Below, piece by piece: positions 1 to 64,000 of a DNA stretch of 64,000 nt. The DNA is from Microbacterium sp. C5A9. Lineage in GTDB: Bacteria > Actinomycetota > Actinomycetes > Actinomycetales > Microbacteriaceae. How positions within the stretch are numbered: position 1 is the first letter of the stretch; each line of letters opens with the position of its first letter. The DNA is taken from contig NZ_JABXGD010000003.1 in the NCBI RefSeq assembly GCF_022627955.1, positions 310,001-374,000 of the forward strand. The letters run 5' to 3'. The notes under the pieces were generated by a model. That model was given only the letters and a program-made list of their open reading frames with translations, made no database searches and had not been told where the DNA came from. Both the position numbers and the translations under genes were made by a program.

Positions 1-2
1 AT

Positions 3-416
3 GCCGGAGCATCCGTCCTCAAGCCCAACGCGGCCGAGCTCGTCGAGGCGACCGGCATCGCCGATCCCGTGGAGGGGGCCCGTTCCCTGATCGCGCGCGG
101 CACGGACCTCGTGCTGCTCTCGCTCGGTGCCCGCGGAATGCTCGCGGTCACGGCATCCGACGTCCTGCATGCCCGGCTCGACGCACCGCTCGCCGGAAAC
201 CCGACCGGAGCCGGCGACGCCGCGGTGGCCGCGTGCGCTGTGCTCTACGCCGACGGCATCCGCGACCTCGAGACGGTCCTGCGCCGGGCGACCGCCTGGT
301 CGGCCGCCGCCGTGCTCATGCCGTTCGCCGGAGAGATCTCCGCCGACTGGCCGGCCCTCGACGAGCGCCTGGTCGTCGCTCCCTTCGTCCCCGCCGTCCG
401 AGAGGAACGCCCGTGA
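3..416 (+). CDS. PfkB-family sugar kinase, C-terminal part (truncated by window edge)
   Basis: Open from the left edge, so the N-terminal half is missing; 137 codons are visible. The PfkB/ribokinase fold is shown by LKPNAAELVEATG near the start (the KPN..E segment before the nucleotide site) and by the C-terminal signature NPTGAGDAAVAA, whose Asp is the catalytic base in the family. These kinases phosphorylate sugars or sugar phosphates in the cytoplasm. The TGA stop overlaps the GTG of the class II aldolase by 4 bases, so the two are translationally coupled and probably act in sequence (kinase making a bisphosphate, aldolase cleaving it, as in the tagatose or fructose routes). The usual DTGAGD is NPTGAGD here. 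Substrate cannot be read from the fragment. Confidence 0.9.
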   Translation, partial: AGASVLKPNAAELVEATGIADPVEGARSLIARGTDLVLLSLGARGMLAVTASDVLHARLDAPLAGNPTGAGDAAVAACAVLYADGIRDLETVLRRATAWSAAAVLMPFAGEISADWPALDERLVVAPFVPAVREERP

Positions 417-1291
417 CCCTCGTCTCCGCCCGCGAGCTCGTGACCGATGCCGCCGCCCGCGGCACCGGCCTCGGCGCGTTCAACGTGATCCACCTCGAGA
501 CCGCCGAGGGGCTCGTGCGCGCCTCGGCCCGGGCGGGCCTGCCGGTGATCCTGCAGATCTCACAGAACTGCGCCGACTATCACGGCGGGCTCGAGCCGAT
601 CGCGCTGGCGACCCTCGCGGTGGCGCGCCGCGCCGAGACGCCGGTCGCGGTGCACCTCGACCACGCCGAGAGGCCCGACCTCGTCGACGAGGCGATCGCG
701 CTCGGCTTCGGCTCGGTCATGTTCGACGGCGGGGCGCTGCCCTACGACGACAACGTGGCGATCACCGCCGAGGTCGCCGACCGCGCACACGCCGCCGGGG
801 TCTACATCGAGGGCGAGCTGGGCGAGGTCGGCGGCAAGAACGGGGCGCACGCGCCCGGAGTCCGCACCGACCCCGACGAGGCGCGGGAGTTCGTCGCGGC
901 GACGGGCGTCGATGCGCTCGCCGTGGCCGTGGGATCGTCGCACGCCATGACGGACCGCACGGCATCGCTCGATCTCGCACTCATCAGCCGGCTGCACGAG
1001 GCGCTCCGCCGCGGCGGCCGCGAGGGGCAGCAGGTTCCGCTGGTGCTGCACGGCTCGTCGGGCGTCTCCGACGCGGTGATCGCCGACGCGGTGCGCGCGG
1101 GGATGACCAAGATCAACGTGTCGACGCATCTGAACGGGTTCTTCACCCGGGCGATCCGCTCGACGCTCGACGCCGACGAGCGGCTCGTCGATTCGCGCAG
1201 GTACCTGACGCCTGCTCGCGAGGCGCTCGCCGAGGAGGCCGCGCGCATGCTGCGCCTGTTCGCGCTCGAGACCGCCGACGTGGTGCGGTGA
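413..1291 (+). CDS. Class II fructose/tagatose-bisphosphate-type aldolase (GatY/KbaY/Fba family)
   Basis: 292 aa, GTG start overlapping the stop of the upstream kinase. Class II aldolases cleave ketose bisphosphates with a divalent metal. HLDH at about residues 81-84 matches the catalytic Asp followed by a metal-binding His; GELGEVGG around 134-141, VLHGSSG with the second metal His, and TKINVSTHLN (phosphate binding) follow in the family order. Length is normal for the family (about 285-300). In this operon with a PfkB kinase and a DeoR regulator a role in hexitol, tagatose or similar sugar catabolism is more likely than housekeeping glycolysis, but the exact sugar is inferred only from context. 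Confidence 0.9.
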   Translation: MTLVSARELVTDAAARGTGLGAFNVIHLETAEGLVRASARAGLPVILQISQNCADYHGGLEPIALATLAVARRAETPVAVHLDHAERPDLVDEAIALGFGSVMFDGGALPYDDNVAITAEVADRAHAAGVYIEGELGEVGGKNGAHAPGVRTDPDEAREFVAATGVDALAVAVGSSHAMTDRTASLDLALISRLHEALRRGGREGQQVPLVLHGSSGVSDAVIADAVRAGMTKINVSTHLNGFFTRAIRSTLDADERLVDSRRYLTPAREALAEEAARMLRLFALETADVVR

Positions 1292-1319
1292 GACTCGTGA
1301 ACCCGGGCAGGATGGAGAC

Positions 1320-2096
1320 ATGAAGCGCGCCGCCCGCCTGAACGCGATCCTCGACCTGCTGGCCGCGGACGGGGAGGTGAACGTCGATGAGCTCGTCGAC
1401 CGCTTCGGCGCCTCGGCCGCGACCACGCGCCGTGATCTCGACTCCCTCGCCGAGCAGCGCCTGCTCACCCGCACGCATGGCGGCGCGGTCGCGCACGACG
1501 TCGCGTACGAGCTGCCCATCCGCTACAAGAGCCACCAGCGCACGCAGCAGAAGGAGAGCATCGCCCAGGCCGCGGCCGCCCTCGTCGCACCGGGGATGGT
1601 CGTCGGACTCTCGGGCGGCACCACGACCACGGCGATCGCGGCGGCACTCGCCGCGCGGAGCGACCTCTCCGCCGGTCCCGGCATCACGGTCGTCACGAAC
1701 GCGGTGAACATCGCGGCGCAGCTCGCGACCCGCCCCGACATCAAGGTCGTCGTCACGGGTGGAGTGATCCACTCGCGCAGCTACGAGCTCGTCGGCCCGT
1801 TCGTCGAGCAGCTGCTGCGCGGAGTCCGCCTCGACATGGCGTTCATCGGCGTGAACGGCATGGATGCCGAGGCCGGCGCCACCACGCAGGACGAGCGCGA
1901 GGCGGCCGTGAACCGCATGATGGCCGAGCGCGCGCGCCGGGCCGTGGTCGTCACCGACAGCAGCAAGCTCGGCACGGTCGCGTTCGCGGCCGTCGGCGGT
2001 GCGGAGCTGTTCCCCGTGCTCCTCACCGACGACGGCGCGACCGCCCCCGCGCTCGCCGCGCTGCGCGCCGCGGGCTACGAGGTGCTGACCGCCTGA
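1320..2096 (+). CDS. DeoR/GlpR-family transcriptional regulator
   Basis: 258 aa. The N-terminal 57 residues form the DeoR winged helix (RLNAILDLLAADGEVNVDELVDRFGAS followed by TTRRDLDSLAEQ). The rest is the DeoR sugar-phosphate sensor domain with GLSGGTTTTAIA near residue 97, the loop that binds phosphosugar effectors in this family. ATG is preceded by GGATGGAGAC as a ribosome site. It follows the aldolase by 28 bases and probably represses this operon until a phosphorylated sugar accumulates (inference from family and position). Followed by a strong hairpin at 2131-2162. Confidence 0.93.
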   Translation: MKRAARLNAILDLLAADGEVNVDELVDRFGASAATTRRDLDSLAEQRLLTRTHGGAVAHDVAYELPIRYKSHQRTQQKESIAQAAAALVAPGMVVGLSGGTTTTAIAAALAARSDLSAGPGITVVTNAVNIAAQLATRPDIKVVVTGGVIHSRSYELVGPFVEQLLRGVRLDMAFIGVNGMDAEAGATTQDEREAAVNRMMAERARRAVVVTDSSKLGTVAFAAVGGAELFPVLLTDDGATAPALAALRAAGYEVLTA

Positions 2097-2130
2097 CCCC
2101 GCGGCGGTCTCCTCCGGTCGGACTCCTTAT

Positions 2131-2162
2131 GGGGATGCCGCGATCCCTGTCGCGACATCCCC
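2131..2162. terminator. Hairpin terminator between convergent genes
   Basis: Arms 2131-2143 and 2150-2162: GGGGATG pairs with CATCCCC and CGCGA with TCGCG around one mismatch, with a 6-nt loop. It lies 34 bases after the deoR stop and could also serve the CHAT operon coming from the right. A second, smaller stem (GCTTCG/CGAAGC, 2242-2257, 4-nt loop) is nearer the CHAT stop and is followed on the minus strand by GGTTTTTGGGG. Confidence 0.7.
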
Positions 2163-2328
2163 GGAGCAGATGGTGTCCTGCCGTCCTCACACTCCCCAGT
2201 GAATGAGGTTCCCCAAAAACCGACTTCTGCGCCTCCCTCGCGCTTCGTTCCCGAAGCCCTTCGCATGGCACCTTCTGCAGATAAGGAGCAGGTCGGCGAT
2301 GTTCTGATACATCGACTGGAGAAAACTT

Positions 2329-4797
2329 TCAGAGCCCGCTGCCGTGGCACTGGAACGGGGCTGTCAGGCCGGTCGATGCGGATGCCGAGGCCAGGGCGAC
2401 CGCCGGGGCGACACCGCGAGCCAGCTCGGAGTGCATGGCTCCCAGAAGCTCGCACGCCACGTCGTCGGCGACCACGACGGGAGCCGCGATCACGCTGCGG
2501 GTGCCGGCGTGCAGCCACACCCGGGTCATGCCCAGCGCCTCCTCGCCCCAGCGCACCGACGAGCGGCCGAGCTCGCACGCCGAGAGCACCACGGTCTCGG
2601 GTGCGCGCGGGATCAGGTCGACGTCGTAGCCGAACAGCGTGCCGTCGGCGAGCTCGAATCCCGAGAACAGCGGGTTGTCGACCGCGTGCCGACCGTGCGC
2701 GGCGATGTGCAGCACATCGACCTGCGCGGCGAGGTCGGTGACCGTCGCCACCCTCGCATCGGCGCCGGTGATGACGCGCGGGTCGGCTCCGGGAGCGGCA
2801 CGCGCGTCGCGCCAGGCACTCGCCGCGGTGCGCACCTCCTCGTCGGCGCGCGCGACGCGGGGCCCGGCCGTGAAGCCCGCGGTCTTCGTCGCGGCACGGG
2901 TGCGTGGGGGGTGCGGCGCCGACTCGTCGCCGAGCCAGCGGGACACCGAGGTCGCGAGGGTGAACGGCACCCCCGCCATGCCGGGGAGCATCGCCCAGGG
3001 CACGCCCGCGAGGATGCCGGGCACCGTCAGCGCGAGACGGTCGGCGCCGCCCGCCGCGGCGCGGACAGGCGCGAGCAGGGCCTCGTCGAGAGCCCGCAGC
3101 CTCTCGTCGAGCGATCGCATCACCGTCTGCGCCATCGGGCCGCCGCGCGTGAGGGCGGCGACGTCGAGGTCGGCCCTGAGCCCGTCGAGGGCGCGCTGGA
3201 TGCGGGGCCACGGCAGGTCGACGATCGACGATCCGGCAGGACCCACCGTCACGCAGACGAGGGCGGTGCCGGTGTAGACGTACGCCAGCACGGCCGTGTC
3301 GTCGTCGAGCCGCGCGCGCGTCTGCGCCAGATCGAGGCGCCCGCGGCTGCCGGCGACCCTGGTCGCCGTCCACTGACGGTCGCGCACCCGGTCACGCAGC
3401 TCCCGCACCCGCGCGTCGGTGGTCCAGTCGGATCCGGCGAGGTCGGCGCGCAGCATCCGCAGCTCCGCCAGGTCGGCGGCGAGCTCGGGATCTCGGGGCG
3501 GACGCACCGGCGCGACCTGCTGGCTGAGGTGCCGCGCACGCTCCGACCAGTCGAACAGCACCTCGGCATCACCCGATCGCGCGGCCGCGGCGAGGCCGGC
3601 GAACATCAGCTCGGTACCGTGCATCGCGACGGAGGCCTGGAGGTCGAGCGCACCGAACGACTGCTGCCAGGCGGTGAGCAGATCGAGCCCCTGCGCGGCG
3701 ATGCGCCGTGCCTCGGCATCGCGTCCGGCGGCGGATGCCCGCAGGGCGCGCACCTCGTGCGATCGCAGTCGGAGCGGCGTCGGGGCATCGGCGGCGAGCC
3801 GCGGCATGCGTCCTCCCCCCGCGAGGCGCGACGTGAGCGTCAGCGCCGTGGCCTCGGTGCGGAAGCCGCCGCGGGCCAGCGTCGCCGCGGTGCGCGTGAA
3901 CATCTCGGCATCGGGGGTCGAGCCGGGGCGCGAGCGGATGCGCGCCTCGAGGCGCACCGCCTCGGCCCGCGCCGCCCAGGCATCGCTGCCGAGCGCGGTG
4001 AAACGGCGGGCCGCCGTCGCGGCGGCCCGCTCGGCACCCGGGGCGTCGTGTCGCAGCAGCGATCGTGCGAGGTGGAACTCCGCCTCACCGCGGGCCTGCC
4101 GCATCCGCTGCGCGCCGAACCGCACGGCGACCGCGCCGAGCAGATCCTCCGCCTCGGTGGTGAGCCCCGCGTCGCGCAGCACCTCGGCCCGGTCGAGATC
4201 GCTGATCGCGGCGGCGAGGTCGCTCGTGGCGGCGAGGATCGGGCGCGACGCCGTCATCAGGGCGAGGGCCGTGACCAGGTCGCCGCCGAGCAGTGCGGCG
4301 TAGCCGAGGTTGTGCCGGGCCTCGGCCAGAGGCTCCTCGGCGCCGTGCGACTCGTAGGCGGCCGCGGCGCGGCGGAGGTCCGCGGTGCAGTCGTCGAGCC
4401 GATGGCGCTGCATGCCGACGATCGAGCGGCTCATCAGCAGGTTCGCGCTCGCGACCGAGTTCTCGTCGAGCGCGTCGATCGCGAGGGTCAGGAACGCGTC
4501 GGCCTCGTCGAGGCGGCCGGTGTGCATGAGCAGTGTGCCGAGCTGACCGTGCGCGAGCGCGATCGTCTCGGTGCTGATTCCCGGACGGGTGAGTGCCGCC
4601 CGCGACAGGCGTTCGGCCTCGGCGGGTTCGCCGGTCTGCGCGAGGACGTATGCGCGCGTCCCGTCGATGCGCGCCAGCAGGTCCTCGTCGTCGGTGCGCG
4701 CGGATGCGGCCGCCAGCGCGCGTCGAGCCTGCGCGAACCGTCGGGAGTTGGCTGCGTCGACGCCGCGCTGATGCAGCTCGCGCGCAGTCAGGGGCAT
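2329..4797 (-). CDS. TPR-CHAT caspase-like protease
   Basis: 822 aa, last gene of a four-gene minus-strand operon, 92 bases after the subtilase gene. Roughly residues 1-300 are degenerate TPR helices (repeated A..LG.LL...G...EA patterns). The C-terminal third is a CHAT domain, a caspase/separase-like cysteine protease. The catalytic pair is present: His in HIAAHGRH (about H701) and Cys in VLSACELG (about C741), followed by the typical ending TAPFQCHGSG. No signal peptide, so cytoplasmic. CHAT proteases usually cut one specific partner protein when a sensor domain is triggered; here candidate partners are the co-transcribed sigma factor, the 164-aa protein, or the protease at 4890-6458. The start at MPLTARELHQ is chosen because coding bias ends there and the open frame upstream overlaps the subtilase. 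Function in the cell is unknown. Confidence 0.9.
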   Translation of the reverse strand: MPLTARELHQRGVDAANSRRFAQARRALAAASARTDDEDLLARIDGTRAYVLAQTGEPAEAERLSRAALTRPGISTETIALAHGQLGTLLMHTGRLDEADAFLTLAIDALDENSVASANLLMSRSIVGMQRHRLDDCTADLRRAAAAYESHGAEEPLAEARHNLGYAALLGGDLVTALALMTASRPILAATSDLAAAISDLDRAEVLRDAGLTTEAEDLLGAVAVRFGAQRMRQARGEAEFHLARSLLRHDAPGAERAAATAARRFTALGSDAWAARAEAVRLEARIRSRPGSTPDAEMFTRTAATLARGGFRTEATALTLTSRLAGGGRMPRLAADAPTPLRLRSHEVRALRASAAGRDAEARRIAAQGLDLLTAWQQSFGALDLQASVAMHGTELMFAGLAAAARSGDAEVLFDWSERARHLSQQVAPVRPPRDPELAADLAELRMLRADLAGSDWTTDARVRELRDRVRDRQWTATRVAGSRGRLDLAQTRARLDDDTAVLAYVYTGTALVCVTVGPAGSSIVDLPWPRIQRALDGLRADLDVAALTRGGPMAQTVMRSLDERLRALDEALLAPVRAAAGGADRLALTVPGILAGVPWAMLPGMAGVPFTLATSVSRWLGDESAPHPPRTRAATKTAGFTAGPRVARADEEVRTAASAWRDARAAPGADPRVITGADARVATVTDLAAQVDVLHIAAHGRHAVDNPLFSGFELADGTLFGYDVDLIPRAPETVVLSACELGRSSVRWGEEALGMTRVWLHAGTRSVIAAPVVVADDVACELLGAMHSELARGVAPAVALASASASTGLTAPFQCHGSGL

Positions 4798-4889
4798 CCA
4801 ACCAGAATGCCGGTCTGCTCGGTGTCTGGGAAGGCCTGTGACGGCATCCGTGGCTCTCGGCGTTCCGATGCTGCGCCGTCTGCCCCCGG

Positions 4890-6458
4890 CTACTCCCGCG
4901 TGACCGGGGTGGGCAGGGCCTTCAGCACCGCCGCGACGGCCTTGGCCGCCGCATCCCGGGTGATGCCCTGCGGCGGAACCGTGCCGAGCCGCGCGGCGAT
5001 GCGCCCCGCGACGAACGGCGCCGCGAACGACGTGCCGCTCCAGATCGAGAATCCGCCGCGGTAGTCGTCGGGGTCGATCGTCTCGCGACGCAGCCCGTCG
5101 ACGTCCGCCCTGGTCGTGGCCTGCTCGCCGCCCACGAACGCGGGTGACGTGCTGACGACGGCGGCTCCCGGTGCGTAGACCCGAACCCAGGGGCCGACGT
5201 TCGAGAACAGCGCGACCGATCGGGCCGACGGGTTGAGAGCGCCGACCGAGACCAGCGGAGCATCTGCGTCGGCAGGAATGCCGTTGTCGGCTCCGGGCCA
5301 GGGCCAGAGGGATGCCGGGAACGACGGGCGATCGATGGCGTCGTTGCCCGCCGAGCAGACGACGATGCATCCGAGCTCGCGCGCCGTCGTGAGGATCGCC
5401 TCGAGGGTGCGGCTGAACAGGCCGTCGGTCGGCGTCTCGTGGTAGTACCCGAGCGACAGGTTGAGCACGTCGATCGGATGCCCGGTCGACGGGTCCTCCC
5501 GATGACGGCGCAGCAGCTCGACGACCTGCGAGACCGTGACGAGGAACGTGCTCTCGTCGATCACGCCGAGCGCGCCGGCCATGCGCACCGACAGGATGTC
5601 GGCATCCGGCGCCGTCTGCCGGATGATCCCCGCGATGAACGTGCCGTGACCCGCCACCGCGTCGATCTCGCCGTCGAGCTGCCCGTACAGATCCGGATAG
5701 CGCTCGGGGTCGGCGTCGTCGGTGAGTCCCACCGGCACCCCGTCGAGCTCGACATGCCGGGTGACGATGTCGTCGGGCAGCCACTCGTGCGTGCCGCAGC
5801 CGGTGTCGAGCACCGCGACGACAGGACGTCGCCCGCGCTTCGGAGCGGCCGCGCGCTGCGGCGCCGCGCCGATCCAGGTCACCGGCTGCCGGGCGCCGCG
5901 ACCGGGCTCGAGGTAGTCGTCGCTGCCGCCCGCGCCGGCTCCGCGCACCGGGTTGGTGCGGCTGAACGGGTTGGTGCGGCTGAAGGGATTGGTGCGGCTG
6001 AACGGGTTGAGCCCGACCGGGTCGATCGACAGCACGTGCTCGAGACTCGTGCGCGGCATCGGGGTGCCCGTGCTGCGCCGTGCGCGCTGCAGCACGCGCC
6101 AGGCGTCGGGCGGCACGGGCGACTCGCCGCGGCTCGGCTCATCGGGTGTCGTGAGGTGCGCGCGCAGGAAGCCCGCGACGCCGGGCAGCAGCGGTCCTGC
6201 CGCGAGTCGCGTCTCCGGCGACTCGAGGTCGAGGTTCCAGCCGAACGATCGCGCGGCGTCGATCAGCGCGCGGATCTCGCCGTCGTACGCCTCGTTGTCG
6301 TCGTCGCGGTCGTTCGTGATGAGAAGTCGCTCGGGCAGGTAGGCGGTCGGGAAGGCGCGCACGCCGCCGACCGGCTCCACGGTCGGATCCAGGGCCGCGC
6401 CGCGACGGATCGATCCCTCCGCGCGATCCTGCCAGGTCCACCCTCGGGGCTGCTCCAT
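4890..6458 (-). CDS. Cytoplasmic subtilisin-like (S8) serine protease with NPFSRT repeats
   Basis: 522 aa. The subtilase catalytic set is complete: Asp218 in AVLDTG, His271 in GHGTFIAG, oxyanion Asn372 in SAGN, Ser477 in SGTSFAAP. There is no signal peptide or membrane segment, so it probably acts inside the cell, unlike most actinobacterial subtilases. The first ~145 residues are an extra domain (contains RLLITNDRDDDNEAYDGEIRALID) that I do not recognise. Between it and the protease domain lie three perfect copies of NPFSRT (residues 151-168) plus a fourth partial NP. GAGGAGAGG precedes the ATG as ribosome site. Lies between the sigma/164-aa pair and the TPR-CHAT gene in one operon. Confidence 0.93.
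   Translation of the reverse strand: MEQPRGWTWQDRAEGSIRRGAALDPTVEPVGGVRAFPTAYLPERLLITNDRDDDNEAYDGEIRALIDAARSFGWNLDLESPETRLAAGPLLPGVAGFLRAHLTTPDEPSRGESPVPPDAWRVLQRARRSTGTPMPRTSLEHVLSIDPVGLNPFSRTNPFSRTNPFSRTNPVRGAGAGGSDDYLEPGRGARQPVTWIGAAPQRAAAPKRGRRPVVAVLDTGCGTHEWLPDDIVTRHVELDGVPVGLTDDADPERYPDLYGQLDGEIDAVAGHGTFIAGIIRQTAPDADILSVRMAGALGVIDESTFLVTVSQVVELLRRHREDPSTGHPIDVLNLSLGYYHETPTDGLFSRTLEAILTTARELGCIVVCSAGNDAIDRPSFPASLWPWPGADNGIPADADAPLVSVGALNPSARSVALFSNVGPWVRVYAPGAAVVSTSPAFVGGEQATTRADVDGLRRETIDPDDYRGGFSIWSGTSFAAPFVAGRIAARLGTVPPQGITRDAAAKAVAAVLKALPTPVTRE
5955..6008 (-). repeat. Three 18-bp tandem repeats encoding NPFSRT
   Basis: Three 18-bp units in frame within the S8 protease gene, coding residues 151-168, differing by single bases (gaacgg/gaaggg/gaacgg variants). 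They sit in the linker between the N-terminal domain and the catalytic domain. Confidence 0.95.
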
Positions 6459-6539
6459 CGTCGGTCCTCTCCTCGCGGGCTGAGCCGCGTCGTGTGTGCG
6501 GGAGAACCCCGCGGCCTGTGCGGGTCGCCCCGCGGTGGA

Positions 6540-7034
6540 TCACAACTCGAACTGCGGTGTCGACAGGGTGCGCTGCTGGTCGCCGGCCGTGGTGGTGAGG
6601 CGCACGAGGGTCAGCCCGTCGGGAACGTCGTCGAACACGAACCGTCCGGTGTCGCTCGCGGTGGTGGTGCGGCGGCGCTCTCCCTGTGCGAGCTCCACGC
6701 CGGCGGCGGCGGTGTCGACCCAGCCGTCGATGCGGTGGCGTCCGTTCTCCGTGCGGGTGACGTGCAGCAGGATGCTGGTCGTGCCGTCGCTGAACTGCAG
6801 GGTCAGCGCATCGGCGTCGCCGCGCACCGCGCTGAGCGGCTGTTCGACCAGTGTCAGCAGGGCGTACTCCTCCGAGAGCCCCTCGGCGGCGACGGACGCG
6901 ATCATCCGGTCGATCAGCGTCGCCGGCATCGGGTCGACGTCGCGCCAGAGCGCACGCAGTCGGGCGAACAGGGCGGCGTCGTCGCTCGCCTCGTTCTCGC
7001 CCTGCCCGCTGTGACTCGGGTCATCGTCGCTCAT
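6540..7034 (-). CDS. 164-aa protein co-translated with the sigma factor; possible sigma partner
   Basis: Begins with ATGA overlapping the sigma-factor stop, so made in step with it. Residues 1-30 are acidic and disordered; about 20-60 (LFARLRALWRDVDPMPATLIDRMIASVAAEGL) is a short helical segment like the N-terminus of small sigma-associated proteins; the remainder (about 70-164) is beta-rich and ends with SDTGRFVFDDVPDGLTLVRL, resembling a carboxypeptidase-regulatory or transthyretin-like sandwich. No transmembrane segment and no zinc-binding HxxxCxxC, so not a classic ZAS anti-sigma factor. Its role is not known; a regulator or proteolytic target within this operon is a reasonable guess. Confidence 0.85.
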   Translation of the reverse strand: MSDDDPSHSGQGENEASDDAALFARLRALWRDVDPMPATLIDRMIASVAAEGLSEEYALLTLVEQPLSAVRGDADALTLQFSDGTTSILLHVTRTENGRHRIDGWVDTAAAGVELAQGERRRTTTASDTGRFVFDDVPDGLTLVRLTTTAGDQQRTLSTPQFEL

Positions 7035-7666
7035 GGCGCGCCCTCCGTCCGCGGTGTCGGGGCGTCGAGCAGATCACGCAGCTTGGCGAGGCAGCGTCGA
7101 CGCGTGGGTCCGATGCTGCCGACCGGCATCGCCAGATCGGCGGCGAGCCGCGCGTAGTCCGGGCGCTCCTCGAAGGCGATCACCCGCAGCAGCTGCTGGC
7201 AGCGCTCGGCGAGGCGCGTCACCGCCGACCACAGGCGACGGTTCTCGTCTCCCGTCGCGGCGTGGTCTTCGGCCGACTGCTGCGCGGGCAGCAGCGCGTC
7301 GAGAGCATCCGTCTCCGTCGTATCGGCCCGGTTGTGCGCCTTGCCGGCCCGCCAGGCCTCGCGGCGGGCGGTCGTCGTCAGCCAGGCCGAGACGGCACGG
7401 GGCTCGGCGATCGACCGGTGACCGCGCACGAGCTGCAACCAGGTGGTCTGGATCACGTCCTCGGCCAGCGTGCGCTCGAGCCCGTATGCGCGCACCACAT
7501 GCCAGAGGACAGGCGTCATCAACCGCACGAGGTCGTCCATCGCGCGGCTGTCGCCGTCTCGCCATGCGTCGAAGAGGTCGGCGGCTCGCTTCCAGCGTGC
7601 CGCTCCGTCGTCCGGCGCAGGATCGAAGGCGGCGCCATCGGGTGCGCCGTCGATCATGAGTCCCAT
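7031..7666 (-). CDS. ECF-like RNA polymerase sigma factor
   Basis: 211 aa from the ATG at 7666. Region 2 is seen in LFDAWRDGDSRAMDDLVRLMTPVLWHVVR...AEDVIQTTWLQLVRG and region 4 in RCQQLLRVIAFEERPDYARLAADLAMPVGSIGPTRRRCLAKLRDLL, the standard two-domain ECF layout. It heads the operon that carries the 164-aa protein, the S8 protease and the TPR-CHAT protease, and probably directs their transcription or is itself controlled by them. The start is uncertain: ATGs at 7657, 7666 and 7711 are all in frame and none has a clear ribosome site. Confidence 0.88.
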   Translation of the reverse strand: MGLMIDGAPDGAAFDPAPDDGAARWKRAADLFDAWRDGDSRAMDDLVRLMTPVLWHVVRAYGLERTLAEDVIQTTWLQLVRGHRSIAEPRAVSAWLTTTARREAWRAGKAHNRADTTETDALDALLPAQQSAEDHAATGDENRRLWSAVTRLAERCQQLLRVIAFEERPDYARLAADLAMPVGSIGPTRRRCLAKLRDLLDAPTPRTEGAP

Positions 7667-7810
7667 TGTGATCACATCATCAAGGAGCACGGCAAGAGCC
7701 CGGTGATACATGGACTCGGTCAATTTCTCCACAGATCGCGTCGTCTCGGCATCCGGTCGTGCCCGTCTGCGCGATCTCGCCCCACGCGATGCACCCGATA
7801 CCGTGGAGAG

Positions 7811-8029
7811 GTGATCGCCCTCGCCGTCGTGCTCTTCCTCAACGCCGCCTTCAACATCGTGGTCTGGCCCCGCTTCTACAAGCGGATCGCCACCGACCCG
7901 CGGGCGCGGGACGCCGACGGCAAGGCCACGACGTTCCTCACGGTGCACGTCGTGCTGATCTCGATCGCCCTCGTGCTGGCCGTGGTCTCGGTGCTCGTCG
8001 GCGTCGCCGCCCTCACCGGGGCGCTCTGA
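7811..8029 (+). CDS. SCO4848-like small membrane protein
   Basis: 72 aa, GTG start. Two membrane helices, residues 2-17 and about 46-68, separated by a short charged loop; the FNIVVWPRFYKRI motif after helix 1 and TTFLTVHVVLISIAL at the start of helix 2 match the SCO4848 family of actinobacterial membrane proteins as I know it. Function unknown. A TACCGT box at 7799-7804 lies 6 nt before the GTG, which suggests a leaderless transcript, though GGAGAG could also serve as a ribosome site. Ends 3 bases before the stop of the convergent gene. Confidence 0.8.
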   Translation: MIALAVVLFLNAAFNIVVWPRFYKRIATDPRARDADGKATTFLTVHVVLISIALVLAVVSVLVGVAALTGAL

Positions 8030-8032
8030 CGA

Positions 8033-8491
8033 TCAGGCGCGTGCGACGGGCTGCTGCAGCTCGGTGATCCAGTCGGCCTGATCGTCGGACTCGGACTGCA
8101 GATAGACCTCGCGGCACGGCCCCACGGCCGTGGCACCCCGCTCGATGATCGCGGCGTTCACGGCGCCCCAGCTGTCGTCGATCGTCGCCATGGAGCCGTG
8201 ATGAGTGGCCGCGAACGCGGATTCGACGGCGGGCAGCTCCACGATCACGAGGCCGTCGATCGCGGGTCCGTCGTAGGCGAAGCCGACCGTGATGCGCACC
8301 CCGTGCGCGTCCATGTCGTACTCGGCGATCGGCAGTCCGGGGGTCGCGCCTGCTGCCAGGAGCGCGTCGGCCACGCGATCGAACAGCGGTCCGACGACGG
8401 CGGCGACCTCGGGCTGTGTGCCGACCTTCTCGGTCAGGGTCGCGAGGCGCACGAAGGGAAGAGGCTTCTCGGTGATCTCCAGGGCTGACAT
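8033..8491 (-). CDS. GyrI-like/AraC effector-binding domain protein
   Basis: 152 aa. The whole protein is one GyrI-like (SOUL/BacR effector) domain: paired alpha-beta repeats with GLPIAEYDMDAHGVRITVGFAYDG and a second half LPAVESAFAATHHGSMATIDDSWGAVNAAIIERG...REVYLQSESDDQADWITELQQPV. These domains bind small hydrophobic or cationic ligands; stand-alone forms may sequester or hydrolyse xenobiotics. No DNA-binding domain is attached. It lies downstream of the MFS exporter at 8585 on the same strand but behind a hairpin, so probably expressed separately. Confidence 0.85.
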   Translation of the reverse strand: MSALEITEKPLPFVRLATLTEKVGTQPEVAAVVGPLFDRVADALLAAGATPGLPIAEYDMDAHGVRITVGFAYDGPAIDGLVIVELPAVESAFAATHHGSMATIDDSWGAVNAAIIERGATAVGPCREVYLQSESDDQADWITELQQPVARA

Positions 8492-8513
8492 CGTCGTCTC
8501 CTCGCGTGGGGGT

Positions 8514-8572
8514 GTTCGGTGCCGCCGATCCTACGCATCGGCGCCGACATCGGCCAGGGTGCGGCGCCGAAC
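8514..8572 (-). terminator. Nested hairpin terminator after the MFS gene
   Basis: Outer arms GTTCGGTGCCGC (8514-8525) and GCGGCGCCGAAC (8561-8572) pair over 12 positions with one T-G wobble; an inner CCGAT/ATCGG stem sits within. It begins 13 bases after the MFS stop. Confidence 0.65.
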
Positions 8573-8584
8573 CGAGAGTGCGGC

Positions 8585-9967
8585 TCAGGCGTTCGCGTAC
8601 TGCGTCGCGTGCTCGGCCCAGCGCGACTCGACGGGCAGGGCGCGGAGCGCACGGTTGCCGAGCGCGAGGGCGACGGCGATCGCACAGAGCGCCGCGCACA
8701 CGAGGATCGTCGCTTCGCGGCCGATCCAGGTGAGACCGAAGCCGGCGATCAGCGGTGCGAGCGGCAGCGCGCCCATGCCCAGCACACCCGCCGCGCTGTT
8801 CGCCCGGCCGAGCAGCTGTGTCGGGGTGGCGACCATGAAGTAGCCCATCATCCCCGCGTTGAGAGCGGGGAGCAGCAGCACCGAGGCGCCGAGCACGACG
8901 ACGATCGCCCAGGGCTCGGTCACCATCGAGAGCAGGATCGAGCCGATCGCGCCCCCGGAGAGACCCGCGATCGCGAGCACTCCGGTCCGGATGCGGGGCA
9001 CGAGCATCGGCGCCACGATCGCCCCGACGAGCATGACCGCACCGACCCCCGCGCCGAGCGAGCCGATCAGGAGCTCGGAGTATCCCGCCTGCTGGAGCGC
9101 GTACATGACGGTGGTGATCGCGGCATTGAATCCGAGGTTGATGATCGTGATGATGACGAGAACGCCACCCAGGTCGGGTCGGGAGAACAGCCACGTGAAC
9201 CCCTCGCGCAGCTCGGCCCACGCGCTGGTCTTCGTCGGGGCGGCGACCGCGGCGGCATCCGCGCTCAGCTCGGTGGGAAAGCCCAGACCGTCGCGCGCAT
9301 CGACGGCGGGTCCGTCGGCGACGTGCCCCGCAGCGGCCGCATCGTCGGCGTTCTCCGACCCGAGAGCCTTCGCCCGCGTGCTCCGCCCTCGCAGCATCCA
9401 CGCCGTGATCGCCGCCACCGTGTGGCACAGCGTCATCGCGACTCCCACGAGCCACCCGCCGACGCCGAGCAGGAGGCCGCCGAGGGGGCCGCCGGCGAGC
9501 TGCAGCGCGGCATCCCTGCCCTGGTTCGCGGCCTGAGCCCTGCCCATCGCGTCGTCGGGGACGAGTTCCTTCAGCGCGCTCTCGCCGGCGACGTCGAACA
9601 GTCCGCTCCGTGCGGCGAGCAGCACGTTGGCCGCGAGCAGAGTGCCGAAGGTGAGGGCGTCGGCGATCGCGAGCAGGGTGAACGCCCCCGAGAGCAGGAT
9701 GCCGAGGAGCGACCCGAGCAGCATCAGGACGATGCGCGGATGCCGGTCGGCGAGGATGCCGCCGGCGAGGGTGAGCACGAGCCGGGCGACCATGCCCGCA
9801 CCGCCGATGATGCCCGCCTGCGCGGGGTCGTTCGTGACGATCAGCGCCAGCAGCGGGATCGCGAAGCCGAAGAGCGCGGCGGCGAGACCCTTGCTCGTGT
9901 CGCTCACGAGCCAGGTGAGGTATCGGGTGTTCCGCCACAGGCGGTGGGGCGCGGTCACGGTGGTCAT
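8585..9967 (-). CDS. MFS drug-type exporter
   Basis: 460 aa, about 12 hydrophobic segments, with a soluble Asp/Ala-rich loop in the middle (around residues 195-240) as in the MFS_3 (enterobactin/macrolide exporter) group. RLVLTLAGGILADRHPRIVLM is the family A-motif loop between helices 2 and 3. Start chosen at MTTVTAPHRL, where GGTGGAG precedes the ATG. Divergent from an ArsR-type regulator, with three TTGCGCAA boxes between; a TTGCGC/17/TACGGT promoter reading toward this gene overlaps all three. Likely exports a toxic compound sensed by that regulator; substrate unknown. Confidence 0.9.
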   Translation of the reverse strand: MTTVTAPHRLWRNTRYLTWLVSDTSKGLAAALFGFAIPLLALIVTNDPAQAGIIGGAGMVARLVLTLAGGILADRHPRIVLMLLGSLLGILLSGAFTLLAIADALTFGTLLAANVLLAARSGLFDVAGESALKELVPDDAMGRAQAANQGRDAALQLAGGPLGGLLLGVGGWLVGVAMTLCHTVAAITAWMLRGRSTRAKALGSENADDAAAAGHVADGPAVDARDGLGFPTELSADAAAVAAPTKTSAWAELREGFTWLFSRPDLGGVLVIITIINLGFNAAITTVMYALQQAGYSELLIGSLGAGVGAVMLVGAIVAPMLVPRIRTGVLAIAGLSGGAIGSILLSMVTEPWAIVVVLGASVLLLPALNAGMMGYFMVATPTQLLGRANSAAGVLGMGALPLAPLIAGFGLTWIGREATILVCAALCAIAVALALGNRALRALPVESRWAEHATQYANA

Positions 9968-9981
9968 AGGCTCCACCGTAA

Positions 9982-10017
9982 TTGCGCACGAACAGTTGCG
10001 CAAGAGTCATTGCGCAA
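9982..10017. promoter_or_regulatory. Three TTGCGCAA operator boxes at 14-bp spacing
   Basis: TTGCGCAC at 9982, TTGCGCAA at 9996 and TTGCGCAA at 10010, each start exactly 14 bp from the next, filling the space between the divergent MFS and ArsR-type genes. The octamer is a perfect palindrome in two copies. They overlap the likely promoters of both genes (-10 TACGGT for the exporter, -10 TAGACT at 10031-10036 for the regulator). Almost certainly the binding array of the regulator at 10043. Confidence 0.8.
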
Positions 10018-10042
10018 CTTTCCCTGCGGATAGACTGCCGGG

Positions 10043-10636
10043 ATGAGCGAGGGCGCGAAGGGCGAGCGACAGCAGGCTGATCAGGTCTGGATGACGTCGG
10101 CGATGCTCAAGGCCTACGCGCATCCGCTGCGCCGCCAGATGATGCGCCTCTTCTCGCGCCGCGAGCATCTGCGGGCGGCCGATGTCGCCGCCGACCTCGG
10201 CGTCCCCGCCAACAGCGCGAGCTTCCATCTGCGCGTGCTGGCCGACGCCGGGCTGATCGAAGAGGCGCCCGAACACGCCCGCGACCGGCGCGACCGGGTG
10301 TGGAAGTCACGCAAGGGCGCGATGAGCGTCGGCGGGCCCGAGCATCCGGTGCCGGACGAAGCACTGGGCAGCGCCATGATCCGATCGATCGCCGACGACC
10401 ATCAGGCCATGATGGCGCGGGTCATCGCGTGGACCCCCGAGTATGTGTCGGGGCGCACCGCCGAGGTGCACGCCGCGTTCTCGCAGCGCATGGTGCGGCT
10501 CACGGAGGCGGAGTTCGATGCTCTGATGGATCGTGTGCAGGATGTCATCGCGGAGGCGGCGGATGCTCACGACACGACCGATCCCGCCGGACGGCCGTGG
10601 CAGATCGACATCCTCGCCGCTGACGACACGATCTGA
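10043..10636 (+). CDS. ArsR-type winged-helix regulator
   Basis: 197 aa. Residues about 15-85 form an ArsR/HTH_20 winged helix (LKAYAHPLRRQMMRLFSRREHLRAADVAADLGVPANSASFHLRVLADAGLIEE). The C-terminal half is helical with no recognised ligand motif and no metal-binding Cys pair. TAGACT at 10031-10036 is 6 nt before the ATG, which fits a leaderless transcript. It probably represses itself and the divergent MFS exporter through the TTGCGCAA array at 9982-10017. Confidence 0.9.
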   Translation: MSEGAKGERQQADQVWMTSAMLKAYAHPLRRQMMRLFSRREHLRAADVAADLGVPANSASFHLRVLADAGLIEEAPEHARDRRDRVWKSRKGAMSVGGPEHPVPDEALGSAMIRSIADDHQAMMARVIAWTPEYVSGRTAEVHAAFSQRMVRLTEAEFDALMDRVQDVIAEAADAHDTTDPAGRPWQIDILAADDTI

Positions 10637-10675
10637 CCATCCGTCGAGCGGTGTCGTTCGGGCGTTCGAGCGTGC

Positions 10676-11791
10676 CTAGGAGGTCTCGTCCTCGGGGGCG
10701 CGCTGACCGCTGAGGATCAGGATGCGGCGCAGATGCATCGCCGCGAGCACACCAGGACCCATCGAGCGCCGCACGTCGATCGTGCGGTCGTCGACCGTCT
10801 CGAGCAGTTCGCGGATGGCCCGCGCGGCCTCACCACGCCTCCGGTGGTCCTCCGAGGTGAGCGGCTCCTGCTGCGCGATCACCTCGGCCACCGCGTGGCA
10901 GGCCGTCGACAGGGGGTCGGGCAGCGCGGGGTCCAGGTCGAGTGCGCCGGGGCGGTCCCAGATGGTGTCGGCGATCTCGTCGGAGATGTCGCGGATGAGG
11001 TGCGCGATGCGGTCGAGCGCCTCGAGTTCCGCGTGGATGTGCCGCGTCTCGCCGCGTCGTCCGCGCGCCCTGACGTTGCCGCGGCGACTGTCGTCGGCCT
11101 CGGACAGCGCGGTGCGCAGTTCCGACGTCGTGTCGGCGAGAGACGCGGCATCATCGGCCCACTGCTCGTGCTCGGGCGGCCACGACTCGGACACGGCAGA
11201 TCCGATGTCGTGCAGATGCGCGCTCAGCTGCTCCCGGAACGCATCGACGCGGGCCGCCGCAGCCAGGGTCAGGGGAGCGGGGGCGATCACGACGTTCACG
11301 ATGAGGCCGATCACGATGCCGACCGCCATCTGCACGAGGTAGCCGAGGGAGTAGTCGTCGGCGTTCTGTCCGCCGACGATCAGCACGAACAGCGCCGCGA
11401 CGGGCACATACTCGCGTGCGGCCCCGAACCAGCCCGTGCCCGCGATGAGCATCCCGACGCCGACCACGGCGGGAACGGTCCACCAGGTCGGGCCGATCGT
11501 GAGCACGACCAGCAGGGCCAGGCCGATTCCGGTGGCGAGGCCGAGCAGGGTCTGCAGGCCCGATCGCACCGAGCCCATGAGCGTCGGATACATGCTCACG
11601 AGTGCGCCGAGCGGGGCGTAGTAGGGGTACTCGTCGGTGACGCCGGGGGTGTGCGGGGCGATCAGCCACGCGAGCCCGACGGCCAGGGTCGTCTTGGTGA
11701 CGAGCAGCAGGCGTGCGGGGTGCACGGCCTCGCGGATCTCGTGCGCGGCGCCCGAACGGCGAGCGCGCAGTCGTGCGCTGATGGTGTTCAC
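10676..11791 (-). CDS. FUSC-family (aromatic acid exporter-like) membrane protein
   Basis: 371 aa. The N-terminal half has six hydrophobic segments (from LLLVTKTTLAVGLAWLIAP to MAVGIVIGLIVNVVIAP) as in DUF939/FUSC proteins; the C-terminal half is a soluble, charged helical domain (EQLSAHLHDIGSAV... DRIAHLIRDISDEIADTIWDRPG). Relatives include efflux proteins for aromatic acids, but most actinobacterial members are uncharacterised. GTG at 11791 is preceded by GGGGAGGAGACGAAGGGA; an in-frame ATG at 11839 is a possible earlier start. Stands alone between the ArsR regulator and an ABC exporter. Confidence 0.85.
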   Translation of the reverse strand: MNTISARLRARRSGAAHEIREAVHPARLLLVTKTTLAVGLAWLIAPHTPGVTDEYPYYAPLGALVSMYPTLMGSVRSGLQTLLGLATGIGLALLVVLTIGPTWWTVPAVVGVGMLIAGTGWFGAAREYVPVAALFVLIVGGQNADDYSLGYLVQMAVGIVIGLIVNVVIAPAPLTLAAAARVDAFREQLSAHLHDIGSAVSESWPPEHEQWADDAASLADTTSELRTALSEADDSRRGNVRARGRRGETRHIHAELEALDRIAHLIRDISDEIADTIWDRPGALDLDPALPDPLSTACHAVAEVIAQQEPLTSEDHRRRGEAARAIRELLETVDDRTIDVRRSMGPGVLAAMHLRRILILSGQRAPEDETS

Positions 11792-11896
11792 GGCATCCCT
11801 TCGTCTCCTCCCCTGCAGAGTGACGCTATCCGTCGGCATCCGCTTCTCCCAACGGGTTGCGTGCGGAGCGGGGTCCGGGGTATCGCGACCGGGCGC

Positions 11897-11935
11897 GACG
11901 ACGCCGGCCGCCCCGTGAGGGTGACCGGCGTCGTC
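11897..11935 (-). terminator. Hairpin terminator of the GntR-ABC operon
   Basis: Perfect 11-bp arms GACGACGCCGG (11897-11907) and CCGGCGTCGTC (11925-11935), with a small inner stem in the 17-nt loop. It lies 14 bases after the permease stop. Confidence 0.75.
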
Positions 11936-11949
11936 GAGTGGCCGTGCGA

Positions 11950-12636
11950 TCAGGGGATCGCGCGCCGGAAGGCCAGGAACGAGACGCCGCTGAGCACCAC
12001 TGCGGCGACGAGGCCCCACAGGGCGAGGCCCAGCGCTCCCGCGTCGAGGATCCCGATCCAGACCTGCTCCCACAGCTCGAGCCGGGTGGCGAGGAACGCG
12101 AGTCCGACGAGGATCAGCGCGAGGCCGACGCCGACGATCGTCAGCACCGTGGGTCCCCAGCTCTTGTAGATCGTCGCGCCGGTGAAGCCGAGGATGAAGA
12201 GGAAGAGCGCGAGCGTGAAGTACACGATGAACGCTCCGAGCGGCCCGGCCTCCCACAGCCACGGGAGATAGAACACGTAGCCGTTCACTCCGTATCCGTT
12301 CGTCATCGTCTCGATGGCGCCTCCGATCAGGAACAGCACCCCCATGAAAGCGCTGCCGAGGATCGCCGTGAGCAGCGTGCCGAAGAAGAAGTCTCGGCGT
12401 GTGATGCTCATCGCCTGCGAGAACGGGAACGTCAGCGTCATGGCCGAGATGCCGATGGCGAAGAAGTACCAGAGCGGAGCCTGGCCGCCGCCGCCGTACT
12501 TGGGCCCGTCGGTCGGGATCATCGCGTAGATGAGCACCGAGAGCACGACCGCCGACCCGAGGACGATCAGCGGCACCCAGATGAACGTCTGACGGTTGAT
12601 CAGCTGCAGGCGGATGACGTTGAGTGTGCGTCGCAT
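11950..12636 (-). CDS. ABC transporter permease (YtrC/ABC-2 type)
   Basis: 228 aa with six hydrophobic helices (first at about 17-38, last at about 198-222). Short cytoplasmic loop PFSQAMSITRRDFFFGTLL after helix 2 is a typical coupling region of ABC-2 permeases. Its ATG shares one base with the TGA of the ATPase gene, so the two proteins form one transporter, probably a homodimeric permease plus ATPase dimer. Together with the YtrA-like GntR regulator it resembles ytr-type exporters induced by cell-envelope antibiotics; the substrate is not known. Confidence 0.88.
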   Translation of the reverse strand: MRRTLNVIRLQLINRQTFIWVPLIVLGSAVVLSVLIYAMIPTDGPKYGGGGQAPLWYFFAIGISAMTLTFPFSQAMSITRRDFFFGTLLTAILGSAFMGVLFLIGGAIETMTNGYGVNGYVFYLPWLWEAGPLGAFIVYFTLALFLFILGFTGATIYKSWGPTVLTIVGVGLALILVGLAFLATRLELWEQVWIGILDAGALGLALWGLVAAVVLSGVSFLAFRRAIP

Positions 12637-13547
12637 CAGCGCACCTCCTCCTTCACATCGGTGGCTCTCGTGGCGGATTCCGCCCTCTGTGTGAGCCGGA
12701 CGATCAGCTGCTGCAGCGAGACGGGGGCGAGGTCGAGACCGGAGGCCGTGACCTCGGCCCGCTCGGCGGGCGACAGGTGTCCGAGCACGGTGACGGAGGC
12801 CACGCGGCCCAGCGCCTCGCGGTGCAGCACCTCGCGGTCGGCCGCCCAGGCGTCGACCGTGGCGGCATCGCCGACCACCGTGACGGCGCGGTCGCGCACG
12901 GCATCCGTGTCTTCGTTGAGCAGGATCTGCCCGTTGTCGATCACGATGACCTTCTCGATGAGGTTCGAGACCTCGTCGATCAGGTGCGACGACAGGATGA
13001 TCGTGCGCGGGTGCTCGGCGTAGTCCTCGAGTAGCCGGTCGTAGAAGATCTGTCGGGCGACCGCGTCGAGGCCCAGGTAGGGCTCATCGAAGAACGTGAG
13101 CTCGGCGCGGGAGGCGAGGCCGATGATCACCCCGACGGCCGAGAGCTGGCCGCGCGAGAGCTTCTTGATCGTCTGCTTCATCGGCAGCTGGAACTGCTCG
13201 ATGAGCTGGTCGGCCAGTTCCTGGTCCCAGTTCTCGAAGAACAGGCTCGCGGCCCGGAACGCGTGGCGCGGGTAGGCGTCATCCGGGTACTTCTGGCTCT
13301 CTCGCACGAAGCACACCCGGTTCAGCACCCGGGCGTTCTCGTAGGGGTGCTCGCCGAAGACGCGCACGGTTCCCGACGTCTCGAAGTTCTGGGCGGTCAG
13401 AATCGACATGAGCGTCGTCTTGCCCGCGCCGTTGCGGCCGAGCAGTCCGTAGATCGCGCCCGCTTCGAGGCGGAGTGAGACGTTGTCGAGCGCGTGCTTG
13501 TCCTTGTAGCGCTTGGTGAGGTTCTGCACCTCGATGACGGCGGTCAT
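12636..13547 (-). CDS. ABC transporter ATP-binding protein
   Basis: 303 aa. Walker A GLLGRNGAGKTTL (about 35-47), signature LSRGQLSAVG, Walker B LTFFDEPYLGLD and switch His in LSSHLIDE are all present. The signature is LSRGQ rather than LSGGQ, common in YtrB-type ATPases. The last ~80 residues are an accessory domain typical of exporters of this group. ATGA overlap with the GntR gene upstream and a one-base overlap with the permease downstream make a three-gene operon. Confidence 0.92.
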   Translation of the reverse strand: MTAVIEVQNLTKRYKDKHALDNVSLRLEAGAIYGLLGRNGAGKTTLMSILTAQNFETSGTVRVFGEHPYENARVLNRVCFVRESQKYPDDAYPRHAFRAASLFFENWDQELADQLIEQFQLPMKQTIKKLSRGQLSAVGVIIGLASRAELTFFDEPYLGLDAVARQIFYDRLLEDYAEHPRTIILSSHLIDEVSNLIEKVIVIDNGQILLNEDTDAVRDRAVTVVGDAATVDAWAADREVLHREALGRVASVTVLGHLSPAERAEVTASGLDLAPVSLQQLIVRLTQRAESATRATDVKEEVR

Positions 13548-13969
13548 GCGGGGGTCTTCCCTTCTGCCTGTGCGGTCTGTGGTGCCTGTGCGGTCTGTGG
13601 TGTCTGTGGTGCCTGGGCCGCGCGTTCGCGGAGCAGTGCGGCGAGGTCTTCGGCGCCGAGACCGAGTGTGCGGGCCTCGGCGAGGAGCGGGTCGATGTAC
13701 CGATCGGCGAACGCGTCGCGGCGTTCGCCGAGCACGATGTCCCGCGCGCCGGCGGCGACGAACATGCCGATGCCGCGGCGCTTGTACAGCACTCCCTTGT
13801 CGGTGAGCATGGCGACTCCCTTCGCAGCTGTCGCAGGGTTGATCCGGTAGAACGCGGCGAGCTCGTTCGTCGACGGGGCCTGCGTCTCCTCCGTGAGCGA
13901 ACCGTCGATGATCGAGTCCTCGATCTGCTCGGCGATCTGGAGGAAGAGCGGTCTGCCTTCGTCGATCAC
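13544..13969 (-). CDS. GntR-family regulator (YtrA type)
   Basis: 141 aa, GTG start with GGAGGACTC before it. The winged helix occupies residues 1-75 (PLFLQIAEQIEDSIIDGSLTEETQAPSTNELAAFYRINPATAAKGVAMLTDKGVLYKRRGIGMFV), the remainder is a short helical dimerisation segment of the YtrA subgroup, with no large effector domain. The tail AQAPQTPQTAQAPQTAQA is low complexity, coded by an 18-bp tandem repeat. First gene of the operon with the ABC exporter and probably its repressor; a 20/24-position palindrome overlaps the promoter upstream. Confidence 0.92.
   Translation of the reverse strand: MIDEGRPLFLQIAEQIEDSIIDGSLTEETQAPSTNELAAFYRINPATAAKGVAMLTDKGVLYKRRGIGMFVAAGARDIVLGERRDAFADRYIDPLLAEARTLGLGAEDLAALLRERAAQAPQTPQTAQAPQTAQAEGKTPA
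13566..13610 (-). repeat. 18-bp tandem repeat (2.5 copies) in the GntR gene tail
   Basis: GCCTGTGCGGTCTGTGGT occurs at 13566-13583 and 13584-13601, with half a copy after. It codes the APQTAQ-rich C-terminus and lies outside the folded domain, so copy number may drift. Confidence 0.9.
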
Positions 13970-13990
13970 GAGTCCTCCGAGTGGTTGGTG

Positions 13991-14014
13991 GGTTACTTAC
14001 TCGACTAGGTAACC
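13991..14014. promoter_or_regulatory. 24-bp palindromic operator upstream of the GntR gene
   Basis: Arms GGTTAC (13991-13996) and GTAACC (14009-14014) around a centre with TA, TCGA, TA symmetric; 20 of 24 positions are palindromic about 14002.5. On the minus strand TTGACA (complement of 14030-14035) lies 16-18 bp upstream, so the palindrome overlaps the -10 region of the operon promoter. Expected site for autoregulation by the GntR protein. Confidence 0.75.
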
Positions 14015-14092
14015 ACTGAACCTTGCTCGTGTCAACGGTGTCTCGACCCGATGCGTGGGCTCGGTGCGGGAGCGATGCCGCACCGCGTGGTT

Positions 14093-14210
14093 GTGCGGGG
14101 TCGATTGTGCGCCTCGCGACGGTGCGGGGTCGATCGTGCACCGCGCGGGGCCGTTTCGGGTGCGCGAGTGACCCCGCATGCGGCGCGGGTGCGAAAGTCA
14201 CCCCGCATGG
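14093..14210. repeat. Four dispersed copies of a TGCGGGGT repeat, two in each orientation
   Basis: GTGCGGGGTCGATTGTGC at 14093-14110 and the near-identical GTGCGGGGTCGATCGTGC at 14122-14139 read forward; GTGACCCCGCATG (about 14168-14180) and GTCACCCCGCATG (about 14197-14209) read in reverse. Confidence 0.65.
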
Positions 14211-14220
14211 ACAGGGATTG

Positions 14221-14250
14221 GGAGCGGGAGCGGGAGCGGGGGCGGGGGCG
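14221..14250. repeat. Hexamer microsatellite (GGAGCG/GGGGCG)5
   Basis: Three GGAGCG units followed by two GGGGCG units in intergenic DNA. Nothing suggests function. Confidence 0.85.
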
Positions 14251-14333
14251 GTGGATGCGAGAGCGGCGCGGGGATGGGTGCGGATGCGGAGTGCGGCGCC
14301 AGGCCCCGAGAGTCGTGGAGCGCCGGGTGGCGG

Positions 14334-14618
14334 TCAGCTCCAGAGGGCGGCGACCCGCGCCTCCGCCTCGCGGGTGCGTGCTTGGGCGCGCGCGGCCGCG
14401 GTTGCGGCACTGACGAGCGCGGCCCGCATGTCATCCGCGCACGTGGTCCAGTCGCGCTGGGCGCGGGCGTAGGCCTCGTTGGCGCGCCCGGTCCATGCGT
14501 CGTTCAGTTCCGCGACTTCGCCCTCGAGCTCGTCGAGATGGTCGCGGATGCGCTGCGCAGTGTCGGCGAGGGCGGCGATCGATTCGGCGAGTGGTTCGTG
14601 TTCGACGCGGATGCGCAT
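14334..14618 (-). CDS. WXG100-like (ESAT-6 superfamily) small helical protein
   Basis: 94 aa, two long helices around a turn AWTGRANEAYARAQRDW at about 41-57. This is the WXG100 architecture with W-T-G in place of W-x-G followed by the typical A..A...A...W spacing. Proteins of this type are exported by the ESX/type VII system or serve as N-terminal partners of type VII toxins. Its ATG overlaps the stop of the 164-aa gene upstream (ATGA). No EccC, no other ESX part and no toxin gene is in the window, so the pair is an orphan. Confidence 0.7.
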   Translation of the reverse strand: MRIRVEHEPLAESIAALADTAQRIRDHLDELEGEVAELNDAWTGRANEAYARAQRDWTTCADDMRAALVSAATAAARAQARTREAEARVAALWS

Positions 14619-15112
14619 CAGTCGGCGTCCTCGGACTCGGGTGGCCGGGTGAGGTCGAGTTCGCGGAGTGTGTAGGGCTGGGAGATCTTGTCGGTGAGGA
14701 AGTAGGTGTAGAAGACGACGGCGGCTTCGTCGGCGGTGAACACCTCGTTCGGATGGACCGTGACGCTGTGGCGTCCGTCGTCGTAGTGGATCGTTTCGGT
14801 CGGCTCGCTGGTCGAGACGGTGCCGGGCTTGCCGACGGCGTACTGGTGTGCGGTGCCGTCGGGGTCGAGGTAGCGGACCTCGACGGCGAGGGCGTCTGCG
14901 GTTCCGGCGCACTGGATGTATTCGGAGCTGGTCGGGATGCTGTCCAGCAGGTCGGCACCCTCCGGGGCCCGCCACAGGCTCCATGCCCAGAACGACGAGC
15001 CGTTCATCCGATTCAGGACGAACTGAATCTCTTGCGGATACGAGCGAAGGTCGTCCATCAAGGCGCCCCGAATGAAGCCGTTGATCTGGCGAATGTGTGT
15101 GGGCTTGGTCAT
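14618..15112 (-). CDS. Hypothetical protein, possibly Imm1-like immunity protein
   Basis: 164 aa from the ATG at 15112, which has CTGGAGACC as ribosome site; the frame continues further upstream but without coding bias. No signal peptide or membrane segment. The C-terminal part (HPNEVFTADEAAVVFYTYFLTDKISQPYTLRELDL) resembles the end of Imm1-type immunity proteins, where a helix with conserved EA precedes a final strand. This is a weak likeness judged by eye. Overlap with the WXG100-like gene supports a polymorphic-toxin context. Base composition of the 5' part is visibly lower in GC than neighbours, which would fit horizontal transfer. Confidence 0.55.
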   Translation of the reverse strand: MTKPTHIRQINGFIRGALMDDLRSYPQEIQFVLNRMNGSSFWAWSLWRAPEGADLLDSIPTSSEYIQCAGTADALAVEVRYLDPDGTAHQYAVGKPGTVSTSEPTETIHYDDGRHSVTVHPNEVFTADEAAVVFYTYFLTDKISQPYTLRELDLTRPPESEDAD

Positions 15113-15391
15113 TTCACGGTCTCCAGGATCACGCCTGTGATTCGGATCCTTTCGCCGTTCCGCGACTAGCCCGCGTGCCCCACGCACGGAGATCGTCGGT
15201 CTCCACATCTGTCATCGCGCCTCCTCCGGGCTACGAATGACAACGCTAAAGCCTCATATGACGACAATGCAGAGGATGGCGGAGCGTATTCCGATATTCC
15301 CGGGTGGGGCCGTGGCGCGACGGATCCGGGGGACCGGTTCCGACTCGGAGGTCACGCTGCAGACCGGCTGCGGCGCCCGACGGGGACGGGC

Positions 15392-16192
15392 TCAGCCGCG
15401 CAGATCTCGGGCGCGCAGCGCGAATGCCGACGCCAGAGCGAAGGCGACCGCGAGACCCCACGTCAGGGCGAGGCCGCCGGGGTCGACGCCCTCGGCGAGC
15501 GGCGACTGCCGATAGACCCAGGCGTAGGGGGAGAGCGCGTTCAGCCAGTCGAGGTCGTCGGACTGCTTCGCCAGCGCCTGCAGGATGTACCCGACCACGG
15601 CGATGCCCGCGCCGGCCCCGGTCGCCCACATGCGGCGGCCGGTCGCGGCGCCGGCCAGCAGGGCCGCGGATGCCGTGAGGAAGGCGAGGCCCGTGAGCGC
15701 GGCGCTCGCCCCGACGATGCGCCAGCCCTCGAGGCCGAGCTCGGACGAGCCGTTCAGCGCCCAGACGACGAGGCCCGAGAAGGCGCCGAGCCAGAGCAGC
15801 CGGACCAGTACTGCGAGCGCCGACTCGAGCGCGTACTGACCACGACCGATGCCGTGTGCGAGGTCGAGTTCGGCGCGTCCGCTCTCCTCGGCACCGGCGA
15901 TGGCCGCAGAACCCCAGATCACGGCGGCGATCGTCAGCAGCAGGAAGCCCATCAACCCGTAGAAAGTGCTCTGGGTGTACCCCGCTCCGCTGGAGATCTG
16001 GTCGTATCCGATCGTCTCGACGAGCTGCTTCGGGAGCGCCGAGATGATGTCCTGCATCTGCCCGTTGCCGCCGATGCTCGGATACAGCGGCAGGTAGAGG
16101 GACAGCACGGCGGCGAGGCCGACCGTCCACCCGAGAAGGCTCCGCCATGAGTCGCGCAGGCTTCGCCGGAACACCGGCAGGGCGCCGTTCAT
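15392..16192 (-). CDS. ABC-2 type exporter permease
   Basis: 266 aa with six hydrophobic segments; starts MNGALPVFRRSLRDSWRSLLGWTVGLAAVLSLYLPLYP as in the two-component exporters of the polyketide/antibiotic export group, where the N-terminal amphipathic helix precedes helix 1. Its start overlaps the ATPase stop by 4 bases. It is the last gene of a TetR-ATPase-permease operon and must work with the ATPase at 16189-17118. Substrate unknown. Confidence 0.88.
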   Translation of the reverse strand: MNGALPVFRRSLRDSWRSLLGWTVGLAAVLSLYLPLYPSIGGNGQMQDIISALPKQLVETIGYDQISSGAGYTQSTFYGLMGFLLLTIAAVIWGSAAIAGAEESGRAELDLAHGIGRGQYALESALAVLVRLLWLGAFSGLVVWALNGSSELGLEGWRIVGASAALTGLAFLTASAALLAGAATGRRMWATGAGAGIAVVGYILQALAKQSDDLDWLNALSPYAWVYRQSPLAEGVDPGGLALTWGLAVAFALASAFALRARDLRG

Positions 16193-17118
16193 CGCTGCAC
16201 CTCCGCGCCGTACAGTCTCAGCACCGACTCCTCGAGATCCGGTTCCTCGACGGTCAGGTCGCGCACCTCGAACGGGGCCAGGGCTTTGATGAACGGATCG
16301 ATCGCGCCGTCGATCGTCCCCGACAGGCGCAGGATGCCGTCGGCATCCTGCACCTCGAGACCCGTGAGCCCCGGAACCCGATCGAAATCGGCGCGGGCCG
16401 CGGCGGCGTCCGTCGTCGCGAGCTCGGCGCGCACCCGGCGGATCGACCCCAGGCGCAGCGAGGCGACGTCGCCGTCGGCGACCACCCGTCCGTTCGCGAG
16501 CACCGCGACCTCGTCGGCGGCCTGCTGGATCTCGCTCAGCACGTGCGAGCTCAGCAGCACGGTCTGTCCGGCATCCTTCGCCTCGCGCACCATCTGCAGG
16601 AACTCCCGCTGTACCAGGGGATCGAGCCCGCTGGTGGGTTCGTCGAGGATCAGCAGCTCCGGCCGGTGCATGAACGCCTGGATGAGCCCGACCTTCTGCT
16701 TGTTGCCCTTCGACAGCGTGCGCACGGGGCGGGAGAGGTCGAGTCCGAGACGGTCGGCGAGGTCGCGGGCGGTGCGCAGGGTGGCGGCCGAGTCGCGCGT
16801 GCCCGAGACCTGGGCGTAGAACGACAGGGTGCGGTGCCCGCTCGCCCGGCCTTCGAGGTGCAGCTCGCCCGGCACGTAGCCGATGCGACGTCGCAGGGCG
16901 GCGCCGCCGTGACGAGGGTCCTCACCGAGGATGCGCACGGTGCCCGACGAGGGGCGGATGATGTCGACGAGCGTGCGCAGCGTCGTCGTCTTCCCCGCGC
17001 CGTTCGGGCCGATGAGCCCGAAGACGGTGCCTGGTCGCACGTGCAGGTCGAGCTCGTGCACCGCGACGCGGCTGCCGTAGCGCTTGTGCAGACGGTCGAT
17101 CTCGATGGTGTCGGTCAT
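16189..17118 (-). CDS. ABC exporter ATP-binding protein
   Basis: 309 aa. Walker A GLIGPNGAGKTTTL (about 33-46), signature LSKGNKQKVGLI, Walker B LLILDEPTSGLDP, and switch His in LSSHVLSE are all seen. LSKGN instead of LSGGQ is usual in the BcrA-like group. C-terminal ~90 residues form the regulatory domain common to exporters. Four-base overlaps on both sides tie it to the TetR regulator upstream and the permease downstream. Confidence 0.92.
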   Translation of the reverse strand: MTDTIEIDRLHKRYGSRVAVHELDLHVRPGTVFGLIGPNGAGKTTTLRTLVDIIRPSSGTVRILGEDPRHGGAALRRRIGYVPGELHLEGRASGHRTLSFYAQVSGTRDSAATLRTARDLADRLGLDLSRPVRTLSKGNKQKVGLIQAFMHRPELLILDEPTSGLDPLVQREFLQMVREAKDAGQTVLLSSHVLSEIQQAADEVAVLANGRVVADGDVASLRLGSIRRVRAELATTDAAAARADFDRVPGLTGLEVQDADGILRLSGTIDGAIDPFIKALAPFEVRDLTVEEPDLEESVLRLYGAEVQR

Positions 17119-17771
17119 GATGCGTCTCCTTCCGTGGTGGGTGCCTCCGTGGCGAGTGCGCCACGAGCGCCGTCGAGCAGCGCGGTCGTCGCGTAGATGC
17201 CGTGTGTCAGAAGCTCGAGGGTCGGCAGCGTGGTGCGGATCAGGCCCGCGGGGCTCAGCTGATCGGTGCCCAGGGCGCGCGCGATCTGGGTACGCATCAC
17301 GACCGGGCCGAGGCCGATCAGGGTCACGAGCAGCGTGGTCATCTCGAGGTCGCTCATCGGCTCGAGCATGCCCGCGGCGCGCTGCTCGTCGAGCACGTCG
17401 CGCGTGCTGGCGAGGAAGCTGTCGAAGAGCCGATCGGCGGCGGGCGAGCCGTCGACGAGCATGCGCGACAGGTAGTCGATGTAGGGGCCGTAGCGGTCGA
17501 GGTCATGCAGGGCGGTACGGATGCGATCGCGGGTCGGCGCCTGGATGAGGTCGTGCTCCTCGTCGGTGAAGACCCCGACCACGTGCTCGTCGCACTCGGT
17601 GCGCAGGGCGTTCTTGTCGCCGAAGTGATGGACGATCAGCGCGGGGCTCACGCCGGCCTCCTTGGCGATGCCGCGCATGCTCGCGCCGTCGTACCCGTCG
17701 CGAGCGAAGGCGACGATGGCCGTGTCGCGAATTCGGGCCCGAGCGGTGAGATCATCCGAAGCTGAACGCAT
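17115..17771 (-). CDS. TetR-family repressor of the adjacent ABC exporter
   Basis: 218 aa. TetR HTH at residues about 8-55 (RARIRDTAIVAFARDGYDGASMRGIAKEAGVSPALIVHHFGDKNALR); the rest is a helical ligand-binding domain. The start at 17771 is chosen because the minus strand carries TTGACA (17807-17802), 17 bp, TAGTCT (17784-17779) and then exactly 7 nt to this ATG, giving a leaderless mRNA; the in-frame ATG at 17789 lies inside the promoter. Two similar palindromes cover the promoter, so it almost certainly represses its own operon. Confidence 0.92.
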   Translation of the reverse strand: MRSASDDLTARARIRDTAIVAFARDGYDGASMRGIAKEAGVSPALIVHHFGDKNALRTECDEHVVGVFTDEEHDLIQAPTRDRIRTALHDLDRYGPYIDYLSRMLVDGSPAADRLFDSFLASTRDVLDEQRAAGMLEPMSDLEMTTLLVTLIGLGPVVMRTQIARALGTDQLSPAGLIRTTLPTLELLTHGIYATTALLDGARGALATEAPTTEGDAS

Positions 17772-17797
17772 GTACAGGAGACTAAACATATGTTCAG
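17762..17797. promoter_or_regulatory. Promoter and twin operator of the TetR-ABC operon
   Basis: CTAAACATATGTTCAG (17782-17797) is a 16-bp palindrome with one mismatched pair, lying in the 17-bp spacer and -10 of the TTGACA/TAGTCT promoter. A second, weaker copy CTGAACGCATGTACAG (17762-17777) lies exactly 20 bp away over the start codon. Confidence 0.75.
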
Positions 17798-17831
17798 CCT
17801 GTGTCAAGAGGCGGCGCTCTAGCCTGGAGGG

Positions 17832-18974
17832 GTGGACTTCCCTTACAGCCGCCTGCGCCGCTGGCCCGACGTCGAGGCCGACAACCTGCAGGCCCACGAC
17901 GCGACCGACGCTCTGCTCGTCGAGCGCGCGCTGTCTCTCGGGATCGACGGGCGGGAGGTCGCGGTCATCGGCGACGAGTACGGCGCGATCACCCTCGCGC
18001 TGACGGATGCCGGACTCGACGGCATCCGCGTGCACCAGGACCTCGCGACCGGACGCCGCGCGCTCGCTCGCAACGCCGACGAGCTCGGGCTCGCCGGATT
18101 CTCATCGCACGAGCTCGATGCATCGCTGCTCGACGGTGCCCGGCTCGTGCTGCTGCAGCTGCCCAAGGCGCTCGCCGAACTCGAGGAGATCGCCGACGCC
18201 GTGGCCCGCTGGGCGGCGCCCGATGTGGTGCTCGTCGCGGGTGGCCGTGTGAAGCACATGACCATCGCGCAGAACGAGGTGCTCGGACGCAGCTTCGGGC
18301 AGGTGCAGGCCAAGCTGGCCGAACGCAAGTCCCGCCTGGTCGTGGCGTCGGAGCCGAAAGAGGTGCCGGTCACGCCTCCATTTCCGGTGACGGCGCAGCA
18401 CGACGGGCTGACGCTTGTCGCACACGGCGGCGCGTTCGCGGGCGCACGTCTCGACATCGGCACACGAGTGCTGCTCGGGGTGCTCCGCGCCGAGGACTCG
18501 CCACTCGGCCCGGGTGCGCCCGCTGAGCAGTCGGGCCCTGGTCCGATCGTCGTCGACCTGGGCTGCGGAACCGGCGCGCTCGCCGCGTCGTACGCGCTCG
18601 GTCACCCGGAGGCGCAGGTCGTCGCCACTGATCGGTCGGCCGCGGCCGTCGCCTCCGCCCGCGGCACGATGATCGCGAACGGGATCGCCGACCGCGTCGC
18701 CGTCATGCACGACGACGCAGGATCCGAGCTCGCCGACGCGAGTGCCGACGTCGTGCTGCTCAACCCGCCGTTCCACCTCGGCAGCAGTGTGCACACCGGC
18801 GCGGCGACGCGTCTGTTCGAGGCCGCAGCCCGCATCCTCCGCCCCGGCGGCGCGCTCTTCACGGTCTACAACTCGTCGCTCGGATATCGCGCCGAGGTGA
18901 CGCGCCTCGTCGGCCCCACCGAGCAGGTCGAGCGCACTCCGAAGTTCACGGTGGCGCGCAGCATCCGGCGCTGA
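17832..18974 (+). CDS. RlmG/RsmC-type rRNA guanine-N2 methyltransferase
   Basis: 380 aa, GTG start. Two-domain layout of the RsmC/RlmG family: a degenerate N-terminal Rossmann domain (first ~190 residues, no GxGxG) and a C-terminal active SAM domain with VVDLGCGTG (motif I, around 238-246) and NPPFH (motif IV, around 314-318), the signature of N2-guanine methylation. FHLGSSVHTGAATRLFEAAARILRPGGALFTVYNS follows the family pattern. Acts on large- or small-subunit rRNA; which position is not decidable here. TAGCCT at 17820-17825 lies 6 nt before the GTG, with GGAGGG between. Confidence 0.88.
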   Translation: MDFPYSRLRRWPDVEADNLQAHDATDALLVERALSLGIDGREVAVIGDEYGAITLALTDAGLDGIRVHQDLATGRRALARNADELGLAGFSSHELDASLLDGARLVLLQLPKALAELEEIADAVARWAAPDVVLVAGGRVKHMTIAQNEVLGRSFGQVQAKLAERKSRLVVASEPKEVPVTPPFPVTAQHDGLTLVAHGGAFAGARLDIGTRVLLGVLRAEDSPLGPGAPAEQSGPGPIVVDLGCGTGALAASYALGHPEAQVVATDRSAAAVASARGTMIANGIADRVAVMHDDAGSELADASADVVLLNPPFHLGSSVHTGAATRLFEAAARILRPGGALFTVYNSSLGYRAEVTRLVGPTEQVERTPKFTVARSIRR

Positions 18975-19339
18975 CGGGCCCCGTCGACAAGGGCGACGGA
19001 CCGTCGCCACGCCCGGCCGTGGGCGCGTGGCCGAAACCCGCGCAATCCCCCGGTCAGCCGTGGAAACTGAACGACGATCGGAATGGCGGATTTGCCCCTG
19101 ACCGGCCATTTCGTTACGTTGGTCTGCGGGCCTGACGGTCCGAAGACCAGTCCGCGGCCACGTCCTTCTTTCGATGAGCTGTGCTGCGAAGAGGCGTGGG
19201 CGTACGGTCGATGCTCTATCGCGGCGGATCCGAAATCCGCCGTCCGCGCCGCCACAGCATGCACTCGAAACGGCCCTGAGATCATCACCCGGGCGTAACC
19301 GAAGCAGGCTCAGCCGCACCGCCGAGCCGCGGGGGAAAC
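18975..19339. other. 365-bp leader region of the glycine betaine transporter
   Basis: Apart from the hairpin at 18992-19008 no gene is supported. The middle part (about 19080-19260) is less GC-rich than the surroundings and must hold the proV promoter. No known riboswitch was recognised. A 71-codon frame at 19083-19298 has no ribosome site or family likeness and is not called. Confidence 0.5.
18992..19008 (+). terminator. Short GC hairpin after the methyltransferase
   Basis: GGCGACG (18992-18998) pairs with CGTCGCC (19002-19008) over 7 bp with a 3-nt loop, 17 bases after the stop. No U-run. Confidence 0.5.
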
Positions 19340-20671
19340 GTGTCCGAAATCGCTCTAGAAGCGCGCAATCTGTACAAGGTGTTCGGCAAGAGTCCGAGCG
19401 CCGCCGTCCGTCGACTGAAGGCCGGTGAGAGCAGAGCCGAGGTCGGCGACGCCGGAACCGCCGCCGTCATCGACGCGAGTTTCACAGTCAACAAGGGCGA
19501 GATCTTCGTGATCATGGGGCTCTCCGGCTCCGGCAAGTCCACCATCATCCGCATGCTCAACGGCCTGCACGAGGCATCCGACGGTTCGGTCGTCGTGAAC
19601 GGCGACTCGATCACCGGCATCCCCGCCGGCCGGCTCCGCGAGATCCGCCGCGACCGCATCTCGATGGTCTTCCAGCACTTCGCACTGCTGCCGCACCGCA
19701 CGGTCGCCGCGAACGTCGCCTACCCCCTCGAGCTGAAGGGCGTCGGCAAGGCCGAGCGTCTGAAGAAGGCCGAGGAGATCCTGTCTCTGGTCGGCCTCGA
19801 GGGTCAGGCCGAGAAGCTGCCGTCCGAGCTCTCCGGTGGCATGCAGCAGCGCGTCGGCATCGCCCGCGCCCTCGCCGCCGACACCGACATCCTGCTGATG
19901 GACGAGGCGTTCAGCGCCCTCGACCCGCTGATCCGTCGCGAGATGCAGGAGCAGCTGCTCGAGCTGCAGGAGAAGTTCCAGAAGACCATCGTGTTCATCA
20001 CGCACGACCTCAACGAGGCCATGTTCCTGGGCGACCGCATCGCGGTGATGCGCGACGGCCGCATCGTGCAGATCGGCACGCCGGAGGACATCCTGACCGA
20101 CCCGGCGAACGACTACGTCGAGCAGTTCGTGCAGGACGTCGATCGTGCGCGCGTGCTCACCGCCGGCAACGTCATGGAGCGTCCGCGCCCCGTCGTCGCC
20201 GAGACCGCGGGACCCCGCACGGCCCTGCGCCAGATGCGCGACGCGTTCATGTCGGCGACCTATGTCACCGGTCGCGACCGCCGACTGCTCGGCATCGTCA
20301 CCGACCGTGACGCGGTCAAGCTCGTGCGCAAGGGCGTCTCGACCCTCGACTCGATCCTCAAGCCCGTGCCGCAGAGCGTGAGCGAGGACGAGGTCCTCAT
20401 GAACCTCTTCATCCCCTCGGTCGAGTCGCCGCTGCCGCTCGCGGTGGTGGATGCCTCGGGTCGCCTGACCGGCGTCATCCCGCGCATCACCCTGCTCGCC
20501 GCCCTGGGCCCCGGCCCCGGCGCGACCGGCGAGCTCACCCTGCCGCTCCTGCCGATGCCGCAGGCCGAGATCGATGCCGTCCTCGACGACGGATGGACGG
20601 CCGACTCCCCGGCCGAGCGAGCAGCGCAGCACCGAGACGAAACGCAGACGACCACGGAGGAGGTGCGCTGA
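19340..20671 (+). CDS. proV: Glycine betaine/proline ABC importer, ATP-binding protein
   Basis: 443 aa, GTG start after CGGGGGAAAC. Walker A MGLSGSGKSTI, signature LSGGMQQRVGIA and Walker B ILLMDEAFSALDP are complete; the insert before Walker A (FGKSPSAAVRRLKAGESRAEVGDAGTAAVIDASF) is typical of ProV/OpuAA. The C-terminal ~130 residues are a CBS pair (TALRQMRDAFMSATYVTGRDRRLLGIVTDRDAV... SPLPLAVVDASGRLTGVIPR), which gates transport by ionic strength in OpuA. Energises uptake of osmoprotectants. TGA overlaps the permease ATG. Confidence 0.95.
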   Translation: MSEIALEARNLYKVFGKSPSAAVRRLKAGESRAEVGDAGTAAVIDASFTVNKGEIFVIMGLSGSGKSTIIRMLNGLHEASDGSVVVNGDSITGIPAGRLREIRRDRISMVFQHFALLPHRTVAANVAYPLELKGVGKAERLKKAEEILSLVGLEGQAEKLPSELSGGMQQRVGIARALAADTDILLMDEAFSALDPLIRREMQEQLLELQEKFQKTIVFITHDLNEAMFLGDRIAVMRDGRIVQIGTPEDILTDPANDYVEQFVQDVDRARVLTAGNVMERPRPVVAETAGPRTALRQMRDAFMSATYVTGRDRRLLGIVTDRDAVKLVRKGVSTLDSILKPVPQSVSEDEVLMNLFIPSVESPLPLAVVDASGRLTGVIPRITLLAALGPGPGATGELTLPLLPMPQAEIDAVLDDGWTADSPAERAAQHRDETQTTTEEVR

Positions 20672-21630
20672 TGGACGGATTCCGCCTTCCCCTCGGAAGC
20701 TGGGTCGCCTCGGGCGTCGACTGGATCAAGACCAATCTCGACGGCCTTCTCGATGTGATCTCGCTCATCGTGACCTCGCTCGTCGAGGGACTCACGTTCC
20801 TGCTGCTGCTGCCGTACTTCTACGTCGTGATCGTCATCGCCGCGCTCATCGCGTGGCTGGTGCGCTCGTGGCAGCTCGCGATCGGCACGGTCGTGTCGTT
20901 CACGCTGATCGTCGCGATGGGGCTGTGGGTGCCCGCGATGCAGACGCTCGCGCTCGTGCTCGTCGCGGCTCTCGTCGCGGTGCTCATCGCGATCCCGCTC
21001 GGCATCTGGTCGGCGCGCAACGCCACCGTGCGAGCGGTGCTCAAGCCGGTGCTCGACTTCATGCAGACGATGCCGGCGTTCGTGTACCTGATCCCCGCGA
21101 TCGTGTTCTTCAGCATCGGCGTCGTCCCCGGTCTCGTCGCCACGGTGATCTTCGCGCTGCCTCCGGGCGTGCGCCTCACCGAGCTCGGCATCCGCGGAGT
21201 CGACTCCGAGACCGTCGAAGCCGGACAGGCCTTCGGTGCGAAGCCGGGGCAGATCCTGCGCGGCATCCAGCTGCCGCTGGCCATGCCCACCATCCTCGCC
21301 GGAGTCAACCAGGTCATCATGCTCGCGCTGTCGATGGCTGTCATCGCCGGCATGGCGGGCGCCGACGGCCTCGGAAAGATGGTCGTCGAGGCGATCTCGA
21401 CCGTCAACATCGCCAAGGGAGTCGAGGCCGGTCTCGGCGTCGTGCTCATCGCGGTCTTCCTCGACCGCGTCACCGCGGCGCTCGGCACGCTCGGCCGCAA
21501 CCCGGGCTCGCTGCTCGCGCTGATCAACACCCGTCGTGCGCAGCAGCGTGCGGCCGCGGCGGTCGCGCCGACGGCATCCGCTGCCGAGACGACGGCGGTC
21601 GCCGAGGAGAAGGAGCTTCAGAATGCGTAA
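20671..21630 (+). CDS. proW: Glycine betaine/proline ABC importer, permease
   Basis: 319 aa. Six to seven hydrophobic segments with the binding-protein-dependent permease loop GVDSETVEAGQAFGAKPGQILRGIQLPLAMPTILAG (EAA motif, contacts ProV). The PAFVYLIPAIVFFSIGVVPGLVATVIFALPP stretch is diagnostic of ProW/OpuAB. The Ala/Glu-rich tail overlaps the start of the binding-protein gene by 8 bases. GGAGGAGGTGCG precedes the ATG. Confidence 0.95.
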   Translation: MDGFRLPLGSWVASGVDWIKTNLDGLLDVISLIVTSLVEGLTFLLLLPYFYVVIVIAALIAWLVRSWQLAIGTVVSFTLIVAMGLWVPAMQTLALVLVAALVAVLIAIPLGIWSARNATVRAVLKPVLDFMQTMPAFVYLIPAIVFFSIGVVPGLVATVIFALPPGVRLTELGIRGVDSETVEAGQAFGAKPGQILRGIQLPLAMPTILAGVNQVIMLALSMAVIAGMAGADGLGKMVVEAISTVNIAKGVEAGLGVVLIAVFLDRVTAALGTLGRNPGSLLALINTRRAQQRAAAAVAPTASAAETTAVAEEKELQNA

Positions 21631-22543
21631 GAACAGGATCATCTCGCTCGCGGCGCTCGGCGCCGTGGCATCCCTCGCGCTCGCCGGTTGTGCGAGCGAC
21701 GGCGCCGGCGGCACCACCGAGTTCGGCGGAGGGTCGAGCGGCGGTGGCGGCGACAAGGGCACGATCACGCTCGGCTTCCTTCCGTCGTGGACCGACGGGC
21801 TCAGCACCGCGTACCTGCTGCAGGACCAGCTCGAGAAGGCCGGCTACACGGTCGAGCTCAAGACGCTGACCGAGGCGGGGCCGCTGTACACGGGCCTCGC
21901 GCAGGGCGACGTCGACGTGTTCCCGTCGGCTTGGCCCGAGATCACGCACGCCGAGTACATGAAGACGTACGGCGACAACATCGAGGACCTCGGCACCTAC
22001 TACGACAACGCGAAGCTGACGATCGCGGTGCCCGAGTACACCGACATCGACTCGATCGACGAGCTCGCGGCGGCGTCCAGCCAGTTCAACGGCAAGATCT
22101 ACGGGATCGAGCCGGGTGCCGGCCTCACCGGGCAGACCCAGAAGATGATGCCCGAGTACGGCCTCGACAGCTCGTACGAGCTCGTCACCTCCTCGACCGC
22201 CGCGATGCTCACCGAGCTGAAGTCGGCGACCGAGAAGCAGGAGGACATCGTCGTGACGCTGTGGCGTCCGTTCTGGGCCAACGACGCCTTCCCGGTGAAG
22301 GACCTCGAAGACCCGAAGGGCGCGATGGGCGAGGCCGAGGGGCTGCACTTCCTCGGCACCAAGGGCTTCGCGGAGGAGTTCCCCGAGGCGGCCGCGCTGA
22401 TCGAGCAGATCAAGCTCGACGACGCGCAGTACGGGTCGCTCGAGGACCTGGTCGTCAACGAGTACGGCGAGGGCCGCGAGGCCGAAGCCGTGGATGCCTG
22501 GCTCGAGGAGCACGGCGGCGAGTTCGACTGGGTGGTCGACTGA
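21623..22543 (+). CDS. proX: Glycine betaine-binding lipoprotein
   Basis: 306 aa. Lipoprotein signal with lipobox LALAGC (Cys23), then a Gly/Ser-rich linker. The mature part is a ProX/OpuAC-type fold: ITLGFLPSWTDGLSTAYLLQDQLEKAGYTVEL, DVDVFPSAWPEITHAEYM, GLTGQTQKMMPEYGL, and VVTLWRPFWANDAFPVKDLEDP, with Trp and Tyr residues in positions expected for the aromatic cage that holds the trimethylammonium group. Anchored outside the membrane and delivers betaine-type osmolytes to ProVW. Confidence 0.94.
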   Translation: MRKNRIISLAALGAVASLALAGCASDGAGGTTEFGGGSSGGGGDKGTITLGFLPSWTDGLSTAYLLQDQLEKAGYTVELKTLTEAGPLYTGLAQGDVDVFPSAWPEITHAEYMKTYGDNIEDLGTYYDNAKLTIAVPEYTDIDSIDELAAASSQFNGKIYGIEPGAGLTGQTQKMMPEYGLDSSYELVTSSTAAMLTELKSATEKQEDIVVTLWRPFWANDAFPVKDLEDPKGAMGEAEGLHFLGTKGFAEEFPEAAALIEQIKLDDAQYGSLEDLVVNEYGEGREAEAVDAWLEEHGGEFDWVVD

Positions 22544-22595
22544 CTCGACGCTGATCGCCCCGCGTCGCTCGCCGCGCGTGGGGCGGGCATCTCGC

Positions 22596-22634
22596 CGATG
22601 GGCGGAGGATCTGTGGAGGATCCTCCGCCCATCG
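22596..22634 (+). terminator. Strong hairpin terminator of proVWX
   Basis: Perfect 16-bp arms, 22596-22611 (CGATGGGCGGAGGATC) and 22619-22634, with a 7-nt loop; 52 bases after the proX stop. No U-run, as is usual in high-GC actinobacteria. Confidence 0.85.
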
Positions 22635-22689
22635 CCGTGTTCGCCGCCTGACGCGTGTGCGCGGGCGCCGCAGACGCCCGCGACTAGGG

Positions 22690-22700
22690 TTAGGTGCTGT
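22690..22700 (+). promoter_or_regulatory. TTAGGTGCTGT box upstream of the hybrid regulator
   Basis: Shares 10 of 11 bases with TTAGGTTCTGT at 23825-23835 in front of the sugar-binding-protein gene. Both lie in the promoter regions of genes that the hybrid regulator would be expected to control. Candidate half of its operator. Confidence 0.35.
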
Positions 22701-22729
22701 CGAGTTCGAGAGCCCGTGACGGAGGAACG

Positions 22730-23821
22730 ATGCCCGCTGCCGCGCGCCACGATGCGATCCTTCGTGAGCTCGAGATGCGCGGCTCGCTGTCGAGTGCCGC
22801 ACTCGCCGCGCGACTCGGGGTGACGCCCATGACGCTGTGGCGTGACCTCGTCACCCTCGAAGGACGCGGTCTCCTCGTGCGCGTGCACGGAGGGGCGATC
22901 TCGCCGGCTGTCGCGCAGCAGCAGTCCCGCGATGCCGATCGGGGTACCGCCAGGCCGCGTCCGGTGGCGACGATCGGAATGATCGTCCCGACCACCCGCT
23001 ACTACTTCCCCGACGTGATCCGCGGCGCGAGCGAGGCGGCGCACGAAGCCCACTGTCGGCTCGTGGTCGGCGCGTCGAACTACTCCGAGCAGGAGGAGCT
23101 GCGGCAGGCGGAACGGCTGATCGCCAGCGGTGTGGATGCTCTGATGATCACGCCGCAGGACACTCTCGTGCAGGATTCCGCGCTGCATCGGATGCTGTCC
23201 GCGGCGGCCCTTCCCGTGGTGATGGTCGAGAGGTCGGTCGATGACCCGCTCGCAGGAAGGCTCGAGTGGGTGCGCACCGACCACGCGCACGGCGCCGAGG
23301 TCGCCGTGCGCCACCTCGCCGAGCAGGGGCATCTCGGGATCGCACTCGCTGCGCGTCCCGCAGCGACGGTGTCCGGATTGGATACCGGATTCCGGCGTGC
23401 GGTGGCCGCTCTCGGTCCGGCCGCGGGGCGGGCGTTGCGTCGAGATCTCTCGCATCCGCAGATCGGCGACAATGCCAATATCGTCGAACTGCGCGCACTC
23501 CTCGACGACTGCCTTGCGGAGGGGATCACGGCGGCGATCCTGCTCGGCGATGCCGACGCGATGGCGTTCCTCGATCTGGTGCTCGAGCGGGGGCTGCGGG
23601 TGCCGGAGGACTTCGCGGTCGTGGCCTACGACGACGAGGTCGCCGCCTTCGCGACGGTGCCGCTCACCGCCGTGGCGCCGCCGAGGCACGAGCTCGGTCA
23701 CGCGGCACTGCGTCTGTGCGTCGATCGCCTTCGCCAGGCGCCGCGAACCGTTCACGCTCCTGTGCGCATGGCCCTGCTTCCCGCGCTCGTGGTGCGGGAA
23801 TCGACGCTCCGCCTCCTCTGA
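22730..23821 (+). CDS. Hybrid regulator: DeoR-type HTH with LacI-type sugar-binding domain
   Basis: 363 aa, ATG with GGAGGAACG. Residues 1-65 are a DeoR-like winged helix (ARHDAILRELEMRGSLSSAALAARLGVTPMTLWRDLVTLEGRGLLVRVHGGAI), which ends in the VHGGA typical of DeoR. From about 80 on it is a periplasmic-binding-protein-like domain of the LacI/GalR type (ATIGMIVPTTRYYFPDVIRGASEAAHEA ... VVAYDDEVAAFATVPLTAVAPPRHELGHAA). DeoR domains normally carry a phosphosugar sensor and LacI domains a different HTH, so this is an uncommon combination, though known in actinobacteria. Probably controls the sugar ABC locus starting at 23922. Confidence 0.9.
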   Translation: MPAAARHDAILRELEMRGSLSSAALAARLGVTPMTLWRDLVTLEGRGLLVRVHGGAISPAVAQQQSRDADRGTARPRPVATIGMIVPTTRYYFPDVIRGASEAAHEAHCRLVVGASNYSEQEELRQAERLIASGVDALMITPQDTLVQDSALHRMLSAAALPVVMVERSVDDPLAGRLEWVRTDHAHGAEVAVRHLAEQGHLGIALAARPAATVSGLDTGFRRAVAALGPAAGRALRRDLSHPQIGDNANIVELRALLDDCLAEGITAAILLGDADAMAFLDLVLERGLRVPEDFAVVAYDDEVAAFATVPLTAVAPPRHELGHAALRLCVDRLRQAPRTVHAPVRMALLPALVVRESTLRLL

Positions 23822-23824
23822 TTG

Positions 23825-23835
23825 TTAGGTTCTGT
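23825..23835 (+). promoter_or_regulatory. TTAGGTTCTGT box upstream of the sugar-binding-protein gene
   Basis: Part of a 10-bp direct repeat GTTAGGTTCT/GTTAGAAACC beginning at 23824. Matches the box at 22690. Directly follows the regulator stop and precedes the importer genes. Confidence 0.35.
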
Positions 23836-23921
23836 TAGAAACCGGCCCCTGCGGTTGGTGAATCGTGCCGTGTGACGAATGATCGAACTCGCACGGTCAA
23901 CGATTCAAAGGAGAACCAGCG

Positions 23922-25217
23922 ATGTCCCTGCGTCGAACGTCCCTTTCCGCGGTGGCACTCGCAGCCACCTCCGTCCTCGTCGCGGGATGCGCCGCCGGTG
24001 GACAGGCTGCTGAGCCGGTGCCGACGGACACCCCGAAGGGCGAGGTCACCTTCTGGTCGTTCCTGAGCGGCATGTCCGATGTCGCCGCCGCCTTCAATGC
24101 GAGCCAGGACGACATCACCGTGAAGTTCGAGGAGATCCCGAACGGGGCGAACGGCGGCTACACCAAGCTCTCCGCAGCCATCGAATCCGGAAGCGGGCCC
24201 GACGTCGTGGGCATCGAATACGACCGGCTCCCCGGATTCGTGGCGGCGGAGCAGCTCGCACCCCTCGACGACCTGGTCTCGGACGATGTGCTGGGCGAGT
24301 ACGACGAGCAGGTGCGCACCCTCGTGTCGTTCGGCGACGCGGCCTACGCCCTCCCATACGACGCCCCGCCGATGGTCATCTGGTATCGACAGGACGTGCT
24401 CGAGGCGGCGGGCGTCGAGGTGCCCACGACGTGGGACGAGTTCGAAGAGGCGGCACGCGCCGTCAAAGCGGTGAACCCCGACGCCTATCTCACGAGCTTC
24501 TTCACGAACGAGCCGCAGCTCGCCCCGATGTCGTGGCAGGCGGGAGCCGAGTGGTTCAGCGTCGAGGACGACAGCTGGAAGGTCGGCGTCGACGACTCGA
24601 CTTCGCAGGAGGTCGCCGACTACTGGCAGCGTCTGATCGACGAGGGCCTGGTCAAGAAGCAGCTCGGGTTCAGCGACGAATGGACCGCCGACCTGAACAA
24701 CGGCGTCGTGAACGCATGGGTGGGTGGATCGTGGAGCGCCTCCGCGTTGAAGACCCGCACCGAGGCATCGGGACAGGCCGGGAAGTGGGTCGCCGCCGCA
24801 CCACCGTCGTGGGACGGCGAGCCGACGAGCGCGTTGAGCGGAGGGACCAGCTTCGCGATCCCCGAGAACTCCGACAACGCGGCCGCGGCCGCGGTCTTCC
24901 TCGAGTGGCTCGTCACCTCTCCCGAGGCGATCGAGGCGCGAGGTGCCGTGGGCACGGCGTACCTGGCCTATCCCGGGCTCAATGACGTCGCCGCATCCGT
25001 CGCCCCGACCGACTACTACGCGAACGACATCTACGCGGTCTTCGATGAGGCATCCGCTGACCTCGGTCCGTGGGCCTGGGGCCCGAAGTACGACCTCACG
25101 GCGACGGCGCTCAAGGACTCCGTCACCACGTCTCCGACATTGAGCGACGCACTGGCATCCACCCAGAAGGCCACCGTCGGCGGGCTCGAGAAGCTCGGCC
25201 TCGACATCAAGGAATAG
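23922..25217 (+). CDS. Sugar ABC importer, substrate-binding lipoprotein
   Basis: 431 aa. Lipoprotein signal with VLVAGC (Cys23). The mature protein is a family 1 extracellular solute-binding fold: GEVTFWSFLSGMSDVAAAFNASQDDITVKFEEIPNG, GPDVVGIEYDRLPGFVAAEQLAPLDDLV, ALPYDAPPMVIWYRQDVLEAAGVEVPTTWDEFEEAA and the C-terminal region with AFLEWL-type packing. Such proteins bind oligosaccharides outside the membrane. AAAGGAG is the ribosome site. First gene of an operon with two permeases; the ATPase is absent, as is common where a shared MsiK-like ATPase serves many importers. Confidence 0.94.
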   Translation: MSLRRTSLSAVALAATSVLVAGCAAGGQAAEPVPTDTPKGEVTFWSFLSGMSDVAAAFNASQDDITVKFEEIPNGANGGYTKLSAAIESGSGPDVVGIEYDRLPGFVAAEQLAPLDDLVSDDVLGEYDEQVRTLVSFGDAAYALPYDAPPMVIWYRQDVLEAAGVEVPTTWDEFEEAARAVKAVNPDAYLTSFFTNEPQLAPMSWQAGAEWFSVEDDSWKVGVDDSTSQEVADYWQRLIDEGLVKKQLGFSDEWTADLNNGVVNAWVGGSWSASALKTRTEASGQAGKWVAAAPPSWDGEPTSALSGGTSFAIPENSDNAAAAAVFLEWLVTSPEAIEARGAVGTAYLAYPGLNDVAASVAPTDYYANDIYAVFDEASADLGPWAWGPKYDLTATALKDSVTTSPTLSDALASTQKATVGGLEKLGLDIKE

Positions 25218-25283
25218 CCCATGCATCGTCGGGCGGGCGCTGAAGCGCACCCGCCCGACGGTCCGGAGCGAAGGACACAGACC

Positions 25284-26213
25284 ATGACGACTCAGGCATC
25301 CGCCACGAGGCGCACGCGAAGGAAGACGATTCCAGGAACGGGCGGACGCACGGCATCCGTGTTCCTGATCCCCTTCTTCGTGCTCTTCGCACTGACGATG
25401 ATCGCCCCGGTGATCTACGCGATCGGAATGAGCCTCTTCGCCGAACGGCGCAGTGGGCTCGGCTTCGGCGGAGCGACGGTCGAGTTCGTGGGACTCGGCA
25501 ACTATGTCGAGGTGCTGAGCGACACGACCTTCACCGACGGCTTCGGGCGCCTGGCGATCTACTGCCTGCTCTACGTCCCGACGCTGCTCGCGGTCGCGCT
25601 CGTGCTCGCCTTGCTGCTCGACTCCGCCGTCGCCTACGCGAAGCGGGCCTTCCAGTTGCTGCTGTTCCTGCCGCACGCGGTGCCTGGCGTGATCGCCGCG
25701 CTGATCTGGGCGTACCTCTACACCCCCGGCGTCAGCCCGATCGTGAAGGCGCTGGAATCCGGCGGCATCGGGATCGACTTCCTCTCGGTGCAACTCGTGC
25801 TCCCCTCGATGGTCAACATCGCGGTGTGGGAGTGGGCGGGTTACAACGTCATCATCCTCTTCACGGCGTTGCAGGCGGTGCCGCGCGAGATCCTCGAGGC
25901 CGCGAGGGTCGACGGCGCAGGCGAGATCCGCACCGCTCTGTCGATCAAGACGCCCCTCGTCTGGCCGGCTCTGGGCGTCGCGCTGCTCTTCACCGTGATC
26001 GGCTCGCTGCAGCTGTTCACCGAGCCGAAGATCCTGTCCTCTGCGACGACGGCGGTGACCAGCACCTGGGTGCCGAACATGTGGGCGTACGACGCGGCGT
26101 TCAACCGCAACAACCTGCCCCAGGCAGCCGCCGCCTCGATCATCCTCGCCCTGCTCGCCGGCCTGCTGTCGTGGGTCGTCACCCGATTCACCTCGAAGGA
26201 GCCGACGCGATGA
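25284..26213 (+). CDS. Sugar ABC importer permease 1 (MalF type)
   Basis: 309 aa with six hydrophobic segments and a charged N-terminus. The EAA loop reads EILEAARVDGAGEIRTALSIKTPLVWPALG, which contacts the ATPase. FQLLLFLPHAVPGVIAALIWAYLYTPGVSPI is typical of the UgpA/MalF group. Its stop overlaps the start of the second permease by 4 bases. Works with the binding protein at 23922 to import an unidentified sugar. Confidence 0.94.
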   Translation: MTTQASATRRTRRKTIPGTGGRTASVFLIPFFVLFALTMIAPVIYAIGMSLFAERRSGLGFGGATVEFVGLGNYVEVLSDTTFTDGFGRLAIYCLLYVPTLLAVALVLALLLDSAVAYAKRAFQLLLFLPHAVPGVIAALIWAYLYTPGVSPIVKALESGGIGIDFLSVQLVLPSMVNIAVWEWAGYNVIILFTALQAVPREILEAARVDGAGEIRTALSIKTPLVWPALGVALLFTVIGSLQLFTEPKILSSATTAVTSTWVPNMWAYDAAFNRNNLPQAAAASIILALLAGLLSWVVTRFTSKEPTR

Positions 26214-27121
26214 CCGCCGTGATCGACCGCCCTGCCTCGCAGACGCCGACCCCCGTGAAGCCGATCCGCTCGCACCGCCCGCGCGCCACCAGCCGCACCG
26301 CAGCGAAGGTCGGTGTCAACGGACTGCTCGTCCTCGGCTCGGCCTACATGGTGCTGCCGCTGCTCTGGCTGGTGTTCGCCGCGACCAAGGATGCCGGCGA
26401 CCTCTACTCGGGCAACGCCTTCGCCTTCGGCACCGACCTCGTCGCCAACCTGCAGCGGCTGCTGGCACAGGACGACGGGATCTTCCTCCGGTGGCTGGCG
26501 AACAGCATCCTCTACGCGGGAATCGGAGCCGTCGTCGGTGGGTTCGTGTCGCTCATGGCCGGCTACGCGTTCGACAAGTTCGAGTTCCGCGGCAAACGGG
26601 GGCTCTATGCGTCGGTGCTCGTGGGAGTCCTGATCCCGAACACCGCCACGGTCATCCCGCTGTACCTGCTCGCCGCATCCATCGGACTCACCAACACGAT
26701 CTGGGCGGTGCTCATCCCCACGCTCTGCAACCCCTTCAGCGTCTACCTGGCGCGGGTGTTCTCGTCGGGCTACCTGCCCGCCGAGACGCTCGAGGCCGCG
26801 AGGGTCGACGGTGCGGGCCCCATCCGCAGCTTCCTGCAGGTCGGGCTGCCGATGCTGGTCCCCGGATTCGTCACGATCGCTCTCTTCCAGTTCGTGGGCA
26901 TCTGGAACAACTTCATGCTCCCGCTGATCATGCTGCAGGACCGTGATCTGTTCCCCTCCAGCGTCGGCATCGCGCTGTGGCAGAGCCAGGTGCAGCAGAA
27001 CCCCGAGTTCTCGACCCTCGTGATCGCAGGATCGTTCGTCTCGGTGATCCCGCTGATCGTCGCGTTCGTGATGCTGCAGCGCTTCTGGCGATCCGGCCTG
27101 TCGGCGGGGAGCGTCAAATGA
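26210..27121 (+). CDS. Sugar ABC importer permease 2 (MalG type)
   Basis: 303 aa, six hydrophobic segments after a 35-residue cytoplasmic tail. EAA loop ETLEAARVDGAGPIRSFLQVGLPMLVPG is clear. The MVLPLLWLVFAATKDAGDLYSGNAFAFG opening and IWNNFMLPLIMLQDRDLFPSSVGIALWQSQ ending follow the MalG/UgpE pattern. ATGA overlap on both sides, so tightly coupled to permease 1 and to the dehydrogenase downstream. Confidence 0.94.
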   Translation: MTAVIDRPASQTPTPVKPIRSHRPRATSRTAAKVGVNGLLVLGSAYMVLPLLWLVFAATKDAGDLYSGNAFAFGTDLVANLQRLLAQDDGIFLRWLANSILYAGIGAVVGGFVSLMAGYAFDKFEFRGKRGLYASVLVGVLIPNTATVIPLYLLAASIGLTNTIWAVLIPTLCNPFSVYLARVFSSGYLPAETLEAARVDGAGPIRSFLQVGLPMLVPGFVTIALFQFVGIWNNFMLPLIMLQDRDLFPSSVGIALWQSQVQQNPEFSTLVIAGSFVSVIPLIVAFVMLQRFWRSGLSAGSVK

Positions 27122-28125
27122 GCGTGCGCCGGCCGGTGATCGCCTTCGCCATGACCGACTCGGTGCGTGGCCGCGTGTTCCCCGAACGGGTCATGCGCGA
27201 CTACGCCGCCGCGGCCGACATCGCCGGCATCCTCACCGAGTACACCTCCGACCATGCACGCTCGGTGCTCGCTCGGGTCGAGGTCCTCGTGACGGGCTGG
27301 GGCGCACCGCGAATCGACGCTGCGGTGCTCGACGCAGCGCCCCGCCTGGAGGCGGTGCTGCATGCAGCGGGAACGGTCAAGCCCTACCTCGACCCGTGCG
27401 TGATCGAGCGCGGAGTGCGGGTCAGCTCGGCCGCCGGCGCCAACGCCGTGCCCGTCGCCGAGTACGCCGTCGCCATGATCGTGCTGGCGGGCAAGCAGGT
27501 GCTCCCGATCGCCCGCCACTATCGCCGGGTGCAGGAGGAGTTCGACATCGAGGCGTCGTTCCCGGATCTCGGCAACTACGGTCAGCGCATCGGCATCATC
27601 GGGGCGTCGAAGATCGGCCGGATCGTCATCGGGATGCTGCGGGCATACTCGTTCGAGGTCGTGGTCTACGACCCGTACCTGACCGAGGCGGACGCGGCGG
27701 AGCTGCGCGTCACCTCCGTCGCGCTCGACGAGCTGCTGCGTACGAGCCGTGTCGTCTCGGTGCATGCCCCGTCGCTGCCGTCGACGATCGATCTGGTGGA
27801 TGCCGCCGGCATCGATCTGATGCCGCGCGGCGCGACTCTGGTGAACACCGCGCGCGGAGAGATCATCGATCAGGACGCCCTCACGCGGCGAGTGCTCGCG
27901 GGTGAGCTGTTCGCGATTCTCGACGTCACCGTGCCGTGGATCCTCGAGCCGGATCACCCCCTCTACACGTCCGATCATGCGCTGCTCACTCCGCACATCG
28001 CGGGGTCCTACGGGGTCGAACTCGAGCGGTTGTCGGAAGCGATGCTCGACGAGCTGCGCAGGATCGCGCGGGGCGAACCGCTCGCACACGAGATCGAGCC
28101 CGAACTGCTCGCCATCACCGCCTGA
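27118..28125 (+). CDS. D-isomer-specific 2-hydroxyacid dehydrogenase family protein
   Basis: 335 aa. NAD-binding core RIGIIGASKIGRIVIGMLRAYSFEVVVYDPYL (GxGxxG variant GASKIG), LPSTIDLVDAAGIDLMPRGATLVNTARGEIIDQDAL with the catalytic Arg in NTARGE, then a Glu, and LLTPHIAGS with the catalytic His. Oxidises or reduces 2-oxo/2-hydroxy acids with NAD(P). ATG overlaps the permease stop, so it belongs to the sugar operon; it may reduce a keto acid produced from the imported sugar, or act on an oxidised sugar. The Gly motif GASKIG is slightly off the usual GxGxxG. Confidence 0.88.
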   Translation: MSVRRPVIAFAMTDSVRGRVFPERVMRDYAAAADIAGILTEYTSDHARSVLARVEVLVTGWGAPRIDAAVLDAAPRLEAVLHAAGTVKPYLDPCVIERGVRVSSAAGANAVPVAEYAVAMIVLAGKQVLPIARHYRRVQEEFDIEASFPDLGNYGQRIGIIGASKIGRIVIGMLRAYSFEVVVYDPYLTEADAAELRVTSVALDELLRTSRVVSVHAPSLPSTIDLVDAAGIDLMPRGATLVNTARGEIIDQDALTRRVLAGELFAILDVTVPWILEPDHPLYTSDHALLTPHIAGSYGVELERLSEAMLDELRRIARGEPLAHEIEPELLAITA

Positions 28126-28168
28126 CCCGACGCCTCCCCATCATTCGACGACGAAGCACGGAGCCACC

Positions 28169-30193
28169 ATGTCCGAACCCCTGAAGATGACCAGACGGAC
28201 CGTCCTCCTCGCCGGTGCCGGTGGTCTGCTCGCGGCTGCGGCCGGAGTCGGATCGGCGCAGTCGGCGAGTGCCACACCCTCGCTCTTCCCCGCTGGTCGC
28301 ACCGGTACCACGATCACCGAGATCGGGCCCGGAATCATGCAGTACTCGTTGATGAGCGGAGTGCTGCTCGACGGTGTCTGCTACATCGGGTCGCGCAACC
28401 TCGAGCCGACCGGCATCCTCGCCTTCGATGTCGCATCGGCCACGGTCACGCACTCGACCACGCTCGCGACCGGTCACAGCATCCAGGCGCTCGCGGTGGA
28501 TCCCGTGCGCAAGGTGCTCTACGCCGGCATCCTGCAGAAGGCCGCGAGTGCCAACAATCTGTATCGCTGGGACCTGAGCGACCTCGCCTCGCCCGCGGTG
28601 GCGATCGGACGCATCGGAGACCGCGATGTGCGAGACCTCGCCGTCTCGTCCGACGGCACCGTCTTCGCGGTCGGAGGCGGCGGCACGGGCGCTCCCGCGC
28701 TGTGGCAGTACGACCCGTCTTCCGGGGCGGTCACGAGTCTCGGCGTGCCCGACGCGAACGCGACTCTCGCTCGGGCTGTGGCGGCGACAGATCAGACGGT
28801 GTTCTTCGGGGCCGGCAGCACGCTCGGGGGCGGAGCGGGCACGAGCAGGGCGGCGCTCTACGCGTTCGATCGCGCGTCGGGGACCTTCTCCGACATCACG
28901 CCCGTGGAGATGGTGAATGACCCCAGCATCCGCGACCTCACGGTCTCCGGTGACCGGCTTCTCGTGTCGTCCGCCGGTTCGACCGAGCCGTCGAAGCTCG
29001 CCGAGATCTCGCTCGCCGATCACGCGTCGTACCGCGCAGTGACGTCGATCGGCACCACGGCCAAGAACTTCGCCGTTCTGGGTGACGACGTCTTCTGCGC
29101 GAACGACGCCGGTGTGGTGCGGTGGACGCCGGGTGAGGCTGCCGTGCAGCAGCTCCCCGTGACGAGAGACCTCGGGGAGATCTGGGGGCTCGACGCCCGG
29201 GATGACGGATTGGTCGTGGTCTCGGGCTACGGCTTCGTCGCTGCGCTCGACGCCGCCGGTGCGCTGCGAGGCGAGTACGACCTCGGCACGGCCGGTGCGC
29301 CGGTGAGCGCGCAGACCTGCATGGGCATCGCGGTCGGTGCCGGCTTCGCCTACGTCGGCGGCAACGGCGGCATCGCCCGCCACGATCTGCGACGCGGCGG
29401 TGCGGTGAATCTCCGCGCGCCCGGAGAGGCGAAGGATGCCGAGGTGATCGGCGGCGTGCTCTACACCGGCCAGTACAACTCGCAGGGGATCTGGGCGTAC
29501 GACCCCCGCTCAGCAGAGCCGATCCGCCGCGTGGCCTCCTTCCCGACCGCGCAGAATCGTCCGCTGGACACCCACTGGGATGACTGCAATCGGCTGCTGC
29601 TCGTGGCGGCGCAGGCCGACACCGAGGGCGGTGGCTCGCTGTGGACGTTCGATCCGAAGACGGGTGAGAGCACCCATGCGATCAATCCGATCGACGACGT
29701 GCAGCTGGTGCGTGCTGTGGTGGCGGTCGACGGCGTCGCGTACCTCGGTGGCGACAACGCGCAGAAGGCCGGACCTCGCGGCACGATCGTCGCATGGGAT
29801 CCGGTGGCGCACCGGGAGCTCTGGCGGGTGGAGACGGGCGCGTCGAACGGAATCGCCGCCCTCGCCGCGCACGGACGGCACCTTTTCGCCCTCACGATCA
29901 AGGGTGCGCTGGTGGTGATCGACCGTCCGCGCCGTGAGGTCGTCCACACAGGCGACCTCGCCGCGCTCGGTCCCGGCTTCGCCGCGATGAAGGCGGCCCG
30001 AGGTGTGATCTACGGGGTCTCCGACACGAACCTCTTCCGGATCGACCCTCGCACCTTCGCGGTGACGACCGTCGTACCGGGCATCAACGGCGGCTGGTAC
30101 AGCGGACCTCACCTGAACGTCGATGAAGACGGTGCTGTGTTCACCCTTCGCGGGCGCACGCTGGTCAAGGTCGATGATCGACCACGACGCTGA
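28169..30193 (+). CDS. Tat-exported beta-propeller protein of unknown function
   Basis: 674 aa. A twin-arginine signal TRRTVLLAGAGGLLAAAAG starts at residue 8 with likely cleavage after SASA near 34. The remainder is all beta repeats of about 45-60 residues (GVLLDGVCYIGSRN, RVLYAGIL, TVFAVGGGG, DGLVVVSGYGF, GFAYVGGNGG, GVAYLGGDN, HLFALTIKG, GVIYGVSDT), i.e. one or two seven-bladed propellers of the quinoprotein/YVTN kind. No lyase or hydrolase motif is evident to me, but some polysaccharide lyases share this fold. Last gene of the sugar operon, suggesting extracellular binding or cleavage of the polymer whose products the ABC importer takes up. That is inference. Confidence 0.88.
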   Translation: MSEPLKMTRRTVLLAGAGGLLAAAAGVGSAQSASATPSLFPAGRTGTTITEIGPGIMQYSLMSGVLLDGVCYIGSRNLEPTGILAFDVASATVTHSTTLATGHSIQALAVDPVRKVLYAGILQKAASANNLYRWDLSDLASPAVAIGRIGDRDVRDLAVSSDGTVFAVGGGGTGAPALWQYDPSSGAVTSLGVPDANATLARAVAATDQTVFFGAGSTLGGGAGTSRAALYAFDRASGTFSDITPVEMVNDPSIRDLTVSGDRLLVSSAGSTEPSKLAEISLADHASYRAVTSIGTTAKNFAVLGDDVFCANDAGVVRWTPGEAAVQQLPVTRDLGEIWGLDARDDGLVVVSGYGFVAALDAAGALRGEYDLGTAGAPVSAQTCMGIAVGAGFAYVGGNGGIARHDLRRGGAVNLRAPGEAKDAEVIGGVLYTGQYNSQGIWAYDPRSAEPIRRVASFPTAQNRPLDTHWDDCNRLLLVAAQADTEGGGSLWTFDPKTGESTHAINPIDDVQLVRAVVAVDGVAYLGGDNAQKAGPRGTIVAWDPVAHRELWRVETGASNGIAALAAHGRHLFALTIKGALVVIDRPRREVVHTGDLAALGPGFAAMKAARGVIYGVSDTNLFRIDPRTFAVTTVVPGINGGWYSGPHLNVDEDGAVFTLRGRTLVKVDDRPRR

Positions 30194-30216
30194 CGTCGCC
30201 ACGCCGAGCGCGGCGA

Positions 30217-30253
30217 AACGCTCCGTCCGGGCGCGGGGCCCGGACGGAGCGTT
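30217..30253. terminator. Bidirectional terminator between convergent operons
   Basis: Perfect 16-bp arms 30217-30232 (AACGCTCCGTCCGGGC) and 30238-30253 with a 5-nt loop. Lies 24 bases after the propeller stop and 19 before the stop of the convergent permease; the AT ends of the stem allow use from either side. Confidence 0.88.
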
Positions 30254-30271
30254 CCGTCTCACTGCAGACGA

Positions 30272-31039
30272 TCAACGCACCTTCTTGCGGTAGGCGATGA
30301 TGGCGAACACGTAGGCGACGATCAGGATGCCGACGCACCAGGCCAGCGCGACCCAGATGTCGGTGCCGACGGGCTGCTCGGCGAACAGCGCCTGGATGGT
30401 GTTCACGATCGACGTGACCGGCTGATTCTCGGCGAACCACTGCACGGGGCCGGGCATCGTCTCGGTGGGCACGAAGGCCGAGCTGATGAACGGCAGGAAG
30501 ATCAGGGGGTACGAGAACGCCGTCGCCCCGTCGAGCGTCTTGGCACTGAGTCCGGCGATGATCGCGAGCCACGTGAGCGCCAGGGTGAACAGCAGCAGGA
30601 TGCCGATCACGGCTAGCCACGCGAGGGGACCCGCTCCCGTGCGGAAGCCGAGCAGGAACCCGACCGCGAAGATGATCGCCAGCGTGATGCCGTTCGCGAC
30701 CAGCGAGGTGAGCACGTGGGCCCACAGCACGCTCGATCGGGCGATCGGCATGGAGTGGAAGCGCTCGAAGATGCCGCTCTGCAGGTCGTTGAACAGCCGG
30801 TAGGCGGTGTACGCGATGCCGGATGCCACGGCGATCAGCAGGATGCCGGGGAGCAGGTAGTTGACGTAGTTCTCCGAGCCGATGCTCTGCTGGAGCGCCC
30901 CTCCGAAGACGAACACGAACAGCAGCATCAGGGCGATCGGGGTGACCGCGGTGGTGATGATGGTGTCGGTGCTGCGGAAGATGTGCCGCATCGAGCGGCC
31001 GGTGAGCGTCGCGGTGTCGGCGACGAAGTGCGTGCTCAT
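30272..31039 (-). CDS. DrrB-type ABC exporter permease
   Basis: 255 aa, six hydrophobic segments, ABC-2 membrane fold. ITTAVTPIALMLLFVFVFGGALQ and FERFHSMPIARSSVLWAHVLTSL (cytoplasmic loop) plus AFVPTETMPGPVQWFAENQPVTSIVNTIQALF match daunorubicin-resistance-type permeases. The start overlaps the ATPase stop by 4 bases. Exports an unknown compound together with the ATPase at 31036-31824 under PadR control. Confidence 0.92.
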   Translation of the reverse strand: MSTHFVADTATLTGRSMRHIFRSTDTIITTAVTPIALMLLFVFVFGGALQQSIGSENYVNYLLPGILLIAVASGIAYTAYRLFNDLQSGIFERFHSMPIARSSVLWAHVLTSLVANGITLAIIFAVGFLLGFRTGAGPLAWLAVIGILLLFTLALTWLAIIAGLSAKTLDGATAFSYPLIFLPFISSAFVPTETMPGPVQWFAENQPVTSIVNTIQALFAEQPVGTDIWVALAWCVGILIVAYVFAIIAYRKKVR

Positions 31040-31824
31040 GCTGCGGCCTCCGTTCCGGACTCTGTCGTCGACGGGGTGCCGACGAGGGTGAGGAAGATCT
31101 CCTCGAGGGTGGGCTGCTTCTCGACGTACTCGACCTTCGCGGCGGGCAGCAGGCGCTTGAGCTCGGCGAGGGTGCCGTTCGCGATGATCCGGCCCTCGTG
31201 GAGGATCGCGATGCGGTCGGCCAGATGCTCGGCCTCGTCGAGGTACTGCGTCGTGAGCAGCACGGTGGTGCCAGTGGTCGCGAGCTCCGTGATCACGGCC
31301 CACACCTCGATGCGGGCCTCGGGGTCGAGGCCGGTGGTCGGCTCGTCGAGGTAGATCACCTCGGGGTGTCCGACCAAGCTCATGGCGATGTCGAGGCGCC
31401 GCCGCATGCCGCCGGAGTACGTGCCGACCTTGCGGCCGCCGGCATCCGTCAGCCGGAAGCGGGTGAGCAGGTCGTCGGCGACCTTCGCGGCCTCCGGCAG
31501 GTGACGCAGCCGGGCGACCAGGATGAGGTTCTCCCGTCCGGTGAGGATCTCGTCGACGGCGGCGAACTGCCCGGTGAGGCTGATCCGCTGCCGCACGGCG
31601 AGCGGGTCGGCGGCGACGTCGACCCCCTGCACGGTGACCGTGCCGGCGTCCGACCGCAGCAGGGTGGAGAGGATGCGGATCATGGTGGTCTTGCCCGCGC
31701 CGTTCGAGCCGAGGAGGGCGAAGATCGAGCCCTTCTGCACCTCGAAGTCGACGCCGCGGAGGACGTGCAGGTCGGCGTAGGACTTCTCGATGCCGCGGAC
31801 GCTGATGGCGGCGGAGGCGTTCAT
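31036..31824 (-). CDS. DrrA-type ABC exporter ATP-binding protein
   Basis: 262 aa. Walker A ALLGSNGAGKTTMI (about 35-48), Q-loop SLTGQFAAVDEILTGRENL typical of DrrA, signature YSGGMRRRLDIA, Walker B VIYLDEPTTGLDP, and Gln in place of switch His in LLTTQYLDEAE, again the DrrA hallmark. Shorter than DrrA of Streptomyces (about 330 aa), lacking most of the regulatory tail. Overlaps its neighbours by 4 bases on both sides. Confidence 0.94.
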   Translation of the reverse strand: MNASAAISVRGIEKSYADLHVLRGVDFEVQKGSIFALLGSNGAGKTTMIRILSTLLRSDAGTVTVQGVDVAADPLAVRQRISLTGQFAAVDEILTGRENLILVARLRHLPEAAKVADDLLTRFRLTDAGGRKVGTYSGGMRRRLDIAMSLVGHPEVIYLDEPTTGLDPEARIEVWAVITELATTGTTVLLTTQYLDEAEHLADRIAILHEGRIIANGTLAELKRLLPAAKVEYVEKQPTLEEIFLTLVGTPSTTESGTEAAA

Positions 31825-32192
31825 GATCGGTTCTCCCGTTCTGTCGCGTCGTCGACCGCCTTGATGAGGCGGGCGCGCTCCTTGTCGATCCACTGGGTTC
31901 CGCCGTACGCCTCGGCGTAGGTCTCGGCGAACGAGACGGGGTCGTCTCCGACGATGTCGTCGATCGGGGTGCCGTCGATGGCGGCGCGCTCCCACAGGTC
32001 GGCGAGGTCGAGGAAGATCTGCACGAGCGTGTCGCCGGCGGTGATGCCCCCGTAGTACATCGTGTAGCGGTGCTGGGCGTTGGCGACCGTGCGGTACGGC
32101 TCGGGGAGGGCGTCGATGCGCTTCTTCGCATCGCGGTACTGCTTCTTCTGCTCGAGCGATCCGGTGAGCGCTTCGATCCACTTTGCGGCCAT
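31821..32192 (-). CDS. DUF1048-family protein
   Basis: 123 aa, cytoplasmic, helical: KWIEALTGSLEQKKQYRDAKKRIDALPEPYRTVANAQHRYTMYYGGITAGDTLVQIFLDLADLWERAAIDGTPI. This is the DUF1048 fold, which is regularly found between a PadR regulator and a DrrAB exporter; its biochemical role is not known to me, though a co-regulatory or sensing part is suspected. Here it is 2 bases from the PadR stop and overlaps the ATPase start by 4 bases. Confidence 0.88.
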   Translation of the reverse strand: MAAKWIEALTGSLEQKKQYRDAKKRIDALPEPYRTVANAQHRYTMYYGGITAGDTLVQIFLDLADLWERAAIDGTPIDDIVGDDPVSFAETYAEAYGGTQWIDKERARLIKAVDDATERENRS

Positions 32193-32194
32193 GG

Positions 32195-32554
32195 TCAGTT
32201 CTCCTCGTTCGTGGTGCTGTCGATGTGATGGGTGTCCGTGTTGAGTCGTTCGATGTGCTGCGCGAGGAAGTTCCAGGTCTTCCAGAACTCCTCGAGCTCC
32301 TGGGTGCCCGCCGCGTTCAGCGAGTACACCTTGCGGGGAGGTCCCTTCTCGCTCGGGACCTTCTCGACGTCGACGAGCTTCTTCTGCTCGACGCGCACGA
32401 GCAGGGCGTAGATCGTGCCCTCGGCGATCTCGGTGAAGCCGTGATCGCGGATGCGGGTGGTGATCTCGTATCCGTAGGCCGGCTGCTCGGCGAGGAGAGC
32501 CAGGACGATGCCCTCCAGGGTGCCTTTGAGCATCTCGGTCATCTGCTTGCCCAT
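32195..32554 (-). CDS. PadR-family repressor
   Basis: 119 aa. PadR winged helix: LKGTLEGIVLALLAEQPAYGYEITTRIRDHGFTEIAEGTIYALLVRVEQKKLVDVEKVPSEKGPPRKVYSLNAAG, followed by a short C-terminal helix for dimerisation. Start at MGKQM with GAGG upstream. First gene of the DUF1048-DrrAB operon. The region 32583-32641 carries a TTGCTA/17/TTACTT promoter and three copies of a 21-bp motif that should be its operators. Confidence 0.93.
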   Translation of the reverse strand: MGKQMTEMLKGTLEGIVLALLAEQPAYGYEITTRIRDHGFTEIAEGTIYALLVRVEQKKLVDVEKVPSEKGPPRKVYSLNAAGTQELEEFWKTWNFLAQHIERLNTDTHHIDSTTNEEN

Positions 32555-32582
32555 GAGAGCCTCGTTCCGTCGTATCCGGTAC

Positions 32583-32641
32583 TCAGTGTTGCTGGGTACC
32601 GGTACAAAGTAACACCGAGCACCGGTACTTAGCAACACCGA
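32583..32641. promoter_or_regulatory. PadR promoter with three copies of a 21-bp operator motif
   Basis: ACCGGTAC..AG.AACACCGA begins at 32598 and 32621 (direct copies 23 bp apart), and an inverted copy runs 32583-32603, sharing the ACCGGT centre with the first. On the minus strand TTGCTA (32635-32630), 17 bp, TTACTT (32612-32607) forms a promoter fully covered by these sites. Confidence 0.75.
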
Positions 32642-32772
32642 ATACTGAACTTCTCCGGATCGTCGGAGGGCTCATCGATCACGGCGCAGCAGGAAGGCGC
32701 GCGTCAGCGGCGGCACTGCCGGCACCGCGCGCGATCAGGCCTGTTCGTGCTGAGGCGTGAAGGGGTGGGATC

Positions 32773-33495
32773 TCAGACGAGGCGCGCGGCGCGCACCTGC
32801 GCGTCGAGCAGCGGGAGCGTCCGCGATGTGGCGGGGCTCAGGCCGAGCGTCGTGGCGAGCTCGAGGGCCAGTGCGGCGTGGCCGGCGGCGTTCGGGTGGA
32901 AGGGGTCGTTCATCAGGCCCCACGGCACTCCGCCGCCGCCGAGCTCGGTGAAGCGCGCGTGCTGGTCGACGAGGATCACGTCGTCGCTCGCGGCCACCTC
33001 GCGCACGGCGTCCGCGAACTCCGTGAGCCGCTCGCGGCCCGGCGCGTTGGCGGCGTCGATCGAGGGCGGTGTCTGCAGCACGGGGATCGCGCCGAGTGTG
33101 CGCACGCGCGCCACGAACTCGCGGAGGGATGCCGCGAACGCCGCCGGTTCGACGAACGGGCTGCCCTGCTGGGTCGACATGTCGTTCGTGCCGATCATCA
33201 GAGTGACGACGTCGGGACGCCACCCGGCCACGCGCCGCTCGAAGTCGCCGAGGATGTCGGGCAGTCGGTGCCCGCTGATCGCCGAGTTGAGCACGATGTC
33301 TCGCGTGCGCCCGAGCTCGCCGCGGATCAGCTCGTGCAGGTGCTCGGAGTAGCTGCGGCCGCCGTGCGTGTGCACCAGCCCGTGGGTGATCGAATCTCCG
33401 GTGATCACCCAGTTCAGCGGCTCGGCACTCGCCAGGGACTCGGCGAGGCGGCGGAGATCGGAGGCGGCGGATGCGGGGGAATCGGCGTTCGACAC
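32773..33495 (-). CDS. SGNH/GDSL-type esterase or lipase
   Basis: 240 aa, GTG start, no signal peptide. The SGNH blocks are clear: WVITGDSITHG (nucleophile Ser about residue 35), the block II Gly within SAISGHRLPD, IGTNDM (Asn, block III) and NDPFHPNAAGH with the catalytic Asp and His near 207-210. Hydrolyses an ester or acyl group in the cytoplasm; substrate unknown. Its start codon lies inside the right arm of the corA terminator hairpin, with TAGGCT 7 nt upstream suggesting an independent leaderless promoter. Confidence 0.9.
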   Translation of the reverse strand: MSNADSPASAASDLRRLAESLASAEPLNWVITGDSITHGLVHTHGGRSYSEHLHELIRGELGRTRDIVLNSAISGHRLPDILGDFERRVAGWRPDVVTLMIGTNDMSTQQGSPFVEPAAFAASLREFVARVRTLGAIPVLQTPPSIDAANAPGRERLTEFADAVREVAASDDVILVDQHARFTELGGGGVPWGLMNDPFHPNAAGHAALALELATTLGLSPATSRTLPLLDAQVRAARLV

Positions 33496-33524
33496 GCCCT
33501 CGAGCCTAGCGCCGAGGGCGTGTC
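33491..33524 (-). terminator. Terminator of corA overlapping the SGNH start
   Basis: Perfect 12-bp arms GACACGCCCTCG (33491-33502) and CGAGGGCGTGTC (33513-33524), 10-nt loop. It starts 13 bases after the corA stop. The loop contains the TAGGCT box and the arm contains GAGGGC and the GTG start of the SGNH gene. Confidence 0.8.
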
Positions 33525-33536
33525 ACGCCGGCGACG

Positions 33537-34538
33537 TCACAACCACTTCTTGTACTTGAACACCCCGAACAGTCCCAGCGCGAAGGCGGCCATGGCCCCG
33601 ATCGCCATCGGGTATCCGAACGACCAGCCGAGCTCCGGCATCCCCTCGAAGTTCATGCCGTAGACCGTGCCGACGAGCGTCGGCGCGAAGATGATCGCCG
33701 CCCACGACGAGATCCGCTTGATCTCGTCGTTCTGTGCGAGTCCCGCCTCGGTCTGCCGCCGGGCGACCAGGGCGGAGTGCACGGTGAGGGCGTTCTCGAG
33801 GATCGCGCGGAACGAGTCGACGCGCTCGTTCACCCGGATGACGTGGTCGAGCACGTCGCGCAGCGACCGCTGCAGCTCTTCGTCGATGCGGTACTTCTCC
33901 GACCCGCGGCGCAGCCATTCCAGCATCCCGGCGAGGGGGTGCACCGCGCGCTGGAAGTTGATGACCTCGCGGGAGAGCTCGTAGATGCGGCGCGAGAGGG
34001 CGTCGTCGTCGCTGTCGCCGAACAGCTGGTCCTCGATCTCGTCGATGTCGTTGAGCAGCCCGGTGACGATCGGCTCGTAGCCGTCGACGACCTCGTCGAG
34101 GATCGCGTAGAACACGGCCTCCGGTCCCATCGCGAGCAGCTCGGGGTGCGCCTCCATGCGGCGGCGCACGGCCGCGAGGTCCGGCGATTCCGCGTGGCGG
34201 ATGGTCACGACGAAGTCGGGTCCGACGAACAGGTGCAGCTCGCCGAACTCGATCGACTCCTGCTCGTCGCGATACCGGGCGGGGCGCAGCACGGCGAAGA
34301 GCGTGTCGCCGTAGCGCTCGACCTTCGACCGCTGGTGCCCCGAGAGCGCGTCTTCGACGGCGAGGGGATGCAGGTCGAACTCGCGGGCGACCGAGGCCAC
34401 CTCCTGCGGGCTCGGCCGGTACAGGCCGATCCACGCGATGCCGCCGTGGGAATCGAGCGACCGGTAGGTCTCGTCGAGGTTCTTCGGGGTCTCCACGCGA
34501 CGTCCGTGGACGTACACGCCGTTGTCGATGAGGGCCAT
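33537..34538 (-). CDS. corA: CorA-family magnesium/cobalt transporter
   Basis: 333 aa. Large N-terminal cytoplasmic domain (IAWIGLYRPSPQEVASVAREFDLHPLAVEDALSGHQRSKVERYGDTLFAVLRPARY), a long stalk helix (LRDVLDHVIRVNERVDSFRAILENALTVHSALVARRQTE), and two C-terminal membrane helices with YGMNFEGMPEL between them; GMN is the selectivity signature. The final KYKKWL basic patch is typical. Pentameric Mg2+ channel of the membrane. ATG preceded by GGAGCCAGCC. I see no M-box riboswitch in the 280-base region upstream. Confidence 0.95.
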   Translation of the reverse strand: MALIDNGVYVHGRRVETPKNLDETYRSLDSHGGIAWIGLYRPSPQEVASVAREFDLHPLAVEDALSGHQRSKVERYGDTLFAVLRPARYRDEQESIEFGELHLFVGPDFVVTIRHAESPDLAAVRRRMEAHPELLAMGPEAVFYAILDEVVDGYEPIVTGLLNDIDEIEDQLFGDSDDDALSRRIYELSREVINFQRAVHPLAGMLEWLRRGSEKYRIDEELQRSLRDVLDHVIRVNERVDSFRAILENALTVHSALVARRQTEAGLAQNDEIKRISSWAAIIFAPTLVGTVYGMNFEGMPELGWSFGYPMAIGAMAAFALGLFGVFKYKKWL

Positions 34539-34768
34539 GGCTGGCTCCGTTCTCGCAGGCGCACACCGAGGCATGTCGGGAGTGCGCAGAATTCGTCAGG
34601 GGGCGGAAGACGCCGCCGACGGCTGCGGAGCAGGACGTGCAGGTGCGGAGCCGGAGCTCAACGCACGGATGCCGTCAGACGCGACGCAACGAAGGCGGCG
34701 TCGCAACTATCACCGGACATCGCCATCACCGCCTCTCGCGCTCTGAAGGGGTCACACGACCCGATGTG

Positions 34769-34790
34769 CCAGCATACCCCTGCGTGCTGG
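34769..34790 (-). terminator. Small hairpin after the SDR gene
   Basis: CCAGCA (34769-34774) pairs with TGCTGG (34785-34790), 10-nt loop, 28 bases after the SDR stop. A GGGTC/GACCC stem at 34749-34762 and a GCGACGC/GCGTCGC stem at 34681-34704 follow. Confidence 0.5.
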
Positions 34791-34818
34791 ACGCCGGATC
34801 CACGCGGACCGGATGCGG

Positions 34819-35673
34819 TCAGGAGGCCGGGATCCCGACCAGCTCGGCGCTCTTCTGCCACAGCGCCTCGGCCAGTGCGGCATCCTCGATGCGGGGGTTC
34901 ACGCGGCGGGTCAGCACCCGCTCGTCGTAGTACGCGCCCGAGATCCAGGTCTCGTCCGGGGTGCCCTCGACGAACCAGCTCAGCGTGCTGCCGCCCTTCT
35001 CGCTGCTGATCAGCAGAAGGTGCTTGAGCGGCGTGCGATAGACGAGCCGCATGACGGTGCTCGAGTCCGAGGCGAAGTTCGTCTGCACCGTGCCGGGGTG
35101 GAAGGCGACCGAGGTCAGCCCCTCGTCGTGGAACTTCGCGTGCAGGCTCTTGGTGAACAGCACGTTGGCGAGCTTCGCGTCGCCGTAGGCCCGGTTCGCG
35201 CTGAAGTTCTCGTGGTTGTCGAGGTCGTCGATGTCGATCCGGCCGAACAGACGGTGGGCCACGCTCGACGTGTTGATGATCGCCGCGTGACCGGCGCGCA
35301 GCTGGGGCAGCAGCAGGTTCGTCAGCAGGAACGGCGCCAGGTGATTGACCTGCAGCGTCTTCTCGAAGCCGTCGACCGTCGGGGTCCGGTCGCCGAAGAT
35401 GCCGCCGGCGTTGTTCGCGAGCACGTCGATGCCGTCGTCGCCCACGGCATCCGCGATCTTCGTCGCGAGCTCGCGCACGTCATCGAGCCGGGCGAAGTCG
35501 GCGGTGAACCACTCGGCTCCGGTGTCGGCGGCGACCGCGCGCGTCTTCTCGGGCGACCGGCCGACCAGGATCAGGCGGTGGCCGGATGCCGCGAGCTGGC
35601 GCGCGGAGGCTGCGCCGATGCCGTCGGATGCGCCGGTGAGCACGACCGTCTTCGGGGTCACATCGCCGGTCAC
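34819..35673 (-). CDS. Short-chain dehydrogenase/reductase
   Basis: 284 aa, GTG start. TGASDGIG (about 13-20) binds the dinucleotide, NNAGG (about 89-93) stabilises it, INTSS carries the catalytic Ser and YGDAK (about 168-172) the Tyr and Lys. Asp/Arg after strand 2 (VGRSPEKT) suggests NADP preference. Length and the long C-terminal region (LKHLLLISSEKGGSTLSWFVEGTPDETWISGAYYDERV) resemble retinol-dehydrogenase-like SDRs. Stands alone; substrate unknown. An alternative GTG is at 35661. Confidence 0.92.
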   Translation of the reverse strand: MTGDVTPKTVVLTGASDGIGAASARQLAASGHRLILVGRSPEKTRAVAADTGAEWFTADFARLDDVRELATKIADAVGDDGIDVLANNAGGIFGDRTPTVDGFEKTLQVNHLAPFLLTNLLLPQLRAGHAAIINTSSVAHRLFGRIDIDDLDNHENFSANRAYGDAKLANVLFTKSLHAKFHDEGLTSVAFHPGTVQTNFASDSSTVMRLVYRTPLKHLLLISSEKGGSTLSWFVEGTPDETWISGAYYDERVLTRRVNPRIEDAALAEALWQKSAELVGIPAS

Positions 35674-35749
35674 TCTGTAGCGGCCTTCGACGCGACGTGC
35701 TCGGCGATGGTCTGGTCTGAGACGCTGCGCATCCGTCCGCCCTTCTGAT

Positions 35750-35781
35750 GGGACCCGGGCTCTGAGGGAACCCGGTCTCCC
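35750..35781 (-). terminator. Hairpin terminator after the amidohydrolase gene
   Basis: GGGA/TCCC plus CCGGG/CCCGG pairs separated by a small internal loop, with an 11-nt terminal loop; 18 bases after the stop. Confidence 0.55.
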
Positions 35782-35799
35782 GAGGCTATAGCAGCGCGA

Positions 35800-37437
35800 T
35801 CAGGACCCGTCGCCGAAGACGACCTCGCCGCCGACGACCGTCGTGGTGACCTGCTGGTCGGCGATCCGCTCGGGCGCGATCTCGTAAAGGTCGTCGCTCA
35901 GGGCGATGAAGTCGGCGAGCATGCCGGCCTTCAGCGTGCCCTTGCTCTTCTCCTGCCCCACGGCGTAGGCCGAGCCGTGGGTGTAGGCGCGCACGGCCTC
36001 GTCGATGCTCACGCGCTCCCGTGGTCCGAGCACCTCCCCGCTCGACGTGCGGCGCAGCACCATGTCGCGCAGCGACACGAGGGGGTTCGCGTCGGAGATC
36101 GGGGAGTCCGTCGAGCCGTTGAGCACGATCCCGGCATCCGCCAGCGACTTGACCCGATAGATGTCGTCGCGTCGATCCGCATCGACCGCGGCCGCCATGC
36201 CGTCGCCGAAGTCCGAGACGAAGACTCCCTGCGGCACGGGGATGACGCCGAGCGCGGCGGCCCGGGCGATGTCGGCGTCGCTCGCGAGTGCGAAGTGTTC
36301 GATGCGGTGCCGCACCTCGGGCCGCGGTGCGATGCTCTGCGCGTGCTCGATCGCGTCGAGCACATGCGTGATCGCGCGGTCGCCGATCGCGTGGGTGGCC
36401 ACGGTCCATCCGGCGCGGTGCGCCCCGACGATGTAGTCGCGCAGTGCCTCGGGCTCGTGCAGCAGCACGCCGAAGTTGTCGGCTTCGCCGTGGAAGCACG
36501 CGTGCATGGCGGCGGAGCGTCCGATGAACGAGCCGTCGGCGACGATCTTCACCGGGCCCACGCGCAGCATGTCGTCGCCGAGGCCGGTGCGGATGCCGAG
36601 ATCGAGGCCGAGCATCTGCTTGTCCGGCAGATCCGAGAAGGGGTGCAGCACCGTGATGTAGGGCATCAGGGTCGTGCGCACCCGCAGCTGGTGCTGCTCG
36701 ACCGCGGTCTGGTAGGCGTGGTAGTCGAGCGGGCTGTTGCCGACCATGCGGATCTCACCGATGCCCGGCTCGGTCACCGACGTGAGACCGTAGCTCAGCG
36801 CCTGGTCGCTCGCGAGCCCGAGGTTGCGCTGCACCTCGTCGAGTCCCATGGGCCGCACGAGCGCGAAGATCGGGGCCATGGCCGACTCCTGCAGAAGCCC
36901 CTGCGGGCGGCCGTCGCTGTCGCGGGGGATGCCGCCGCCCGCGATCTCGGGGAAGCCCTCGCGCCGCGAGTAGCCGGCGAGTTCGAAGGCCCGTGTGTTG
37001 GCGACCATCATGTGGCCCGAGACGTGCTCGAGGATCACCGGTCGACCGCCCGCCACGCGATCGAGTTCCTCGGCCGTGGGGTGGCCCTCGAGGAAGTTCT
37101 GGTCGTAGCCGGACCCTCGTACCCAGGCATCCGGAGCCAACCCCTCGGCGTGCTCGCGGACCGCCTCGTACAGCTCGGAGAGGGAGTTCACGGCACCAGG
37201 ACGCAGGTTCAACGACGCGAGCCGGAACCCCGTGAGAGAGAGGTGGTGGTGGGCGTCGTGGAATCCGGGCAGCACGGGCTGGCCGCCCAGATCCACGACG
37301 CGATCGGCATCGAGGCCCCGCAGCTCGTCGTCGAACCCGACGATGCGGCCGTTGAGCGTGCCGATGCTGTGCGCCGTCGGGCGCTCCGGGTCGAGTGTGC
37401 GGATGCGGGCGTTGGTGAAGATCGCGTCTACGCGCAT
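35800..37437 (-). CDS. YtcJ-like metal-dependent amidohydrolase
   Basis: 545 aa. LPGFHDAHHHLSLTG (about 57) holds the first metal ligands HxH of the amidohydrolase barrel; TVATHAIGDRAI and VRHRIEHFALA supply further His residues; NGSTDSPISDANP gives the catalytic Asp; the C-terminal SKGTLKAGMLADFIALSDDLYEI with EV.GEVVF is the small beta-sandwich. YtcJ-type enzymes hydrolyse N-acyl or formamide-like compounds; natural substrate unknown. No signal peptide, cytoplasmic. GGAGAGACA is the ribosome site. It follows an MFS transporter across a terminator and both may handle the same compound. Confidence 0.92.
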   Translation of the reverse strand: MRVDAIFTNARIRTLDPERPTAHSIGTLNGRIVGFDDELRGLDADRVVDLGGQPVLPGFHDAHHHLSLTGFRLASLNLRPGAVNSLSELYEAVREHAEGLAPDAWVRGSGYDQNFLEGHPTAEELDRVAGGRPVILEHVSGHMMVANTRAFELAGYSRREGFPEIAGGGIPRDSDGRPQGLLQESAMAPIFALVRPMGLDEVQRNLGLASDQALSYGLTSVTEPGIGEIRMVGNSPLDYHAYQTAVEQHQLRVRTTLMPYITVLHPFSDLPDKQMLGLDLGIRTGLGDDMLRVGPVKIVADGSFIGRSAAMHACFHGEADNFGVLLHEPEALRDYIVGAHRAGWTVATHAIGDRAITHVLDAIEHAQSIAPRPEVRHRIEHFALASDADIARAAALGVIPVPQGVFVSDFGDGMAAAVDADRRDDIYRVKSLADAGIVLNGSTDSPISDANPLVSLRDMVLRRTSSGEVLGPRERVSIDEAVRAYTHGSAYAVGQEKSKGTLKAGMLADFIALSDDLYEIAPERIADQQVTTTVVGGEVVFGDGS

Positions 37438-37470
37438 TGTCTCTCCGGTCTTCGATGACGGGCGGTGGAA

Positions 37471-37499
37471 GCCCGACCGCCGTCGGACGGCGGTCGGGC
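37471..37499 (-). terminator. Perfect 13-bp-stem terminator after the MHS transporter
   Basis: GCCCGACCGCCGT (37471-37483) pairs with 37487-37499 with only a 3-nt loop; it begins 14 bases after the transporter stop and lies 33 bases upstream of the amidohydrolase start. Confidence 0.88.
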
Positions 37500-37513
37500 A
37501 GTCGTGGTGGCTG

Positions 37514-38833
37514 TCAGGCGACGGTCACGGTGGCGGTCTCTGCGGCGACCGATCGGGTGATCCGTCGCTGCAGTCCCCAGACTCCGGCGATCGTGACGAG
37601 GATCATCGCGGCATAGAAGACGGCGACGCCCCAGACGCTCCCGCCGGTCGAGTTGAGGATCCACTGTGCGACGAGAGGCGTCGATCCGCCGAACACCGTG
37701 GCGCAGAGCTGGTAGGCCAGCGAGACCCCCGAGTAGCGGATGCGTGCGGGGAAGGCGGAGGCCAGCAGGGTCGCGAGCAGAGCGTAGTAGGCGGTGCTGC
37801 CGAGGATCGTCGCGTAGAGCGTCACGGTGATCCACAGCGGGGATGCCGCCTGGATCGCGAGGAAGTACGGCACCGTGAGCAGCACGCTGAGCACGAGACC
37901 CGCGAGCATGACCCGGGCGATGCCGAGCCGTTCGGCGATCTTCGCGGCGATCGGCTGCCAGATGAACTGCAGGACCGCCATCCCCAGCAGGATGTTGAGC
38001 ATCAGCTGCCGGTCGATGCCGAGCGAGCCGGTGGTCCAGGCGAGCAGGAACGTGTTCGAGAAGTAGGCGTTCGAGATGCCCATGACCGAGGCGAGCACGC
38101 CGAGGCCGATGAGCAGCGGCGCGGTGCGGATCGCGACGAGCACCGGGGCGCTCACGACCTCCTTGCTCTCCTTCGCGGCGACGAAGTCGGGGGACTCCTC
38201 GACCTTGACGCGGATGACGAGGCCGACGATGACGAGGATCGCCGACACGAGGAACGGGATGCGCCATCCCCAGCTGATGAACTGCTCGTCGGGAAGCAGC
38301 CCGACGAGCAGGAACATGACGGTCGCCAGGATGGATCCTGCGGGCGATCCCTGCTGCACCCAGGCGCCGGCGAGACCCTTCTTCTCGGCGCGGGCGTTCT
38401 CGGTGGAGAGCAGCACGGCACCGCCCCACTCGCCGCCGACCGCGAAACCCTGGAGGCCGCGGAGCACGACGAGGAGGATCGGGGCGAGGATGCCGATCTG
38501 CGCGTAGGTGGGAAGGAGGCCGATCAGAGTGGTCGCGCTGCCCATCAGAATGAGCGTGAGCACGAGCACGTTCTTGCGACCGAACTTGTCGCCGAAGTGG
38601 CCGAACACCAGGCCGCCGACCGGGCGCATCAGGAATCCGACCCAGAAGGTGGCGAACGACGCGAGCAGGGCCGCGCCGGGCGCGACGTCCGGGTAGAAGA
38701 CGCGGCCGAAGACGAGCGCGGCCGCCGTGCCGAAGATGTAGAAGTCGTACCACTCGATCGCAGTGCCGACGAAGGCACCCACCATCGAACGACGTTGCCG
38801 GGCAGTGCTGCTGTCAGTGCGGGAGTTGGCCAT
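37514..38833 (-). CDS. MFS transporter of the metabolite:H+ symporter (MHS) type
   Basis: 439 aa, twelve hydrophobic segments. SMVGAFVGTAIEWYDFYIFGTAAALVFGRVFYP at the N-terminus and FGHFGDKFGRKNVLVLTLILMG (A-motif) followed by RGLQGFAVGGEWGGAVLL are diagnostic of the MHS family (citrate, ketoglutarate, proline/betaine, shikimate importers). Imports an organic acid or similar by proton symport. Lies next to an amidohydrolase and divergent from a LysR regulator, which probably controls it. Confidence 0.93.
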   Translation of the reverse strand: MANSRTDSSTARQRRSMVGAFVGTAIEWYDFYIFGTAAALVFGRVFYPDVAPGAALLASFATFWVGFLMRPVGGLVFGHFGDKFGRKNVLVLTLILMGSATTLIGLLPTYAQIGILAPILLVVLRGLQGFAVGGEWGGAVLLSTENARAEKKGLAGAWVQQGSPAGSILATVMFLLVGLLPDEQFISWGWRIPFLVSAILVIVGLVIRVKVEESPDFVAAKESKEVVSAPVLVAIRTAPLLIGLGVLASVMGISNAYFSNTFLLAWTTGSLGIDRQLMLNILLGMAVLQFIWQPIAAKIAERLGIARVMLAGLVLSVLLTVPYFLAIQAASPLWITVTLYATILGSTAYYALLATLLASAFPARIRYSGVSLAYQLCATVFGGSTPLVAQWILNSTGGSVWGVAVFYAAMILVTIAGVWGLQRRITRSVAAETATVTVA

Positions 38834-38935
38834 CGGGAAGGCTCTCTCTGTCGGGGAGGGGATCGGGTGTGGATCGGGTGTGCCCATCCTCACCGTCTCG
38901 ACCCATGCTCGTCCAATGAGGAAAGCGGCTGACCG

Positions 38936-38952
38936 CATACGCTTTACGTATG
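38936..38952. promoter_or_regulatory. LysR autoregulatory palindrome over its own promoter
   Basis: CATACG-CTTTA-CGTATG is a perfect inverted repeat with 6-bp arms. It overlaps TACGCT (38938-38943), which is 6 nt before the ATG at 38950, so the site would cover the -10 box and the first codon of a leaderless lysR transcript. Confidence 0.6.
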
Positions 38953-39843
38953 TACGGAGAGCGAGAGCTGGAAGCGTTCGTCACGGTCATCGACTGCGGT
39001 TCGGTGAGCGTCGCGGCAGAACGCCTGATCAGGACGCAGCCCACCGTGTCGCGGCAGATCGCCTCGCTCGAGAGGCAGGTCGGTGCGGCGCTCTTCCGGC
39101 GCATGCCCCAGGGGATGGTGAAGACCTACGCCGGCGACCGCCTCGAACCGATGGCCCGCGACCTCGTGCGGCGGGGCCGTCGAGCCCGCGAGGTGATGAC
39201 GGGAGTCGTGCAGAAAGAGCGCTCGTTCGTCGCTGCGGCGCCCGAGATGACGAGCGTGCTCGTGCTCGCACCGTTCATTGCGGCCGGTGGGCCCATCTCG
39301 GATGTCGTCGTCGCGACACCGCCCGAGACCTACGACCGGCTCCGCTCCGGCGCCGACCTGGCCGTGACGACGAGCGTGCCGGATTCGCGGCTCCGCAGCG
39401 TGCGGGTCATGACTCTCCCGTTGCTCTGCCAGATGCCGGCGTCGCATCCGCTCGCGGCTCATGATCGCCCGGAGCTGAAGGAGCTGCTCGCGGCTCCGTT
39501 CCTCACCTCGGGGACGGGGTCGGCCGCCTGGACGCAGATCCAGCGCGTGGCCGAGAGCGAGGCGTGGTCGGTCGAGATGGCGGGCTTCGGGGCGGATGCG
39601 CCGATCATCCAGGCCCGATCGTCCGCCGGACACGGCCCCTGCGTCGTGGTCGAGCCGCCGCGCTTCGGGCTCGTCTCCCGCACGCTCCACCACCGCGGAC
39701 GGCCGATGCAGTGCGCCCTCTACGCGAGCTGGGAGCGCAATCACTACGCCCGCGACGACATCCGGCAGGCGGTCGAGCAGCTGGCGGAGTTCGCGCTCGA
39801 GCACGTGGGCGGACTGTACGACCCGGAGACCAGCGACCGCTAG
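38950..39843 (+). CDS. LysR-family transcriptional regulator
   Basis: 297 aa. Residues 1-60 are the LysR HTH (ELEAFVTVIDCGSVSVAAERLIRTQPTVSRQIASLERQVGAALFRR). The rest is a substrate-binding fold of type 2 periplasmic protein (ISDVVVATPPETYDRLRSGADLAVTT, PLLCQMPASHPLA, GPCVVVEPPRFGLVSR). Divergent from the MHS transporter by 116 bases and probably activates it in response to the imported compound or its breakdown product. ATG has no ribosome site, TACGCT is 6 nt upstream, so likely leaderless. Confidence 0.93.
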   Translation: MYGERELEAFVTVIDCGSVSVAAERLIRTQPTVSRQIASLERQVGAALFRRMPQGMVKTYAGDRLEPMARDLVRRGRRAREVMTGVVQKERSFVAAAPEMTSVLVLAPFIAAGGPISDVVVATPPETYDRLRSGADLAVTTSVPDSRLRSVRVMTLPLLCQMPASHPLAAHDRPELKELLAAPFLTSGTGSAAWTQIQRVAESEAWSVEMAGFGADAPIIQARSSAGHGPCVVVEPPRFGLVSRTLHHRGRPMQCALYASWERNHYARDDIRQAVEQLAEFALEHVGGLYDPETSDR

Positions 39844-39868
39844 ATCGCGCGCACTGCCGCCTGCGGGG

Positions 39869-40702
39869 TCACGGCAGATCGTCGGTCTTGCGCAGCGGCA
39901 TCCGCTCGGGTTCGGGCTGAGTCTCCGGAACCCGCTCGGGAGCCGGTGCGGTCGCGCTCGCGTCGGGCGCCGCCGGTGCCGTGATCTCCCGCGCGACCTG
40001 CTTCTCGAGCACCTGCACCGCCTCGTCGCTGAGCAGGATGAGTCCCTCGAGCTCGTCGCGCACCCGGCGGTACGCGACGTTGCGCTCGGCCTGCGTCGCC
40101 GACTCGTCGACGGCGACCTTGAGCAGCTGCTGCGCGCGGTCGAGGCGCTTGCGCTCGGGTTCGGTGAAGGTCGAGTCGCGCAGGCGCCGAGCATCCTTCT
40201 CGGCGATCTCGAACGCCACGGCGTAGGCCCCCACGGCGTCGAGATACTCCGACACCTGCCGCTCGGTCACGCTCGCGTCCGCAGACGCGGGGCGCAGCGC
40301 ATCGGCGATCTTCTTGGCCCGCAGGAACGCGGCGACCAGCGGCTGGCGTCCGTCGCTCATGGCGGGATAGGCGATCAGCTTGGCGACGTCGAGCTCGTAG
40401 TCGAGCCACCGCGCGGTGATCTCGTCGTGCTCGGCGAAGAGTCGCTCGAGAAGGGTGTTCGGTGCGACGGGAGCGGCCGTGTCGAGGATCACCGGACCGG
40501 GGCGCAGCGTCTTTCCGCGCGCCTCGAGCTGGGCGGCCTTGATCTCGGCCTTGAGGCGCAGGGTCTCGATGCGACGTTCATGGCGGCGCTTGGAGCTGCG
40601 CTCCCAGGCCTTCGCGGCGCCGCCGGCCATGCCCATGATCGGGAACACGAGCCACCAGTAGCTGCCTGCGAAGACCCAGAACCCCCGGATGAACTCGTCC
40701 AT
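39869..40702 (-). CDS. Membrane-anchored coiled protein, function unknown
   Basis: 277 aa. One N-terminal membrane segment (FWVFAGSYWWLVFPIMGMAGGAAKAW, about 8-33), then a basic helix RSSKRRHERRIETLRLKAEIKAAQLEARG that looks coiled-coil, then a soluble helical domain (about 80-240) and a Pro/Glu/Ala tail. I do not recognise the family beyond its resemblance to conserved hypothetical proteins of Microbacteriaceae. No operon partners: hairpin DNA separates it from the GH3 gene and it converges with lysR. Confidence 0.8.
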   Translation of the reverse strand: MDEFIRGFWVFAGSYWWLVFPIMGMAGGAAKAWERSSKRRHERRIETLRLKAEIKAAQLEARGKTLRPGPVILDTAAPVAPNTLLERLFAEHDEITARWLDYELDVAKLIAYPAMSDGRQPLVAAFLRAKKIADALRPASADASVTERQVSEYLDAVGAYAVAFEIAEKDARRLRDSTFTEPERKRLDRAQQLLKVAVDESATQAERNVAYRRVRDELEGLILLSDEAVQVLEKQVAREITAPAAPDASATAPAPERVPETQPEPERMPLRKTDDLP

Positions 40703-40763
40703 GATGCCCTCAGCCTACTTCGCGGGCTTCGCGGCGTCGTGGGGGCCGGACCCGGGCCTCAGG

Positions 40764-40858
40764 CCCGAGCACGGCTTCGGAGTTCACCGCGGACACGCGG
40801 GGCGGTGCGACTCAGCCCCGGCGTGTCCCGGCATCCGCTCCGAAGCCGTGCCCTCGGG
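40764..40858. repeat. Long imperfect inverted repeat after the GH3 gene
   Basis: Stem built from CCCGA/TCGGG, a perfect 14-bp GCACGGCTTCGGAG (40769-40782) with 40838-40851, GGACACGC (40791-40798) with 40821-40828, and GGGGC/GCCCC, closing on an 11-nt loop. About 32 base pairs in 95 bases. It starts 9 bases beyond the GH3 stop and must at least act as its terminator; its size is well beyond the other terminators here. Confidence 0.85.
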
Positions 40859-40866
40859 AACGTGTC

Positions 40867-43089
40867 TCAGCCGCGCTGTGCGCGCTCGACCAGGGCGACG
40901 AGCTCGGTGCGCGGCAGCGGGAAGCCGTCGAGGCGCCCGACGGGGAAGTTGCCGAGCATCTTGAGCATCTCGTCGCCCTCCGTGCCGAACTTCTCGGCGA
41001 TGACCGCGCTGAAATCGGCGCCGACCACCGGGTCGGAGAGCAGCTCATCGAACGACGATCCGAGGGTCACGGGCAGCACGACCTCGTCGCCCGGGACGGC
41101 GACGGTGGTGCGCGCCCGCAGATCGCGGCTCGACGATCCGACCTCGATCGCGTAGTCGCCGCCCTCGACGACCCAGCCGTCGATGCGGGTGTCCCAGTAG
41201 GCCAGCTCGGCGCGGCGCAGGCGCAGCTCGACCTGGGCGGTCTCGCCCGCGGCGATCAGCACCGACGCGAAGGCCTTCAGCTCGCGGGGTGCCCGCTGCA
41301 CCGACGAGCCAGGCAGGCTCGTGTACGCCTGCACGACCTCGCGGCCGGCGACGGATCCGGTGTTGGTCACAGGCACCGTGACGATGACGTCGCCCGACTC
41401 GGCGACGGATGCGGTCGCATCGCCGTAGGCGAAGGTCGTGTACGACAGGCCGTGGCCGAACGGGTAGGCGACCTCCATGCGGCGGGCGTCGTACCAGCGG
41501 TACCCGACCAGCAGGCCCTCGCCGTACACGGAGTGGCCGTGCTCGCCGGGGAAGCTGCCGAAGGCGGGAGTGTCCTCGATGCGCAGCGGGATCGTCTCGG
41601 CCAGGCGGCCCGAGGGGTTCACGACGCCGAACAGCACGTCGGCGGTGCCACCGCCTCCGGCCTGACCGAGCAGCCAGGCCTCGACGATCGCGGGAACCCG
41701 GTCGGCGAAGGGCAGCGCCACGACGCCGCCGTTCGACAGCACGACGACCGCGTTCGGGTTGGCTGCGAGAACCGCGTCGAGCAGCTGGAGCTGGGCCGCG
41801 GGGAGGTCGATGTGCTCGCGGTCGAAGCCCTCGGACTCCTCGTGTGCGGGCACCCCGAGGAAGACCACGGCGACGTCCGCGGCGGATGCGGCGGCGACCG
41901 CTTCGTCACGCAGCGCGGCGGCGTCGGAGTCGGGCGCGGCATCGATCGTGTACCCGGCGGCGAACGAGACGTCGGCGTCGCTGAGGGCGCGGATCTCGTC
42001 GAGCGCGGTGTCGATGCGGGTCGGGTTGATCTGCGACGAGCCGGCGCCCTGGAAGCGCGGGGTGCGGGCGAACTCGCCGATGACGGCGAGGCTCGTGGAG
42101 GGCTGCAGCGGGAGGATGCCGCCCTCGTTGCGCAGCAGCACGATCGAGCGACCGGCGACCTCGCGGGCCAGGGCGTGGTGCGCGTCGACGTCGAGCGGGC
42201 CCGATGCCGCGGGGCGAGCCTGCGCCTTGCGGGTGAGGTCGAGCAGGCGGTCGACCACGGTGTCGAGGTCGGACTCGGCGAGGCCGCCGTTCTGCACGGC
42301 GGCGACGATCTCGGCATCCGTGCGCCCGCCCGACGAAGGCATCTCGAGGTCCATGCCCGCGACGAGGCCGGAGACGCGGTCGTTCACGGCACCCCAGTCC
42401 GACACCACGATGCCCTCGAAGCCCCACTCGTCGCGGAGCACGGTCGTGAGCAGCCACGGGTCTTCCGATGCGTAGACGCCGTTGATGCGGTTGTACGAGC
42501 ACATGACGGTCCACGGCTGGGCGTCTTCGACGACCCGCTGGAACCCGCGCAGGTAGATCTCGCGCAGGGTGCGCGGATCGACGTCGCTCGAGACGCGAAG
42601 CCGGTCGGTCTCCTGGTTGTTCGCGGCGAAGTGCTTGAGCGACGAGCCGACGCCCTGCGACTGGATGCCGCGCACGAGCCCCGCACCCATCGCGCCCGAG
42701 ACGATCGGGTCCTCTGACATGTACTCGAAGTTGCGTCCGCACAGCGGGGAGCGCTTGATGTTGATGCCCGGTCCGAGGATCACCGCGACGTCTTCGATGG
42801 CCGACTCGATGCCGAGGGCCACGCCGACGCGCTCGGCGAGCTCGGGGTCGAAGGTCGCCGAGAGGCCGACGGCCGGCGGGAAGCAGGTGGCCGGGATGCT
42901 GCCGGCCAGACCGAGGTGGTCGGTGTCGCCGCCCTGCTTGCGGAGTCCGTGGGGTCCGTCGGTGAGCATGAGCGACGGGATGCCGAGGCGGTCGACGCTC
43001 TTGGTCGTCCAGAAGTCGGCGCCGCTGGTGAGCGAGGCCTTCTCGTCGAGGGTGAGGTCCTGGGCGCTCGCGCCGGTGGGCTCGGACAT
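40867..43089 (-). CDS. bglX: Glycoside hydrolase family 3 beta-glucosidase
   Basis: 740 aa, no signal peptide, so intracellular. Family 3 layout: TIM barrel (1-~310) with substrate loop KHFAANNQE (152-160) and nucleophile Asp231 in VVSDWGAV, alpha/beta sandwich with acid/base region around GFDREHIDLP, and a C-terminal fibronectin-III-like domain (VTVPVTNTGSVAGREVVQAYTSLPGS). An RSPLCGRNFEYMSEDP motif is standard. Releases glucose (or xylose) from beta-glycosides. Ribosome site GAGAGGAA. Divergent from the MFS transporter, with matched promoters, so likely induced together by an imported beta-glucoside. Confidence 0.93.
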   Translation of the reverse strand: MSEPTGASAQDLTLDEKASLTSGADFWTTKSVDRLGIPSLMLTDGPHGLRKQGGDTDHLGLAGSIPATCFPPAVGLSATFDPELAERVGVALGIESAIEDVAVILGPGINIKRSPLCGRNFEYMSEDPIVSGAMGAGLVRGIQSQGVGSSLKHFAANNQETDRLRVSSDVDPRTLREIYLRGFQRVVEDAQPWTVMCSYNRINGVYASEDPWLLTTVLRDEWGFEGIVVSDWGAVNDRVSGLVAGMDLEMPSSGGRTDAEIVAAVQNGGLAESDLDTVVDRLLDLTRKAQARPAASGPLDVDAHHALAREVAGRSIVLLRNEGGILPLQPSTSLAVIGEFARTPRFQGAGSSQINPTRIDTALDEIRALSDADVSFAAGYTIDAAPDSDAAALRDEAVAAASAADVAVVFLGVPAHEESEGFDREHIDLPAAQLQLLDAVLAANPNAVVVLSNGGVVALPFADRVPAIVEAWLLGQAGGGGTADVLFGVVNPSGRLAETIPLRIEDTPAFGSFPGEHGHSVYGEGLLVGYRWYDARRMEVAYPFGHGLSYTTFAYGDATASVAESGDVIVTVPVTNTGSVAGREVVQAYTSLPGSSVQRAPRELKAFASVLIAAGETAQVELRLRRAELAYWDTRIDGWVVEGGDYAIEVGSSSRDLRARTTVAVPGDEVVLPVTLGSSFDELLSDPVVGADFSAVIAEKFGTEGDEMLKMLGNFPVGRLDGFPLPRTELVALVERAQRG

Positions 43090-43158
43090 GTGATTCCTCT
43101 CGCCGTTGAGCCGATTCCGGGCCGCATCGGATGGCGCGGCCCGCGCTCGAACGTGAAA

Positions 43159-43244
43159 ACTTTATCTCCTTAGGTTTTTCTGCACAAGCCGACGCGTCAT
43201 GTCGGCGGAGGCCTCTTGTGCTGAAAACCTGAAAGGTCTAGGTT
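43159..43244. promoter_or_regulatory. Symmetric divergent promoter pair with shared operator motif
   Basis: Minus strand: TTGTGC (43187-43182), 17 bp, TAAAGT (43164-43159) toward the GH3 gene. Plus strand: TTGTGC (43216-43221), 17 bp, TAGGTT (43239-43244) toward the MFS gene. Both spacers carry AAAACCT-type boxes, so 43168-43188 and 43215-43236 form an inverted repeat (CCTT, AGGTTTT and GCACAAG shared), with CCGAC/GTCGG at the centre. A third AGGTTT sits at 43240. Confidence 0.8.
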
Positions 43245-43320
43245 TCCAGCGACGGGAGCAGAACGTCGACATCGCAGCGTGGCGGTGCCTTCGGACTCCC
43301 ACCGGCCGAAGGAGGCAGGT

Positions 43321-44646
43321 ATGAGCGGGTCCGCAGCGGGTATGCCGTCGGGAATGACGACGGCGAGTGCCATCGCGCGAGAGCATCACTGGTTCACCGA
43401 ACCGACCGAACCGGCGAAGAAGAGTTACGTCGCCTGGCTGCTCATCGCGCAGTTGGTGTTCTTCATCGCCCTCCTGGGGCCGGCCATCGTCGGTATCGGC
43501 ATCAAGATCCAGTCGCTGGTCGCGGCGGGGGTGATCCCCGAGAACGGAGCCACGGGCGCGGCAGCGATCCTCGGAGGTGTCGGAGCGCTGTTCGCGACCA
43601 TCGCGAATGTCGTGTTCGGCCGGGTGTCCGACCGCACGACGAGCAGGTGGGGCCGTCGGCGCATCTGGATCGTGCTCGGCACGGTCATCATGACGGTGGC
43701 CTTCCTGATCATGGCGCTCGCCCCGAGCCTGCTCGTTGCGACGATCGGGTGGGCCTTCGCCCAGCTCGGCGCGAACATGACGCTTGCGCCGTTCATCGCC
43801 ACCATCGCTGATCAGGTCCCGAAGTTCCAGCGCGGCACCATCACGGCAGCCCTCGGAATCGCACAGAACGTCGGCATCCTGGGCGGCACATACGTCGCGC
43901 AGTTCTTCGTCAATGACCTGGTCATCATGTTCGTGGCCCCGTCGGTGCTCGCGATCGTCGCGATGGTCGTCTTCGCTATCGTGCTTCCTGACCAGGTGCT
44001 GCCGACAAAGCCGCCGCGTGCCTCGCTCCGTGACTGGTGGGAGACCTTCTGGGTGAGCCCGGTGCAGCATCCGGACTACGCGCTCGCCTGGTGGTCCCGG
44101 TTCCTCATCACGTTTGCAAGCTTCGGATTCACGGCTTTCCGGTACTTCTACCTGCTCAACCACGTCGGTGTCGCGGAGCCCGACATCCCCGCGGTGATCT
44201 CGACGAGTGTTCTGATCTACACGGTCGGGCTCGTGGTCGTGAGCATCATCGCAGGCAGGCTGTCGGACAGGCTCGGTCGACGCAAGGTCTTCGTCTGGGC
44301 CTCGACAGTGATGTTTGCGGCGGGGACGGTCGGTTTGATCTTCGTGCAGGACATCACGGCGTTCTATGTCCTCGAGGCGTTCCTGGGGATCGCGTACGGC
44401 ATGTACGTGGGGGTCGATCTGGCGCTCGTCGTCGACGTGCTGCCCAATCCTGACGACTCCGGAAAGGACTTGGGCGTCTTCAACATCGCCAACGCTCTGC
44501 CGCAGACGTTCGCACCCCTCATCGGCGGGCTCATCGTCTACATCGGGAGCGAGAACGGCAACAACTACGGTCTCTGGTTCTCGATATGCGGGGTGCTGGC
44601 GCTGATAGGCGCGGTCGTGATCTTCCCGATCAAGAGTGTGAAGTAG
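43321..44646 (+). CDS. MFS transporter, probably for beta-glucosides
   Basis: 441 aa, twelve hydrophobic segments after a 35-residue cytoplasmic N-terminus. NVVFGRVSDRTTSRWGRRRIWIVLGT and IIAGRLSDRLGRRKVFVWAS are the two A-motifs. Resembles sugar/SLC45-like major facilitators of actinobacteria. GGAGGCAGGT is the ribosome site. Divergent from the GH3 beta-glucosidase and upstream of a TetR gene, which together read as a small glucoside-uptake-and-cleavage locus. Substrate assignment is from context only. Confidence 0.9.
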   Translation: MSGSAAGMPSGMTTASAIAREHHWFTEPTEPAKKSYVAWLLIAQLVFFIALLGPAIVGIGIKIQSLVAAGVIPENGATGAAAILGGVGALFATIANVVFGRVSDRTTSRWGRRRIWIVLGTVIMTVAFLIMALAPSLLVATIGWAFAQLGANMTLAPFIATIADQVPKFQRGTITAALGIAQNVGILGGTYVAQFFVNDLVIMFVAPSVLAIVAMVVFAIVLPDQVLPTKPPRASLRDWWETFWVSPVQHPDYALAWWSRFLITFASFGFTAFRYFYLLNHVGVAEPDIPAVISTSVLIYTVGLVVVSIIAGRLSDRLGRRKVFVWASTVMFAAGTVGLIFVQDITAFYVLEAFLGIAYGMYVGVDLALVVDVLPNPDDSGKDLGVFNIANALPQTFAPLIGGLIVYIGSENGNNYGLWFSICGVLALIGAVVIFPIKSVK

Positions 44647-44741
44647 CGGGGAGGGGCGGCGGGGGTCGGATGCGCAGGGGGAGACATCCGGTTCCCGCAG
44701 CCGCACTCGGGCTGTTCATCGGATTCTCCTAGACTGACCAG

Positions 44742-45335
44742 ATGACGCGACGGGGACAGTACGCGAAGGGTGCGGCCAAGCGCGCCGAGATCCTCGCGGT
44801 CGCGCTCGACGTCGTCGCCGAGATGGGCACGCGCAAGTCGTCGAATCGCGAGATCGCCGCCCGGGTCGGGCTGACGCAGCCGGGGCTGATGCACTACTTC
44901 CGCACGCGAGAAGATCTGTTCGTCGAGGTGCTGCGCGCCCGCGATGCACGCGACCACGAGCAGTTCTATTCGCCGGATCAGGGGTTCCAGGGCTTTCTCG
45001 ACGTGATCGCCCACAACGCCACGGTGCCGGGACTCGTGCGGCTGTACGTCGAGTACTCGGCCGAGGCGACCATCGAGGGGCATCCGGCGAGGGCGTACTT
45101 CGAAGAGCGCTTCGCCTGGGTGCGCGCTCTCGTGATCGAATCCGTCGAGAGCGAGCAGGCCGCCGAGACCATGGGGACAGGCGTCGACGTCCCGTACGTC
45201 GCCGATCTGATGATCGCCGCGGCCGACGGGCTGCAGGTGCAGTGGCTCCTCGATCCCTCGATCGACATGGCCGCTCGGCTGTCGAGGCTGTGGGAGGGCA
45301 TCCGCGCGACGTCCTGGACGCCGATCGAGGCCTGA
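44742..45335 (+). CDS. TetR-family regulator, candidate repressor of the glucosidase locus
   Basis: 197 aa. TetR HTH at about residues 12-57 (AKRAEILAVALDVVAEMGTRKSSNREIAARVGLTQPGLMHYFRTREDLF), then a helical ligand domain. TAGACT at 44730-44735 stands 6 nt before the ATG, giving a leaderless mRNA. It follows the MFS gene by 95 bases, and TetR-type control of GH3/MFS glucoside loci is common in Microbacteriaceae, so it is the likely reader of the AAAACCT boxes at 43159-43244, although it does not carry a copy of them upstream of itself that I can see. Confidence 0.92.
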   Translation: MTRRGQYAKGAAKRAEILAVALDVVAEMGTRKSSNREIAARVGLTQPGLMHYFRTREDLFVEVLRARDARDHEQFYSPDQGFQGFLDVIAHNATVPGLVRLYVEYSAEATIEGHPARAYFEERFAWVRALVIESVESEQAAETMGTGVDVPYVADLMIAAADGLQVQWLLDPSIDMAARLSRLWEGIRATSWTPIEA

Positions 45336-45379
45336 GCCGGACCCTCGAGAAACGCCCGGTCGGTCGATAGCCTGGCCGC

Positions 45380-45928
45380 ATGATCATCGACGATTTCCCG
45401 CGTGACCTGCTCATGACCGGTGCGATCTTCGGGATCGCGGCGTTCGTCTGGGCGGGGTGGGCGCAGGAGCGTCCGCCGAAGCCGGGGATCTGGCGGGTGA
45501 TCCTCGGGGTGCTGAGCCTCGGCGGTGCGGCGCTGGCGGGAGTCAGCCTGCCCACGGCGATCCGCAACTGGGAGCTGCCGACGGCGATCACCTGGGGCGG
45601 CGCGGCGTCGACCTGGTACGTGATCGTCTTCTGGATCGAGGTCGTCGCGATCATCGTCCTGGCGATCTGGGCGACCAGGCGTCGGCGGGGCGATCTGATC
45701 GCGCCGCTGGTGCTCGCGGTCGTCGGCATCCACTTCATCCCGCTGGCGTGGGTGTTCATGCAGCCGGTGTTCGTCTTCGCGGGGGTGCTGCTGACGGTGG
45801 CGGCCGCCGTCGCCGCGCTGGTCCCCGACAGGGATGCCGCACGCAGCTTCTGGTGCGGCATCGTCGCCGCCCCGATCCTGCTGATCGTCGGCGTGAGCTG
45901 CGCGGTGATCGCCTTCGGGGCGCTCTGA
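45380..45928 (+). CDS. Integral membrane protein of unknown function
   Basis: 182 aa with five to six hydrophobic segments (ILMTGAIFGIAAFVWAGWA, VILGVLSLGGAALAGVSLP, WYVIVFWIEVVAIIVLAIWA, LIAPLVLAVVGIHFIPLAWVFMQPVFVFAGVLLTVAAAVAAL, GIVAAPILLIVGVSCAVIAFG). TAGCCT (45368-45373) lies 6 nt before the ATG, consistent with a leaderless transcript. I recognise no functional motif. The stop codon lies within an 11-bp tandem repeat. Confidence 0.8.
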   Translation: MIIDDFPRDLLMTGAIFGIAAFVWAGWAQERPPKPGIWRVILGVLSLGGAALAGVSLPTAIRNWELPTAITWGGAASTWYVIVFWIEVVAIIVLAIWATRRRRGDLIAPLVLAVVGIHFIPLAWVFMQPVFVFAGVLLTVAAAVAALVPDRDAARSFWCGIVAAPILLIVGVSCAVIAFGAL

Positions 45929-45963
45929 CAGCGCTCTGACAGCGCTCTGGCGGCGCTCTGACG
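45920..45963. repeat. Four tandem 11-bp repeats (GCGCTCTGACA)
   Basis: Units at 45920, 45931, 45942 and 45953, the last two with one or two changes. The first spans the stop codon of the membrane-protein gene. Confidence 0.9.
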
Positions 45964-45980
45964 GCGCCGTCAAAGCGCCG
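45951..45980 (+). terminator. Nested hairpin downstream of the membrane-protein gene
   Basis: CGGCGCT (45951-45957) pairs with AGCGCCG (45974-45980), enclosing the perfect 12-bp palindrome GACGGCGCCGTC (45960-45971). Follows the stop by 22 bases. Confidence 0.5.
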
Positions 45981-46000
45981 CTTGGAAAGAGTCGGTTTTA

Positions 46001-46010
46001 CGTAATTACG
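46001..46010. promoter_or_regulatory. CGTAATTACG palindrome in the promoter of the wHTH gene
   Basis: Perfect 10-bp palindrome in a rare AT-rich patch. TTTACG (45997-46002), 17 bp, TACGGT (46020-46025) and 6 nt to the ATG at 46032 make a leaderless promoter; the palindrome covers its -35 edge, as expected for autoregulation. Confidence 0.55.
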
Positions 46011-46031
46011 AAGTTTTGCTACGGTCAAAAC

Positions 46032-46598
46032 ATGGAAGCCGACGAGCAGAACGCGATCGAACGCCGTCTCGACGAGCTCGAGAGAGAGGTCGCCCGCCTC
46101 TCGGCGCTCGCCGACGCGGGGCCTGCGACGCCTGCGGATGCCGGGTCCGCCGCCGCGCCTCGTGCGGAGGCGCCGGACGACGCCGAGCCGGACGCATCCG
46201 CCGACGATCCGCTGTGGTTCGTCAACGAGCTCGGTCGCCGCGCACCCGGTGCGGTGATGATGGCCGGGGCCGTCGAGACGTCGGCGGGTCCGATCCGCTG
46301 GCAGTACGGGCTGTACGCCGAGAAGCTGCTCTCCGAGGACTGGAGCGACCTCGCCCGCCCCCTCGAGGCGCTCGGGCACCCCGCCCGCCTCGAACTGGTG
46401 CGTCAGGTGATGCGCGGCGCCCACACGACGGCCGAGCTTCTCGAGCTCGAGCACCTCGCGTCGTCGGGCCAGCTGTACCACCACCTGCGTCAGCTCGTGA
46501 CCGCGGGCTGGCTCGTCTCGCCGCGTCGCGGGTACTACGAGGTTCCCGGCGCGCGCGTCGTTCCCCTCCTCGTCCTGACCATGATCGCCTCGAGCTGA
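46032..46598 (+). CDS. ArsR-like winged-helix regulator with extended N-terminus
   Basis: 188 aa. Residues 1-30 form a short coiled coil (EADEQNAIERRLDELEREVARLSALAD), 30-65 are an Ala/Asp/Pro-rich linker, and about 105-185 is an ArsR-type winged helix (LARPLEALGHPARLELVRQVMRGAHTTAELLELEHLASSGQLYHHLRQLVTAGWLVSPRRGYYEVPG). No metal-binding Cys motif. It precedes the serine hydrolase gene by 10 bases, so the two form an operon and it probably controls that gene. Likely leaderless. Confidence 0.9.
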   Translation: MEADEQNAIERRLDELEREVARLSALADAGPATPADAGSAAAPRAEAPDDAEPDASADDPLWFVNELGRRAPGAVMMAGAVETSAGPIRWQYGLYAEKLLSEDWSDLARPLEALGHPARLELVRQVMRGAHTTAELLELEHLASSGQLYHHLRQLVTAGWLVSPRRGYYEVPGARVVPLLVLTMIASS

Positions 46599-46608
46599 GG
46601 AGCCCCCG

Positions 46609-48135
46609 ATGACCTCCCCGACCCCCACCGACCTCGACCCCACGTCCACACCGGATGCTCCGCGCCGCCGCCCCACGCGGGCGATCCTCGCCGTCATCGG
46701 AGCGGCCGCCGTCATCGGCGTCGGCGTCGGCGCGGCGATCGGTCCGCAGCATCAGACCGTGAGCGCATCCACCTCGGGCGATGCCGCGCTCGCCGACCGC
46801 ATCCGCTCGCTGCCGGGCAGCCTCGACAGCTTCCGCGCGCTCTCGGTCGCCGAGATCGGGCCCGACGGAACTGTCTTCGCGGGGCTCGGCGACGCCGACC
46901 CGTCGGCCCCCGGTGCGCCGGGTCCCGACGCGGTGTTCGAGCTGGGCTCCATCACCAAGACCTTCACCGGCGCGCTGTTCGCCGACGCCATCGAGCGGGG
47001 CGAGGTCGCGCCCGACGACGAGCTCGCGCAGCACCTGACCGAGCTCGAGGGCACGCCCGCCGGCGGAGTGACCCTGGCCTCGCTGTCGCAGCACACGTCA
47101 GGGCTGCCCGGTCTCGGGGCCACGGCAGAGGAGGGATCCGTCGCGAGCGTGCTCTTCAACGAGAACGCGTACTCGTCCACGACGACCGAGCAGCTCATCG
47201 CCGACGCGGCGATCGCGCCCGTCGACCCGGATCAGGGGTCGGTGTACTCGAACTTCGCGGTATCGCTTCTCGGCACAGCCCTCGTCGAGGCCGCCGGAGC
47301 CGACGACTACGCCGCGCTGCTGCACGACCGCATCACGCAGCCGCTGGGCATGGACGACACGGTCGTCGCGGCCACCGCCGCAGAGGTGCCCGCCGACGCC
47401 GTGCCCGGCTTCCTGATCAACGGCACCCCCGCGACGCGCTGGTGGGGTGAGGGATACCTCCCGGCAGGTGCGTCGACCTTCACGACCGCCGCGGATCTCG
47501 CCACCTGGGCACAGGCCAACCTCGACGGCAGCGCCCCCGGCGCGGCCGCGCTCGAGCCGACCGGCACCATGGCCGAGGGCGTCGACATCGGCTGGGGCTG
47601 GATCACCTCGGCCTCGTTCACGGGCGAGGGCACCCAGACCTGGCACAACGGAGGGACGGCCGGCTTCCGCACCATCCTCACGCTCGACCGGGAGGCCGGC
47701 ACCGCCTTCCTCGCGCTGTCGAACACTTCGGCCCCCGCCGACTACATCGCGATGTCGTACGCCTCGGGCGCCCCGATCACCGGCGTCGCCGAGCCCTCCG
47801 TCATCCTGGGCTGGGGTCTGTTCGGAATCGCCCTGCTGTTCGGGGCGATCGCCCTGATCCGCGCAGTGCGGGCGACGTCGCTGCTGCCCTCGATCAGCGA
47901 CCTGATCTGGGCGACGGGAGGACTGCTGCTGCTTTGGAACTCGGGGCCGTGGTTCGCTGTCGGCGGCTGGGTGTGGGGCATCGCACTGGCTCCGGCGCTC
48001 GCCGCGGTGGGCGTGCTCGCGCTGCGGGCATCCCGTACACCGCTGCCGTTCCTCCCTCGCCGCCGTGCCTGGTTCTGGTGGCCGGTCGCCGCGCTCGGTC
48101 TGGTCTTCGCGGTGGTGACGGCCTTCCTCTGGTGA
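46609..48135 (+). CDS. Membrane-bound beta-lactamase-fold serine hydrolase
   Basis: 508 aa. An N-terminal membrane helix (about 24-45), an extracytoplasmic class-C beta-lactamase/DD-peptidase domain with SITK (Ser114-Lys117), YSN (Tyr215-Asn217) and HNG (348-350) replacing KTG, and three C-terminal membrane helices (about 397-505). This resembles class C-like esterases/peptidases with a membrane tail; actual beta-lactamase activity is not implied, since many act on peptides or esters. Co-transcribed with a wHTH regulator, suggesting response to a cell-wall or antibiotic signal (inference). Confidence 0.9.
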   Translation: MTSPTPTDLDPTSTPDAPRRRPTRAILAVIGAAAVIGVGVGAAIGPQHQTVSASTSGDAALADRIRSLPGSLDSFRALSVAEIGPDGTVFAGLGDADPSAPGAPGPDAVFELGSITKTFTGALFADAIERGEVAPDDELAQHLTELEGTPAGGVTLASLSQHTSGLPGLGATAEEGSVASVLFNENAYSSTTTEQLIADAAIAPVDPDQGSVYSNFAVSLLGTALVEAAGADDYAALLHDRITQPLGMDDTVVAATAAEVPADAVPGFLINGTPATRWWGEGYLPAGASTFTTAADLATWAQANLDGSAPGAAALEPTGTMAEGVDIGWGWITSASFTGEGTQTWHNGGTAGFRTILTLDREAGTAFLALSNTSAPADYIAMSYASGAPITGVAEPSVILGWGLFGIALLFGAIALIRAVRATSLLPSISDLIWATGGLLLLWNSGPWFAVGGWVWGIALAPALAAVGVLALRASRTPLPFLPRRRAWFWWPVAALGLVFAVVTAFLW

Positions 48136-48199
48136 CGCCTTCCGCTGATGACGGTCTTCCCGTGGTGAGGGCACGCTCCGGTGGGCGCGGAGGGGCGGC

Positions 48200-48550
48200 T
48201 CAGAGCCCGAGCTCCTCCGCACACGCGACGCAGTGCGTGGCGAACGGCCGCACCTCGAGGCGGGCGGTCGCGATCGGTCGGCCGCAGTGCGCGCACACCC
48301 CGTAAGTGCCGGCCTCCAGCCGTGCGATCGCCTCGTCGACCTGCCGCAGTTCGGTCGCCGCGGCCTCGGCGAGCCCGGTCAGTCGTGACCACTCCGACGA
48401 GAGCGTGACCCCCTCGGGGTCGTGCTCGTCGTCGTCGTTCGAGCTCTCCCGGTCGTGGGTGAGTTCGGCGAGCGCGGCCGCCGTCACCGCGATGCGGTCG
48501 CCCGCCTGCGCGCGCAGGGCGTCGAGGCGTGCACGGGCATCCGACGTCAT
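48200..48550 (-). CDS. TraR/DksA-type C4 zinc-finger protein
   Basis: 116 aa. A long helical N-terminal half (ARARLDALRAQAGDRIAVTAAALAELTHDRES and LTGLAEAAATELRQVDEAIARLEAGTYG) precedes a C4 zinc finger CAHCGRPI...CVACAEE, the DksA/TraR/YocK arrangement. Such proteins enter the RNA polymerase secondary channel, though actinobacterial members are mostly unstudied. TAGAGT lies 6 nt before the ATG on the minus strand, favouring a leaderless start at 48550; a GTG two codons upstream is possible. Convergent with the serine hydrolase gene. Confidence 0.88.
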   Translation of the reverse strand: MTSDARARLDALRAQAGDRIAVTAAALAELTHDRESSNDDDEHDPEGVTLSSEWSRLTGLAEAAATELRQVDEAIARLEAGTYGVCAHCGRPIATARLEVRPFATHCVACAEELGL

Positions 48551-48713
48551 CCGCACACTCTAGACCCGGCCACCCCCATCCCCCTTCCCCGTTCTCCCGG
48601 CCCCCTTCCCCGGTGGCCTGCCCGGTCGCCCGTCACCAGTCGTTCACTCAGCGTTCCGTTTCGAGTACGGCGGTCTCGTAATTGCGCGACACCTTCAGGA
48701 GTTGGAATACCCG

Positions 48714-48746
48714 TGTTCTCGGAATTCGGGAACATCTCCTCCCGAA
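48714..48746 (+). promoter_or_regulatory. Two competing stem-loops before the phosphonate-type binding-protein gene
   Basis: TGTTC...GAACA arms (48714-48718 and 48730-48734) flank a near-palindrome around GAATTC. TTCGGG (48725-48730) can instead pair with CCCGAA (48741-48746), whose AA is part of the AAAGG ribosome site at 48745-48749. The two foldings exclude each other. Confidence 0.4.
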
Positions 48747-48754
48747 AGGTCATC

Positions 48755-49657
48755 ATGCGCCGCCTCACCCTGCCCGCCGTCGGCCTCCTCGGCCTCGCCG
48801 CCCTCGCTCTGACCGGCTGCCAGAGCCCGTCTGCCGAGGCGGCCCCGGCCGACCCGAACGCTCCGATCACGATCGCCACGATCCCCGTCGGCGAGGACCC
48901 CACCGCCGAGAACCCCATCGAGGTCTTCTCCGAACTCCTCGAGGAGGCCACGGGGCGCGACGTCGAGGTGACCGACGTGCCCGACTACCTGAGCGTCGTC
49001 GAGGCGATCCGCGCCGACCACGTCGACATCGGCATCATGAGCGGCTTCCCCTCGGCGCTCGCCGTGAACACGGGCGAGGTCGACGCCCTCGTCGCGTTCC
49101 AGGGCGACGGCAAGCCGGTCTCGACCTGCGTCGTGCTGAACGACTCGTCGATCCAGACGGTCGAGGACCTCGCGGGCACCACCGTCGCGTTCGCCGACCA
49201 GGCCTCGAGCTCGGGCTACTTCATGCCGGTGTACATGCTGCACGAGGCGGGCCTCGAACAGGGCACCGACTACGAGGCGATCTTCGCCGGCGGCCACGAG
49301 GGCAGCTTCGCGGCGCTCGAACAGGGACAGGTGGATGCCGCCTGCACCGCCGTCATGCTCACAGAGCTCGGCGCTCCGATGTTCCCGTTCGCCGACGGCG
49401 AGTGGCGTGCGGTGGGGGAGAGCCCGGCCATGGACATCCAGGGTGCGGTGCTCGGACGCCAGTCGCTCGACGCCGACACCCGCACGCTGATCCAAGAGGG
49501 CATCGCCGAGGTCTTCTCGCCCGAGAACGCCGAGCGCCTCGGCGCGTATGGCGCCTTCGCCGCGGCCGAGCAGACGGTCGACCCCGCCGCCTCGTCGTTC
49601 GAGTCGTTCGCCGAGATCGCCGCGGTCGCCGGTGTCGAGCTCAAGGACCTCAAGTGA
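48755..49657 (+). CDS. phnD: Phosphonate/phosphite/phosphate ABC importer, binding lipoprotein
   Basis: 300 aa. Lipoprotein signal with LALTGC (Cys22). PhnD-type fold: PITIATIPVGEDPTAENPIEVFSELLEEATGRDVEVTDVPDYLSVVEAIRADHVDIGIMSGFPSALA, the segment VAFADQASSSGYFMPVYMLHEAGLEQG with the conserved SSS that binds the phosphoryl group, and GGHEGSFAALEQGQVDAACTAVM. Binds phosphonate, phosphite or phosphate outside the membrane. AAAGG ribosome site. GTGA overlap with the ATPase gene. Confidence 0.93.
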   Translation: MRRLTLPAVGLLGLAALALTGCQSPSAEAAPADPNAPITIATIPVGEDPTAENPIEVFSELLEEATGRDVEVTDVPDYLSVVEAIRADHVDIGIMSGFPSALAVNTGEVDALVAFQGDGKPVSTCVVLNDSSIQTVEDLAGTTVAFADQASSSGYFMPVYMLHEAGLEQGTDYEAIFAGGHEGSFAALEQGQVDAACTAVMLTELGAPMFPFADGEWRAVGESPAMDIQGAVLGRQSLDADTRTLIQEGIAEVFSPENAERLGAYGAFAAAEQTVDPAASSFESFAEIAAVAGVELKDLK

Positions 49658-50508
49658 CGAGTCCCGCACTCGCGGGGGCGGATGCCGCGGCATCCGCCCT
49701 TCCCGCCTCAGGTCCCCGCACCCCCACGGCCGAACTCCGCCAGGCTCTGCCCCTCGTGACCGTGCGCGACCTCAGCGTCGCGTACGACACCACGACGGTG
49801 CTCGACGGCGTCGACCTCGATCTCTTCCCGGGCGAGATGGTCGCGCTGCTCGGAGCCTCCGGGTCGGGCAAGTCGACGCTGATGCGCAGCCTCACCGGGT
49901 TCGCGCCGATCTCGGCGGGGTCCGTGCGGGTCGCGGGCCACGACGTCACGAACCTCGCGCGCGGCGAGCTGCGCACCCTGCGGTCGGATGTCGGGCAGGT
50001 GTTCCAGCAGTTCAATCTGATCCCGCGCCTGAGCGTGCTGACCAACGTGCTCACCGGCGCACTGCACGGTGCCGGACCCATCAACATGATCGGCGGATTC
50101 TCGAACGCGCATCGTCGCCGCGCGCTCGAACTGCTCGACCGGGTGGGCATCGCGCACAAGGCGGGTGCGCCCGCGCGGTCGCTCTCGGGCGGACAGCAGC
50201 AGCGCGTCGCCATCGCCCGCGCGCTCATGCAGCAGCCCAAGGTGATCCTCGCCGACGAGCCGGTCGCATCACTCGACCCCAAGCTCGCCGACAGCGTGCT
50301 CGACCTGCTGCGCGAGATCGCCACCGACGACGGCATTCCGGTGCTGGTCAGCCTGCACGTGCTGCCGCTGGCCCTCGCGCACAGCGACCGCATCATCGGC
50401 CTGCGGCACGGACGGATGCTGGTCGCCGGCGCCACCTCGCAGCTGGATGCCGCGGCGCTGTCGCCTCTCTACGACGACGACGAGGAGCACGACGATGACG
50501 CTCACTGA
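49654..50508 (+). CDS. phnC: Phosphonate-type ABC importer, ATP-binding protein
   Basis: 284 aa, GTG start. Walker A LLGASGSGKSTLM, signature LSGGQQQRVAIA, Walker B VILADEPVASLDP, switch LVSLHVLPLA. The INMIGGFSNAHRRRALELLDRVGI stretch is characteristic of PhnC. It starts with a ~35-residue Ala/Pro tail before the ATPase domain, which is longer than usual; an internal start is possible. Overlaps the binding protein by 4 and the permease by 14 bases. Confidence 0.93.
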   Translation: MTSPALAGADAAASALPASGPRTPTAELRQALPLVTVRDLSVAYDTTTVLDGVDLDLFPGEMVALLGASGSGKSTLMRSLTGFAPISAGSVRVAGHDVTNLARGELRTLRSDVGQVFQQFNLIPRLSVLTNVLTGALHGAGPINMIGGFSNAHRRRALELLDRVGIAHKAGAPARSLSGGQQQRVAIARALMQQPKVILADEPVASLDPKLADSVLDLLREIATDDGIPVLVSLHVLPLALAHSDRIIGLRHGRMLVAGATSQLDAAALSPLYDDDEEHDDDAH

Positions 50509-51352
50509 CCCTCGCCCCACTGAGCAGTCGAAGGACCGCCCGACCACCCGCCCCGTGCTCGACGCGTCCGAGCGGTCGCGCCTCGAGCGGGCCTTCCGCG
50601 TGCCTCGCGCGCGCTTCCTGATCGGTCTGCCGATCGCCGCGCTGATCCTGATCTGGTCGTTCAACGGCGCAGGGTTCGACTTCGTGAAGCTGGGCGACGG
50701 CGCGATCAACATGGGCGAGTTCCTGTCGCGCCTCTTCCCGCCGGACTTCTCGAAGATCGGCACGATCCTCGCGCTGCTGCTCGAGACGTTCCAGATGGCG
50801 GTCGTCGGCACGGTGCTCGGCGCCGTGCTGTCGCTGCTCGTCGCCTTCGGGGCGTCATCGAACATCGCGCCGACGTGGGTCTACTACCCGACCCGCTGGG
50901 TGATGAACATCATCCGCTCGGTGCCCGATCTCGTGTTCGCGCTGATGTTCGTCTCGGCGGTCGGGCTCGGGCCGTTCGCCGGCATCCTGGCCATGACCCT
51001 CGGGTCCATCGGGTCGATCGGCAAGATCTTCGCCGAGGCCATGGAGCAGGTCGACCGCGGACCCGTCGTGGCGATGCAGGCCGTCGGAGCGTCGAAGCGG
51101 CAGGTCATCCAGTACGGCATCCTGCCGCAGGCCGCGCCCCTGCTCACCTCATACACGCTGCTGCTGTTCGAGGGCAACGTGCGCGGCGCGACGATCCTCG
51201 GCCTCGTCGGCGCGGGTGGCATCGGCCTCGAGCTGACCACTGCGATGCGCATGTACGACTACGGCCACCTCAGCGCCATCATCATCTGCATCATCGTGCT
51301 CGTCACGCTGATCGACCAGGGCAGCGCCCTCATCCGAAGGAGAATCACATGA
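50495..51352 (+). CDS. phnE: Phosphonate-type ABC importer, permease
   Basis: 285 aa, six hydrophobic segments after a ~50-residue cytoplasmic N-terminus. PhnE features: FQMAVVGTVLGAVLSLLVAFGASSNIAP, RWVMNIIRSVPDLVFALMFVSAVGLGPFAGILAM, and EAA loop EAMEQVDRGPVVAMQAVGASKRQVIQYGILPQAAPLLTSY. The stop overlaps the phosphatase start by 4 bases, so transporter and phosphatase are made together. Confidence 0.93.
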   Translation: MTLTDPRPTEQSKDRPTTRPVLDASERSRLERAFRVPRARFLIGLPIAALILIWSFNGAGFDFVKLGDGAINMGEFLSRLFPPDFSKIGTILALLLETFQMAVVGTVLGAVLSLLVAFGASSNIAPTWVYYPTRWVMNIIRSVPDLVFALMFVSAVGLGPFAGILAMTLGSIGSIGKIFAEAMEQVDRGPVVAMQAVGASKRQVIQYGILPQAAPLLTSYTLLLFEGNVRGATILGLVGAGGIGLELTTAMRMYDYGHLSAIIICIIVLVTLIDQGSALIRRRIT

Positions 51353-52113
51353 CCATCGCCGACGTCGACCTCGTGCTCAGCGCCCCCGTGAACCTGCGGG
51401 ATCTCGGCGGCATCCCCATCGACGGCGGAGTGCTGCGCGAAGGCCTCGCGATCCGCACCGACGACCTCGCGTACGTCACGACCGAGGTCGCCGCGCAGCT
51501 GGTCGCCGGCGGGCTCACGGCCGTCATCGATCTGCGTTCGCCGCTCGAGGTCTCGGTCACCGGGCGCGGGCCGCTCGCAGAGTATCCCGTCGCGTACCAC
51601 CACCTGCCGCTGATCGCGGATGTCGGACGCTCGATGGGCGACGAGGGCCCGGAGCTCAGCCACGAGGGCATGGCGCAGATGTACCTGCGCATGGTCGAGG
51701 TCGCGGCGCCCCAGCTCGTGACGGCGCTCAGCGTGATCGCGCACACGCCGGGGGCCGCGGCGTTCCACTGCGCGGCCGGCCGCGATCGCACCGGTGTGCT
51801 CGCGGCCATGCTGCTGCTCGCCCTGGGTGCGCAGGATGACGACATCGTCGCCGACTACGCCCGCACGGGCGACAACATGGTGGCGATCATGCAGCGCACG
51901 GCCCCGGTGATGGGCGCGATGTGGAAGGCACTCGGCTTCGATGCCTCGGCCGTCGACAAGACGTCGTCGCTGCTGGAGGGCTCGATGGACGTGTCGATGC
52001 GCACGCTCCTCGACACGCTGCGCGCCCAGCACGGCGACCCTCTCGGTCCGCTGCGCGCGGCCGGGCTGTCTGAGGCGACCATCCAGCGGCTGCGCGAACG
52101 GGCGCGGGTCTGA
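51349..52113 (+). CDS. Protein-tyrosine-phosphatase-like phosphatase
   Basis: 254 aa, cytoplasmic. NLRDLGGIPIDGG (about 15-27) and HCAAGRDRTG (His140-Cys141 to Arg147) are the two marks of the bacterial Tyr_phosphatase3/LppA group; Cys141 is the nucleophile and Arg147 binds phosphate. Asp in the MYLRMVE region may be the general acid. Such enzymes hydrolyse phosphotyrosine, phosphoinositides or small phosphoesters. Its overlap with phnE and the following TetR gene ties it to the imported phosphorus compound, so a small-molecule substrate is more likely here than a protein (inference). Confidence 0.9.
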   Translation: MTIADVDLVLSAPVNLRDLGGIPIDGGVLREGLAIRTDDLAYVTTEVAAQLVAGGLTAVIDLRSPLEVSVTGRGPLAEYPVAYHHLPLIADVGRSMGDEGPELSHEGMAQMYLRMVEVAAPQLVTALSVIAHTPGAAAFHCAAGRDRTGVLAAMLLLALGAQDDDIVADYARTGDNMVAIMQRTAPVMGAMWKALGFDASAVDKTSSLLEGSMDVSMRTLLDTLRAQHGDPLGPLRAAGLSEATIQRLRERARV

Positions 52114-52745
52114 TGACGGTCGTCGATCAGGATGCCGGGGTGACGGTGCGCCGTCGCCCCGGTCGTCCGCGTGATGAGGACATGGACGGTCAGATCGTGG
52201 CCGCCACGCTGGCGATCATCGACGCCGGGCAGGAGGTGACGGTCAGCCGCGTGGTCACGCAGAGCGGAGTGAGCCGTGCGGCCCTGTACCGGCGGTGGCC
52301 GTCGCTGACGACCCTGATCGCTGCGGCCCTCGATGTCGGACGCACGGTTCCGCCCGAGTACCCCGATGACGTCGATCTTCGCGATGCGCTGTTCGACGGG
52401 CTCGGTCTGGGCGAGAGCGGAGTGGCGCTGTCGGTCGCGGCATCCGGATACTCCGAGGAGCGGTTCCGCCAGCGCATCCGCCTCGTCATGGCAGACCGCG
52501 CGCTGCAGAAGGCGTACTGGCAGTCGCACGTCTCGCGGCGGCGGGTGCCGTTGCTGAACGCGCTGCGCGCCGGCATCCATCGCGGTGAGCTGCGGTCCGA
52601 TCTCGACGTCGAGGCCTGCTTCGACGCGATCGCCGGAGCCGCGTACTACCAGGTCGTCGTCCGCGGCGACCGCATGGACGACCCGGCCGTCGCGACGCGC
52701 ATGCGGGCCGCGGTCGAGGTCGTGTGGCGCGGGATGGTGGCCTGA
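52113..52745 (+). CDS. TetR-family regulator of the phosphonate-type locus
   Basis: 210 aa. Basic N-terminal tail (VTVRRRPGRPRDEDMDG) then a TetR HTH at about 22-68 (IVAATLAIIDAGQEVTVSRVVTQSGVSRAALYRRWPSLTTLIAAAL), and a C-terminal TetR_C-type domain. Its ATG lies in the TGATG of the phosphatase stop, so it is the last gene of the phnDCE-phosphatase operon and probably a repressor of it. I do not see a PhoP-type box or an obvious TetR palindrome in the promoter region upstream of phnD other than the TGTTC...GAACA element. Confidence 0.9.
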   Translation: MTVVDQDAGVTVRRRPGRPRDEDMDGQIVAATLAIIDAGQEVTVSRVVTQSGVSRAALYRRWPSLTTLIAAALDVGRTVPPEYPDDVDLRDALFDGLGLGESGVALSVAASGYSEERFRQRIRLVMADRALQKAYWQSHVSRRRVPLLNALRAGIHRGELRSDLDVEACFDAIAGAAYYQVVVRGDRMDDPAVATRMRAAVEVVWRGMVA

Positions 52746-52754
52746 GGCCGGCGC

Positions 52755-55283
52755 TCACGCCTCCGGGCTCGGCACCACCGGCACGGCATCCGTCCGCACC
52801 CCGGGGTGGTCGCGCTCGAGCGCGGCGCCCTCCATGTCGACGTTGGGAAGGATGCGGTCGAGCCACCGCGGCAGCCACCACGCCGAGCGGCCGAGCAGGT
52901 GCATGAGCGCCGGCATGAGCAGCATCCGCACGACGAAGGCGTCGAGGAGCACGCCGAAGGCGAGGCCGAATCCGATCGAGCGGATGATCGTCGACTCCGA
53001 GAAGATGAACCCGCCGAACACAGAGACCATGATGAGCGCGGCGGCGATGACGACCGAGCGACCGGCGCGGAAGCCCTGGGCGACGGCATCCCGAGCCGAG
53101 GCTCCGTGCACGTACGCCTCGCGCATTCCCGAGGCGAGGAACAGCTGATAGTCCATCGCGAGCCCGAACAGGATGCCGACGAGGATCACCGGCAGGAAGC
53201 TCAGGATCGGCCCCGTGCTGTGGAGTCCGATCAGGTCGGCGCCCCAGCCGAACTGGAACACCGCCACGATCAGGCCATAGGTCGCGAAGAGCGAGAGCAC
53301 GAACCCTCCGGTCGCGATGATCGGCACCAGCAGCGAGCGGAACACGACGATCATGATGAGCAGCGAGAGGCCGACGACGACCACGAGGTAGATCGGCAGC
53401 ACACCGGCGAGGGCCTCGGAGATGTCGATGTTGATCGCGGCCTGGCCGGCCACCCCGAGCGTGATGCCGCCGTCGAGCTGCGGCAGAGCCCGGATGTCCT
53501 GCACGAGCCTCTCGGTCGACGAGCTGTTCGGTCCTTCGGCCGGCAGCACCTGGAAGGCGAGCAGGGTGTTGTCGTCGGATGCGGCGATGGGGGCGACCGC
53601 GACGACGTCGTCCTGATCGGAGAGCGTCTGCGCGATCTCGACCTGGGTCGCGAGCAGGTCGTCGTCGCTCACGGCGTCGTCGAGGGTCGCGGTGACGAGC
53701 AGCGGACCGTTCGCGCCTTCGCCGAACTGCTCGTCGACGATGTGGAACGCGCGGTAGCTCGTCGAGTCCGACGGCTCGCTCGCACCGTCGGGCAGTCCGA
53801 GACGCATCGACATCGAGGGGATGGCGACGATCAGCAGGGCGACGACGCTCACGATCACGGTGGTGATCGCGCGCAGAGTCGACATCTGCCGCACGGGCGT
53901 GCCCGCGGCGTGCGGCTGACCGATCGTCGTGCGGGCCTTCTTGCTGAGCAGGCGCGTGCCGACGAGGCCGAGCACCGCGGGGGCGAGCGTGATCGCGACG
54001 AGCACGGCGACCGCGACGCAGACCGCGCCGACGGTGCCCATGAGCCCGAGGAACGGGACGCCGGTGACGTTGAGGGCGAGCAGCGCGACGATGACCGTGG
54101 TTCCGGCGAACACGACGGCGGTACCCGAGGTGCCGGTCGCGAGGCCGATGGATTCGCGCACCGGAACGCCGTTGAGCAGCTGCTTGCGGTGTCGGTTGAC
54201 GATGAAGAGCGAGTAGTCGATGCCGACGGCGAGGCCGAGCATGACACCGAGCACCGGGGTGACGGATGCCATGTCGACGACACCCGAGAAGGCGAGGGAG
54301 GCGGTCACGCCGACGCCGACGCCGACCACCGCCGTGACGATCGGCAGGGCCGCGCCGATGAGGGTGCCGAGCATCACGATCAGCACCACGGCGGCGAACG
54401 CGAGGCCGATCGCCTCTCCGACGCCGAAGATCTCGGGCACACCCTGCGCGATGTCGGTGCCGAAGTCGACCTCGACGCCGTCGATCGACGACGATGCGAA
54501 GTGGTCGATCGTGCCCTGCTTGACCTCTTCGGAGAGCTCGAGGCGGGGGTCTTCGAACGAGACGTTGACGATGGCCGTCGAGCCGTCGTCGGAGACGACG
54601 CCGATGCCGTTCGTGAGGTCGAGGAGTGTGGAGCCGAGCTCGACCTGCTCGGCGTTGTCGGCGAGCTCGGTCCGCGAGTCGTCGATCGTCCTCTGCTGTG
54701 CGTCGACCTCGGCGAGCTGGGACTCGAGTGCCGAGAGCTGCGCGTCGAGAGCGGCGAGCTGCTCGGCCGGGGCGCCCGCGGCGTCGGCCTGCGCGCGTGC
54801 GGCCGTGAGCTGCTCGAGTCCGGCGTCGAGCTGCGCGCGCCCGGCGTCGAGCTGGGCCTGGCCGGCATCGAGCTGGGTCCGCCCGTCGGCGATCTGCTTC
54901 TCGCCGTCGGCCAGCTGCTGCGCCTGATCGGCCTGCTGCTGCTGGGCGTCGAACGGGTCGACGACCGAGGCCACGCCGTCGAGGTCTTCGGCGCTCGCCG
55001 CCAGTGCGGAGATCTGCTGCTTCTGGTCGTCGGTGAAGGCCGAGCCGTCGGTCGTCTGATAGACCACGGTGCCCGTGCCGCCCGCGGTGTCCGGCAGCTT
55101 CTCGGCGAGCTGGTCGGTCACGGCACCCGATGCGGTGCCGGGGATGTCGAAGCTGTTGCTCAGGGTGCCGCCGAGCGTGAGGAACGCGCCGACGCCGATG
55201 CCGAGGATCACGATCCACGAGACGATCACCGTCCACGCCTTGCGCGCAGCGAGGGAACCCAGACGGTAGAGCAGTGCAGCCAC
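52755..55283 (-). CDS. MMPL-family RND-type exporter
   Basis: 842 aa, twelve hydrophobic segments in two blocks of six, each after one membrane helix and a soluble extracytoplasmic loop. Block 1 has LGVMLGLAVGIDYSLFIVNRHRKQL and block 2 ILVGILFGLAMDYQLFLASGMREAY; the Asp-Tyr pairs carry protons as in MmpL3. The first soluble loop holds a Gln/Ala/Leu-rich coiled coil with LDAGQAQLDAGRAQLDAGLEQ repeats. Exports lipids or hydrophobic drugs by proton antiport. Divergent from a TetR repressor at 55353. Confidence 0.93.
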   Translation of the reverse strand: MAALLYRLGSLAARKAWTVIVSWIVILGIGVGAFLTLGGTLSNSFDIPGTASGAVTDQLAEKLPDTAGGTGTVVYQTTDGSAFTDDQKQQISALAASAEDLDGVASVVDPFDAQQQQADQAQQLADGEKQIADGRTQLDAGQAQLDAGRAQLDAGLEQLTAARAQADAAGAPAEQLAALDAQLSALESQLAEVDAQQRTIDDSRTELADNAEQVELGSTLLDLTNGIGVVSDDGSTAIVNVSFEDPRLELSEEVKQGTIDHFASSSIDGVEVDFGTDIAQGVPEIFGVGEAIGLAFAAVVLIVMLGTLIGAALPIVTAVVGVGVGVTASLAFSGVVDMASVTPVLGVMLGLAVGIDYSLFIVNRHRKQLLNGVPVRESIGLATGTSGTAVVFAGTTVIVALLALNVTGVPFLGLMGTVGAVCVAVAVLVAITLAPAVLGLVGTRLLSKKARTTIGQPHAAGTPVRQMSTLRAITTVIVSVVALLIVAIPSMSMRLGLPDGASEPSDSTSYRAFHIVDEQFGEGANGPLLVTATLDDAVSDDDLLATQVEIAQTLSDQDDVVAVAPIAASDDNTLLAFQVLPAEGPNSSSTERLVQDIRALPQLDGGITLGVAGQAAINIDISEALAGVLPIYLVVVVGLSLLIMIVVFRSLLVPIIATGGFVLSLFATYGLIVAVFQFGWGADLIGLHSTGPILSFLPVILVGILFGLAMDYQLFLASGMREAYVHGASARDAVAQGFRAGRSVVIAAALIMVSVFGGFIFSESTIIRSIGFGLAFGVLLDAFVVRMLLMPALMHLLGRSAWWLPRWLDRILPNVDMEGAALERDHPGVRTDAVPVVPSPEA

Positions 55284-55352
55284 GACGATCTCCTTCAGAC
55301 GAACTGATCATACGGTGCGTCTCGTCTAGAGTTCTGTGGTTATCCTGAACGT

Positions 55353-55925
55353 GTGGTGAACGAGCATCGGAGCGGACCCGTGCGCAGCACGGCTGCCCGT
55401 GAGGCGATCCTCGACGCGACCTCGCGCCTGTTCCACAATCAGGGATACGACCGGCTGACGATCGAGGGCATCGCGAAGGAGGCCGGCGTCGGCAAGCAGA
55501 CGATCTACCGGTGGTGGCCGTCGCGCGGAGCCCTGATCGGCGAATGCCTCGCCGAAGGACGCCTGATCCCCGTCGATTTCATCGTCCCCGACACCGGAGA
55601 CCTCTCCGCCGACGTCGAGACCTGGCTGCGCAGCGTGCTCTCCATCCTCGAAGCGCCCGAGGGCGGTGCCCTGCTCCGGTCGCTGGTCGCGGCGGCCACC
55701 GAGGATGCCGGTGTGGGCGCCCACCTGGGCGACAGCCTCGGCGTCGAGAAGTACCTGACCGAGCGCCTGCGCGGCGGCATCCGCGACGGGCAGCTCTCGA
55801 CGGGAGCCCCCGTCGAACAGCTCGGACGTGCGATTCTCGGTGCGATCATCGTCGAGTCGCTCGGGCGTGAGGAGCACGACCCCGAGTCGATCGTCGAGTT
55901 GACGCGCTACCTGTTCCGGCGCTGA
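55353..55925 (+). CDS. TetR-family repressor divergent from MMPL exporter
   Basis: 190 aa, GTG start. TetR HTH at about 12-60 (TAAREAILDATSRLFHNQGYDRLTIEGIAKEAGVGKQTIYRWWPSRGALIGECL) with a TetR_C-like C-terminus. TATCCT (55341-55346) is 6 nt before the GTG at 55353, indicating a leaderless transcript. The 69-base gap to the divergent MMPL gene contains GTTC...GAAC inverted halves that could hold its operator. Confidence 0.92.
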   Translation: MVNEHRSGPVRSTAAREAILDATSRLFHNQGYDRLTIEGIAKEAGVGKQTIYRWWPSRGALIGECLAEGRLIPVDFIVPDTGDLSADVETWLRSVLSILEAPEGGALLRSLVAAATEDAGVGAHLGDSLGVEKYLTERLRGGIRDGQLSTGAPVEQLGRAILGAIIVESLGREEHDPESIVELTRYLFRR

Positions 55926-55950
55926 CGCCGACCGCGGTGGCGTGCTGCCG

Positions 55951-56160
55951 TCATGCCGACGGCGTCTCCGAGCACGCGGCGGCTCGACGCCGCTCCGCAC
56001 GCCAGTCCGCTGCGCCCCGGACGAACATCGCGGCAGCGCCGGCGAACGTCACGACGACGGTCAGGATCGACCACCACTCGGGCTGCACGGTCGGCAGAAT
56101 GAGCATCGACGCACCGAGGCTCGATGCTCCTCCGAGGAACCAGAATCCGGACTCGTCCAT
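55951..56160 (-). CDS. Small two-helix membrane protein
   Basis: 69 aa. Two hydrophobic stretches (FWFLGGASSLGASMLILP, about 6-23, and WWSILTVVVTFAGAAAMFV, about 30-48), then a basic tail RGAADWRAERRRAAACS. The frame continues upstream but coding features begin here; TATGCT (56172-56167 on the minus strand) stands 6 nt before the ATG, which is the leaderless pattern of many genes in this window and decides the start. Family not recognised. Confidence 0.6.
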   Translation of the reverse strand: MDESGFWFLGGASSLGASMLILPTVQPEWWSILTVVVTFAGAAAMFVRGAADWRAERRRAAACSETPSA

Positions 56161-56222
56161 CTGGGCAGCATAGCGCTCGCAGGACGACGGACATGCGTCG
56201 GAACCGTCGCGCCGACACGACG

Positions 56223-56930
56223 TCATCTCGCGGCCACCGAGCGGCCACCGGTCTGCGCCTGCCGACCCGATCGATGCCCGTGCGCCCACGAACCGGCATC
56301 CGCTGTGCGTCGACGCCTCGCGTGCGACGTGTGCATCTCGTCGACCGCCGCATCGACGCGGCTCCGCCGGGAGGCGAGAACGAGTTCGGTGCCGGCGCCG
56401 CTCTCTTCGACGGTGACGCGTCGGCTCTCGGCGATGCGGCTCATGGCGCCGACCGCGAAGCCGCGCAGGAACCCGCTGCGAGCACGCCGCTTCACCCCCT
56501 CGCGCTGATCGACGTAGAAATCGCGATGCTCGAGCCACCAGCTGCGCATGGCGACCATCGCCTGCACCTGCAGGCTGGCCGTCAGCGTCTGGACCTGGCT
56601 CACATCCGACGAATGCCCGACCAGGAGCAGACCCGCGATCGGCGGGTACTCGGCGAGCAGCGGACGCACCGCGCCGAGCGCGGTGGCCACACCGATGCCG
56701 ATCTCGCGCAGATCCTTCGCGTAGACGCCGCGGAACAGCATCCGCTCGGTGACGATCTGCTCCTGTGCCTGCCCGAGAAGCCCCCGTCGTTCGTCGATCT
56801 GCGCCTGCTCGATCCCGTACTTCACGATGAGTCGCTCGGCGTGCTCGGTCAGAGCCTCGGCCTCTTCGGGCGTGGTGCTCTCGGCCTTCGCCAGCAGTTT
56901 GGCGATCAGGTCGAGTTTGGCTTCGGTCAT
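56223..56930 (-). CDS. DUF2786-domain protein
   Basis: 235 aa. The N-terminal ~40 residues (AKLDLIAKLLAKAESTTPEEAEALTEHAERLIVKYGI) are the DUF2786 signature; the central part (about 45-200) resembles the DUF7168-type extension seen in actinobacterial and phage members. The last ~35 residues are a basic tail (HARRRRTADAGSWAHGHRSGRQ). AAGGGGGATGCC precedes the ATG. Function unknown; phage relatives suggest nucleic-acid contact, which the basic tail would support. Confidence 0.85.
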   Translation of the reverse strand: MTEAKLDLIAKLLAKAESTTPEEAEALTEHAERLIVKYGIEQAQIDERRGLLGQAQEQIVTERMLFRGVYAKDLREIGIGVATALGAVRPLLAEYPPIAGLLLVGHSSDVSQVQTLTASLQVQAMVAMRSWWLEHRDFYVDQREGVKRRARSGFLRGFAVGAMSRIAESRRVTVEESGAGTELVLASRRSRVDAAVDEMHTSHARRRRTADAGSWAHGHRSGRQAQTGGRSVAAR

Positions 56931-57180
56931 GGCATCCCCCTTGGATCTGTGATGCCTCGAATCCTTCGCCGGGGTACCTACATTCGGGTACCGGATTCCA
57001 GGGTCCGTGGACGAACCCGGGTCACGGGTGCCGGTGCAGAAGAGGACGCCGCGCGGTCGGACGGGCACGGGTTCGGACCCGGCCGTCGACACGTCGCCAC
57101 ATCGGTCGGGTGCACCGGGCTGTCGCCCGCCCACTCCGAAATCGTGCCCGGCCGAGCACGGCAGGGAGGAGGGCTCCGCC

Positions 57181-57324
57181 TCAGCCGAAGATCAGCGTCA
57201 GCACGGTCGCGCCGCCGCCGCCGAGGATCAGCGCGACGATGACCGTCCAGGCGACGATGCGGATGCGCCGGTTGCGCTTCTCGCCGAGGTCGCCGTAGTC
57301 CTCGCTCAGGCCGTCGCCGCTCAT
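57181..57324 (-). CDS. Small single-helix membrane protein downstream of purL
   Basis: 47 aa. An acidic N-terminus ([22 protein letters not shown]) and one membrane helix ([23 protein letters not shown], about 25-47). Its ATG overlaps the purL TGA (ATGA), so it is translated with PurL. Similar small genes follow purL in other Microbacteriaceae in my recollection; role unknown. Confidence 0.75.
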
Positions 57325-59654
57325 GCGCCGACCGGCTCCGAGACCGTCGGGCCGAAGGCGGCGGGCAGGGTGGCCTGCGAGCGCTCGCGGATCTCGGCGA
57401 CGGGAACCGTGAAGACGTCCTGCACCTCGAGCTTCGCGCCCTCGCTGTCGGTCACGCCGATGCGCATCACCGGGTAGTTGCGGCCCTCGCAGAGTCCGCG
57501 GAACTTCACGTCGTCCTCTCGGGGCACCGTGACGATGACGCGACCGGTCGACTCCGAGAACAGGGCGGATGCCGCATCCACGCCGTCGCGCTCGATGATC
57601 TCGTTCAGCCAGACGCGTGCGCCGACGCCGAAGCGCGAGACGCCCTCGGCGAGGGCCTGTGCGAGGCCACCCTCCGACACGTCGTGCGCCGACGAGATCA
57701 GCCACTCGTCACGGGCGGCGCCGAGCAGACCTGCGAGGCGCTTCTCGCCCGCGAGGTCGACCTTCGGGGGCAGTCCGCCGAGGTGCTGGTGCACGGTCTC
57801 GGCCCACGCCGAACCCGACAGCTCGGTCGAGGTCGTGCCGAGCAGGTAGATGTTCTGGCCCTCGTCCTGCCATCCCGAGGGGATGCGGCGCGAGACGTCG
57901 TCGATGATGCCGAGCACGCCGACGAGCGGGGTCGGGTGGATCGGCACGTCGCCGGTCTGGTTGTAGAACGAGACGTTGCCGCCGGTCACCGGGGTGCCCA
58001 GCTCGTAGCAACCGTCGGCGAGGCCGTCGACGGTCTGACCGAACTGCCACATGACCTCGGGGTTCTCGGGAGAGCCGAAGTTCAGGCAGTCGGTGATCGC
58101 GGTGGGAACGGCGCCGGTGACGGCGACGTTGCGGTAGGCCTCGGCGAGGGCCAGCTGGGCGCCCGCGTACGGGTCGAGCTGGCAGTAGCGGCCGTTGGCG
58201 TCGGTCGAGATCGCGAATCCGAGACCCGACTCCTCGTCGACGCGGATCATGCCGGCGTCGTCGGGGAACGAGAGGGCCGTGTTGCCGAGCACGTAGTAGT
58301 CGTACTGGTTGGTGATCCAGCGGGTGTCGGCGAGGTTCGGTGAGGCGACGAGGTCGAGGAACTGCTCGCGCAGCACCTCGGGGTCGTTCGAGCGGGGCAG
58401 CTTCTCGGCGGCATCCGCCTGCAGCGCGTCGATCCACGTCGGGTACGCGACCGGGCGGTCGTAGACCGGGCCGTCGACCGCGACGGTCGAGGGGTCGACG
58501 TCGACGATGCGCTCGCCCTGCCAGTCGATGATGAGGCGGCCGTCGCCGGTGACCTCACCCAGAACCGACGTCTCGACGTCCCACTTCTGCACGACCGCGA
58601 GGAACGCGTCGAGCTTCTCGGGCGCGACGATCGCCATCATGCGCTCCTGCGACTCCGACATGAGGATCTCCTCGGCCGTGAGCGAGGGGTCGCGCAGCAG
58701 CACGTTGTCGAGAGAGACCTTCATGCCGCTGTTGCCGTTGGCCGCGAGCTCGCTCGTGGCGCACGAGATGCCGGCCGCGCCGAGGTCTTGGATCGCCTCG
58801 ACGAGCTCGTCGCGGTACAGCTCGAGGCAGCACTCGATGAGCACCTTCTCGGCGAACGGGTCGCCCACCTGCACCGCGGGGCGCTTGGTGGGTCCGCCGT
58901 CGGCGAAGGTGTCGGATGCCAGGATGCTGGCGCCGCCGATGCCGTCGCCACCCGTGCGGGCACCGAAGAGCACGACCTTGTTGCCGACGCCGGTCGCGTT
59001 GGCGAGCTTGAGGTCTTCGTGGCGGAGCACGCCGACCGCGAGCGCGTTGACGAGCGGGTTGGCCTGGTAGACGGAGTCGAAGACCGTCTCGCCGCCGATG
59101 TTCGGCAGGCCGAGGCAGTTGCCGTAGAAGCTGATGCCGCTGGTCACGCCGTGCACGACGCGAGCCGTGTCGGGGTGGTCGATCGCACCGAAGCGCAGGG
59201 CGTCCATGACCGCGACCGGGCGAGCGCCCATCGAGATGATGTCGCGGACGATGCCGCCGACGCCGGTCGCCGCACCCTGGAAGGGCTCGATGAACGAGGG
59301 GTGGTTGTGCGACTCGGCCTTGAAGGTGACGGCCCAGCCCTCGCCGACGTCGATGACGCCGGCGTTCTGGCCCATGCCCACCATGAGGCGCTCCTTCATC
59401 TCGTCGGAGACCTTCTGGCCGAAGCGGCGCAGGTAGTTCTTCGACGACTTGTACGAGCAGTGCTCCGACCACATGACGGAGTACATGGCCAGCTCGCCGG
59501 AGGTCGGGCGGCGGCCCAGGATCTCCTTGATGCGGGCGTACTCGTCGTCCTTGAGGCCCAGCGCTGCGTACGGCTGCTCCTTCTCCGGAGTCGCGGTCGC
59601 GTTCTCGACGGAGTCGGGGACGTGCTTGTGGGCAGGTGCAGGGGCGGTGGTCAC
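57321..59654 (-). CDS. purL: Phosphoribosylformylglycinamidine synthase, large subunit (small-type PurL)
   Basis: 777 aa. Catalyses FGAR to FGAM with ATP and glutamine in purine synthesis, working with PurQ and PurS, which are not in this window. Signatures: [18 protein letters not shown] near the start, [26 protein letters not shown] (ATP-binding AIRS-like site), [29 protein letters not shown], and [20 protein letters not shown]. Length is that of the small PurL of Gram-positives. GTG at 59654 has AGGAG 5 nt before it and is preferred over the GTG at 59660. Confidence 0.95.
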
Positions 59655-59769
59655 GCGCACTCCTAGGGAAGGGGCCGGCGGGGCAGGGTCCAGTCTACCG
59701 GGGGACGCCGGGGGCCTGGGTTCGTGCGTCGGGGCGACGGATGCCGACATCCGCATCCGCTGCTCGCAT

Positions 59770-60468
59770 CTACGTCAGGAGCGGTCCGAGCTCCCGTGCA
59801 GCCGCGAGGACGGAGACGGCGATCGAATCGGACTCGTCGATGTATCGGCGTGGACCCGAGTAGGACACTGCTCCGGCAAGCGCCCCTGACGCGTCGGTGA
59901 TCGGCGCGACCAGACACCCGCGCTGACCGTCGCGAGTGCGGATCACACCCTGCTCGCGGAGCTCGGTGACGAGGTCGTCGGCGACGTGCTCCCCGCGGAC
60001 GACTTCCCCTCGCACGACGAGTGGCAGCAGACCCAGCGCGTATCGGGTGGGCTCGTGCTGCAGGCCCAGCCGGTTCGAGAGGGGAAAGTCGGGGTCCTCA
60101 TCGGCGATGACGACTCTGCCGTCGCGGTAGAGGACGAGGTGGATGCCACCCCGCGCGCTCGCCCTGGTGCGCTCGAGGACGTCCCGTGCGGCGCGTGGGA
60201 CGCGCTCGACGGCGATACTGCCGGCCAGCAACGCCACTTTCGTGCCCAGGGCGAAACCGGTGAGATCCGGTGTCCGGACGAGGTACTCGTCCTGGACCAG
60301 CAGATTGAGCAGGCGATAGGTCGTCGCGCGCGGCATCCCCAGATGCTCGGCGAGTTGCCGCGCGGTGACGCCGGCTCCCATCGCCGCGACGGCTTCGAGC
60401 ATCGACAGCGCACTGTGGATGGCGGTGGGCTGGCGGGCCGAGATCGATACCCCGTCACCGCCCGTCAT
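59770..60468 (-). CDS. IclR-family regulator
   Basis: 232 aa. IclR winged helix at about 12-70 ([52 protein letters not shown]) and an IclR effector domain ([45 protein letters not shown] ... [27 protein letters not shown]). It is the second gene after the APC permease, with ATGA overlap, and probably governs this and the divergent amine locus. Effector domains of this family bind small aromatic or keto acids. Confidence 0.92.
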
Positions 60469-61991
60469 CCGTCGGCGTCCCCCGGTTCGCCCCCGTGTGC
60501 GCTGCCATTGCCGTCGCCTGCGCTGCCACTGCGGGCGACGCCGCCGAGCACGTGAGCGGCGACCGGCTCGTCGTAGCGTCCGACCTCTCCGAGAGGCGCG
60601 CGACGCCGCCATCGGATCAGCGCCGCCGCGATGACGGCGATGCCGACGGTGAGCCAGACTCCGGGATTCCCCGCCGTGGCCTCCGCGGCGAGATAAACGG
60701 TCAGGCATCCCGTCAGCGCCGCCGCCGCGCTGACGGCCACGATCACGGATCCGGCGGTGACCTCTCCGATGCGACGCAGGAACAGTGGCGCGGCGATGCA
60801 GACCAGCACGTAAGCGACGATGTAGCCCGAGGCCGAGATCAGCAGGATGACCCGCATCGCGTCCCACGGCGACACCCCGGCCGCGACGACCGCGATCGGG
60901 ACCAGGGTGATCGGCGGGGCTGCGACGGCGATCGCGCCGACCGGAGTGCGGTGACGGCGGTGCGTGCGTCCCAGCTCGGCCGGGGCCACGCCGTCGCGGG
61001 CGAGTGCGAACACGATGCGGGTGAGGGCGGTCGTCGATGCGATGGCGCAGGCCAGGCCCGAGGTGGCGATGCCGACGTCCGCGACGGCGGCCCAGGCGGA
61101 GAGACCGAAACGCGACGCGAGCTCGTCGAGGAGCGCGACCGATGTCGGCCCCCCGATCGCGTCGGCCCCTGCGATCTGCGTGTAGCCGGCTATGAGGTAG
61201 AAGACGCCGGCCACGCCGACGCTCCACACGATGGCGCGGGGGATGTTCTTCAGGGGCGAGCGCGCTTCGACGCCGAGCGTCGCCGAACTCTCGAAACCGA
61301 CGAACGCTGTGATCGCGAGCACTGCGCCCCCGGCGACGCCCGCCACCGATACGTCGTCGGGCGAGAAGATCGCCGCCGGATGGATCGGTCCGATCTGCAC
61401 GAGGAGCACGATCAGAAGGAGCAGGATCAGCGCGACGGAGACGAGTTCGACGACGAGAGCGACCCGGGATGAGAGACGGATGCCACGCACGAGGACGATC
61501 GCGAGCACCGCTGCCTCGATGACCAGAGCGCCGAGAGCGATCGGGGTCGCAGGGAGCTGCGGCCACAGCCGGGTCACGAGCATCGTCGCGTAGTGCGCAC
61601 CGCCCAGGAGGGCGAAGACCGAGATGAAGGCGTATCCGACGACGATCGCCGCGCCCGTCGCGAGCCCGGCGGTCGTGCCGAGTCCCCGGGCGGCATAGGT
61701 GTAGAGCGAGCCGCTGGCCGCGAACCGCCGCGTGAACTGGTTGATCGTCCGAGCGACCAGGAACGTGATGATCGTCGCGAGGGCCATCACGAGAACTGTC
61801 GCTCCGCCGGCCAGATCCGCGACCATCAGCACGGCCATGGCCGACGCCGCCGCCGGGGCGATGGCGGCGACCGACTGCGCGAGGACGTCGGCGAAACCCA
61901 CGGTGTGCCTGTCGAGTCCGTGCAGCGGTGAGCGGGCGGCGAAAGATCGAACGGCCTCCGGGCGCTCGATCGCCTCTTCGAGTGCAGACAT
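60465..61991 (-). CDS. APC-superfamily amino acid/amine permease
   Basis: 508 aa with twelve hydrophobic segments; HTVGFADVLAQSVAAIAPAAASAMAVLMVADLAGGATVLV is the unwound helix 1 of the fold, and ITAFVGFESSATLGVEARSPLKNIPRAIVWSVGVAGVFYL (helix 6-7) is typical of amino-acid/amine permeases. A C-terminal Gly/Ser/Ala tail follows. GCGGAGGCC precedes the ATG. Overlaps the iclR gene by 4 bases, and stands back to back with a second APC permease at 62230. Confidence 0.93.
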   Translation of the reverse strand: MSALEEAIERPEAVRSFAARSPLHGLDRHTVGFADVLAQSVAAIAPAAASAMAVLMVADLAGGATVLVMALATIITFLVARTINQFTRRFAASGSLYTYAARGLGTTAGLATGAAIVVGYAFISVFALLGGAHYATMLVTRLWPQLPATPIALGALVIEAAVLAIVLVRGIRLSSRVALVVELVSVALILLLLIVLLVQIGPIHPAAIFSPDDVSVAGVAGGAVLAITAFVGFESSATLGVEARSPLKNIPRAIVWSVGVAGVFYLIAGYTQIAGADAIGGPTSVALLDELASRFGLSAWAAVADVGIATSGLACAIASTTALTRIVFALARDGVAPAELGRTHRRHRTPVGAIAVAAPPITLVPIAVVAAGVSPWDAMRVILLISASGYIVAYVLVCIAAPLFLRRIGEVTAGSVIVAVSAAAALTGCLTVYLAAEATAGNPGVWLTVGIAVIAAALIRWRRRAPLGEVGRYDEPVAAHVLGGVARSGSAGDGNGSAHGGEPGDADG

Positions 61992-62003
61992 GGGGGCCTC
62001 CGC

Positions 62004-62033
62004 CTGTTGCGCGATGAACGCTGCTGCGCGATG
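62004..62033 (-). repeat. Two 13-bp direct repeats before the APC permease
   Basis: CTGTTGCGCGATG (62004-62016) and CTGCTGCGCGATG (62021-62033), 17 bp apart, lie just upstream of the permease start at 61991. They could be regulator sites. Confidence 0.45.
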
Positions 62034-62088
62034 GGAAGAGGCTACGAGCGGTCGGTTGCAGGGACGCTTCAGTCGTGTTTCGCGCAGA

Positions 62089-62104
62089 TCTCACCCGAAT
62101 GAGA
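62089..62104. promoter_or_regulatory. TCTCA-N6-TGAGA inverted repeat between divergent permeases
   Basis: Perfect 5-bp arms spanning 16 bp near the middle of the 238-base divergent region; size and symmetry suit an IclR-family operator. Confidence 0.45.
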
Positions 62105-62229
62105 CAGCCCGCACTCGAGTGTCCCGTTCACGGCGACCGCAGACGTCACTCCGCCGAGACGGGCGGGTAACCCCGCCGCGGCAGGGTGAGGGAATCGCAC
62201 CGCTCCGCTTCTCTCAGAAGGGTTTGCAC

Positions 62230-63702
62230 ATGGTTCAGATTCAGCCCAGCCCCACCGAGGCCTCCTCGAAGAAAGTCCTGTCGGGATCGCTCGGCGCCAC
62301 GGCGATCGTCTTCATGGTCGTCGCTGCCGCCTCGCCTCTGACGGTCATCGGTGGGTCCGCCCCGCTCGGCATCCTGCTCGGCAACGGCTCGGGCTTCCCG
62401 GCGCTGTACGCGATCAGCGCCGTCGTCCTCCTGCTCTTCGCCGTCGGGGTCTCCGCCATGGCTAAGCACGTCCCCAATCCCGGTGCATTCTTCACCTACG
62501 TCGGATACGGTCTCGGACGCTCGACCGGTCTCGCCTCCGCGTGGATCGCGATGCTCACTTACACGACGATCCAGGTGTCCGTATACGGCTACATGGGGTA
62601 CGTGCTGAGCTTCACGTTCGAGGGCTTCGGCATCTCACTTCCCTGGTGGCTGTACTCCGTCGCGGTCGTCGCTCTCGTCGGCCTCCTCGGTTACCGCCAC
62701 ATCGATCTGTCCAGCAAGGTGCTCGGTGTGCTGCTCTGCGCCGAGGTCGGCATCGTCCTCATCCTCGTGGCTGCCGTCGTGCTCTCCGGTGGCCCCGAGG
62801 GGCTGAGCCTGGCGCCGTTCGAGCCGGCGAACGTCGCGAGCGGTTCGCCGGGTGTGGGCCTGATGATGGCGATCGCCGCCTTCATCGGGTTCGAGGCGAC
62901 CGCCGTGTTCCGCAGCGAGGCGCGCGACCCCGACCGCACGATCCCGCGGGCGACCTACATGGCCGTGATCGGCGTGGGCGTGTTCTACACGCTCGCCTCG
63001 TGGGGCCTCGTGATGGCGTGGGGGCCCTCGAACATCCTCGATGAGGCCGCTGCCGACCCCGGAACGCTCATCCTCCGGACGATGTCGGCGTATCTCGGCC
63101 CGATCGGCGAGATCATCACGAACATCCTCCTCATCACCGCGATGTTCGCGTGCGTGCTGTCGTTCCACAACGTCGTCGCCCGCTACCAGTACTCCATGGC
63201 CGGTGCCGGTGTGCTGCCCGACCGCGTGGCCGCTGTGCACCCCCGGCACATGTCGCCGCACGTGTCCTCGCTCGCGCAGACCATCACGGCGGTCGTCCTC
63301 GTCGCGCTGTTCGCAGTCCTCGGCCTCGACCCGGTGCTGCAGGTGTTCACCTGGTTCGCCGGCGTCGCGACCGTCGCCATCGCCATCCTGATGGCGGTGA
63401 CCTCGATCGCGGTGATCGTCTACTTCGCCAGGACGCGCAAGGACAAGCGGATCTGGAACACCGTGGTCGCCCCGGTGCTCGGGTTCATCGGGCTGGTGCT
63501 CTCGGTGGTGATGATCGTCGTCTACTTCCCGATCATGGTCGGCGATGCGGATGCCGAGGGGAACCCCGTCTTCGGAGCGGTCAGCTGGTGCCTGCTCGGA
63601 CTGGTGATCGTCTTCCCGCTCCTCGGTTACATCCAGGCGGCGTGGATCAGAACCCGGCGACCGTCCGCCTACGCCAAGCTCACCGACGCGATCGCTGGCT
63701 GA
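62230..63702 (+). CDS. APC-superfamily amine/amino acid permease
   Basis: 490 aa, twelve to thirteen hydrophobic segments. VLSGSLGATAIVFMVVAAASPLTVIGGSAPLGILLGNGSGFPALYAISAVVLLLFAVG is helix 1-2 of the APC fold; AAFIGFEATAVFRSEARDPDRTIPRATYMAVIGVGVFYTLASWG is the helix 6 region. GAAGGG precedes the ATG. Four bases before the tyramine-oxidase-subunit-B-like gene, so it probably imports the amine handled by that enzyme. Confidence 0.93.
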   Translation: MVQIQPSPTEASSKKVLSGSLGATAIVFMVVAAASPLTVIGGSAPLGILLGNGSGFPALYAISAVVLLLFAVGVSAMAKHVPNPGAFFTYVGYGLGRSTGLASAWIAMLTYTTIQVSVYGYMGYVLSFTFEGFGISLPWWLYSVAVVALVGLLGYRHIDLSSKVLGVLLCAEVGIVLILVAAVVLSGGPEGLSLAPFEPANVASGSPGVGLMMAIAAFIGFEATAVFRSEARDPDRTIPRATYMAVIGVGVFYTLASWGLVMAWGPSNILDEAAADPGTLILRTMSAYLGPIGEIITNILLITAMFACVLSFHNVVARYQYSMAGAGVLPDRVAAVHPRHMSPHVSSLAQTITAVVLVALFAVLGLDPVLQVFTWFAGVATVAIAILMAVTSIAVIVYFARTRKDKRIWNTVVAPVLGFIGLVLSVVMIVVYFPIMVGDADAEGNPVFGAVSWCLLGLVIVFPLLGYIQAAWIRTRRPSAYAKLTDAIAG

Positions 63703-63706
63703 GGCC

Positions 63707-64000
63707 ATGAGCGCGATCACCACTGTCCCGACCACCCCCTCCCCGAACAGGAACCTCATGCCCCTGCCCCACGTCGATTTCCTCTACCTCTCCGAAGCCG
63801 ACATGATCGCGGCCGGAGTGACCGATATGCACCAGTGCGTCGACACCATGGAGGAGATGTTCGCGCTGTTCGCCGCCGGCGACTACCGCATGACCGGTGA
63901 GAGCAACGATTCGCACGGCGCGATGATGACGTTCCCCGAGGCGTCGCCGTTCCCGAACATGCCGGTGCCCACCGAGGACCGACGGTTCATGGCGATGCCG
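63707..64000 (+). CDS. Ornithine cyclodeaminase-family protein, tyramine oxidase subunit B-like (truncated)
   Basis: 98 codons before the window ends. After a short N-terminal extension (MSAITTVPTTPSPNRNL) comes FLYLSEADMIAAGVTDMHQCVDTMEEMFALFAAGDYRMTGESNDSHGAMMTFPEASPFPNMPVPTEDRRFMAMP, which matches the start of the ornithine-cyclodeaminase/mu-crystallin fold annotated as tyramine oxidase subunit B in Gram-positives. The start could also be the ATG at 63757. Together with the APC permease it suggests tyramine or a related biogenic amine as substrate; the catalytic NAD-binding half lies outside the window. Confidence 0.8.
   Translation, partial: MSAITTVPTTPSPNRNLMPLPHVDFLYLSEADMIAAGVTDMHQCVDTMEEMFALFAAGDYRMTGESNDSHGAMMTFPEASPFPNMPVPTEDRRFMAMP

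Follow-up and report, generated by a model that had tools for sequence, protein, structure and literature searches.

The window, a 64,000-nucleotide stretch of Microbacterium sp. C5A9 DNA, contains a cluster of genes in which a sigma factor, a 164-aa protein, a subtilisin-like (S8) protease and a TPR-CHAT protein are encoded one after the other. The cluster raises the question of how a sigma factor encoded beside two proteases is controlled, and of what it transcribes. An earlier note, made from the letters alone, had pointed to this question.

The four genes and their products

Translation of the open reading frames of the window confirmed four genes at 2329–7666, all on the minus strand and with the short gaps or overlaps that the earlier note had described. 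The gene at 7031–7666 (minus strand) encodes a 211-aa protein whose reading as an ECF-type sigma factor was borne out, since TIGR02937 (62.4 bits, cut-off 42.9) and Sigma70_r2 (33.4 bits, cut-off 24) were both matched over their cut-offs; it probably belongs to group ECF54. Its stop codon overlaps the start codon of the gene for the 164-aa partner (6540–7034, minus strand) by 4 nt (ATGA). The AlphaFold2 model of this partner (pLDDT 83, pTM 0.57) shows a pair of helices at the N-terminus together with a beta domain of Ig-like fold. A weak match to CarboxypepD_reg (14.3 bits) stayed below the cut-off of 32.3, and the fold search with the model returned nothing at E 0.001 or lower. The best rows of a second look were beta-sandwich domains with Z of 7–9 in which the N-terminal helices were barely covered, and this resemblance of the modelled fold may be only that of a common arrangement. 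A profile of the 164-aa family gave three matches up to E 5 among PDB sequences, none of them Csx30.

The third gene (4890–6458, minus strand) encodes an S8 protease of 522 aa (PF00082, 92.6 bits, over the cut-off). It has the full catalytic set, Asp218, His271, Asn372 and Ser477, which is kept in 47 of the 47 class-level S8 homologues. No hydrophobic N-terminus was visible by eye in any of the four proteins, in agreement with the earlier view that this protease carries no export signal. Residues 1–147 (6018–6458, minus strand) form in the model a strand-helix-strand-strand-helix-strand prodomain, which together with the catalytic domain aligns to PCSK9 (5vla, Z 24.2) and to unprocessed pro-subtilisin E (3whi, Z 22.8); the prodomain was included in six among the 50 fold-match rows listed. 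Fold and structural alignment agree with an I9-like prodomain, but no I9 profile was matched up to E 1. Between the two domains, residues 148–194 (5877–6017, minus strand) make up a linker of NPFSRT repeats (pLDDT below 50) that is present as a tandem array of 3–9 copies in all 59 S8 sequences compared, window included. The protein is thus modelled as a subtilisin zymogen in which a repeated peptide joins prodomain and catalytic domain. Like PCSK9 and pro-subtilisin E it has both domains on one chain, but it differs from them in the lack of a visible export signal, in the tandem repeat at the junction and in its operon with sigma factor and CHAT protein.

The last gene (2329–4797, minus strand) encodes the TPR-CHAT protein of 822 aa, with the CHAT domain at about 2380–3105 (PF12770, 98.9 bits, over the cut-off). 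The His/Cys dyad seen earlier was found at His701 (codon 2695–2697) and Cys741 (codon 2575–2577), and both residues are present in 46 of the 47 class-level homologues, the remaining one being gapped at both positions in a locus that ends at a contig end. TPR matches in the window protein were under the Pfam cut-offs, and the profile of the family matches solved TPR proteins. No Csx29 entry was among the best 60 of the 63 PDB sequence matches of this profile, and none was matched by the CHAT domain alone.

When the neighbouring order of these genes was followed in relatives, as the earlier note had suggested, they were found to be linked, and the rare adjacency that it had named as the opposite outcome was not seen. 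The 164-aa and CHAT proteins occur together in 80 of the 149 Microbacterium genomes, each without the other in a single genome, and neither in 67 (Fisher p ~2e-40), so that their association is not due to chance. The 164-aa gene is the next cassette gene directly after the sigma gene in 59 of the 60 class-level loci, and in 43 of 73 relatives' loci an in-frame ATG or GTG of this gene overlaps the sigma stop codon by 4 nt. Of the 60 class-level loci, 47 contain both S8 and CHAT, in seven gene arrangements besides the protease-free one, and 13 contain neither; no locus has just one of them. By these comparisons the four-gene operon is real and conserved, and it joins a nearly constant, usually overlapping pair of sigma factor and 164-aa protein to a linked, catalytically intact pair of S8 and CHAT proteins.

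A shared promoter-like motif and a predicted RNA

A promoter-like motif, TGTATCA-N15-GCTC, is newly recognized here before the operon (7685–7710, minus strand), where its end lies 18 nt upstream of the start codon of the sigma gene, and a second copy of the same type lies about 20 bp past the CHAT stop codon (2286–2311, minus strand). This second copy and the structured RNA behind it, together at about 2131–2311, form a fifth element just beyond the coordinates of the earlier note. Loose forms of the motif occur upstream of the sigma gene in 68 of 80 relatives' loci and after CHAT in 74 of them (71 within 600 nt). The strict motif averages 2.19 copies per genome with the cassette and 0.29 without, from which the regulon is predicted to comprise little more than the operon and the post-CHAT RNA. 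Operon and RNA thus have in common a conserved promoter-like motif with few other occurrences in the genome, and the main targets of the sigma factor appear to be its own genes and a single small RNA that had not been catalogued before. No description of this RNA or of an ECF54 promoter was found in open-licence papers.

The loose motif has five sites in the genome of the window, two of them those of the cassette, and a reversed control also gave five. The other three sites were therefore treated as chance and rejected as members of the regulon; two lie inside genes (by eye, a solute-binding-protein-like and a uvrC-like frame), and the third is located where an oxidoreductase-like gene on the opposite strand has its stop codon. 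Weaker sites escape such an exact-pattern search, and in relatives the extra sites were inspected among those listed. In three other loci of the Microbacteriaceae an extra motif precedes small open frames of 139, 59 and 59 aa, the first of which gave no Pfam match.

Behind the second motif copy, a structured RNA of about 120 nt is predicted from sequence comparison. The feature (2131–2287, minus strand) comprises a multi-helix body (model match 2163–2287) followed by a GC-rich hairpin (2131–2162). Its folding stability has a z of −4.72, with none of 200 shuffles equally stable. The consensus that automatic folding produced from the MAFFT alignment differed from the structure tested, which was drawn from anchors. 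With 21 sequences, three covariation measures exceeded all 500 shuffles, double-change pairs were matched by 18 of the 500 and further pair types were unremarkable (462 of 500). When 42 fitted sequences (41 distinct) were used, none of the 500 shuffles reached the observed value in any of the five measures; 57 double-change cells were counted, as compared with 20.6 by shuffling. An arm-swap test also supported the structure (0 of 20,000 permutations). TGGGG occurs 1.86 times per RNA, with 0.54 expected. No Rfam family was matched over its gathering score, the only matches being three miRNA families far below it (E 3.3 to 9.2).

A small protein as product of the second promoter was rejected, the frames differing between loci (by eye, among the loci listed) and being broken by indels. 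The three frames of the RNA body are free of stop codons about equally often (in 26, 27 and 29 of 37 loci), and such counts alone do not exclude coding because all three are equally open in GC-rich DNA. An RNA is preferred because, of the 248 indel runs relative to the window sequence, 192 have a length not divisible by three, and these are spread over all the other 41 aligned sequences. The RNA model (R1) matches at E 0.001 or better in 42 of 81 genus sources. Of 71 loci searched with it, 33 came from other genera, and none of these gave a match better than E 0.06; the model is narrow, so this negative outcome is weak evidence. More divergent candidates occupy the same place in other Microbacterium loci, and in some genomes (for example G150 and G264) the RNA lies kilobases away from CHAT.

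A role of the RNA as a CsrA sponge was also considered and rejected. CsrA is encoded in 38 of the 149 genomes and is commoner in those with a strong RNA match (E 1e-5 or better; 21 of 29) than in the remaining genomes with a cassette (9 of 52) or in those lacking one (8 of 68). Since eight strong-match genomes are without CsrA, it is not needed; the enrichment may be a clade effect, and a partial link between CsrA and the RNA is possible. Pairing with 6C RNA was set aside, as no 6C RNA was found in the genome of the window.

Comparison with known systems

The locus had been regarded as the best candidate for an undescribed system in the window, which does not hold for the gene neighbourhood, since ECF54 sigma factors with conserved carboxypeptidase, subtilase and CHAT neighbours are already treated in a review (PMC8999054). 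On the ground of these conserved neighbours its ECF54 passages propose proteolytic control; they count the group with those sigma factors that proteolysis holds inactive in place of an anti-sigma factor, and locate this mechanism mainly in Actinobacteria. The ECF sigma core and the subtilase and CHAT neighbours are common to that group and the present locus; as to the carboxypeptidase neighbour, the 164-aa protein shows the CarboxypepD_reg match below the cut-off and the Ig-like beta domain of its model. Neither an RNA target nor a promoter motif is mentioned in the same passages, nor are an S8 zymogen and a repeat linker (PMC8999054).

In the type III-E CRISPR system, as outlined in PMC10028731, Csx29 cleaves Csx30, the inhibitor of CASP-sigma. 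There, as here, a TPR-CHAT His/Cys protease is encoded beside an ECF-like sigma factor and a third protein, and the predicted sigma targets include the locus itself. Unlike that system as described, the present locus has an additional S8 protease and a partner of 164 aa instead of the 565-aa Csx30 (PMC10028731). By analogy, Csx29/Csx30/CASP-sigma may be taken as the precedent for a scheme of protease, partner and sigma factor. The suggestion that such a scheme exists without CRISPR held in so far as the parts were found together and no CRISPR array was seen near the cassette when 232 records (3.55 Mb) were put through a simple scan for repeats; its only flags were a three-copy 22-mer at two places, evidently one contig fetched twice. 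The sigma/164-aa pair is protease-free in the fetched stretch in 13 of the 60 class-level loci, so a Csx29-like step is not universal.

In the CalpL/CalpT/CalpS system a sigma factor is reportedly set free from its small partner by a SAVED-Lon protease fed by cyclic oligoadenylate, which resembles the scheme proposed below. A Pfam search with the four proteins showed no SAVED-Lon domain up to E 1. With PADLOC only the S8 protein matched, weakly (best 31 bits, IetS), and its score against NCBIfam IteS was 27.2 bits (cut-off 900); no IetA-type ATPase was matched among the four proteins, and the locus is not assigned to IetAS.

Control of the sigma factor

The preferred reading, with a probability of about 0.5, is that of an ECF54-like locus in which a cytoplasmic sigma factor is gated by proteolysis. 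The 164-aa protein would restrain the sigma factor until the TPR part senses a trigger and the CHAT cysteine protease is thereby activated. One after the other, possibly by way of the repeat linker, CHAT and the S8 zymogen would then break down the 164-aa protein or displace it. The freed sigma factor would transcribe its own operon, as positive feedback, and also the small RNA as carrier of the response. Several findings count against this reading: the protease-free loci just mentioned; one Microbacterium locus (L042) with CHAT and no S8; another (L044) in which the 164-aa gene precedes the sigma gene; the lack of a fold match for the 164-aa model at the threshold given above; the motif itself, found ahead of the first gene of the cassette in no more than 21 of 59 class-level loci; and the lack of a T-run at the hairpin after the RNA body. 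A more specific form is advanced tentatively. It supposes a two-protease, CRISPR-free cascade whose single output besides the sigma factor itself is a structured RNA specific to it, with UGGGG in exposed loops, which would execute the response or feed back on TPR-CHAT as an RNA ligand; in sister lineages a promoter of the same type by the cassette would drive small unknown proteins instead.

The proteases might instead form an off-switch, the subtilase and CHAT degrading the sigma factor and keeping its level low until a trigger halts proteolysis, with the 164-aa protein as adaptor or chaperone and not inhibitor. This lies close to the inactivation without anti-sigma factor proposed for ECF54, and the AntA/ClpXP case given in the review is a precedent (PMC8999054). 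However, the operon motif would in that case let the sigma factor induce the very proteases that degrade it, and two conserved proteases with an overlapping partner gene look like more than such a switch needs. This reading is held to be rather unlikely. Slightly greater doubt attaches to the proteases as effectors, induced by a sigma factor under direct control of a 164-aa sensor and cutting cell targets in dormancy, death or defence. The protease-free sigma/164-aa pairs would fit, as would the position of S8 as first gene behind the motif in 14 of the 21 motif-bearing class-level loci; yet a zymogen S8 and CHAT would still require activation, no known defence or toxin family was matched by the four proteins beyond the weak S8 match, and in the genus of the window the same motif also precedes the RNA. 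It is very improbable that what follows CHAT is no RNA gene but the end of a transcript or a remnant, with the operon promoter alone functional. The closing GC-rich hairpin was counted in its favour, although no T-run was found there, as were the often open frames, but the recurrence of the motif after CHAT, the excess of double-change cells and that of TGGGG speak against it.

If the preferred reading is true, a gene neighbourhood that had been noted but left unexplained would become a full circuit, its promoter defined, its regulon close to a single target and its output an RNA. It would also show that a sigma factor can be under caspase-like control by TPR-CHAT outside CRISPR. A switch with mainly its own genes and one small RNA as targets would be open to direct tests.

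The four genes and their joint occurrence

The four-gene operon claimed in the earlier note was borne out, all four genes lying at the place it gave; they are on the minus strand. Family scans of the window proteins upheld the identities of the ECF sigma factor, the S8 protease and the TPR-CHAT protein (CHAT); the sole family match of the 164-aa protein was CarboxypepD_reg, below threshold. The start of the 164-aa gene overlaps the sigma stop by 4 nt. A PADLOC scan of the four proteins gave weak S8 matches only.

Among 149 genomes of the window's genus, taken to be Microbacterium from the labels of its best CHAT matches, the 164-aa protein was detected in 82 and CHAT in 81; both occurred in 80, the 164-aa protein alone in one (G271), CHAT alone in one (G152) and neither in 67. 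One of the 164-aa-positive genomes, G191, was a spurious match and carries no cassette. In a first set of 60 fetched loci (56 from the genus and four from other genera of the family) the sigma factor, the 164-aa protein and CHAT were found in 59 and S8 as well in 58, the exceptions being the spurious G191 and the genus locus L042, which keeps the other three genes and shows two divergent TGTATCA motifs after CHAT. A second set, the best 80 CHAT loci (76 labelled Microbacterium, with species overlapping the first set), contained all four genes in order in 73 loci; at least one gene was absent from the other seven, several of which were cut by contig ends. The sigma stop was overlapped by 4 nt by an in-frame 164-aa start in 43 of the 73 loci where both were placed. 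In a family-wide single-sequence search the cassette was rare (6/150).

Gene order was altered in loci L044, L053 and L094. In L036, L047 and L083 the S8-CHAT gap contained about 1.3 to 4 kb of extra sequence, which in L036 and L047 included genes on the other strand; CHAT may therefore be transcribed separately there. In genome G239 (68% complete) the CHAT match at C1:1121131-1123586 was broken into four segments, two of which contained an internal stop codon, possibly representing a pseudogene or sequencing errors.

A profile of the 164-aa family matched 81 places in 75 of 394 genomes of the class. From these, 60 places were hand-picked for spread, three of them from the window's genus; the loci are mutually related and their counts are not independent events. 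The sigma factor was found in 59 and the 164-aa protein in all 60. S8 and CHAT were both present in 47, neither in 13 (within the fetched stretch, some stretches being cut by contig ends), and one alone in none. The S8 Asp, His, Asn and Ser were aligned in all 47 homologues, many distant ones scoring weakly against the genus profile (60-160 bits), and the CHAT His and Cys in 46, the remaining one having a gap. Since presence of the two proteases is linked despite shuffled order (seven gene arrangements), these sequence data argue that S8 and CHAT work together, and the 13 loci without them argue that the sigma/164-aa pair is the core of the system. In those loci (L139-L142, L144, L146, L147, L152, L153, L156, L157, L162 and L166, mostly of one genus, g135) the pair must be regulated without S8 and CHAT.

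Architecture of the S8 protease

The predicted S8 model (pLDDT 78, pTM 0.85) showed an N-terminal domain of strand-helix-strand-strand-helix-strand topology, a disordered segment at residues 148-194 and the catalytic domain. Both domains aligned with PCSK9 (5vla; model 35-521, Z 24.2, rmsd 4.4, 303 aligned) and with unprocessed pro-subtilisin E (3whi; model 42-520, Z 22.8, rmsd 4.0, 293 aligned), the prodomain being included in six of the 50 structural matches listed. This linker segment carried a tandem repeat in 59/59 sequences, with three to nine copies of a 5-7 residue unit; most units read [N/S/A]-P-[F/Y/H] plus another two or three residues. Copies are near-identical inside one protein and differ between species, and in the window's genome the coding pattern searched for occurred only in the S8 linker. 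A like array was found in 12 of the 47 class-level homologues, and none by the same scan in 35.

The subtilisin prodomain holds the enzyme inactive until the junction between prodomain and catalytic domain is cut. The repeat linker may mark where a partner protease cuts or docks, a role for which CHAT is the linked candidate.

The promoter-like motif and the predicted RNA

The sigma upstream regions had in common TGTATCA, about 15 nt and GCTC, a motif located in the window at 7685-7710, before the operon, and at 2286-2311, after the CHAT stop. Of 80 loci, 68 had its loose form before the sigma gene and 71 had it in the first 600 nt behind CHAT; only four matches fell elsewhere, three of them on the same strand further on. 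The strict form gave 177 matches in the 81 cassette genomes vs 20 in the 68 others, the reversed-pattern control averaging about 0.65 matches per genome whether or not the cassette was there. The motif is widespread across the class, yet was not found in this form in most loci, since the loose form preceded the first cassette gene in only 21 of 59 (two from the window's genus; controls: reversed pattern 0, opposite strand 3).

Between the operon site and the sigma start codon lies the palindrome TGTGATCACA (7667-7676, minus strand), possibly an extra operator; variants occur in many relatives, and none was seen before the RNA. Loci of other Microbacteriaceae show an additional TGTATCA motif in front of small open frames of 139, 59 and 59 aa (L038 8532-9020, minus strand; L039 about 3130, minus strand; L040 about 10322, plus strand), two sharing the start HPPLPxExPGGLPEL and the third having a similar LPSELP stretch. 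In L165, from 6453, a second TGTATCA motif directly follows the 164-aa gene and precedes a frame of about 890 aa, by eye resembling an ATPase-type regulator.

The sequence behind the second site (2131-2287, minus strand) is predicted to fold more stably than 200 shuffles (z -4.72) and terminates in a GC-rich hairpin with no T-run; such a hairpin was picked in 42/42 non-redundant loci by a best-stem search run with no shuffled control. A covariance model built on 21 sequences matched 42 of the 81 sources searched. In the 42-source alignment, which was fitted to the structure and hence favours it (an unfitted alignment gave a weaker result), 12 of 24 base pairs showed two-sided change vs 5.2 in shuffles, and double-change cells numbered 57 vs 20.6 (0/500 shuffles as high). 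The closing-region arms (37/42 loci) gave -25.2 kcal/mol when native vs -22.2 when swapped (0/20,000 permutations). TGGGG occurred 1.86 times per RNA vs 0.54 expected from a first-order model, and 0.78 vs 0.14 within hairpin loops.

Matches at E 0.01 or better were present in 36 of the 149 genomes, and all 29 genomes with a match at E 1e-5 or better carry the cassette. No Rfam match was found for the RNA. Judged by gene orientation, it is not a conserved leader, because 51 of 70 loci have a convergent gene as the script-picked downstream neighbour. A protein product of the region is made less likely by indels that break the reading frame.

Proposed control of the sigma factor

On the model of the Csx29/Csx30/CASP-sigma system described in PMC10028731, the coupled 164-aa protein is likely the restraint on the sigma factor. 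This differs in detail from the proposal for ECF54 in PMC8999054, where proteolytic control is envisaged without an anti-sigma factor. The gene set was already known, and the description of the cassette as an undescribed system had to be given up. Searches of open-licence papers turned up no earlier description of the motif, the zymogen linker, the predicted RNA or the predicted near-single-target regulon. The wiring of the cassette is unusual and directly testable.
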